Source of the DNA: an uncultured Planctomycetaceae bacterium
GTDB taxonomy: Bacteria; Planctomycetota; Planctomycetia; Pirellulales; Pirellulaceae
Length of the DNA: 33,219 nt
Assembly: GCA_937862885.1 (NCBI GenBank)
Contig: CALMEE010000049.1
Location: 1-33,219, forward strand
Direction: 5' to 3'
In this document: positions 1 through 33,219 of the stretch, piece by piece
Layout: the number at the start of each line of letters is the position of its first letter
How positions within the stretch are numbered: the first letter of the stretch is position 1
Notes under the pieces: generated by a model
The model's input: only the letters and a program-made list of their open reading frames with translations
The model's database searches: none
Told to the model about the DNA's origin: nothing
Translations under genes and position numbers: made by a program

Positions 1-68
1 CCGATTTTGGCCCTTTTTTGGCCCCAAAACTCAAAATGCCCCCTTCAAGTCCCCTCCTACAAAATCTG

Positions 69-96
69 CCCCCCCACCCCCCCCCCCCCCCCCCCC
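69..96. repeat. Poly-C homopolymer tract (C7-A-C20)
   Basis: Seven C residues (69-75), one A (76) and twenty C residues (77-96) lie in a generally C-rich stretch (1-97), about 80 bp upstream of the first gene of the operon starting at 176. On the minus strand this would encode a glycine run, but no convincing protein uses it. A run this long is prone to replication slippage and to sequencing error, so its exact length should not be trusted. Confidence 0.85.
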
Positions 97-175
97 GCTA
101 AAATGCGAAGATGCAGGTAAATTGACCTGAGCTTCATGATTCTGAAAGGGTATACTGTGAACCGCACGCCAACTT

Positions 176-532
176 TTGTCGATCACTTCCACTGTTATCG
201 TTTTAATGGTGACTTCTGCGTCTGTTATGCCCCGTTCGATTGGGATTGAATTTAAATTCGGAGGCGAACCTTGTACCGGTCGCCTTGGTGAGTGGGATTG
301 CCCGTGGCCAATTTGGGAAAATGCTCCAGGCCGGTACACATGTAATACACACAAGTTTAGACAACCCTATACAGTCGCCTATCATTGGATCCATATACCC
401 GTCGAAAATGGGGAAAATTGTGCGGACCACAATTATTGGAAAGAAGGCGCCGGTTGGTTGCCCTGTGCAGCGCGCACTAAATACGATGATGGTAGCAATG
501 GAGATTGTGTCGAGGGTTGGCATATCTTTTAG
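176..532 (+). CDS. Small Cys-rich probably exported protein
   Basis: This is a 118-residue reading frame of unknown family. The N-terminus (about residues 1-18) is hydrophobic and Ser/Thr/Val-rich, like a short signal sequence. The rest is rich in Trp and has six cysteines at roughly 33, 42, 55, 82, 97 and 110, spaced as expected for three disulfides. A stop at 158-160 limits extension upstream. The start is unclear: TTG at 176 keeps the hydrophobic segment, ATG at 206 loses half of it, and neither has a good ribosome binding site. The frame ends 29 bp before the start of the next gene on the same strand, so it is probably the first gene of the run 176-4310. Its cysteines fit a thiol-redox context, since the downstream genes carry rhodanese and MauE-like domains. 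It could be chance, but its composition looks more protein-like than the overlapping frames. Confidence 0.5.
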   Translation: MSITSTVIVLMVTSASVMPRSIGIEFKFGGEPCTGRLGEWDCPWPIWENAPGRYTCNTHKFRQPYTVAYHWIHIPVENGENCADHNYWKEGAGWLPCAARTKYDDGSNGDCVEGWHIF

Positions 533-561
533 TCCTTGTGGCCTACTTGCGGGAGACATCC

Positions 562-1695
562 ATGAACCCAATCACTTATTTGTCGATATTGACATTTTAC
601 CTGTTTTTCCAAATCTCGATGCCTTTATCCGCTCAGACTAACCCAGATCTATCTACGCTACTCGAGTCCCTTGGTAAATATGAATCGTGCTTTAATGGTA
701 GACGAGTAGTTACCGACCACAAAAAAATCGTTTGGGGACACGAGCGTGAAGAAATATGGGTAAGCAAAGACGGCAATGTACAAGTCATCGAATGGGAAAA
801 TGTTGTCACGGCAAAAAGCAATGGCAAAAAGACGCGAGTGCTTGCCGGAATCTATAATACTCCGGTGTTTAGTTTCGATCTACGTGAAACGCGGTCCGAA
901 CGACGTGAAAACAGGCCGGTGATTTCAGCCACTGCGGTTCCAGAATATTATCCGGAGGAAATCGGGACGAGGCAACACGCTATTCTTTTTGGCTACAGCC
1001 AATACGATGCTATGCGATTTTCGCAAATTTGCAATTCCGATAACGCGCAGTTAAGCCTTGAAACTTTTGAAGTTGATGGCACCGCATTGATAGGGATTAC
1101 ATGCGAAGTTTCTGGATTGGGCAATTATCGTTTCGGTTTTGAACGGAATGGCAACGACTATCGACTCGTTTACTTTGAAGCCCAAAAGGGTAAAGGGGAT
1201 GTGGTAGGCCTCGAGACAATGCAGAAGGTATTCATGGGCTCCGGACGTCCTCGTGACAACAGCTTTGCGCTTAGTTCACACTATAAGTCGATTTGGTATC
1301 CGATCCGGTATGATGGCCATGGGTTTCCGCAGTATGCGACCTTTCGGCTTTATGAGTTCAGTCGAGATGTTTACAATGCGGATCAATTAACGTCGATGGA
1401 GGTTTTAGAACACGAACCGCATGATCGAGTTTTGGATCCGAATCGAATATCTTTTGTGCATCTGAAGCTACCGAATGAAATGGAAGTCCAACCGTACCGA
1501 TCTGGAATTCCGCTCAAACTAGTGAACGGAAGGCTCGTAACGGCGGTTGACGGCATTTCGCTGGATCAAATTCGAGGCGTTGGGTTCCGCGAACCGAGCT
1601 GGTCTGTTGGCTATCTTTACTATGTGGTGATTGCAACTTTATTATTGGCATTCGGGGGCTTGTTTTGGTATCTTCGCCGGCGACAAATGAGCTAA
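562..1695 (+). CDS. Hypothetical secreted protein with C-terminal membrane anchor
   Basis: I do not recognise the family. The start chosen is ATG 562, preceded by a GGGAGA-type ribosome site at 551-556 and giving 377 residues with a clear signal peptide (about 1-24, ending in LSAQ). The longer frame from 505 would place 19 residues before it. The body is a mixed, probably beta-rich extracytoplasmic domain. The last 30 residues form one membrane helix followed by Arg-Arg-Arg, as in C-terminally anchored envelope proteins. There is no PEP motif before the helix, so it is not a classic PEP-CTERM protein. Its 3' end overlaps the first possible start of the C39-like/rhodanese gene, which implies co-transcription and perhaps translational coupling. 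By context it may be an envelope partner or substrate in the same pathway; that is inference. Confidence 0.85.
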   Translation: MNPITYLSILTFYLFFQISMPLSAQTNPDLSTLLESLGKYESCFNGRRVVTDHKKIVWGHEREEIWVSKDGNVQVIEWENVVTAKSNGKKTRVLAGIYNTPVFSFDLRETRSERRENRPVISATAVPEYYPEEIGTRQHAILFGYSQYDAMRFSQICNSDNAQLSLETFEVDGTALIGITCEVSGLGNYRFGFERNGNDYRLVYFEAQKGKGDVVGLETMQKVFMGSGRPRDNSFALSSHYKSIWYPIRYDGHGFPQYATFRLYEFSRDVYNADQLTSMEVLEHEPHDRVLDPNRISFVHLKLPNEMEVQPYRSGIPLKLVNGRLVTAVDGISLDQIRGVGFREPSWSVGYLYYVVIATLLLAFGGLFWYLRRRQMS

Positions 1696-2795
1696 GAATT
1701 GCCTGGTTGATCGGGATGGCATTATGGAGTGCGCTTCCCGGCCAACTTATAGGGCAAGCCAGCTTGTCTTTTCATAGCGACTATGATCGGAATAGTTGGC
1801 AAGGCGGAACTTGTGGAATTTACGCGCTGGTCGCGGCAGCGAAGGCTCATGATGTAAACGTGAATATCAGCGACTTGCTCGTTCCAGAATTCTGTGATTC
1901 TTTTGTTTACGGAAGCAGTAGCTACCAACTTGAGCAGGCAGCAACGAGGTTGGGGTTGGTGCCAACTTCATATAAGAACCTCGACTGGACTTTTTTGAAA
2001 TCAAGCCGCAATCCGGTATTGCTTTTAGTTGAAGAAGATCTCTCGCCCTCGGGGCATTGGATTACGTTTTTAGGAATCGAAGACGGAAAGGCCTTGATTT
2101 TTGACCAAGCTCAAGAGGGAAGAGTTGTTCGAGTTCCACGTGGCGATCTATTGATAAACTGGCGGGGGATGGGTATTTCTATTAGGCGGATGGATGGTCC
2201 GACGGATACTTCTGCATTAATGGACGCCTGGGGCAAATATCTTGTGCTACTTTTGCCTTGCGTTATCGTCGGGGTGATTAGTACGAAGTTTGTTTCGTCG
2301 CAGCGCGGAATGACTGCCTCGTTCATAATATCTATTTCCATCATATTGGCCATGATTTGGATCTTCGATGAAACACACATCTTCCGCAACACGAATATTG
2401 CTGGGTGGATTTATGCGGATCGCCAACAGAGTTTAGAACAGGCACCCGTTGTTGTTTTCGATGAGTTTATGCAATGTTTGCAGGAGAACCGAGCTTACGT
2501 TATCGACACGCGACCGAAAGATGCCTACAAAGCTGCGCATGTCGATGGCTCTGTCAATCTTGCCATTGACGCACGACCATACGAATTTTTCGATGTCGTA
2601 AAAGACTGGGATCGTTCATCAAAATGTGTCGTCTTCTGCAACAGTAGAAAATGTCAATGGGCGAATACTGTCGCAAATCGCCTGATTGCGATTGGTTTTC
2701 GTGATGTGGTTATTTTTCGTGGTGGAATGCAAGTTCTGGCGACACAGGGTGTTCAGTTTGTAGACGATCGAGATAACGATGTTCGCAGCGAATGA
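1665..2795 (+). CDS. C39-like cysteine peptidase domain fused to rhodanese, membrane protein
   Basis: With numbering from TTG 1665, the protein has 376 residues and an N-terminal hydrophobic export segment (11-30). A C39-like papain-fold domain follows (about 40-180), with Cys50 in GGTCGIYAL, His131 in SGHWITFLG and Asp147 in IFDQ in the usual Cys-His-Asp order. Two membrane helices come next (about 192-208 and 218-234) with a short basic loop between them. A rhodanese domain ends the protein (about 262-366), with active loop CNSRKC at 325-330. C39 domains usually cut double-glycine leaders, although many C39-like proteins lack that partner. Rhodanese moves sulfane sulfur or handles persulfides. 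If the export segment is cleaved, the two helices put both domains outside the cytoplasm. The start is uncertain: TTG 1665 (overlapping the previous gene by 31 bp), TTG 1707 or ATG 1716. The next gene starts 18 bp downstream. Confidence 0.8.
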   Translation: MVSSPATNELRIAWLIGMALWSALPGQLIGQASLSFHSDYDRNSWQGGTCGIYALVAAAKAHDVNVNISDLLVPEFCDSFVYGSSSYQLEQAATRLGLVPTSYKNLDWTFLKSSRNPVLLLVEEDLSPSGHWITFLGIEDGKALIFDQAQEGRVVRVPRGDLLINWRGMGISIRRMDGPTDTSALMDAWGKYLVLLLPCVIVGVISTKFVSSQRGMTASFIISISIILAMIWIFDETHIFRNTNIAGWIYADRQQSLEQAPVVVFDEFMQCLQENRAYVIDTRPKDAYKAAHVDGSVNLAIDARPYEFFDVVKDWDRSSKCVVFCNSRKCQWANTVANRLIAIGFRDVVIFRGGMQVLATQGVQFVDDRDNDVRSE

Positions 2796-2813
2796 AATTT
2801 GCTGGAGGTCGCA

Positions 2814-4310
2814 ATGAAACGTAAGTTGATGGTGAACATAGTAGCGTTTACGCGGATTGCCATCGGTGCGGTCCTTATCGTAAGCGGTTCGTTTCATGCG
2901 AATTATGGCATTTTATTGCTTAAGTCGATTTTGGGTTACGATTTGGTCACATTGAGAACGGCGATTTTAGTTGCCGGTATCTTGCCGTTAATCGAGTTGC
3001 TCACCGGTGTGTGGCTAGTCTTGCGTATATTTCCAGTAGGCATGTCGGCCGTTGCAACCGGGCTCTTTTCAATTTTCACGATCGTTCAAAGTTCGGCTGT
3101 CTTGAGAGGGCTTAAGATCGATTGTGGTTGTTTTGGCCCTGTTGAGTCGACCGTGGGAATTAAGTCACTCGGCTTCGTAGTGACGCTTGCCGCAGCGAGT
3201 GGTTTGCTATGGTGCTATTTTGTTCGCAATTCTGAAACCAGCTCGAAATTGGATAGTTCGATCAAACATAAATCGCATTTGAAGGCTGGATTCACGTTGA
3301 TTGAACTGCTTGTGGCAATTGCCATTATTGGTCTCATGTTTGGATTGGTATTTCCGGCCGTTCAATCGATTCGTGAATCAGCTCGTCAGCTGGAATGCCG
3401 AAACCAACTGAGGCAACTTGTGCTGGCAGCTCAGACATTTGTGGCGACACATCAGAAGTTTCCGCCGGGTACATTGGGTTTTCGTTTGAATTTCGACATC
3501 CCAATGGATTTGACGATTAATGAATGGCACAACGATTCAAGCAGTGACTTCTATTGGAGGAAAACACAACACACTTCATCACTGGTATTTCTATTGCCCT
3601 ACTTGGAAAATCGGGTATTACAGGATTTGTTTCCAATTGAAGGGAGAAGCGTGGGAAAAATCCATCCTTGGCCTGGGGAGTTGAGTTCCGTTGTCGATAT
3701 GGCAAGGGAAGATATACCAGTGTTTCGTTGTCCATCCGATTCGTTTGACGAGACAAATATCGACATTTCCGTTGGCATTCAGCCCGTAACTCTGTGGCAA
3801 GAGGATTCTTTTTTCGGTGAAGGCTACCTTCCAGCCGTATTGAACAATAGTGATTTTCGGCCAACGAACTACATCGGATGCTCTGGAGCCCATTCTGGAG
3901 GAGTCTCGGCAGTGATCGAAATGAATCGTTACTCAGGCGTGTTTCGTTCACGTCAACAGACTCGATTGCAGCAAATTCGTGATGGGCTGAGCCATACAAT
4001 TATCTATGGAGAGACGATTGGCTTCATTGACAACTTTGAACGAAAACTTGCACAGTCATGGGTATTTGGTGCACTTGGCCGAGGACGCGGTGCCGCGCCT
4101 TGGGGCGAGGTATTCGATCCCGAAACGCAGGCATTTTTTCTGGGTGATTCAACCGCTTCGCATGTGGTCAGTTTTGGATCCAAGCACCCAATGGTGGTTA
4201 ACGTTGGTTTCGCCGATGGCTCAGTTCACGCGATCCATCGCAACATCCGATTGCGCACATGGTATGCACTCTGCGCAATGGCGGATGGTGAAGTTGATTT
4301 AGAATATTGA
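2814..4310 (+). CDS. MauE-like redox membrane domain fused to DUF1559 pseudopilin
   Basis: ATG 2814 has a strong GGAGG site at 2804-2808 and gives 498 residues. Residues 1-145 form a four-helix MauE/DoxX-like domain with the family motif DCGCFG at 103-108. MauE-type proteins are tied to disulfide or redox handling of exported proteins. A lysine-rich linker then leads to a type IV prepilin signature, KAGFTLIELLVAIAIIG, with the cleavable Gly159-Phe160 bond. A full DUF1559 domain follows, with RESAR near the helix end, FRCPSD, and the H-X9-DG motif (His458, Asp468-Gly469) near the C-terminus. DUF1559 proteins are very numerous in planctomycetes and normally begin at the prepilin leader. Here the leader is internal. 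Four helices would leave the linker cytosolic, so a prepilin peptidase could in principle release the pilin half. No ribosome site or stop separates the halves. Confidence 0.85.
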   Translation: MKRKLMVNIVAFTRIAIGAVLIVSGSFHANYGILLLKSILGYDLVTLRTAILVAGILPLIELLTGVWLVLRIFPVGMSAVATGLFSIFTIVQSSAVLRGLKIDCGCFGPVESTVGIKSLGFVVTLAAASGLLWCYFVRNSETSSKLDSSIKHKSHLKAGFTLIELLVAIAIIGLMFGLVFPAVQSIRESARQLECRNQLRQLVLAAQTFVATHQKFPPGTLGFRLNFDIPMDLTINEWHNDSSSDFYWRKTQHTSSLVFLLPYLENRVLQDLFPIEGRSVGKIHPWPGELSSVVDMAREDIPVFRCPSDSFDETNIDISVGIQPVTLWQEDSFFGEGYLPAVLNNSDFRPTNYIGCSGAHSGGVSAVIEMNRYSGVFRSRQQTRLQQIRDGLSHTIIYGETIGFIDNFERKLAQSWVFGALGRGRGAAPWGEVFDPETQAFFLGDSTASHVVSFGSKHPMVVNVGFADGSVHAIHRNIRLRTWYALCAMADGEVDLEY

Positions 4311-4761
4311 AAACGGTAACACTTCAACGGTCTGACGTTGATCTGGATCAAAAGGGTAGGATTTCGTAAAAGTTGCGGATGCCCGATAAGGAAAAGATCC
4401 CAGCCCAGACGATTGCCCCCAACATGCGATTTCTCTTGGGTCGTGTTTACGGCTTCGGTTTGACGTGCGGATGCTGAGTGCTCGGAAGCACTTAACTGTT
4501 TTGAGGAGTCGGTTTCATTTGGGGTCGTTATTGAGTTAATTTTTGGAGCAAATCGTTATAAAACTTGTGAGTCCCCGGGTCGAGTTTGTTATAAATTGCA
4601 ACTGGAATTAGTGGATGCCTTTAAGTCATGTTCTCTACATCGGAACACCTCTGACACCTTTGGTCGCTCCAACAAAATTACCAATCTATTTCGTCAGACC
4701 GTGAACGATTACAAGGAATATTCAGGAGAGAGATCGATAAGCTGATTCGATTGAAAAACTG
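4311..4761. other. Intergenic spacer after the redox/pseudopilin operon
   Basis: No database-type gene is visible here. The only item of note is a 32-codon plus-strand frame, ATG 4379 to TGA 4477, whose peptide begins MPDKEKIP, has a hydrophobic centre and ends LTCGC. It has no convincing ribosome site. The rest is AT-moderate sequence without repeats that I could find. Confidence 0.4.
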
Positions 4762-4793
4762 AGTCGACGGTTATTTCAAATAAGCCGTCGACT
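4762..4793. terminator. Hairpin terminator between convergent genes
   Basis: AGTCGACGG (4762-4770) pairs perfectly with CCGTCGACT (4785-4793). The stem continues with TTATT/AATAA across a one-base bulge. It lies between the convergent operon ending at 4310 and the minus-strand gene ending at 4843. It sits closest to the minus-strand gene, and the flanking A/T-rich bases allow it to act in either direction. Confidence 0.6.
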
Positions 4794-4842
4794 AACAGAA
4801 ACCCTTTGCAGTCTAGAAAACGCATAGGAGCTAAACTATCTT

Positions 4843-6252
4843 TTACATTTGAGCGCCGCGACGACGACGACGGGCCAACATGAATGTGGTCACAACGATA
4901 AACACGCTTCCGAATGATGGTTCCGGGATAACAAAAATACGGCTAGTCCACGCGAGACCGTAATCGCGACTCAGGTCGCCGTCCGCCAAAGAAACTCGCA
5001 AAGTATACTGACCTGGATTCAAAGCGGCAAACGTCAAAAATTCAACGTTTCCTCCAACTGCAACACTCGAATCGAGAAGATTCCAAAAAGGAGTATTCGT
5101 CTCAAAGAAATGAAGATCAAGATTCCCCAATTGCTCCACTGGAGCGAAAATCGCAGGATTTGGATTTGTATCCGTGATCAACATGTTCCAGGTTAATGCG
5201 ATTGTAAGATCTTGCCAAATTTCATTGTTGGGCACGATAAAATCGTAATAGACGGCGTCGTTCAATCCTGGATTAATTACCTCACGATAATCCCATCCAA
5301 TATTGGAAACAGCGGCGGCATGCGGCGTAGTCGAACCCTCTTGTTCTCCCGCATCGATAATGTGATAGCTGTTGTAAACATTGACTTGGCCAGCTCCAAA
5401 AACCGCATCCATGGGTTGTGTTGACGTGCGATTCCAACCGGGGAACAAATCGCGAGTTGCACCAGCCAGAATTACGGAACGCATGACGTCGATGCGATCT
5501 GCATTGGTACCAGCAGCCTTTTGATGCAACATCGCGGCAACCGACGAAACAATGGCTGTCGCCTGACTTGTGGTTCCCGCAGGAGCCACAATGTCCGGGC
5601 GGAATCGCGGAGGGCCATAAGCGGATGTCTGTCCCGATGCGTGATTACCGTCTGTCCGCCCTACGATAATCGAGTTGTACGTATGAGCGAGATATTGCGG
5701 TAACGGATTCGTACTGCCATTGTTGGTTCCACCAACGACGGTCATTTGATTTTGCAAGGCCACAAAATCCGAGCGTCGCGAAATATCTTCCAAGACCTCT
5801 ATCGGCGTTCCAGTCCCAATCCAGCTATTATTACTGACTCGGAACGGATGCGCTAATGGATCTGCTTGGCTGGCAAAGTTCAACTTCGTATTGATCCAAT
5901 CATTGGCGTCAAAAACCGTAATGTTCGTGACGCCAGGAGCGACGCTTTGGGTATTACCAAAAAACGAAATAGCCATCGAGGTCGCGTGTCCACTTGGGGT
6001 ATTGTTGGGTCCACTGCCATTTGTAATCGTCTTGCCTGTGAACTCCGAATGAGCTGTATCGGGCATATAGTTCCCGCCAACGGGTGCCTCAGTAAGCAAA
6101 ACTGAAATACCGGTTCCATCCTCAAGGCCTGGACCAACTTCATTGAATAGTTGAGTCCAACCGATTGCGGTTTTCCATGCCTGAGCATTGGCCTCGACCG
6201 CACCCAACAAGAAACAAAGCAACAATAATGATCTGATCGAACGCCGCAGCAT
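4843..6252 (-). CDS. Subtilase-like (S8) exported protein with PEP-CTERM
   Basis: The protein has 469 residues from ATG 6252, with an AGGA site 11 bases upstream. A signal peptide covers 1-23 (RR near the start, ANA before the cut). The fold resembles peptidase S8: His89 in SGHATSMA, Asn141/142 of the oxyanion region in VSNNSW, and Ser229 in GTTSQATA followed by a helix typical of the serine motif. The usual Asp motif is degenerate. The equivalent stretch is ISVLLTEA (49-56), with Leu at the aligned Asp position and Glu55 nearby. A beta-sandwich-like region follows (about 320-440). The C-terminus has VIPEP, a membrane helix and a run of five arginines, the PEP-CTERM sorting signal handled by exosortase. 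It stands alone on the minus strand. It may be an altered protease or an inactive relative; the family assignment is fairly sure, activity is not. Confidence 0.8.
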   Translation of the reverse strand: MLRRSIRSLLLLCFLLGAVEANAQAWKTAIGWTQLFNEVGPGLEDGTGISVLLTEAPVGGNYMPDTAHSEFTGKTITNGSGPNNTPSGHATSMAISFFGNTQSVAPGVTNITVFDANDWINTKLNFASQADPLAHPFRVSNNSWIGTGTPIEVLEDISRRSDFVALQNQMTVVGGTNNGSTNPLPQYLAHTYNSIIVGRTDGNHASGQTSAYGPPRFRPDIVAPAGTTSQATAIVSSVAAMLHQKAAGTNADRIDVMRSVILAGATRDLFPGWNRTSTQPMDAVFGAGQVNVYNSYHIIDAGEQEGSTTPHAAAVSNIGWDYREVINPGLNDAVYYDFIVPNNEIWQDLTIALTWNMLITDTNPNPAIFAPVEQLGNLDLHFFETNTPFWNLLDSSVAVGGNVEFLTFAALNPGQYTLRVSLADGDLSRDYGLAWTSRIFVIPEPSFGSVFIVVTTFMLARRRRRGAQM

Positions 6253-6883
6253 ATACCACTTTTCCTGTTAAGCAACTAGCGCCAAATTTTCAATCTGAGC
6301 TGATATCTCATTTCAGTATGAGACGCACGAAAATAGGCGGTGTACTTCCAAATTAGCCAAAAAGTCGAACAAGGTCAACAAAAAACTGCCTTGAATTTTC
6401 GATCCCCCAAACAATAAAACCTAGGGACGGATTCGATCTCGGTCCTCAACCGATAATCGTTAAACGTGTTGAAATCGTTATCCATACTTATCAAGTACTT
6501 TGGAATTAACGAGGGATTTAACAGGAATTTGCTGATTGGCTTGATTTGACGGAAGCCGGTTTACTGTTCTAAAATGACTTTGAATGTTTTCAGAATCATT
6601 CTTTTACGATAATCGTTCAATGGGCTTTCGCTCGCCGCATCAACCGAGGCTTTTCCATATGAGTCTGCTGCATGATGCATTTGGTCCAAATCAACTCTGG
6701 GGAGTTGTAAGACGACAGTTGACGGAGTTGGCTCTTGAACGAATCACTTGGTTACCATACCAGCATTGAGGCAGTTCTGTTCCTAACCCGCAATAGATTC
6801 GGACGATCAACTTGGTGTGGTGCTTTGGTCAAAAATGTTCATCGGTGGCTGGGGCATGGCGATGATTGGAATAGGAGAGAGCT
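6253..6883. other. Divergent intergenic region, 631 bp
   Basis: This separates the minus-strand subtilase-like gene from the plus-strand zinc-ribbon gene, so it must hold both promoters. I could not identify convincing -35/-10 pairs. A 61-codon frame at 6584-6769 exists but has no ribosome site or recognisable protein features. No repeats or RNA genes were seen. Confidence 0.5.
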
Positions 6884-9046
6884 TTGAATATGCCGATGGA
6901 CCCATTTGTCATTGTGTGCAGTTCATGTGCATCTCGACTTAAAGTGACGAACCCGTCATCGGTAGGGCAAGTTCTTGCGTGCCCGAAATGCGGCAACATG
7001 GTCAAAGTCGTCGCTCCAAAAAACTGGAAGCATCCGCAGCTTAGTGAAGACGCCTCAGCTTCATCACCCGCTACATCGCACACTGGCGATCCTGCTCTTT
7101 CTTCAAGCTCAACAGAACAAGCCACGAGCAACAAGCCCGCGACGGTCGGCGACGAGTTTGATGAAATTGACGCCCTGTTGGCTGGGCAGAAAATTGTCCA
7201 CAAGAGACCAATTGCTAGACAACCCGCCCAACGTGTAGCCACAGTGAATGTCAAGCCGTCGGCCCAGTCAGGACCTTCAATTGTGGCCAAACCGGACCGC
7301 GCGAAACAGAGCGGATCAATCGCTCAAGAGTCGGCCGTCCTTCCGACGAATCAGTGGATGGCGGAGCAGTCTCGACTTCGCCAACGAGGGCTTCTACTTG
7401 TCTTCGGCTTGTTGGCGATTGTGGTTACAGGCGTCGTAACAGTAGCGGCACTGTGGACAGGCTCGCGCCCCGACACTCCTGTTGCTCAATCAGACAATGT
7501 GAGCCATGAGGAAGATGGAACGAAAGATCGAGATTCAGAGATTGATCCCGACGACGGTCGCGAGGCAGATTCAGCGTTAGAAATAACTGTCCCAAATCTT
7601 GGCAGCGAGGGCGAGGCGAACGTAGACGAGGCAGAGCTTGTCGAATTGTCAGGCGAAGATGACGATTCAGAGCCTGGCGTACATCATGCTGATGCAATCG
7701 ATGCAGAAAACATGCCCGATGAAATTGATCGAGGGCAGCTACCATTGGATGCGAAGAATCCGTTACAAGACGGAATGGCAAATTGGCCGCTCCAAGGGTT
7801 GGTTGACGGTGAAAATGCTCGACCCAAATCGGCCTTGGATGGTCTTGAGTTCATCCAAAGCATGCTGGCTGAGGATAGACAGAACATCAGCATGCTTGAG
7901 CAATTGAGGTCGGAACAACGTCCAGAGAAAATCGGTATTTCACGTTTATATGTCGCTAAGCCGTCTCCGTTTACCGTCAATATTGACCAGTCTTTGGAAT
8001 ACATGGTCAACGGGTTCCGCACTCGAGCAACGCTGCGACGCTTCTTGGATCGAGTATACCAGATCGGGCGCGTACCGTTTTCAGTGAACGTCGATGCGTT
8101 GTTGGCAATGCAAGTCGACTTTCAAGCGGAACAGGACATCGTTGAAACGGAAATCTCCGTGGCAAACCTTGTTGAAAAACTGCTGACGCCTCGCAATCTA
8201 GTTCTGACCAAGGGCAATTCAAGTGTTCTAGTGGTATCGAGAACTGAAAACGAGATTTCGCAAAAAACTTACGACATTCCTGGAATTGAACTTTTCAACG
8301 ACGATGAACTTCAGTCATTCGTTAACCTAATCACGCACATGCTGCCCGGTGAAATTTGGGATGGCAGCAATGGTGAGACCATCAGTCTCGCAAATAAGCA
8401 ATTAGTATGTCGAAATGTCAATCGAGTTCATTGGAGAATCGATGACCTGCTACGCAAACTGGCATTTGCCGTGGCTGTGAAGGAAAATAATGCAAGTCCG
8501 GACATGCGCTCCAATTATCGTCCTTTATATGAAACCTATCTCCAATTGAAGAGCCTTCAATTGGATAAGAGTTGGATACTGAACCAACGACTTGAGTTTA
8601 TTCTGGACCATCTTGAAACGGACTTTGGCGTAACCGTCTTGGTTGATTGGGACGCTTTGGCGGGCGAGGGCTGGAATCCTGATGTGCTTGTGCCTTGGGA
8701 CCCGGAAAATCGTAACATCGTGGAAATGATGGATGATCTAACTCACGCCATGAAACTTGAGTGGCGCCTCATAACACCAAATCTGATTCAATTAACGACT
8801 CGCAAGAAATTCATCGAAGATTTGATGATCGAGGTGTATCCGCTGAGTAACTATCCAAACAGCAAGCTAGAAAAATCGCAACTGGGCAATCTAATTGAAA
8901 GACAACTGGCATCTGTCGTAGGGGCTGTACCAGGAGCGATTGTTGCCTACAATCCAAAATATGAGTGTATCCTTGCCGTGGCCCCACAAGACCTGCAATT
9001 CCAAATCTCGAAAACGCTGCGTCGGCTGAATGGGGATGATAAATAG
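6884..9046 (+). CDS. Zinc-ribbon, single-TM protein with two secretin-like modules
   Basis: An AGGAG site at 6873-6877 lies 6 bases before TTG 6884 and 12 before ATG 6890; either start is possible (720 or 718 residues). Residues 7-45 form an MJ0042-like zinc ribbon with CSSC (12-15) and CPKC (33-36). A Pro/Ser/Ala-rich linker leads to one membrane helix (about 168-190), then a very acidic segment (about 195-290). Two related modules follow (about 360-520 and 555-715). Each starts with a short alpha/beta unit resembling secretin STN/N domains (paired as RRFLDRVYQIGRVPFSVNVD and EFILDHLETDFGVTVLVDWD). Each ends with a unit of the type 'IELFNDDELQSFVNLI' or 'VYPLSNYPNSKLEKSQLGNL'. The ribbon would be cytosolic and the modules extracytoplasmic. 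The role is unknown; it is probably a planctomycete envelope or assembly protein. Confidence 0.75.
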   Translation: MNMPMDPFVIVCSSCASRLKVTNPSSVGQVLACPKCGNMVKVVAPKNWKHPQLSEDASASSPATSHTGDPALSSSSTEQATSNKPATVGDEFDEIDALLAGQKIVHKRPIARQPAQRVATVNVKPSAQSGPSIVAKPDRAKQSGSIAQESAVLPTNQWMAEQSRLRQRGLLLVFGLLAIVVTGVVTVAALWTGSRPDTPVAQSDNVSHEEDGTKDRDSEIDPDDGREADSALEITVPNLGSEGEANVDEAELVELSGEDDDSEPGVHHADAIDAENMPDEIDRGQLPLDAKNPLQDGMANWPLQGLVDGENARPKSALDGLEFIQSMLAEDRQNISMLEQLRSEQRPEKIGISRLYVAKPSPFTVNIDQSLEYMVNGFRTRATLRRFLDRVYQIGRVPFSVNVDALLAMQVDFQAEQDIVETEISVANLVEKLLTPRNLVLTKGNSSVLVVSRTENEISQKTYDIPGIELFNDDELQSFVNLITHMLPGEIWDGSNGETISLANKQLVCRNVNRVHWRIDDLLRKLAFAVAVKENNASPDMRSNYRPLYETYLQLKSLQLDKSWILNQRLEFILDHLETDFGVTVLVDWDALAGEGWNPDVLVPWDPENRNIVEMMDDLTHAMKLEWRLITPNLIQLTTRKKFIEDLMIEVYPLSNYPNSKLEKSQLGNLIERQLASVVGAVPGAIVAYNPKYECILAVAPQDLQFQISKTLRRLNGDDK

Positions 9047-9273
9047 CGAAACCGCCGATGACAAAATGCTTGATTGAAGTCACCGCGATAACTGGCCGTG
9101 AATGCGTTGAAAACTTAATAGAACGCGGATGAATTACTCAAGGCTACAGTTATGTTCTCGCATGCCGAGGCAGCGGTCAAACTGGACGCTCTCTTGCGCA
9201 TTTTCGAGTGAGAACAGATGGCTCGGCCTTTAGATCATGTCGATCCTATTCAAGTTGCCTCTAACCGCGAGAA

Positions 9274-9702
9274 TCAGTTGACGGACACTTGCTCACGAAA
9301 CAATTTTTCTAGGGACTCACGCAACTGGTCCGCCTCCAAGCTCACTTCATTGGCGAGATAATATTCGTCCATCTCACGCGCCGACTTGGGCCAAATATGA
9401 AACGGTCCAGTGAGTGTATTATGAATCGTCCATTCTCCCACAATTCCTTTTTCGCTATATTGCCCTCGATAATGTACTTGGTGCTTCCCCAAATATCGTT
9501 TCGTCCATTGCACCTGCCCGCTATCGTCGTAGTGCCCCAAGATATGCCATGGTCCAACGTAATCCGTACCTTCTCCTTTCATCGTATTGGCATCGAATAC
9601 AAGATACAGATGCATCCATCCACGATTGGGCTGGTGTTTTTCCAAAAAAAATCCTTTCCATTCACCAGATGGAATTTCTAAAAGTAACTGGTTCTTCGCC
9701 AT
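9274..9702 (-). CDS. Small hypothetical protein, beta-rich
   Basis: I chose ATG 9702 (142 residues); a GTG at 9747 would add 15 residues. GAGAGG lies about 12 bases upstream of the ATG, which is a weak site. There is no signal peptide or membrane helix, so the protein is probably cytosolic. The sequence is built from short Gly- and Trp-containing strands (WKGFF, GWMHLYLVF, VGPWHILGHYD, KRYLGKHQVHYRG, GEWTI, GPFHIWP), which suggests a small beta barrel or lipocalin-like sheet, and ends in a charged helix. It stands alone on the minus strand with 400 bp of non-coding sequence upstream. The function is unknown. Confidence 0.7.
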   Translation of the reverse strand: MAKNQLLLEIPSGEWKGFFLEKHQPNRGWMHLYLVFDANTMKGEGTDYVGPWHILGHYDDSGQVQWTKRYLGKHQVHYRGQYSEKGIVGEWTIHNTLTGPFHIWPKSAREMDEYYLANEVSLEADQLRESLEKLFREQVSVN

Positions 9703-10047
9703 GTTTAATCCGTACCTCTCACCTTTCAACCCGTGAATTGATGCCACGTCGGGGCTTTGTGTTCAATCCGCACCATCGTCATCACACGACGGTCCAGATC
9801 AAAAATTGACCACCAATTGTTGTAGTGCGCGAATCGTGAGCAATACTCTACGAAAACGTTTTAGAACCCAGCGAAAAATTTAACAGTGGCTTTGTGTCTG
9901 GATTTGTTGAGAAAATAGGGAAATCCGGCAGCTGTGTGCCCGCAGCCTCATGTTATATGCGTGTGAACTCGGGCAACTGGACAGTTGTAAAAGTCACGCT
10001 TGCGTTCAGCAGTTGACATCTCGGATCTGAACGCTGACGACCACTAG
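9703..10047. other. Non-coding spacer with a small palindrome
   Basis: No gene is supported here. CAACTG (9974-9979) and CAGTTG (9982-9987) form a perfect short palindrome. The region lies upstream of the minus-strand gene starting at 9702 and so may contain its promoter. Confidence 0.4.
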
Positions 10048-10071
10048 CCGGATCGCGTTACGCGTATCCGG
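10048..10071. repeat. Inverted repeat, possible terminator of the membrane-protein gene
   Basis: CCGGATCGCG (10048-10057) and CGCG-T-ATCCGG (10061-10071) form a ten-pair stem with one bulged base and a three-base loop. It lies 38 bp past the stop of the minus-strand gene at 10109. There is no T-run on the minus side, so it would be an atypical terminator. Confidence 0.45.
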
Positions 10072-10108
10072 GAGGTACAGTCGGCGGAAATAAACCGTTA
10101 CGTTCGAA

Positions 10109-10522
10109 TCACTTTGCCTCATACCACCGTTTCGTATCGTCCTTTATCCAGAATATGAGTAATGGAACGGCCATCGGCACGCAACCGGGACTGGTCAACC
10201 CGATCGAAATCATCACGATACCGTAAACCCACGCGAACGTCGTATACTTCTGGATAAGACCAAAGGCAAAAACGAGTGCCAAAACAAATCCAAGTATGAC
10301 GAGCATTCCTCCTTGGATGAAGTAAATATGCTCATGATCAATTTCACTTTCAACATGATCGGCGTATAGCCAAATCACCACTCCAGCGATCATCACAAGC
10401 AGGTACATTATCGTCATTAGCCACAGGTAAATCCGATAGTACGTGATTACCTTTGGTCGAGCATTCGCTTGGAGAGTCTTGGATTGATCGAATGTTTGCT
10501 GCGGTTGATCGAGATTACTCAT
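10109..10522 (-). CDS. Small multi-pass membrane protein
   Basis: The frame encodes 137 residues from ATG 10522. A hydrophilic Gln-rich N-terminus (1-25) is followed by about four membrane helices (roughly 28-54, 66-90, 96-110 and 113-127) and a charged tail (KDDTKRWYEAK). The second loop holds several acidic and His residues (ESEIDHEHIY). I do not recognise a family. The arrangement resembles the many small four-helix hypothetical proteins of bacteria. No strong ribosome site is visible. It is flanked by non-coding sequence, with an inverted repeat 38 bp past its stop. Confidence 0.75.
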   Translation of the reverse strand: MSNLDQPQQTFDQSKTLQANARPKVITYYRIYLWLMTIMYLLVMIAGVVIWLYADHVESEIDHEHIYFIQGGMLVILGFVLALVFAFGLIQKYTTFAWVYGIVMISIGLTSPGCVPMAVPLLIFWIKDDTKRWYEAK

Positions 10523-10650
10523 AGCTGATTATTAGAGTCGAATGATGAACGGATGTGCCGAGTCACGCTCCGGCAGCCACAACTTAATTATTCCCGAGCG
10601 CTAGGGCCGCTTGTCGAGGACCGATTCAACTTCCAATGACGTCAAAAAGA

Positions 10651-10671
10651 CATGCGAAGTTTCTTCGCATG
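10651..10671 (-). terminator. Rho-independent terminator of the porin gene
   Basis: CATGCGAAG (10651-10659) and CTTCGCATG (10663-10671) form a perfect nine-pair stem with a three-base loop. Read on the minus strand it is followed by TCTTTTTG, the expected U-rich tail. It lies about 125 bp past the stop of the minus-strand gene ending at 10795. Confidence 0.75.
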
Positions 10672-10794
10672 CCCTTTGGTAGTCTCGAAATCCAAAAACT
10701 TCCGCGTCCTAAGGTGTCATTTTGCCCACACCTAAACCCGTTGCTTTGGCACCGTGTGCAAACGTGCAATCTCGGCAAGTCAATGTTTCGCAAC

Positions 10795-12213
10795 TTAGAA
10801 TTGAATCACGGCATCGATACCGAAGTTAGCGGATCGCAAATCAGCATTCTGGAACTGTTCCCCCCAATTGTATCGTATTTCCGGGCGAATCACGACATTG
10901 GACGAAGCACGATAATTCAACCCTGTAGTGTAAGCATAGGTCGATCGAGCGCCGGCACCATTGAGATCTGATTTCCACCATTCCAGCCTTTGGCCGAGAT
11001 CGATGCGTTTTGACCAACGGTAAAACAAATATTGATTTACGCCAAAATTATAGTTGTTGATGCCGCCAGTCTCAGCGGCCAAGTAAGTTGTTTCGATGAC
11101 ATAGTTCCAGCGGCAACCAATCGACTGGTCATAGATCAAAGAATGAGCGTAGCCATCTCCACGTCGACCAAAGTTACCGAAACTTGTGTTGAAGGCGATT
11201 TCCGCTGTTTCCGTAACGCGTCGTGCGTACCTTCCATAAAAGGCCGCGCCGCCGTCGAAACGATCGAATCCAGTATCCCATCCAGTTACATATCCCGCCG
11301 CCACGGAATTCAACCCGTCATCATACGTACCAACCAATCCAGTCATGCTGATCGGAGCCGCCAAAATTGAGGCGTATGACCGCGAGTAGAAAAAGTTCAG
11401 CGGCGAGCGAATCGATTCATAGTTGAACTCGGAAAGAAAATGCCCAGCACGCAATCCGAACGCGTTGTACCGCAATTCACCAAATAGTTGTGGCACTGCC
11501 CAAGCGTAAGGTCCGTGATCGAGGCCATTTTGGAAGTCAAAATTTCCCGGGTTGTTACCGAACGATTGCAAGATGTATGCGTCCGTGCCGTAAACACCGT
11601 CAAGGCGGAATCCCCAGTCCCAGCCACAAACATTCACGGGCGTGCGGTCAATTGTGACCCAGCCTTGGTGCAAATTAAGATCGCCTGGGTTCGTGTTCAA
11701 GAGTCCATCTGAATTATTGTGGTAGCCGCCTTGAAGCCAACCGCTTAGTTGCCAACCTCGACAGCCGCGCGCAAACAACCTGGTCGGCTCAGGGTTGCAC
11801 ACGAGGTCGCTACCGAAGAAGTCATAGCTGTGACCTGGATTCAGGCCTTGATAAGATCTTGGCTGGGCATTTGGATAGGTACTATCCGCAGCATTGTTCC
11901 AACTGTTTGTTGTCTGTTGTTGCGATTGAGCGGACAAGTAAGAATCAAGAGAGTCCATGGGAGCGCTCATGTCCTCCGGGCGACCTGGCGCAATTTCTTG
12001 ATCAGCCGCGGCATCGTCCTGCTTCAGTAGATTGACGATCTTCGAAAGGTTGAACGGCTGTTTTTGTTGTTGCGTTCCTCCGTCGCTATCTGCACCGTTG
12101 CCCGTGCGGCGCGTCGAATGCTGTCCTTGTTGCATGACTTGCGCGCAAATCATCGGCGCCATGCAAAAGAGAAGCATAAAAACCAAAGGCACAAAAAAAT
12201 ATTTGCGAAGCAT
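10795..12213 (-). CDS. Outer-membrane beta-barrel porin, BBP2/OmpL-like
   Basis: ATG 12213 has AAGGAG seven bases upstream and gives 472 residues. A signal peptide covers about 1-24 (MLRKYFF..., cut after ICA). A Gln/Asp/Ser-rich low-complexity stretch (about 25-110) precedes the barrel. From about 120 the sequence alternates aromatic and small residues in strands (GWQLSGWLQGGYHN, WDWGFRLDGVYGTD, LFGELRYNAFGLRAGHF, NYVIETTYLA, VNQYLFYRWSKRIDLGQRLEWW). The final residue is Phe (DAVIQF), the classic C-terminal signal for outer-membrane barrels. It matches the putative beta-barrel porin-2 family first noted in planctomycetes. Its role is presumably diffusion of small solutes through the outer membrane; the substrate is unknown. 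It is monocistronic with its own terminator at 10651-10671. Confidence 0.85.
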   Translation of the reverse strand: MLRKYFFVPLVFMLLFCMAPMICAQVMQQGQHSTRRTGNGADSDGGTQQQKQPFNLSKIVNLLKQDDAAADQEIAPGRPEDMSAPMDSLDSYLSAQSQQQTTNSWNNAADSTYPNAQPRSYQGLNPGHSYDFFGSDLVCNPEPTRLFARGCRGWQLSGWLQGGYHNNSDGLLNTNPGDLNLHQGWVTIDRTPVNVCGWDWGFRLDGVYGTDAYILQSFGNNPGNFDFQNGLDHGPYAWAVPQLFGELRYNAFGLRAGHFLSEFNYESIRSPLNFFYSRSYASILAAPISMTGLVGTYDDGLNSVAAGYVTGWDTGFDRFDGGAAFYGRYARRVTETAEIAFNTSFGNFGRRGDGYAHSLIYDQSIGCRWNYVIETTYLAAETGGINNYNFGVNQYLFYRWSKRIDLGQRLEWWKSDLNGAGARSTYAYTTGLNYRASSNVVIRPEIRYNWGEQFQNADLRSANFGIDAVIQF

Positions 12214-13126
12214 TTGCAGTCTCCTTGAACGGCTCATTGTTCTGGCATGCTCAGAGCCGCCGATGTTGGAGAACTCGTTGCATGAAGTAATTTGTTTGCA
12301 AGTTTGGGCCTAAGGAATGCACTGACTCTCTGGAGCGCACTGCAGAATAAACGCGCCTTGTCAGTCGCGTCCAAATCAGAAAAACATCCCTGTCGTAACT
12401 GGAAAACTCGGTTTCCAGAACCCGTCAACCAACGCAATGGTAGTCAACGAACGATCCATGCCAACGTAACATCACCGTTTTTGGGTGTATTGCCGTTTAC
12501 CCCGATCATTCGTCAAAACCTCGCACCGGGCATGTTCCGCGATTTCAGCTTAATGAGAAATCGCGCTGATATCGTTTTCGTAAGGATCCGAAGAAAAATC
12601 AACAAAACATTGAACAGAAATAACAAGCGAAATATCTGCAATAGCCGTCATCTACGGCATGAACGATCGCCAGGCAAACGCAAGTTCGCTACCAAACTTT
12701 TAAACGGCAACCTACAATCGATTCAATCCTAACTCCTAATACAACTGTTCCTAAGAAAATCAACTCATGGTTTTAACAGTCGATTCACGTTTGCGCGTTA
12801 TGAGGGGCTCCTTGGTGGAGACTCGACACCATGATGACTTTCGGCGAAATCCTTGCGACATCCGCGGATAACAGCCAGGGACTTGCGCCGCCGAGTTGGG
12901 ATTACTCGCGAACGGGATGTCTCGCCGACATTGTTTAAATGTTTTGTTTACCGTCAGTTTGCCGAACGTGATACTTGGCCGTTATCAGCCCCTGGTAATA
13001 GGCGATCTTTTGTCGCTCCCCAATCATTTCGCGGGCATTCCCAGTTCGCATAACGTATATATTTAGTGCACGGACGAATCGCGTTCCGCCAACTTCATCG
13101 CTTGGACGAAAGACTCAAGGCGCCTC
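12214..13126. other. Long divergent intergenic region, 913 bp
   Basis: This separates the porin (minus) from the epimerase (plus) and must contain both promoters. A 146-codon frame at 12292-12732 starts with TTG, is Arg/Asn-rich, lacks a ribosome site and is probably chance. A perfect inverted repeat lies at 12538-12565 (listed separately). No tRNA-like cloverleaf was seen. Confidence 0.5.
12538..12565. repeat. Perfect 9-bp inverted repeat, 10-base loop
   Basis: CGCGATTTC (12538-12546) pairs with GAAATCGCG (12557-12565). No T-run follows on either side, so it looks more like an operator or RNA structure than a terminator. It lies about 325 bp upstream of the porin start and about 560 bp upstream of the epimerase start. 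Confidence 0.5.
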
Positions 13127-14083
13127 ATGCAAAATATTGTCGTTGTTACCGGCGGTGCCGGTTTTATTGGCTCGCACCTAGTGGAAGCTTTGGTGGCTCG
13201 AGGCGACCACGTACGCGTGGTTGACAATTTATCAACAGGTCACCTTAATAACTTAGATGCGGTGAGAGATTCCATCGAGTTTTTTGAGGGGGACGTTAAC
13301 AGCCTCGACTTTTTGACGGAGGTTTTCCGTGGAGCGGATTCTGTTTTTCATCAGGCTGCTCTTGCATCGGTGCCTCTTAGCGTTGAACATCCAGACCGAG
13401 TCCATCACGCTTGTGCGAACGGGACTTTGGCAGTTCTAAGAGCCGCTCATTCCGCTCGTGTGCGGCGCGTTGTCTATGCAGCGTCCAGCAGTTGCTACGG
13501 CAATACGGAAACCGACGCCAATCGCGAAGGCGATGAATTGAAACCACTGTCCCCGTACGCTGCAGCCAAACTCGCCGGCGAATTTTATTGCCAAGCTTTC
13601 TACCACAGCTACGGGTTAGAAACAGTCTCGTTAAGATACTTCAACGTTTTTGGACCCAGGCAAGATCCAAATAGTCCGTATTCAGCGGTGATTCCCATAT
13701 TCGCCAATCGCCTAATCCAGCGTAAACCACCCACGATTTTCGGTGACGGAGAACAGACTCGCGATTTTACCTATGTTGGCAATGTTGTTCAGGGAAACTT
13801 ATTGGCGGCAAGCGCCATGAATGTAGCGGGCCGATCGCTCAATTTGGCGGATGGACGGCGCACAAGTCTATTGCAATTGCTGAATATCCTTCAACAACTC
13901 ATTGGTGATGAGATACAACCACTCTTTGCGCCCGAGCGCCCCGGTGAGGTCAAGCACAGCAAAGCCGATATCACGCTTGCGAGTAAACTGCTTGGTTACC
14001 GTCCGTTGGTGACTTTGGAAGAGGGTTTGCGGCGCACGGTCGAACATTATTGCGGACACTTGGATGCAAGTTGCCTCCCGTAA
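13127..14083 (+). CDS. NAD-dependent nucleotide-sugar epimerase (GalE/WbpP-like)
   Basis: The frame encodes 318 residues from ATG 13127, with AAGG at 13117-13120. It is an extended short-chain dehydrogenase/reductase: the NAD-binding TGGAGFIG is at 8-15, the acidic residue binding the adenosine ribose is Asp33 in VVDNLSTG, the catalytic serines are at 120-122 (ASSSCYG), and the catalytic YxxxK is Tyr144/Lys148 (YAAAK). The motifs RYFNVFGPRQ and GDGEQTRDF are typical of UDP-GlcNAc or UDP-glucose C4-epimerases, closest in style to WbpP. The reaction would invert C4 of a UDP-sugar through a 4-keto intermediate in the cytosol, feeding surface polysaccharide synthesis. No other sugar genes adjoin it, so the exact substrate cannot be fixed. 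Confidence 0.88.
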   Translation: MQNIVVVTGGAGFIGSHLVEALVARGDHVRVVDNLSTGHLNNLDAVRDSIEFFEGDVNSLDFLTEVFRGADSVFHQAALASVPLSVEHPDRVHHACANGTLAVLRAAHSARVRRVVYAASSSCYGNTETDANREGDELKPLSPYAAAKLAGEFYCQAFYHSYGLETVSLRYFNVFGPRQDPNSPYSAVIPIFANRLIQRKPPTIFGDGEQTRDFTYVGNVVQGNLLAASAMNVAGRSLNLADGRRTSLLQLLNILQQLIGDEIQPLFAPERPGEVKHSKADITLASKLLGYRPLVTLEEGLRRTVEHYCGHLDASCLP

Positions 14084-14332
14084 CCAAAAATTCGTCCTCC
14101 TTTTTCGCAAATACACTCCGCGAATAGGCAGGTGCCTACCAAGGGCATCTTATTAATTGTTCGCACCCTCATCGCAAACGTGAAATCATAGACCATTCCG
14201 TATTGCAGTACTCAGTGCCGCTTCAATAGTTAACAGCGGCCCGCACTTGCAAAAAGAATCAAGACTATTTCACCACATGACTCTTGAATGAAGTCCGCTC
14301 ACGCAATAGCTTTCTAACGCGGAACGGTTTTA

Positions 14333-14989
14333 TCATTCCTTTGCCTGCAAACTCTTTACGAACGACTTGAAGCGATCGTAATGAACTTCAATGATCTCAG
14401 CGGGTCCATAAAACTTCAGATAATAGTCACCATTTTTCTTCGTTTCGATAATTGCGCCGAGCATTCGGAAGTTCTCACTTACCTCGCCTGTGCTTCCTGG
14501 CCCCCCTTTATAGGAACCGGAAATATCAATCCAATGCACGGGCAAGCCGTCGATTTCAAGCTCCTCCACTTTCGCGACATCCTCGGTAGACGATCCATCC
14601 TTTTGCTCAAACTGACCGTACCATCTTTGAATATTTCCTTCGACACCGCCGCCGGATTGCATGATCGTTAACCGTCCGTCTTCTAATTTTCCAGCCTGGT
14701 CACCTTCCAAGTTCATGGCATACTCCGCTTCAATCATATTGAAGCGAGGTACCTTCTTCGTCCAAGATTTTGGAGCAGCGAGCTTGAGTGCCCCACCTGC
14801 CAACTCGATTACATCAACGTCTTCATTTTCTTGATCGCTATCCTGCTTATTCGCGTCGTCTTGGTCCGTTTTATTGGTTTGCTCTTGCTTGCCGTCTTGA
14901 TGCATCATGGCCGCCTGCGACTCCAGAACTTCGCCAGAAACCATGAAGCAAACAACAAAACTGCCGATCAATCGTCTAATCAATTTCAT
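14333..14989 (-). CDS. Small exported hypothetical protein
   Basis: ATG 14989 (218 residues) is preferred because it begins a signal peptide (MKLIRRLIGSFVVCFMVSG, about 1-26) and has GGGG eight bases upstream; a start at 15055 would put 22 residues before it. A Gln/Asp/Asn/Lys-rich disordered stretch (about 30-62) precedes a compact domain (about 65-215). That domain holds KLAAPKSWTKKVPR, EAEYAM, RLTIMQSGGG, WIDISGSYKGG and GDYYLKFYGPAE, and resembles uncharacterised planctomycete periplasmic proteins. The function is unknown. It lies 91 bp downstream of the oligopeptidase gene on the same strand and may share its transcript. Confidence 0.75.
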   Translation of the reverse strand: MKLIRRLIGSFVVCFMVSGEVLESQAAMMHQDGKQEQTNKTDQDDANKQDSDQENEDVDVIELAGGALKLAAPKSWTKKVPRFNMIEAEYAMNLEGDQAGKLEDGRLTIMQSGGGVEGNIQRWYGQFEQKDGSSTEDVAKVEELEIDGLPVHWIDISGSYKGGPGSTGEVSENFRMLGAIIETKKNGDYYLKFYGPAEIIEVHYDRFKSFVKSLQAKE

Positions 14990-15080
14990 TTCAAATCCCC
15001 TGTTCAACAAAAGTCTAAATTCAGTATCAATTTGAGAACGCCCTCCAATCGCCATGAAAGAAAATTCAATCCAACGACGT

Positions 15081-17267
15081 TCAATCTAAAATGCCAGACA
15101 GCATAAGAATGAACGCATACGTCAAGGCCGTTTCTTTGAATCGCTCGTCTCGTGCCGACGCCCCACCGTGTCCAGCCTCCATATTGGTTTTCAGTAACAA
15201 GAGGTTATTGTCCGTTTTTATATTTCGCAATCGAGCAACCCACTTGGTCGGTTCCCAATACTGGACTTGTGAATCATGTAAGCCCGAAGTGACCAACATG
15301 TGCGGATACGCGGTACGCTGTAAATTGTCGTATGGAGAATAAGAAAGCATATACTCATAGTATTCCCGGATATTGGGATTGCCCCACTCATCGTATTCGC
15401 TTGTAGTCAGAGGTATCGTTTCGTCTAACATGGTGGTGACGACATCCACAAACGGAACATCGGCAACCACGCCATGGTAAAGCGACGGCTCAAAGTTGAT
15501 CACTGCACCCACTAATAATCCACCGGCACTTCCACCCTGGGCAAATAGTAATCCAGGCGCCGCGAATTTATTTTCAATCAAGTACTTTCCAACATCAATA
15601 AAATCATAAAACGTGTTGCGTTTCTTAAGTAGCTTGCCATCTTCATACCATTCGCGACCTAGTTCCTGGCCTCCGCGGATATGGGCAATCGCATAGACAA
15701 ATCCTCGGTCGAGTAGACTCAGAAGACTGTGATCGAAACCCGCGTCCATGCTCGCGCCATATGATCCATAGCCATATTGGAGACACGGAGCAGTTCCATC
15801 GATGGGCGTGCTTTTGCGATAAACAATGGAAACGGGCACTTTCGTTCCGTCTCGCGCGGTCACAAAACGCCGCTCAGCCTGATAATTCTCGCGATCAAAA
15901 TCACCCAAGATTTCTTGCTGTTTTAACAATCTTTTTTCGCGGGTCTCAATGTGGTATTCATAAACACTACTGGGCGTCGTCAACGAACTGTAGGCATAAC
16001 GCAACCAGGGCGTGTTCGATTCGGGCAAATCAGAAATCCTCGCCACATAACAGGGTTCGCCGAAATTTAACTCATGACGTCCGGCATCACTTAACGCCGC
16101 AAACGTATCCCCTTCCCAATGGGCTAACTCAATGTGAGTCAACGCATCTCGACGTTTTTGAATGGCACAAAACGTATCGAACAATTCAAAACCTTGAAAA
16201 AACTCTCCATCACGTGGTGTGGCCAAGACTTGCCAATGCTCCTTCGTTGTTAGTTCTTCAGGACAAGACATCATGCGAAAATTCTTCTCGTCCCAATTCG
16301 TGCGAATGACGAACCGGTTGCCGATATGGTCAACATCGTATTCAAAGTCCCTCTCGCGCTTTGTGAACAAGATTGGCGGTTCTTCCGGACGCTCAGCTGG
16401 AATGAAACGAACTTCATCAGAAACTGTCTGTGACGAATGAATTAACATAAACTTGCGAGATTTCGTCTTGAATACGTAACAGCTAAACTCTTCATCCTGT
16501 TCCTCGTACACCAAAATATCATCGTCCGGGCTGGTTCCCAGCTTATGGCGGAAAATTTGATAAGAACGTAAGGTCTCGGGATCTTGCCTGGCATAAAACA
16601 GGGTCTCATTGTCCTCGGCCCATTCAAAGTTGCCGGTCACGTCGGCAATTTCGTCTGCCAATAACTCGCCAGTATCGAGATCCTTAAAACGCAGTGAATA
16701 TTTTCGTCGACCCACGAAGTCGACTCCATAAGCCAGTATCTTTCCGTTTGGACTAGCATCGACGCCAACCACGCTACAATACGCTTGCCCTTCCGCGACC
16801 TGGTTGACATCGAGCATCACCTGCTCTTCGGATTCCAAGGTTTGGCTCTTGCGGCAGTAAATAGGATACTGCAAAGATTCGTCGGTACGCACGTAATACC
16901 AAAAACCACGATCCAAAGTGGGGACGCTCGAATCAGTCAACTTGATTCGACCTTTCAACTCTTTGATCAACTTGGATTGCAAAGCCTCTGTGGAACTCAT
17001 TTTCGCTTTTAGGAACTCGTTTTCAGCGAGCAAATAATCAATCACTTCTTGATTTTCGCGGTCGCGCATCCAATAGAATTCATCGATACGCGTATGGCCA
17101 TGAGTCGTTAATTCATGTGGCTTGGCTTGAGCAACCGGAGGCAATATGTCGTCAGTCATTGGTTGTTGAGGTTTTCCAAAAAGGCATGTTGGCAAAAGCA
17201 TTGCAACGAATGAACAACTTCTCACAAGGAGGCCAAGATTTTTGGCTATAACGTCGGTCGAATTCAT
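15081..17267 (-). CDS. ptrB: Oligopeptidase B (S9A prolyl oligopeptidase family), exported
   Basis: With numbering from ATG 17267 the protein has 728 residues; an upstream frame reaches 17333 but ATG 17267 begins a signal-like segment (about 1-30). A seven-bladed propeller region (about 100-450) precedes the alpha/beta-hydrolase domain. The catalytic triad is Ser580 (GGSAGGLL), Asp665 (LHDSQVQYWEP) and His700 (EAGHGGAS). The spacings of 85 and 35 equal those of E. coli oligopeptidase B (Ser532, Asp617, His652, from memory). The acidic pair that selects Lys/Arg at P1 is kept as Glu624 and Asp626 (TSEYDEWGNP). It should cleave short peptides after basic residues. The family is mostly cytosolic, so the export signal is unusual. 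No clear ribosome site is visible. Confidence 0.9.
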   Translation of the reverse strand: MNSTDVIAKNLGLLVRSCSFVAMLLPTCLFGKPQQPMTDDILPPVAQAKPHELTTHGHTRIDEFYWMRDRENQEVIDYLLAENEFLKAKMSSTEALQSKLIKELKGRIKLTDSSVPTLDRGFWYYVRTDESLQYPIYCRKSQTLESEEQVMLDVNQVAEGQAYCSVVGVDASPNGKILAYGVDFVGRRKYSLRFKDLDTGELLADEIADVTGNFEWAEDNETLFYARQDPETLRSYQIFRHKLGTSPDDDILVYEEQDEEFSCYVFKTKSRKFMLIHSSQTVSDEVRFIPAERPEEPPILFTKRERDFEYDVDHIGNRFVIRTNWDEKNFRMMSCPEELTTKEHWQVLATPRDGEFFQGFELFDTFCAIQKRRDALTHIELAHWEGDTFAALSDAGRHELNFGEPCYVARISDLPESNTPWLRYAYSSLTTPSSVYEYHIETREKRLLKQQEILGDFDRENYQAERRFVTARDGTKVPVSIVYRKSTPIDGTAPCLQYGYGSYGASMDAGFDHSLLSLLDRGFVYAIAHIRGGQELGREWYEDGKLLKKRNTFYDFIDVGKYLIENKFAAPGLLFAQGGSAGGLLVGAVINFEPSLYHGVVADVPFVDVVTTMLDETIPLTTSEYDEWGNPNIREYYEYMLSYSPYDNLQRTAYPHMLVTSGLHDSQVQYWEPTKWVARLRNIKTDNNLLLLKTNMEAGHGGASARDERFKETALTYAFILMLSGILD

Positions 17268-17730
17268 GATGATTGAAAATTGAAAGTGGTCTAATGGAAA
17301 TTGTATCTTGCAAATTTTCGAAGGTGATGGCATATCCAGGCCGTAAAGTAAAAAGCACGGGTCCGTCTAGCACAAAAGCTCCGCGCTAATCGAGATGCTT
17401 TTTCCGCGATTGAAGTCACGAAAACATTTCTCCCGCCGTGTTCATCCAGCAAAACAGTGCTCACCAACAACCCTTCCACAGTCGTAAATTTAAGCAAGGT
17501 CTGCGGCTACGTGGCTTAGCTGATGGCGGAGGAGGTCGAATAAGACAGAAGTATGCTAATTTGAGCCAGGTCGCGCTGCCCCCTTCACGCTTGCATCCCG
17601 TTTGCCGCATTGTACGTGAAATGTTTCCAACTTCGCAACGTCCCCTCGTATGCGTTTGCAGATAGGGACGATATGGAGGGACGGCCTGCAATAAACCGCA
17701 TTTCATAAATTTTTAGGTAATCGATAACAC
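17268..17730. other. Intergenic spacer, 463 bp
   Basis: This lies between two minus-strand genes and should contain the promoter of the oligopeptidase gene. Several short frames overlap here on both strands (for example 17438-17665 plus and 17461-17706 minus), but none shows protein features. No terminator hairpin with a T-run was found for the upstream thiamine gene. Confidence 0.4.
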
Positions 17731-18822
17731 TTAAGTCTGTGCTATTCCGTGACGACCTAAACGCCGTGCCTCGAAGAATTGTGCAAAAATTTGCGTAGCT
17801 TCAAGCGGATTTGCAAACGCCGAACTGACGGCAACGCCATGAATGCCTGTGGCAAAAACAGATTGAGCGTTTTCGGTCGATATGCCGCCAATCGCAAATG
17901 CAGGAATGTCGATCGACGTTGCAACTGTTTCCAATAATTCGAGTCCGACAAACTGATCGAAGTGTTTTGTTGCGGAGCGAAAAACTGGACCAACGCCAAT
18001 GTAGTCTGCTCCATCCATCGACGCTTGTAACGCTTGCTCCAAGGAATGTGTACTCACGCCAATACGAAACTCGGGCCCTAATAATCGCCGCGCGTCCGCA
18101 ACAGAAACATCATCTTGACCTAAGTGAACTCCATCTGCATTAGATAACTTTGCTAAGTCCACTCGATCATTGAACATCCAGCGTGTGCATGTCCCCAGAG
18201 TCAAACTGCGTAGAACGTGTCCACGCTTCAGCAAGTCTCGGTCAGACAAGTTTTTGTCGCGCAACTGTAGCATCGATACTTTGGCTTCTACTAGATTCGA
18301 GACCTTGGTCTCGAATTGCGGCAGAGAGTCGGTAGCGTCGATTAACACACAAAGCCATGCATCACAAAATGACCAGGCGTGTCTATCTAGACGACTGGAC
18401 AACTTTTCCAGTTGATAGGCTTCAAATCGCAGTCGTTCGTTGGCTGTGGCCCATTCAGAATCGACCAGTTTGCTCGACTCTTCAAGCGTACGCAGTCCTT
18501 GTTGCAACCGTTTTAGATTGGCGACCAGCAAGTCGCGCAAGTTCTCCCGAGAGGGCTCTATTTGCGCGAAATTGTCTCGTCCCACATCACCTATCGAATC
18601 TCGTTGCAGTAGAAGCTGCTCACGTAAGGCAGGAACCCGTTGCTGCACAGCCTGCAGGTTGTCGTGCAATTGGTGCCGTAAGCGTTTTGCCATCGCGCAC
18701 AAATGCGGATCATCGGCCACAAAACGTAAGTAGTCCTCAATCACTCGAATGGCTTCACTCGAACGATTAAAACTGGCATCAATGAGCCGATATACGGCAG
18801 AGTCAACTTGGTTTGTATTCAC
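17731..18822 (-). CDS. thiE: ThiD2-ThiE fusion, thiamine-phosphate synthase
   Basis: The frame encodes 363 residues from GTG 18822. Residues 10-145 match the ThiD2 domain (YRLIDASFNRSSEAIRVIED, RHQL, GRDNFAQIEPSRENLRDLLVANLKR written here in parts: GRDNF and NLRDLLVANLKR). ThiD2 is proposed to supply HMP-phosphate kinase activity. Residues 155-355 are ThiE, a TIM barrel that joins HMP-pyrophosphate with thiazole phosphate to make thiamine phosphate. Its motifs are LQLRDK (186-191), FNDRVDLA (217-224), ADGVHLGQDD (229-238), IGVSTHS (254-260), DYIGVGPVF (273-281), SATK (283-286) and AIGGIS (310-315). The fusion puts two consecutive steps on one chain, as in cyanobacteria. No other thi gene adjoins it, and I found no TPP-riboswitch core upstream (18823-19200). 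Confidence 0.9.
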   Translation of the reverse strand: MNTNQVDSAVYRLIDASFNRSSEAIRVIEDYLRFVADDPHLCAMAKRLRHQLHDNLQAVQQRVPALREQLLLQRDSIGDVGRDNFAQIEPSRENLRDLLVANLKRLQQGLRTLEESSKLVDSEWATANERLRFEAYQLEKLSSRLDRHAWSFCDAWLCVLIDATDSLPQFETKVSNLVEAKVSMLQLRDKNLSDRDLLKRGHVLRSLTLGTCTRWMFNDRVDLAKLSNADGVHLGQDDVSVADARRLLGPEFRIGVSTHSLEQALQASMDGADYIGVGPVFRSATKHFDQFVGLELLETVATSIDIPAFAIGGISTENAQSVFATGIHGVAVSSAFANPLEATQIFAQFFEARRLGRHGIAQT

Positions 18823-19259
18823 GAAGATTGAATGTTCCGCAGAATAGTACTAGATGCTAGCGTTTTTTTGGAAATCAAACGAAATAGCCTCGAAACTCGA
18901 ACAAGATCACCTTTTTCGACTTCAGCCATTGGCGAGTTGTCAAAAAAGCAGACCGCGTGACGAAGCACCAGCTATTGCATGAAAAAGAGTAATTCAAGGC
19001 ATGTTTCTCTTGGCAATTATAGAGAAAATGTTGCCGATGGTCAGGGAAGTATGTCGGGAAGTTCCGGCAATCGGCTCACCGAATTAACTCATAACATTTG
19101 ATCGACGTGTCGACTTTGCGGTTTGCGGGTTAAATAGTGGTTCGCACTTGCATATCAGCAAAAAGTATTTTGCATTTGATTTGCCTTGTCGATTCTAACT
19201 TAGGGCACTAAAATCCCCGCTCGATTCTCTCAGTGTGGTATTCTAAGGTAGCGTTGCCA
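18823..19259. other. Divergent promoter region, 437 bp
   Basis: This separates thiE (minus) from the TPR membrane protein (plus). An imperfect tandem repeat of GTCAGGGAAGT/GTCGGGAAGT lies near 19040-19063. No riboswitch-like fold or convincing promoter boxes were identified. Confidence 0.4.
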
Positions 19260-19955
19260 ATGGCCAGCAAAATCAATCTCGAACGGTTATCGCGTATGTG
19301 GTGGCATGGTTTGTGGCCTGGCCTAGCACGCCTTTGGTTGCGCGGTGATTTTTCAGCTTGGATTACGGCGGCCGGCTTTACAATACTGTTGAATTTGGCG
19401 CTGGTGTCCACCTTTTTGTGGCCGAAGTGGTTGGGTACGGGGTTCTCGTGGGTCGCGTGGCCACTTGTCTTGGTTGTTTGGTTCGGCTCGGCGATCGTTG
19501 CGTTTTTTCAATACGAGCGAATTGTCCAGTTGAAAAATAACTTGCCAAATCAGGACGACACTTTATTAATTGAAGCCCAATCGGAATATTTGAAAGGTAA
19601 CTGGAGTCGAGTCCAAGCGCTAATATCGCGGCACTTGCACGCCAATACCAGAGATATACCCGCTCGATTGTTATTGGCCAGCATGTTTCGACATACTGGA
19701 AATTGGGGAAAAGCCACGCAACAACTTGAGATCATTGATCGGTTTGACGAAAGTGTGCCCTGGCAGTTCGAAATTGCGAAAGAACGAGAATTAATCGAAA
19801 AAACGATTGCATCCCTCGAAGAATCCCAGGACGTGGATCCAGGGCATTCCCCAAACGACCAACAAGAGAATAATTTAGATAATAACCAATTGGCGACGAA
19901 AGCCGAATTTATGGGCAACGAATCACGAGACCCCGTGGCACGCAAAGCTGCATAG
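19260..19955 (+). CDS. Membrane-anchored TPR-like protein upstream of clpC
   Basis: ATG 19260 gives 231 residues; in-frame TTG 19254 lies closer to the AAGG at 19245-19248, and GTG 19233 is also possible. A basic, Trp-rich N-terminus is followed by two membrane helices (about 40-56 and 65-84). A cytosolic region (about 95-185) has tetratricopeptide-like helices (AQSEYLKGNWSRVQALISR, ARLLLASMFRHTGNWGKATQ). The tail is an acidic, Asn/Gln-rich disordered segment. It probably acts as a scaffold for protein contacts. It lies 135 bp upstream of clpC on the same strand, which hints at shared transcription or function, but no direct link is shown. Confidence 0.8.
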   Translation: MASKINLERLSRMWWHGLWPGLARLWLRGDFSAWITAAGFTILLNLALVSTFLWPKWLGTGFSWVAWPLVLVVWFGSAIVAFFQYERIVQLKNNLPNQDDTLLIEAQSEYLKGNWSRVQALISRHLHANTRDIPARLLLASMFRHTGNWGKATQQLEIIDRFDESVPWQFEIAKERELIEKTIASLEESQDVDPGHSPNDQQENNLDNNQLATKAEFMGNESRDPVARKAA

Positions 19956-20090
19956 GCTAGAATTAGATCGAACCTAAGTTGTTAGTTACCGAGTATTGCA
20001 CCTTGCACGAATGCGAGTGCTCAGGATTGTTGTACTGGGTTCTGCAGTATTCGTATCCAATCGTCGCGATGGAAACTGAGGGAGATAAAC

Positions 20091-22646
20091 ATGTACGAAC
20101 GCTTTACTGAACGCGCCCGCAAGACTATGCAACTGGCCAACCAAGAGGCTCAGCGATTCAACCACGAGTACATTGGCACCGAGCATATTCTGTTAGGCCT
20201 GATCAAAGAGGGCACCGGTGTTGCTGCTAACGTGATGAAGAATCTGGACATCGATTTGCGCAAAATCCGCAACGAAGTGGAAAAGCTGGTTCAGACTGGT
20301 CCGGAGATGATCACGATGGGAAAACTTCCCCAGACGCCGCGAGCGAAAAAAGTGATCGAGTACTCCATGGAAGAGGCCAGAAACCTGAACCATAACTTTG
20401 TCGGTACCGAGCACATCCTGCTGGGTTTGTTGCGTGAGCAAGAGGGCGTCGCCGCACAAGTCCTCATGAATCTCGGATTGAAGCTCGAAGAAGTTCGCGA
20501 AGAAGTGTTGAATCTGCTGAGTACAGGCATGGAAACAGCAGATACAGAACGCGGACGTGATTTGCCCGGCGATCCTGACAACCCAGGGGCCGCCAAAGGC
20601 AGCAAGTCAAAGACGCCTGCGTTGGACTCGTTCGGTCGAGATCTGACGGAACTGGCCAAACAAAACAAGCTCGATCCTGTGATCGGTCGCGAGGCCGAAA
20701 TCGAGCGGGCTATTCAGGTTCTCTGCCGTCGAACGAAGAACAATCCTGTGTTGCTTGGTGAAGCTGGTGTCGGCAAAACAGCAATCGTCGAAGGGTTTGC
20801 CCAACGTGTCATCCGCGGAGAAGTACCTGAAATTCTCATGGACAAACGCATCGTTGTTCTAGACTTGGCGATGATGGTTGCTGGTACCAAATACCGTGGC
20901 CAATTCGAAGAACGCATCAAGGCTGTGATGAACGAAGTGCGTCGAGCGAAGAACACGATTCTGTTCATTGACGAATTGCACACGTTGGTTGGAGCTGGCG
21001 GTGCTGAAGGCGCAATCGATGCGGCCAATGTTCTGAAGCCCGCTTTGGCACGAGGTGAAATACAATGCATCGGTGCCACGACATTGGATGAATACCGCAA
21101 ATATATCGAGAAAGACAGTGCTTTGGCTCGGCGATTCCAAGAGATTTTGGTCGACCCGACTACAAACGAGCAAACTGTCGAAATCCTCAAGGGCTTGCGG
21201 GCACGCTACGAAAAACACCACCGAGTGCAGATAACTGACGACGCTGTGGAGGCCGCAGTCGATTTGTCGAGTCGATATATCACTGGCCGATGTTTGCCCG
21301 ATAAGGCCATCGACGTGATCGACGAAGCCGGCGCGCGAGTCCGTTTACGCTCAATGACTCGTCCCCCCGATCTCCAAGAAATTGACACTGAGATTGAGCA
21401 ACTCAACAAGGACAAGGAAGACGCTGTCGCCAATCAAGACTTTGAAAAGGCAGCTGCCTTGCGCGATCAAGCTGATAAACTGCGCAAGAAGAAGGAGCAA
21501 ATCAAGCGCGAATGGCGCGAGAAATCTGAATCGCAAGAGGGTCAAGTTGACGAAGAAGTCATCGCGGAGGTTGTCTCTCGCATGACCGGAATTCCGTTGA
21601 CGCGTATGTCCACCGAGGACAGCCTGCGGTTGATTCAAATGGAAGAGGAATTGCATAAACGTGTGATCAGCCAAGATGCCGCTATCAAATCGATCGCCAA
21701 GTCGGTGCGTCGTAGCCGTAGCGGTCTAAAGGATCCCAAGCGTCCTATCGGTTGCTTCATGTTTGCTGGGCCAACGGGCGTCGGAAAAACGCTGCTGGCC
21801 AAAGCACTTGCCGAGTTCATGTTTGGTGATCAGGATGCCTTGATTACGATCGACATGAGCGAATATATGGAGAAGCACAATTTGAGTCGGCTAATCGGCG
21901 CGCCTCCAGGCTACGTCGGCTATGAGGAAGGTGGACAATTGACGGAAAAGATACGTCGACGTCCTTATGCTGTTGTGTTGCTGGACGAAATTGAAAAGGC
22001 TCATCCCGACATTTACAACATGTTGTTGCAAGTTATGGAGGAAGGGCGATTGACGGATAGTTTCGGTAGAAATATCGATTTCCGCAACACGATCTTGATC
22101 ATGACTACCAACGTCGGCGCTCATGCCATCAATAACGAATCGACCTTCGGTTTGCCGGGTGCCGGTGAGGATGCATCGCACGAGTCGATGAAAGCTCGTG
22201 TTTACAACGAGATCAGCAAGGCGTTTCGCCCAGAATTTCTTAACCGCTTGTCGGAAGAACCCATAATTTTCCGTCATCTAGAGAAAAAGGATTTGAAACT
22301 GGTTATCGACTTAGAACTTTCCAAAGTGGTCGAACGACTCAAAGAACGCGGTTACAAATTGGAACTAACTTCCGATGCGAAGGAATTCTTGATCAAGAAG
22401 GGAACGAACTTAGACATGGGAGCTCGCCCTTTGCGCCGTGCAATCGAGAACTTTGTAGAAGATCCGTTATCTGAGGAGTTACTGCGAAATAGCTTCCATG
22501 GCAAAAACAAAATCCTCGTCGATGTCGTGCGCGATGATGGGAAGATGAAACACCTCAAGTTCGAAGGTTTCGTTGACGACAACGTTTCGGGCGAAGAAAC
22601 GGTCGGCGTGGGAGCTGGTGAAGGGGAATCTAACCCAGAAGATTAA
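20091..22646 (+). CDS. clpC: ATP-dependent Clp protease ATPase subunit ClpC
   Basis: The frame encodes 851 residues from ATG 20091, with GAGGGAG upstream. The N-domain has two Clp_N repeats (about 3-70 and 80-145; both contain GTEHILLGL). The first AAA+ module has Walker A GEAGVGKT at about 222 and Walker [10 protein letters not shown] middle region carries a UVR motif (about 430-470, [19 protein letters not shown]). The second AAA+ module has Walker A GPTGVGKT at about 560 and [13 protein letters not shown]. The C-terminal D2-small domain ([12 protein letters not shown]) completes it. ClpC is a hexameric unfoldase that feeds substrates to ClpP in the cytosol and usually needs adaptor proteins that contact the N- and M-domains. 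No clpP, mcsA/mcsB or ctsR lies beside it here. It ends in a strong terminator. Confidence 0.97.
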
Positions 22647-22711
22647 AGTAGCGTTTATGAACAAAGTGCCACCATTTTGATGCGATATGAGTCGGCATGC
22701 CTCCGTCAATT

Positions 22712-22739
22712 GAACGGCGTCGTGGAAACGACGCCGTTC
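22712..22739 (+). terminator. Terminator of clpC
   Basis: GAACGGCGTCGT (22712-22723) and ACGACGCCGTTC (22728-22739) form a perfect twelve-pair stem with a GGAA loop of the GNRA type, followed by TCATTTCTTGTT. It starts 66 bp past the clpC stop. Confidence 0.85.
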
Positions 22740-23428
22740 TCATTTCTTGTTACACAGTATCCTCCGCCACGGAACACGCAAAATTCCACCCACTCAATTT
22801 GACCGAAACTCAAGTGGTTTTCTGCGACCAGTGACACTCAACGCACAGCATCTGTTACCTGAATGAACACGATTTCTGCGTACAGATATGCAATATTGAT
22901 TTTCGATGAGACAGGCATTGAATCCGCTCCTCTACTTGAGGAACCACGGCAATATCGGTTAACATTCCAGCAGCGAGAGGTTATTAACTCTCCTTGGGTC
23001 TTCGATTCGACCTCAGTTTTTACGAGACATGAACATCTTTGAACGCAATAAGCCGGTTTATGAGCGGATAACGTCCAAGATTTTCGCTCATGACTGTCGA
23101 AATTGACGCCGAATTCTTCGCGGTGCGTTCAGAAAGGAATTCAGGATTTTGTCCTCTCGTCAGAATATTGGACTCACCGGTCGAGTATGGCATAAGCAGA
23201 TGATTGAGGCATGCGTTCATGTTCGAAGTAGATTCGAATTTTGACCGCATGAAGAGACATGTTCGGGGATTTACTTAGGCAGCTCTGTCTTGCCCCCTTA
23301 CATTAATTGGAACAGGGAATTGCGCTCGAAAATCAACGTATCGAAAATGTCGCGCGGAGGCTCCGCGAAAAAAACAGTGTCGTTAGATCGAAGATAAATT
23401 TAATAAAAGTCTTTAGTTGAAGCGTTCT
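22740..23428. other. Intergenic region upstream of the PNP pair
   Basis: No gene is supported in this 690 bp. A 76-codon minus-strand frame at 23020-23250 has neither a ribosome site nor a recognisable fold. A GC-rich hairpin, CGCGGA (23353-23358) with TCCGCG (23362-23367) followed by seven A residues, lies 61 bp upstream of the PNP ATG and might affect the leader mRNA. Promoter boxes were not identified. Confidence 0.4.
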
Positions 23429-24256
23429 ATGCTGCATATATTTGATCAGATCAATGAATCGGTTGCCGTGATTCGTGAACATTGGCAAGGAAGGCCCAGA
23501 GCGGGCATCATCCTCGGCACGGGACTGGGCCAACTGGTAAATCAAATCGAAATTGAAGCCGCCATCGACTACGCAGACATACCTCATTTTCCGTCCTCGA
23601 CGGCCACGAGCCATGCTGGGCGACTCGTCTGTGGGAAGCTCAACGGCTTGCCCGTTATGGCAATGGAAGGCCGCCTACATATGTACGAAGGGTATTCGCT
23701 TCAATCGATTACACTTCCCGTTCGTGTATTTAAGGCGATGGGATGCTCGTTGCTAGTTGTCTCTAATGCCTGCGGAGGCCTTAATCCCTTATATCAAGAG
23801 GGAGACATCATGTTGATCGACGATCAAATCAACCTGATGGGAGACAATCCGTTAATCGGCATCAATGATGAACGATTGGGAGAGCGTTTCCCTGACATGA
23901 GCGAGCCATATACGAAAGAGTTGATCCAACGAGCAATGAAAATTGCCCGCCGGGAAGACATTGTCGTTCATCGGGGAGTATTCGTGGCGGTCGCGGGCCC
24001 CAATTTAGAAACCCGCGCTGAGTATCGTTTTCTGCGCATGATTGGGGCCGACGTTGTCGGCATGTCGACGGTACCAGAGGTCATTGTAGCCGTACACTCG
24101 AAAATGCGAGTTATTGGCTTTTCTATCATTACGGATTTGTGTTTTCCTGATTCGCTCAAGCCAGCAAATGTGGAAGAGATTATTCGCATCGCTAATGAAG
24201 CTCAACCCAAGCTGACGAAGTTAGTGGTCGGAGTCTTGGCCGAAGAAGCTTTCTGA
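23429..24256 (+). CDS. Purine nucleoside phosphorylase, variant with Asp at base site
   Basis: ATG 23429 gives 275 residues; TTG 23417 would add four, and neither has a strong ribosome site. It is a trimeric type II purine nucleoside phosphorylase of the human PNP/PunA fold. Motifs are GTGLGQL for phosphate, STATSHAGRLVCG, MEGRLHMYEGYS, VVSNACGG, the purine-contacting Glu in GPNLETRAEYR, and GADVVGMSTVPEV. The segment GFSIITDLC places Asp236 where human PNP has Asn243 in GFSLITNKV. That Asn reads the 6-oxo group of guanine and hypoxanthine, and Asp occurs at the equivalent site in MTA phosphorylase, so this copy may accept 6-aminopurines. The reaction is phosphorolysis of purine nucleosides in salvage. 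It lies 24 bp before a second paralog. Confidence 0.9.
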   Translation: MLHIFDQINESVAVIREHWQGRPRAGIILGTGLGQLVNQIEIEAAIDYADIPHFPSSTATSHAGRLVCGKLNGLPVMAMEGRLHMYEGYSLQSITLPVRVFKAMGCSLLVVSNACGGLNPLYQEGDIMLIDDQINLMGDNPLIGINDERLGERFPDMSEPYTKELIQRAMKIARREDIVVHRGVFVAVAGPNLETRAEYRFLRMIGADVVGMSTVPEVIVAVHSKMRVIGFSIITDLCFPDSLKPANVEEIIRIANEAQPKLTKLVVGVLAEEAF

Positions 24257-24280
24257 GTTTTCATTCCCCTCCATACGTCA

Positions 24281-25114
24281 ATGCGTGATATCGAACGAAA
24301 AATCACCGAAGCAAGCCAGTACATTCGACAGCGTTGGCCCCATTTAACGCAAGTCGGAATCGTGCTGGGAACCGGTAGCGGTCAGATTGCCGACGCGATC
24401 TCTAACGCCAAACAAATCGCTTATGCATCGATACCCCATTTTCCTCAGAGCACGGCCATCGGCCACAAAGGATCTTTGGTTTGTGGCGAACTGGCTGGCG
24501 TCCGAGTCATCGCCATGCAAGGTCGCTTTCATTTGTACGAGGGCTACTCCTTCGATCAAGTTACGTTGCCCATTCACGTGCTTGTCAACATGGGAATCCG
24601 TCGCTTATTAATCAGCAATGCGGCAGGTGGCGTGAACCCTGATTTTCGCAAAGGCGAAATCATGCTAATCAAAAGCCACTTAGACTTCATGTGGAAAACG
24701 GATCAGAGCCTATTTCGCGCACAGCCAACGCCAAAACCAATGCGAGGTTGGAGTCGCGCTGATTCCGCCCTTGATCCGGCCTTACTCGATTTGGCCGAAG
24801 GAGTCGCCAGGTCCAAGAATTTTCGGTTGCATCGCGGCGTGTATGCCGGAGTACTCGGCCCGAATTACGAAACGCGGGCTGAGTATCGCATGTTTGGCTT
24901 CATCGGAGCAGACGCTGTGGGCATGTCGACCATTCCCGAATTGAGCGTCGCGGCCTACTACGGTCTCAAATCGTTGGCCTGTTCCATCATCACAAATGAG
25001 GCGGTGCCTGACAATCTTGAGAAGACTTCCGGCCAAGAAGTTGTCAAAGCAGGGGAGGACGCCTCAGGGAATTTGCACCAGATCTTCCTGGCCGCTGCGT
25101 CCGCAGCATTTTAG
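24281..25114 (+). CDS. punA: Purine nucleoside phosphorylase, canonical copy
   Basis: The frame encodes 277 residues from ATG 24281. It has the same fold as its upstream neighbour: GTGSGQI, STAIGHKGSLVCG, MQGRFHLYEGYS, LISNAAGG, GPNYETRAEYR and GADAVGMSTIPEL. Here the base-recognition segment is SIITNEAV with Asn239, as in enzymes specific for inosine and guanosine. It catalyses reversible phosphorolysis of 6-oxopurine nucleosides to base and pentose-1-phosphate. The two copies are clearly homologous but well diverged, so the duplication or acquisition is old. The 24-bp gap and the lack of a terminator between them point to one transcript. Confidence 0.93.
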   Translation: MRDIERKITEASQYIRQRWPHLTQVGIVLGTGSGQIADAISNAKQIAYASIPHFPQSTAIGHKGSLVCGELAGVRVIAMQGRFHLYEGYSFDQVTLPIHVLVNMGIRRLLISNAAGGVNPDFRKGEIMLIKSHLDFMWKTDQSLFRAQPTPKPMRGWSRADSALDPALLDLAEGVARSKNFRLHRGVYAGVLGPNYETRAEYRMFGFIGADAVGMSTIPELSVAAYYGLKSLACSIITNEAVPDNLEKTSGQEVVKAGEDASGNLHQIFLAAASAAF

Positions 25115-25489
25115 CTAATCTCAAAACACTTCAGTGTCTGATCTCTTGCCGAGCGATGGTGTACGAAATTTTCCACATCATTTTTTTAAGGCGTACACCT
25201 GCGACTGTCGTGAAAACGAAGTGTGAAGCAGCCAAAAACCGAAACGTTGTTTTGGGTCAAAGTCCTGGGACAAATCGTTTTGTGCTGAAAAGCAAATTCC
25301 GTCAGCTATGGCGGAGTTGCGTTCCCCTCGCAATTTGTGAAACACGCTAGCAAGCTTAACCATTACCCAGAACCGCCAATTTCCCCAGCTTGTTTTTTCG
25401 GAATATTTGTTCAAATCGACTCAATCCAAATCTTCGATCGGGTCGATTTGAATAAGGATGTATCAAAATCCATTAACGAAGGTATGAAC
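25115..25489. other. Intergenic region, 375 bp
   Basis: This probably carries the promoter of the DUF11-repeat gene. The open frame of that gene extends back to 25337, but the 5' part lacks a ribosome site and precedes a clear signal peptide, so it is treated as non-coding. No repeat or RNA gene was seen. Confidence 0.4.
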
Positions 25490-27778
25490 ATGATACGCAA
25501 AGGATTGCAAATTACAATTTGCTTGGCAATTCTAAGCCAAGCGTCCATTTCGCTTGCACAACAGCAGCGAGAACCGAATCGGAATACGCACGATCGCCAA
25601 ACGGCACCGGCAAACACATCAGGCAATTACCCTCCGATGGTACGGCCTGACGAATTTAATCGCCAAGGTTCGCTCAACGGCAATGCACCGCGACAACTTA
25701 GTCGTGAACAGTTGAGTGAAATGCAAGCCGCAGCACTTCGTCGAACTGAAGGAGTCACTTTGAGTGACCAATCGGCTCAGGGGGCACCCGTTCGCCAAGT
25801 CTCATATGTTCAGGATTCGGTGCCGGTGCCATCGATACTTGGCGGCAGTTCTTCGTCGCAGCAAACAGGAAATAACTCGTCGAATGCCGGCACTCCTCCT
25901 CAAGAAGCATCGACGGCGTTGCCCACGCGACCAGTGCAAACTACATCGAATAGTCGATTTCCAATGGCGACTCCAGAACCTATCAGAGTTGCCCAGGATA
26001 ATGGTGAAATACCGAAGCCTGCCTTAGACGGGCAAACAATGCCACCGACGCAACAATTGCCTGCACCCTTGAGCCAATTGCGCCAAACAACTGGTCAAGA
26101 CTTACCAAACGAAAACCAATTTAATCCAACTCGTGAAAACGAAGGAACGTCAAACAGTAGTTCGTCGTTTAGGAACTTGCATGTAGACAACGTAAGTTTT
26201 GGAAGTCGCCACCAAGAGCAAGACGCAGAAGCACGCGCGGCGTTGCAAAGTTCCGAAATGAGTGATCAAGGTTCAAGCTCGGTTCGTCCGATGAGTTTGC
26301 GTGCAGAAGATCGTTTGGCTGGCGGCTACAGAACCGTTGAGGTTCAGCAAACTGCTGCGGCACAGATTCGCACCGAGGGACCAAAGTTGCGTGTGAACGC
26401 GAATGGACCTTCCAGTGTAGGAATTGGCAAACCGGCTCGCTATGAGATTACTGTCACGAATGACGATCGCACTCGTGCCAATGACGTCATGGTCGGCATT
26501 GATATTCCTGGTTGGATCGAAGTTATCGGCATGAATTCCACACTGGGGAAACGCGAGTTGACGGACGGATCTACTCAGACGCGCCTAATTTGGTCTGTAC
26601 CGCAGATTGCCGCAGGAACTACAGAAAAACTGACACTTGATGTCGTTCCCCGAGAAGCTCGAATGTTCGATCTGAGCGTCGAATGGGCATTAATGCCAAT
26701 TTCAGGTTCAGCATCCGTGCAGGTTACGGAACCGAAGCTCGAAGTTGAAATTTCCGGTCCGAATGAAGTGCATTTTGGAGAAAAAACACTTTACACAGTT
26801 ACCATAAGTAATCCGGGAACAGGCACGGCGGAAAACGTCAATGTCATATTGCCAGAAGCTTTGGGGGGCGAGCGTGCCAGTCTGCAGCAGATTGCTCCCG
26901 GTCAAAGAAAACAAATTCAGGTTGAACTTTTTGCACGTCAACCAGGTTCTATCGAATTGGTAACAACTGCCAGCGCTGATGGTGATCTCCGCAAGATGGA
27001 TTCACGCCGAGTGATCGTACGACGTGGCGAATTGGAAATCGTACTCAATGGTCCACCGGTAAAGTTCGCGGGCAGCGTTGCCAGTTACGAAGTTATCGTT
27101 TCGAATAAAGGAGACGCGATCGCTCAAGATATCGTTGCAGCCCTAGCTTTGCCACAAGGTATGGAATATCTCTCGGGTGTTGACGGCGTTGAGCGCGTAC
27201 AAGGGGGAATTCGCTGGAAGGTCGGCGTGTTGGCACCAGAAGCGGAACGCAAGTTCATGGTTAACTGCCAACTGACTAGGGCTGGCGAGATGACTCTCGA
27301 AGCTGCTGGCCGCGGAAAAGGCGACTTGGCAACGACGACTCAGTTCAAGACGCTCGTGGAAGCAGTCGCCGATCTCAAACTTATGATCGAGGATCCACCG
27401 GGACCGCTGCCAACCGGACAAGACGTGGTTTATCAAATAAAAATTAAGAACCGCGGCTCAAAAACCGCACGAAATATTGAATTGGTCATGCAATTCTCAG
27501 AAGGAATCGAGCCGACCGCGGCTTCAGGGCACAAACACGAAGTTGTCACGGGCCAGGTTATCTTCTCGCCAATCGAACGCATCGAGCCAGGCCAAGAGGT
27601 TACGCTCAAGGTCAATGCCATGGCCATGCAAGCTGGTAAACACATCCACCGCGCTCAACTCGTGTGTGAAGAGGAAGGTGCCCGAGAAATCGTTGAGGGG
27701 ACAACTCAATTCTATGCCGCCGGAGAATCAACGCATCAACTGAGAACCGGTAATTCAGGCAGCGGGTCCATTCGCTGA
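25490..27778 (+). CDS. Exported protein with four DUF11-like repeats
   Basis: ATG 25490 lies seven bases after GAAGG (25478-25482) and begins a signal peptide (MIRKGLQITICLAILSQ..., cut after SLA), giving 762 residues; ATG 25484 is almost equivalent. Residues 25-290 are low-complexity, rich in Gln, Ser, Asn and Pro. Four immunoglobulin-like DUF11 repeats follow, starting near 297, 415, 514 and 627, each opening with a pattern such as LRVNANGP, LEVEISGP, LEIVLNGP or LKLMIEDPPGP and then a strand like YEITVTND or YTVTISNPG. DUF11 repeats occur in large surface or periplasmic proteins as spacer or adhesion domains. A terminator follows the stop closely, so the gene is monocistronic. Confidence 0.82.
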   Translation: MIRKGLQITICLAILSQASISLAQQQREPNRNTHDRQTAPANTSGNYPPMVRPDEFNRQGSLNGNAPRQLSREQLSEMQAAALRRTEGVTLSDQSAQGAPVRQVSYVQDSVPVPSILGGSSSSQQTGNNSSNAGTPPQEASTALPTRPVQTTSNSRFPMATPEPIRVAQDNGEIPKPALDGQTMPPTQQLPAPLSQLRQTTGQDLPNENQFNPTRENEGTSNSSSSFRNLHVDNVSFGSRHQEQDAEARAALQSSEMSDQGSSSVRPMSLRAEDRLAGGYRTVEVQQTAAAQIRTEGPKLRVNANGPSSVGIGKPARYEITVTNDDRTRANDVMVGIDIPGWIEVIGMNSTLGKRELTDGSTQTRLIWSVPQIAAGTTEKLTLDVVPREARMFDLSVEWALMPISGSASVQVTEPKLEVEISGPNEVHFGEKTLYTVTISNPGTGTAENVNVILPEALGGERASLQQIAPGQRKQIQVELFARQPGSIELVTTASADGDLRKMDSRRVIVRRGELEIVLNGPPVKFAGSVASYEVIVSNKGDAIAQDIVAALALPQGMEYLSGVDGVERVQGGIRWKVGVLAPEAERKFMVNCQLTRAGEMTLEAAGRGKGDLATTTQFKTLVEAVADLKLMIEDPPGPLPTGQDVVYQIKIKNRGSKTARNIELVMQFSEGIEPTAASGHKHEVVTGQVIFSPIERIEPGQEVTLKVNAMAMQAGKHIHRAQLVCEEEGAREIVEGTTQFYAAGESTHQLRTGNSGSGSIR

Positions 27779-27817
27779 TTCGATCGGTTGAGCCATTGTC
27801 GAATATACCTTCGTTAG

Positions 27818-27844
27818 GACATCACATCGTTTCGGTGTGGTGTC
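27818..27844 (+). terminator. Terminator of the DUF11-repeat gene
   Basis: GACATCACATCG (27818-27829) pairs with CGGTGTGGTGTC (27833-27844) over twelve positions, two of them G-U, with a TTT loop and a following TTTTCAGTTCTT. It begins 40 bp past the stop at 27778. Confidence 0.78.
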
Positions 27845-28006
27845 TTTTCAGTTCTTGATTCACCTTGGCCAAGGGCCGACGGCCCGCGCCCGATCTCACT
27901 GAAAAGCATGGGGCAACCAGCGATGCCAAGAAGAAAAGAAAGGCGGCAGTCTCAACTCCGCATTACAAGCGATCGACAGTTCAGATATCGATTTGCCTTG
28001 AAAAAA

Positions 28007-28050
28007 TACACCCGAGAGGATTCGAACCTCTAACCCTCGGTTCCGAAGAC
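28007..28050 (-). pseudogene. 3' half of a tRNA-Arg, probable attachment-site footprint
   Basis: Read on the minus strand this gives an anticodon loop CTTCGGA (anticodon TCG, Arg), a 3' anticodon strand ACCGA, a five-base variable region GGGTT, a perfect T-arm AGAGG-TTCGAAT-CCTCT, then acceptor strand CGGGTGT and discriminator A. The 5' half is missing: the bases before the anticodon loop pair only for two positions, and no D-arm or matching ACACCCG acceptor strand is found upstream. No CCA is encoded. Such 3' tRNA remnants are typical of integration of mobile elements into tRNA genes. Confidence 0.6.
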
Positions 28051-28160
28051 GCGAGGAACCCGAACCATGCTTACACATCGCTTCAAAAATGCCCGTTTTT
28101 CCGAGCGATTTGCTTTGCTCATGTTCCGACAATGGTATCACAATTCGTTGATTTTGGTCA

Positions 28161-28184
28161 TTAGTGGGGGGATTAGTGGGGGGA
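28161..28184. repeat. Perfect 12-bp tandem duplication
   Basis: TTAGTGGGGGGA occurs twice head to tail (28161-28172 and 28173-28184), about 110 bp from the tRNA fragment. It could be a slippage product or a recombinase-binding direct repeat. Confidence 0.8.
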
Positions 28185-28633
28185 CTTTTTAAAAACACAA
28201 TGAGGCTAAATCATCGGCGATATTCTCGTGAGCAATGGTCGGGTTGGTGACGCTTGCCGGACAATGGCTGGCCGAGCGGGGTCCAGCCAGAGCTTAGCGA
28301 TCAATGGGCTGCAACATAAGTGCGGCGTGTCGATCGGTATCAAGGTCGTTGGTCACTACACTGCCGGTCGAATAGGTGGACTTCCGCCTGGAAGATGAAT
28401 CTATCACCTGCATATTTATTTTCTTATTTTTTCTGTGTTGAGCGAAATTTTGTTTGACTTCGGTTTTTCAAGGCCTTATAAACGAGCCGATCGAATCAAT
28501 TCGCTTTTCAAAAAGCGATCGGTGTCGCAACCAAATCCGCAATATTAACTCCACAATCAGAAATAATCCGCACAACTCGTTGTGACCCGATTTCGAATCT
28601 TTTTAGTCCCTCCCAAACAAAGGATTATTAAGG

Positions 28634-29734
28634 ATGTTGCACCAATCTTTAACCCACCAAGCCAGCAAACAGCAACCTCAAACGAACTGTTTTTTGATTT
28701 GCCTCACCGTCATCGCGACAGTCCTCGTACTTCCCTCTCTCGCCAACGAACCCGGCGAACCCAACGAACTATCATTCGCCACTCACGACGCGCGACTCGT
28801 TCAGCCATCCTCCCAGATCCCCCCCAAGTTCAATAGTGTGGTAGCCGTCAATAACCACACGGTTGAAATTGAGTTTCAGCATGATGGTTGTCCAACGGAA
28901 TGCAGCCCCAACTGGGAACCTTACATCGCCATCACCCGAGTGACGGGAAACGGCTGTTCCGACAACCTCCTCAAAGAATTCCTCAAGCCGGAGCTTTGCC
29001 TTCCCGGGACCCACACGGTGACTGTGGACTTGCGGCACATCGAAGGGACCTACGAGATGTTCGTGGTGATGGATGACCCGTCGCTGGAATGTTTTGGGAC
29101 CTTCGCCGAATCATTTTCGTTTCACCTGAATGCGAATGGTGACCCGGTCGTTGACTTTACCCCCCCCGATCCGATCACCATCGGCTCGTTCGAGCCGGGA
29201 GACGGCGACGTCCCCACCACTCCTTTGGCTGCATTTTGTGGTTTCGAGCTGATCGATGTGCTTGATGGCACCACTCTAGCTGGCGACAGTGCCGCCTGTT
29301 CGCCGTATCTCAGCGTCGTTCCCGGCGAAGTCCTGTGGACGTTGTCGGGAGCGAGTGGCGGCTGCAACGATTGTGTGGGGGGGAGTGCGGGTAGTTTCAG
29401 TCCGCTCGGTCTCGGTTCAATGCCGATCATTCCGGTCGAGTTCCGCATGCTCAACCACTTGGCACCTTACCGGAGCAGCCCTGGGGCTGGGAGTCTTTCT
29501 TCCCTTCGACATGTCGGTTCATGTCGTGCAGGCCGCTTACACCGAGTATCCGATCGTGCGGTTTGTCGACGCTCCCGTTGGCCGAGTCATCCATTTTTAC
29601 GACGTGCGTCCCGGCTTTCCGGAAGACGTGGCGGACGGCGTGCTGCACGACCGCTGGGACCTGTACAAGCAGGCGGTCATCAGCGGCAGCGAAGTCGTCA
29701 TCGAACGCCACAGTGGCGAGACGATGAAATTTGA
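28634..29734 (+). CDS. 5' part of a YD-repeat (Rhs-like) protein, ends by frameshift
   Basis: ATG 28634 follows AAAGGA (28618-28623). The frame gives a signal peptide (hydrophobic core FLICLTVIATVLVL, cut near SLA) and a Cys-rich extracytoplasmic region with repeated short Cys pairs (CPTEC, CNDC). After about residue 282 the protein becomes Arg/Ser-rich nonsense and stops at 29734, while the continuing real protein lies in the next frame. Removing one C from the CCC run at 29479-29481 joins HLAPYRSS to LGLGVFLPFDMSV smoothly. I therefore read 28634 to beyond 33219 as one gene with a one-base insertion. This may be a real mutation, a slippery site or a sequencing error. Confidence 0.7.
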   Translation: MLHQSLTHQASKQQPQTNCFLICLTVIATVLVLPSLANEPGEPNELSFATHDARLVQPSSQIPPKFNSVVAVNNHTVEIEFQHDGCPTECSPNWEPYIAITRVTGNGCSDNLLKEFLKPELCLPGTHTVTVDLRHIEGTYEMFVVMDDPSLECFGTFAESFSFHLNANGDPVVDFTPPDPITIGSFEPGDGDVPTTPLAAFCGFELIDVLDGTTLAGDSAACSPYLSVVPGEVLWTLSGASGGCNDCVGGSAGSFSPLGLGSMPIIPVEFRMLNHLAPYRSSPGAGSLSSLRHVGSCRAGRLHRVSDRAVCRRSRWPSHPFLRRASRLSGRRGGRRAARPLGPVQAGGHQRQRSRHRTPQWRDDEI

Positions 29735-32700
29735 ACTCTTCGACGAAAACGGCATCTTCGACATTCCCGAAAACTACAACCCCGAACCGCTGAAAGATCA
29801 AGTCGGTCGACTCACCGAATGGTTCCGTGGCGGGGTGGGCTACACGATCGATTACGGCGACGAGGTCGATTTCACCCCGATCCCGGGCGCCAGCGGGCGC
29901 ACCGTCAGCGCCACCTGGGACGGGACAAAACGAGCCGGTCGGCCAGCGCTGGCCAGTTTGACGTTTTCCGATGGCCGAGTCGCTTCATTTGGTTACAGCG
30001 GACATATTTTAAGCAGCGTCACTTTGGGTGAAAGCGGCCAACCTGAGAACTGGAAGTGGACGAACAGTGTTGGCGACGGTGGCAACAACACGGTCAAGAT
30101 GGACATCTCCAGCCCCACACGCGGTCGATTAGTCTATCGCTTTCACGACAATTACCGGGGCTTGAACTGCGATTACCTGCTGAATCCGTTGCGCGTCCTG
30201 CATTCCGTGCGGATGGCTGACGACAGTACGTATGTCGTTCGCGTCGCCGGCAGTCCAGATGATGTCGAATATGTCATCGTGCATTACGGTGACGGTACGT
30301 TCACGATGGTTCAGGAGATTCAGCTCGGCGTCTATTGTCGATTTGCGGCCAGCTTTGTTTACGATCCCAACGAACCGAACGACTGGGACAAATACGGTAC
30401 GCTGACGTTTCCAGCGGAATGGGATCAGAACTACTGGCCCCCCTCCGGCGGCACGAATGGCAACGGCGGGCCTGGCGGCGGCAACGGTGGCGGCAACGGT
30501 GGTGGCGGCGGCATCGGCTCAATCGCCAAACCCCCACGATTTAACTTCGCTGCAACCCCAACATATCAACCCACACCAGCCAACTCCCCAAACGCGAACA
30601 CAACTTTAATCACGACAACACATCCACAACGACATCCACAACGACCACCACAACCATCATCATCGATCGCATCGACAACTTCACAATCTACCCTTTTCCA
30701 TTCACGACTATCGATACTCCATTCCCGTTTCATCCTTCCTGGTTCATCCTTCATCCTTTACCCTTCATTCTTCGCGCCCCCGCCCCCTCCTCCGATCAAC
30801 GGCGACGAGCGAGAATGGTTGCTTGGCGCACCCCCGCATCGCAAAACCGATTGGGGTGAAATGATTGACCTCGAATACGATGCCGAATACTTCCTGGTCA
30901 AACGGACCTATTCCGACGCGACGACCGAGACATTCCTTCGCAACACCGCCAAGCAGATCATCCGCTACAAGGACCGCCTCAACCGAGTCACCCGTTACGA
31001 ATATTCAGGGATGCGTCTCACCAAACGAATCGTCGGGATTCTTGACAATGGTTCAGGGGGAGACGTCAACACCGCCGACTATGCCGTTTACGAATCGATT
31101 TATGATGGTTCTGGCCGGCTTATCGAATCGCGAGACCCACTCTATAACCCCAGCTTCCCCGAACTTCACAGCACGATCTACACGTATGCCAGCAACGTGG
31201 GGGATGAACTTGGCCTGCTCGCCACCATCCAGCAATCCGCCGACGAGGCCAGCCAGGCTCGTCCCACGACCACGCTGGCCTGGACCAGCAACGGACACCT
31301 TGCGCAAGTCGAAGACCCGCTTGGCCACATCACCTTCTACACCCGCGACCCGCTTGGCCGAGCCACCCAAACCCAATTCCCTGACGGCACGACTGAACAA
31401 AGCTTGTACGGCACGGCCGCTTCCGGTCAGGCGGGCTTGGTCGTGGCCAGCAAGAACCGCGTCAACGTCGTCGACACGAACACCTATGACTCGATGCACC
31501 GCGTCACCGAGCGGTTGCGTGCGGCCGCCATCGATTCCGACATCCTCGACGGTCAACCGCACGATTTACCGATCACCGATCCGCTACAGCGCTCGCTCAC
31601 CACTTACGTTTATCACGAGGGGAGCCGCCTCCAGCACATCGTCACCCGCGATGGCCGAAAGACCGAAATCCTCCGCGACGGACTTGGCCGCACCATCGAG
31701 TCACGCCGATACCCACACTCGACCGCCACGCTGATCGACACCACCGTCTACAAAGGGAACCGGGCACTCTATCGCGAGGACCCTTTCGAACGCCGCACGT
31801 TTTACGGCTACCGAGCCGCAGATGGCGTCCTGACGCGGACCGTCACCGAAACGAAACCGGGGGGAACGGGTCTGAGCTTCTCCTCGAACAACGCCGATGT
31901 ACTGGCGTTGACACGCGATACGTCGAACAACGCCGCCTATCTGGTGAGCGACAACGTGCTGAATGCCGAGAGCGAAACGACCCAATCGATCGATCCACGG
32001 GGGATCGAAACGACCTTCACCCGCGACTCGCGCGGTCGCGAGATCGTACGCATCGACGCCGCCGCTGGAATCGCTGCCAAGACCGAAACCGATTACGATT
32101 TGAACAGCAACACCCTGGAAGTCCGCACCCCCCGCTACTTCGACAGCAGCGACCCCGCCTACCACAAAGCCTACTCGACCTTCACCTACACCGGCCGGAA
32201 TCAAGTCGCCACGTCCACGCAAGGAGCGGGAGCACCGACGATCGCTGCGACCACCAGCTACACCTATTACGCCGACGGTCGGAGTGACACCACCACCGAT
32301 GCCAACGGCGAAGATTGGAAGACCGTGTGGGAGGAATGCTGCGGCGTATCGGTGGGGCGACGCGATCCGCTGGGACATGGTAACTGGTCGAGCACCGACT
32401 CGGCTGGCCACACCACCCACAGCGCCGTCATCTCCGACTTTGACAGCCACACCGACCCGCTCAATCCAATCGACAGCAAAACGCTCTCGGAAACCACCAC
32501 CCAGTTCGATCCGCTCGGCCGAGCGATCGGGACGACGCGCTGGCTCGTCCCGCTCGGTCCCATCGACCGGCAAAATCCGCCACTCGCCGGTTTTGGAGGT
32601 GTTTTGGCCGCTGACGGATTGACCACACTCTACGTCTATGACTCGAACTTGACCGACGGCGTGGGGCTTGATCACAGCGGTGGCATCACCGTCGATCTCC

Positions 32701-33219
32701 CCGGCGGCGGCGACGTCACGATCAGCTTGGCCACCATGCTCAGTCAACTCGCCGACAGCGAAGCGAACGGTGGCGCGAATCTGCAGTTCACTGCTGGAAA
32801 CGCCGCCAGCGGGTTCGTTACGATTGATCCCGAGTTGGTCATCTCCGCCTCGATCAGCGACGGCACCGGGCGCACCGTGATCACCGGTCTCCTCGATCCC
32901 AGCACCACACCCAACCCCCTGATCACCTGGAGTTGTCAATCGTACGATCATGTCGTCTCGATCGGCACGTTCGGCAGCGTCGAAGAGACTCGCTCCATCG
33001 ACGCGACTGGGAATGTCAGCCGTTCGCGCAGCGATGGCGCGGGGCGAACGTTGCAGTCGGTCGATGAAGCGAACCAGGTCACCCAATATGTGTACGATCC
33101 GCAATCGAATGTCGTGCAAACCCGCGATCCGAACAACGTCGGCTTCGACGCGGTTTATGATGGTCTGGGACGCCAGACCAGCAGTACCGATACCCAAAAT
33201 GACACGACCGCCAGCGGTT
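29481..33219 (+). CDS. Main part of a YD-repeat (Rhs-like) protein, cut by window end
   Basis: An uninterrupted frame runs from the frameshift site to the right edge (about 1,246 codons); if it is translated separately, ATG 29511 is the first start. The first part (LPFDMSVHVVQAAYTEYP, then DGRVASFGYSGHILSSV) resembles the N-terminal region of Rhs proteins. From 30860 there are many YD-type repeats: RVTRYEYSGMRL, DPLGHITFYTRDPLGRATQT, DGLGRTIESR, DPRGIETTFTRDSRGRE, YVYDPQSNVVQTRDP. Rhs proteins form a hollow beta shell that often encloses a C-terminal toxin; that end is outside the window, so toxin and immunity genes cannot be judged. A Gly/Asn-rich linker (30447-30521) and a Pro/Ser/Thr/His-rich segment (30522-30795) split it. 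It is more GC-rich than the genes to its left, which suggests transfer. Confidence 0.82.
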   Translation, partial: MGLGVFLPFDMSVHVVQAAYTEYPIVRFVDAPVGRVIHFYDVRPGFPEDVADGVLHDRWDLYKQAVISGSEVVIERHSGETMKFELFDENGIFDIPENYNPEPLKDQVGRLTEWFRGGVGYTIDYGDEVDFTPIPGASGRTVSATWDGTKRAGRPALASLTFSDGRVASFGYSGHILSSVTLGESGQPENWKWTNSVGDGGNNTVKMDISSPTRGRLVYRFHDNYRGLNCDYLLNPLRVLHSVRMADDSTYVVRVAGSPDDVEYVIVHYGDGTFTMVQEIQLGVYCRFAASFVYDPNEPNDWDKYGTLTFPAEWDQNYWPPSGGTNGNGGPGGGNGGGNGGGGGIGSIAKPPRFNFAATPTYQPTPANSPNANTTLITTTHPQRHPQRPPQPSSSIASTTSQSTLFHSRLSILHSRFILPGSSFILYPSFFAPPPPPPINGDEREWLLGAPPHRKTDWGEMIDLEYDAEYFLVKRTYSDATTETFLRNTAKQIIRYKDRLNRVTRYEYSGMRLTKRIVGILDNGSGGDVNTADYAVYESIYDGSGRLIESRDPLYNPSFPELHSTIYTYASNVGDELGLLATIQQSADEASQARPTTTLAWTSNGHLAQVEDPLGHITFYTRDPLGRATQTQFPDGTTEQSLYGTAASGQAGLVVASKNRVNVVDTNTYDSMHRVTERLRAAAIDSDILDGQPHDLPITDPLQRSLTTYVYHEGSRLQHIVTRDGRKTEILRDGLGRTIESRRYPHSTATLIDTTVYKGNRALYREDPFERRTFYGYRAADGVLTRTVTETKPGGTGLSFSSNNADVLALTRDTSNNAAYLVSDNVLNAESETTQSIDPRGIETTFTRDSRGREIVRIDAAAGIAAKTETDYDLNSNTLEVRTPRYFDSSDPAYHKAYSTFTYTGRNQVATSTQGAGAPTIAATTSYTYYADGRSDTTTDANGEDWKTVWEECCGVSVGRRDPLGHGNWSSTDSAGHTTHSAVISDFDSHTDPLNPIDSKTLSETTTQFDPLGRAIGTTRWLVPLGPIDRQNPPLAGFGGVLAADGLTTLYVYDSNLTDGVGLDHSGGITVDLPGGGDVTISLATMLSQLADSEANGGANLQFTAGNAASGFVTIDPELVISASISDGTGRTVITGLLDPSTTPNPLITWSCQSYDHVVSIGTFGSVEETRSIDATGNVSRSRSDGAGRTLQSVDEANQVTQYVYDPQSNVVQTRDPNNVGFDAVYDGLGRQTSSTDTQNDTTASG
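30729..30772. repeat. Short TTCATYCTT repeats inside the YD-repeat gene
   Basis: Four copies of TTCATYCTT lie at 30729-30737, 30743-30751, 30750-30758 and 30764-30772. They sit within a pyrimidine-rich, low-complexity stretch whose translation (for example LHSRFILPGSSFILYPSFF) looks unlike the rest of the protein. Confidence 0.6.

What the first reader, a model, noticed from the sequence alone, without database searches (positions are those of the whole stretch)
176..4310. Four-gene run linking a Cys-rich peptide, C39-like peptidase, rhodanese, MauE and a pseudopilin
Spacings are 29 bp, a possible 31-bp overlap and 18 bp, all on one strand, so these genes are very likely one operon. The encoded parts are a small six-Cys probably exported protein, a C-anchored secreted protein, a C39-like peptidase joined to a rhodanese, and a MauE-type membrane domain joined to a DUF1559 pseudopilin. 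MauE-type and rhodanese domains both handle thiols or sulfur, and C39 domains cut exported peptides. Together they suggest an extracytoplasmic pathway that oxidises, persulfidates or trims a Cys-rich product and involves pilin-like assembly. I do not know a described system with this composition; the functional reading is inference.
Basis: partly seen in the sequence, partly recalled or inferred. Interest (0 to 1): 0.82.

Follow-up and report, generated by a model that had tools for sequence, protein, structure and literature searches.

The report
Outward-facing factory for cysteine-rich peptides
Bacteria of the planctomycete group carry a repeated set of neighbouring genes for a small cysteine-rich protein, which is predicted to be exported, cut at a double glycine outside the cell membrane and cross-linked there by its neighbours; it varies so strongly between genomes that it is likely a weapon or signal, and no paper listed by our searches was seen to describe this combination.

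Summary
The four genes (peptide; anchored protein; C39-rhodanese; MauE-DUF1559 pilin) lie tightly on one strand, and the set recurs: five C39-rhodanese copies in the window's genome, matches in 33 of 397 class genomes, own included. Of 57 loci with C39, 51 encode C39-rhodanese; MauE is adjacent in 49 of 51, the anchored protein upstream or fused in 43 of 48 testable, a Cys-rich peptide with GG/GA/GS present in 40 of 51. New: GG precedes the first core cysteine in 28 of 41 peptides (shuffle means 7.5 and, stricter, 13.2; maxima 16 and 23). That is the cleavage signal of C39 double-glycine peptidases, whose catalytic residues are kept. Cores share little but cysteines, keep a common spacing, and 46 of 49 have an even number. 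Best reading: Sec export, GG trimming by an outward-facing C39 domain, oxidation by a CX4C rhodanese with MauE, and a LolA-like partner. The mechanism is inferred; the product's role (bacteriocin-like) is the weakest step. Persulfidation is unsupported; the pilin is optional.

The parts
176..532 (+). Cys-rich precursor peptide, 118 aa, 6 Cys; hydrophobic N-terminal stretch, then GG, then the six-cysteine core
   Evidence: ORF; hydrophobic stretch and GG two residues before the first Cys; no Pfam, NCBIfam or PADLOC match. Start codon uncertain.
260..265 (+). Gly-Gly, predicted C39 cleavage site (residues 29-30 of the 118-aa reading)
   Evidence: sequence; motif enrichment over 41 peptides; cleavage itself inferred
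266..529 (+). predicted mature core, 88 residues, Cys spacing 2-8-13-25-14-13-7
   Evidence: alignment A5, whose invariant columns are all cysteines
562..1695 (+). Secreted-looking, C-terminally membrane-anchored protein with a predicted LolA/LolB/RseB-like domain; last helix at about 1606-1689
1665..2795 (+). C39-like double-glycine peptidase domain, two transmembrane helices, rhodanese domain
   Evidence: Pfam; PDB profile hits; topology. Catalytic Cys at 1812-1814, His at 2055-2057, Asp at 2103-2105; start may be 1707 or 1716
2463..2732 (+). Rhodanese domain; CX4C pair at 2637-2639 and 2652-2654
   Evidence: Pfam; both Cys in 24 of 24 aligned proteins
2814..4310 (+). MauE (4 TM expected, CGC at 3123-3131) fused to a DUF1559 pseudopilin; prepilin-type site between 3290 and 3291
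   Evidence: Pfam; first Cys of CGC in 51 of 51 MauE proteins, second in 49 of 51

Best explanation
This operon most likely makes a small exported cysteine-rich peptide together with the membrane-bound tools that are predicted to trim it at a double glycine and to cross-link its cysteines outside the cytoplasm. Steps. (1) The precursor has an N-terminal hydrophobic signal (shown by hydropathy; Sec export inferred). (2) A C39 domain with the Cys-His-Asp triad of double-glycine peptidases (shown by sequence), facing outward on a two-helix protein (inferred from charge bias), would cut after the GG, GA or GS that precedes the core (motif shown, cutting inferred). (3) The rhodanese on the same protein, with an invariant CX4C pair, would pass disulfides to the cysteines of the core and be re-oxidised by the CGC pair of MauE, much as MauE is thought to serve methylamine dehydrogenase (inferred). 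(4) The LolA-like anchored protein, less conserved than the enzymes and at one locus duplicated together with peptides, would be the peptide's own partner: holder, receptor or immunity protein (inferred). (5) A pseudopilin, in a minority of loci, may help release (weak). The product, with variable cores on a common cysteine frame, is most likely a bacteriocin-like weapon; a signal is second.
For: Own genome: five C39-rhodanese copies, each with the anchored protein and MauE beside it. Of 57 loci with C39, 51 have C39-rhodanese: MauE within 300 bp in 49 of 51, anchored protein upstream or fused in 43 of 48 testable, peptide with GG/GA/GS in 40 of 51. Fusions: anchored-C39-rhodanese in L046 and L112 by my profile, and in L045 by size and position only; MauE-DUF1559 in 8 loci. 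GG between signal and first Cys: 28 of 41 peptides, GG/GA/GS 36 of 41. Control by shuffling mature residues: 7.5 (max 16 in 5000) and 15.8 (max 27); stricter control, shuffling within the stretch: GG 13.2 (max 23). C39-only profile: the 12 best of 16 PDB sequences are double-glycine peptidase domains, best 3.8e-11. Among 24 aligned proteins: catalytic Cys in 23 of 23 that reach that far, His 24 of 24, Asp 22 of 24, rhodanese CX4C 24 of 24. K+R in the TM1-TM2 loops 76, against 42 before and 25 after, over similar total lengths, 24 proteins. Even Cys count in 46 of 49 cores, shared spacing. Leader identity is at least that of the core in 11 of 11 precursor pairs, strongly in L044 (38 of 40 against 7 of 26) and L091/L092. 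In L091/L092 pS is 0.70-0.85 in cores against dS 0.24-0.26 in the enzymes. Losses: L052, L054 and L055 lack both rhodanese and MauE; L097/L098 (one genome) lack the C39 cysteine (by eye), the peptide and the anchored gene.
Against: No expression, cleavage or disulfide data exist here. The window's own peptide has a TTG start, no positively charged signal start and a contig end close upstream. Of the five copies in its genome only two (this one and C118) show an uninterrupted signal-GG-Cys frame: C97 has an in-frame stop between signal and GG, C102 has no signal in frame, C101 shows no peptide before its contig ends. Four loci with enough sequence (L051, L093, L097, L098) show no such peptide. 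L054's Cys-rich peptide and one L044 peptide (PG) lack the motif. The stretch before the first Cys is itself rich in Gly, as the stricter shuffle shows. In three of the 11 precursor pairs leader and core differ by at most five points (L011/L016, L106/L107, L013/L014). MauE lacks the second Cys in L045 and L112. Three of 49 cores have odd counts; the sites were chosen by hand. The leader consensus of PCAT substrates was not tested beyond GG. Rhodanese as a disulfide catalyst is an assumption. dN/dS in the one core pair where it can be computed is 0.10, so selection for point changes is not shown. L052 may be a disrupted copy. No antimicrobial activity is known.
Confidence: 0.6

Rival explanations
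1. Signalling system: the trimmed peptide is a pheromone and the LolA-like anchored protein is its membrane receptor; variation marks kin groups.
For: Peptide and anchored protein are neighbours and the anchored protein is less conserved than C39-rhodanese in six of six pairs; RseB, a sensor, is among the fold matches.
Against: In the window the anchored protein ends about eight residues after its hydrophobic helix, leaving almost no cytoplasmic part; no kinase or regulator was noticed as a constant neighbour (not searched systematically).
Confidence: 0.17
2. Surface-building system: the peptide is a disulfide-hardened subunit or tip displayed or pushed out with the DUF1559 pseudopilin.
For: DUF1559 follows within 1.6 kb in 18 of 45 testable loci (background 3 of 90 large distant ORFs, a per-ORF figure), and is fused to MauE in 8 of 51; L044 has two further peptide-anchored pairs followed by DUF1559.
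Against: 27 of 45 loci lack it; structural subunits are not expected to vary this freely.
Confidence: 0.13
3. The C39 domain does not cut at GG: it binds or inspects the peptide, or cuts elsewhere, and GG is a flexible linker before the first cysteine.
For: Distance from GG to the first Cys varies from 1 to 18 residues; the stretch is Gly-rich; some peptides have GA, GS or no motif.
Against: GA and GS are, as recalled, also used by C39 enzymes; the triad is kept, and where its Cys is lost (L097/L098) no peptide was found.
Confidence: 0.09
4. Sulfur-transfer pathway: rhodanese and MauE persulfidate the peptide.
For: Rhodanese domains are known sulfurtransferases (general knowledge); catalytic Cys kept.
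Against: A second invariant Cys sits in the rhodanese loop; cysteines are even in 46 of 49 cores. Sulfur donor enzymes were not searched for.
Confidence: 0.04

Closest known systems
C39 double-glycine processing by peptidase-containing ABC transporters (ComA, PCAT1; class II bacteriocin export)
   Same: C39 fold with Cys-His-Asp; the 12 best PDB hits are of this type; small precursors with GG/GA before the core. PMC6959990 (passages seen) explains GG specificity by a narrow cleft.
   Different: No ABC transporter domain on the window's protein; substrates carry a Sec-like signal; C39 predicted outside the cytoplasm, whereas the PCAT1 peptidase domain is cytosolic (same passages).
Pediocin PA-1 / bactofencin A operons
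   Same: Peptide, dedicated second protein, ABC transporter with processing role and a thiol accessory protein in one operon (PMC5465099, passages seen; C39 in that transporter is recalled).
   Different: There: an ABC transporter and a thioredoxin-type accessory. Here: Sec-like signal, LolA-like protein, rhodanese plus MauE, cores of 57-103 residues with mostly 6-12 Cys.
MauE-associated candidate RiPP families of Streptomyces (decRiPPter)
   Same: mauE homologues next to candidate precursors with at least 8 cysteines; proposed modification of the precursor (PMC7794033, passages seen).
   Different: Actinobacterial; the passages seen name no C39, rhodanese or LolA-like partner; candidates only.
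MauE/MauD maturation of methylamine dehydrogenase
   Same: MauE Pfam domain; speculated role in disulfide formation of a subunit (as stated in PMC7794033).
   Different: No MauD-like protein among the six window proteins scanned; a rhodanese is there instead; different substrate.
LolA/LolB/RseB superfamily
   Different: About 8% identity, no LolA-type Pfam match, C-terminal membrane anchor, peptide operon.

Membership tests
Peptidase-containing ABC transporter (PCAT) system | C39 peptidase domain with Cys-His-Asp triad | tested here: met
   Pfam 8e-6; PDB profile 3.8e-11, triad aligned; Cys 23 of 23, His 24 of 24, Asp 22 of 24 (Asn in L018, L019)
Peptidase-containing ABC transporter (PCAT) system | ABC transporter domains on the same protein | tested here: not met
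   Window protein: only C39, two helices and rhodanese. Separate transporter genes elsewhere in the genome were not searched
Peptidase-containing ABC transporter (PCAT) system | Substrate with a double-glycine site before the core | tested here: met
   28 of 41 GG, 36 of 41 GG/GA/GS
Peptidase-containing ABC transporter (PCAT) system | Peptidase domain in the cytoplasm | tested here: not met
   Predicted outward: positive TM1-TM2 loop, 24 proteins; prediction only
Peptidase-containing ABC transporter (PCAT) system | Leader helix with hydrophobic residues at -4, -7, -12 | not tested
   Only the GG position was tested
Rhodanese superfamily | Rhodanese fold with catalytic Cys | tested here: met
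   Pfam 4e-12; Cys 24 of 24
Rhodanese superfamily | Sulfurtransferase activity | not testable with these tools
   needs enzyme assay
MauE / methylamine dehydrogenase maturation | MauE membrane domain | tested here: met
   Pfam 2e-15
MauE / methylamine dehydrogenase maturation | mau cluster neighbours such as MauD | tested here: not met
   None among the six window proteins scanned; other loci were scanned only with my own five profiles, which include no MauD
LolA/LolB/RseB superfamily | Half-barrel fold | tested here: met
LolA/LolB/RseB superfamily | Sequence match to a LolA family model | tested here: not met
   No such Pfam match in any of 16 members at E up to 0.1
Class II bacteriocin operon | Antimicrobial activity and an immunity gene | not testable with these tools
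   The LolA-like partner is only a candidate
Type IV / type II pseudopilin | Prepilin-type N-terminal motif | tested here: met
   N_methyl 2e-6, TIGR02532 above cut-off

The most novel reading that the evidence does not exclude
A separate bacterial route to disulfide-rich secreted peptides: Sec-exported precursors with exchangeable, venom-like cysteine-framework cores, cut outside the membrane by a tethered double-glycine peptidase and oxidised by a rhodanese-MauE relay in place of Dsb proteins, with a co-diversifying LolA-like partner for each peptide.
Probability: 0.45. Interest if true: 0.88.

Novelty: new variant of a known kind. Interest (0 to 1): 0.8.

Why it matters
C39 double-glycine cleavage is described as a cytosolic, transporter-coupled step (PMC6959990, passages); here it would work outside the membrane on Sec-exported substrates. 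A rhodanese serving disulfide formation would be a new job for a common fold. The loci hold dozens of peptides with little in common but one cysteine frame, a possible source of stable peptides. The model is directly testable, because enzymes, substrates and predicted cut sites are all in hand.

Tried and rejected
Chance co-location: rejected. Defence system: no PADLOC match for the four proteins. RNA element in the window: none at Rfam gathering scores. Promoter- and terminator-like sites: 9 and 4 found, shuffles 6.7 and 5.3, so they do not settle operon limits. Fold of the peptide: AF2 gave pLDDT 39.1, unusable. Positive selection in cores: not supported; synonymous sites are near or at saturation, which suggests replaced cores rather than point change. 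That argument rests on one species pair (L091/L092) and one precursor pair in L044; in L091/L092 the spacer beyond the second peptide, where L092 has a third peptide gene, is also poorly conserved. The protein-database search returned only three relatives, without names. Verrucomicrobial L020 matches the C39 part only (1e-4) and was left out. L122, which lacks rhodanese and MauE, looks like an internal deletion and was not used as a natural case. The family search (13 of 100 at 1e-10, own genome included) contains rhodanese-only and C39-only matches. The phylum and class searches scored only the four best candidates per genome, so copy numbers there are lower bounds. Ten 'no c39 orf' lines came from my overlap filter or a missing hit; one search recovered all but L123.

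Counts and dropped rows. 58 loci were annotated; L123 has no C39 hit, leaving 57. L123 and L125 are two contigs of one genome. Left out: L020, L053 (rhodanese only), duplicates L099, L100, L102, L103, and four rhodanese-only hits that were not fetched as wider regions. Anchored proteins were found by my own profile, except L045, counted as fused by size; in L010, L091 and L092 the anchored gene lies downstream and counts as missing. One search dropped L008 and L051 (spurious frames) and kept L007, L009 and L047, which show no signal; its automatic signal end missed the GG of L017 and L109, the GA of L019 and the GS of L122; in L106 and L125 the GG counted is not the site I prefer (GA). One search used 49 of 54 peptides, with hand-chosen sites; left out were L007, L008, L044b, L051, L054. 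In one search, L047 and L009 were added to the peptide-positive set by hand. Of the 11 loci without a peptide, six are cut by contig ends or nearly so (L008, L012, L049, L096, L101, L105), one has a stop (L007) and four show none. One search used wrong coordinates for one of ten peptides (the L108 item), so nine count.

Odds: after checking against the calls I lowered the main confidence from 0.62 to 0.60 and the novel case from 0.48 to 0.45, and raised the 'no GG cutting' rival from 0.08 to 0.09, because leader and core differ little in three of 11 pairs and the stricter GG control is closer than the first.

Literature: ten searches; listings were capped (at most 15 shown of up to 298) and judged by titles and starts of abstracts. 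Passages were read in PMC7494827, PMC3482391, PMC7794033, PMC6959990 and PMC5465099; the other papers were seen only in listings. No listed paper was seen to describe this combination; 'rhodanese' with 'C39 family' gave 0 papers. The library lacks most subscription journals. That GA and GS sites are accepted by C39 enzymes is recalled.
Full report
What is there. The window is a whole contig of an unnamed assembly. From base 176 four genes run on the + strand: a 118-residue Cys-rich protein, a secreted-looking protein with a C-terminal helix, a C39-rhodanese protein with two central helices, and MauE fused to a DUF1559 pseudopilin. Pfam and NCBIfam support the domain names for genes 3 and 4 and give nothing firm for genes 1 and 2. 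Ten of 11 named relatives of gene 3 are Planctomycetota metagenome-assembled genomes; the eleventh is a verrucomicrobial C39-only match. So the window is most likely planctomycetal (inference).

It is a recurring cassette. The same genome holds four more C39-rhodanese copies, each with the anchored protein before and MauE after. Gene 3 relatives occur in 13 of 100 genomes of the family (1e-10, some matches partial), 8 of 392 of the phylum (1e-25) and 33 of 397 of the class (1e-25; 21 of 186 genera); each tally includes the window's own genome. I annotated 58 loci, of which 57 have a C39 hit and 51 a C39-rhodanese protein. MauE lies within 300 bp downstream in 49 of 51; of the other two, L010 has it further on and L050 ends after 1 kb. 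The anchored protein (own profile) is upstream or fused in 43 of 48 testable. A Cys-rich peptide with GG/GA/GS is present in 40 of 51. DUF1559 follows within 1.6 kb in 18 of 45 testable; among large ORFs more than 4.5 kb away, 3 of 90 are DUF1559. Gene fusions tie the parts together: anchored to C39-rhodanese in L046 and L112 (and, by size only, L045), MauE to DUF1559 in 8 loci. The order varies: in L010, L091, L092, L111 and L118 the peptide genes lie downstream.

The peptides. Most share a hydrophobic start and then a GG, GA or GS before the first core cysteine. GG occurs in this stretch in 28 of 41 peptides. Shuffling the mature residues gives 7.5 on average and never above 16 in 5000 trials; shuffling only within the stretch, which is Gly-rich, gives 13.2 and never above 23; equal-length stretches after the first cysteine would give 4.7. 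Outside the operon the same criteria found such a motif in three opposite-strand ORFs (L010, L011, L101) and in one MauE protein (L011), besides a further real peptide in L044. After the motif, 46 of 49 peptides have an even number of cysteines (6, 8, 10 or 12). The 27 six-cysteine forms keep one spacing: C, 7-12, C, 2-14, C, 22-30, C, 4-14, C, 8-16, C. In 10 of 14 eight-cysteine forms the extra pair falls into the long third loop (my reading). In the alignment of 27 cores all invariant columns are cysteines. No Pfam model matches nine peptides scanned; in NCBIfam ten were scanned, with no match near a cut-off.

Leaders and cores. Two precursors in L044 have leaders identical at 38 of 40 positions but unrelated cores (7 of 26 aligned). 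Between L091 and L092 the enzymes are 92% and 95% identical and the leaders 86-87%, but the cores 58% and 70%. Over all 11 precursor pairs compared, leader identity is at least that of the core, but in three pairs (L011/L016, L106/L107, L013/L014) the difference is about five points or less. In L091/L092, pS is 0.70-0.85 in cores against dS 0.15-0.25 in leaders and 0.24-0.26 in C39-rhodanese and MauE. DNA identity is 52-77% over the cores against 84-99% over the enzymes; the spacer beyond the second peptide (42-54%) and parts of the anchored gene are also divergent. Non-synonymous change is not in excess, so this looks like replaced cores rather than selection on point changes. The anchored protein is less conserved than C39-rhodanese in all six pairs compared (77 v 92, 42 v 65, 62 v 84, 69 v 70, 43 v 66, 38 v 59%), though in L018/L125 the difference is slight. 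L044 carries two further peptide plus anchored-protein pairs without their own enzymes. This pairing suggests a partner made for its peptide.

Losses agree with the model. L052, L054 and L055 lack both rhodanese and MauE while keeping C39 and a Cys-rich peptide; L054's peptide has no GG, and L052 may be disrupted. In L097 and L098, two near-identical copies in one genome, the C39 cysteine is gone (by eye), and no peptide or anchored gene was found, while rhodanese and MauE remain. This suggests a cutting half and an oxidising half.

Mechanism. I infer Sec export, membrane-near cutting at GG, disulfide formation by the rhodanese re-oxidised by MauE, and custody by the LolA-like protein. Each functional step is untested. 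The closest known operons are those of pediocin-type bacteriocins, where a processing transporter and a thiol accessory protein serve one peptide (PMC5465099, passages). The closest hint in print is the MauE-linked Cys-rich precursor candidates of Streptomyces (PMC7794033, passages). Neither has, in what I read, the outward C39, the rhodanese or the LolA-like partner. It works like a double-glycine system but is not a member of the PCAT class, because the transporter domain is absent and the cytosolic location is, by prediction, not met. Weapon is my first guess for the product, signal the second, surface part the third.

Limits. The window's own peptide gene has an uncertain start, and three of its four paralogous loci have a broken, signal-less or missing peptide frame. 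Four other loci show none. Hydropathy stood in for a signal-peptide predictor. No expression evidence was available.

Noticed in passing
window 4843-6252, - strand: Subtilase-like gene with an N-terminal signal and a C-terminal helix, converging on the operon; only a weak match to a cyanobactin protease model (0.049). Whether it recurs beside other copies was not searched.
   Followed up: no
window 1-100: C-rich run at the contig end; the assembly breaks here, so the true upstream context of gene 1 is unknown.
   Followed up: no
L007 9280-10000, - strand: Peptide gene of the C97 paralogue: signal-like stretch, then a stop, then FGG and a cysteine-rich core in the same frame; a dead copy or a sequence error.
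   Followed up: partly
L045 6397-6957 and L112 6958-7542: MauE with CGW or CGS in place of CGC, both in loci where the region before C39 is fused on as a long N-terminal part.
   Followed up: partly
L097 and L098 (one genome): Two near-identical copies with a C39 domain lacking its cysteine, preceded by a large 800-826 aa protein; perhaps a repurposed form of the enzyme pair.
   Followed up: no
L009 10316-11182, - strand: Secreted-looking 288-aa protein with 36 cysteines a few kb from the C102 copy.
   Followed up: no
L011 12675-13043, - strand, and the opposite strand of L101: Small exported-looking protein with 22-23 cysteines in two related genomes, outside the operon.
   Followed up: no
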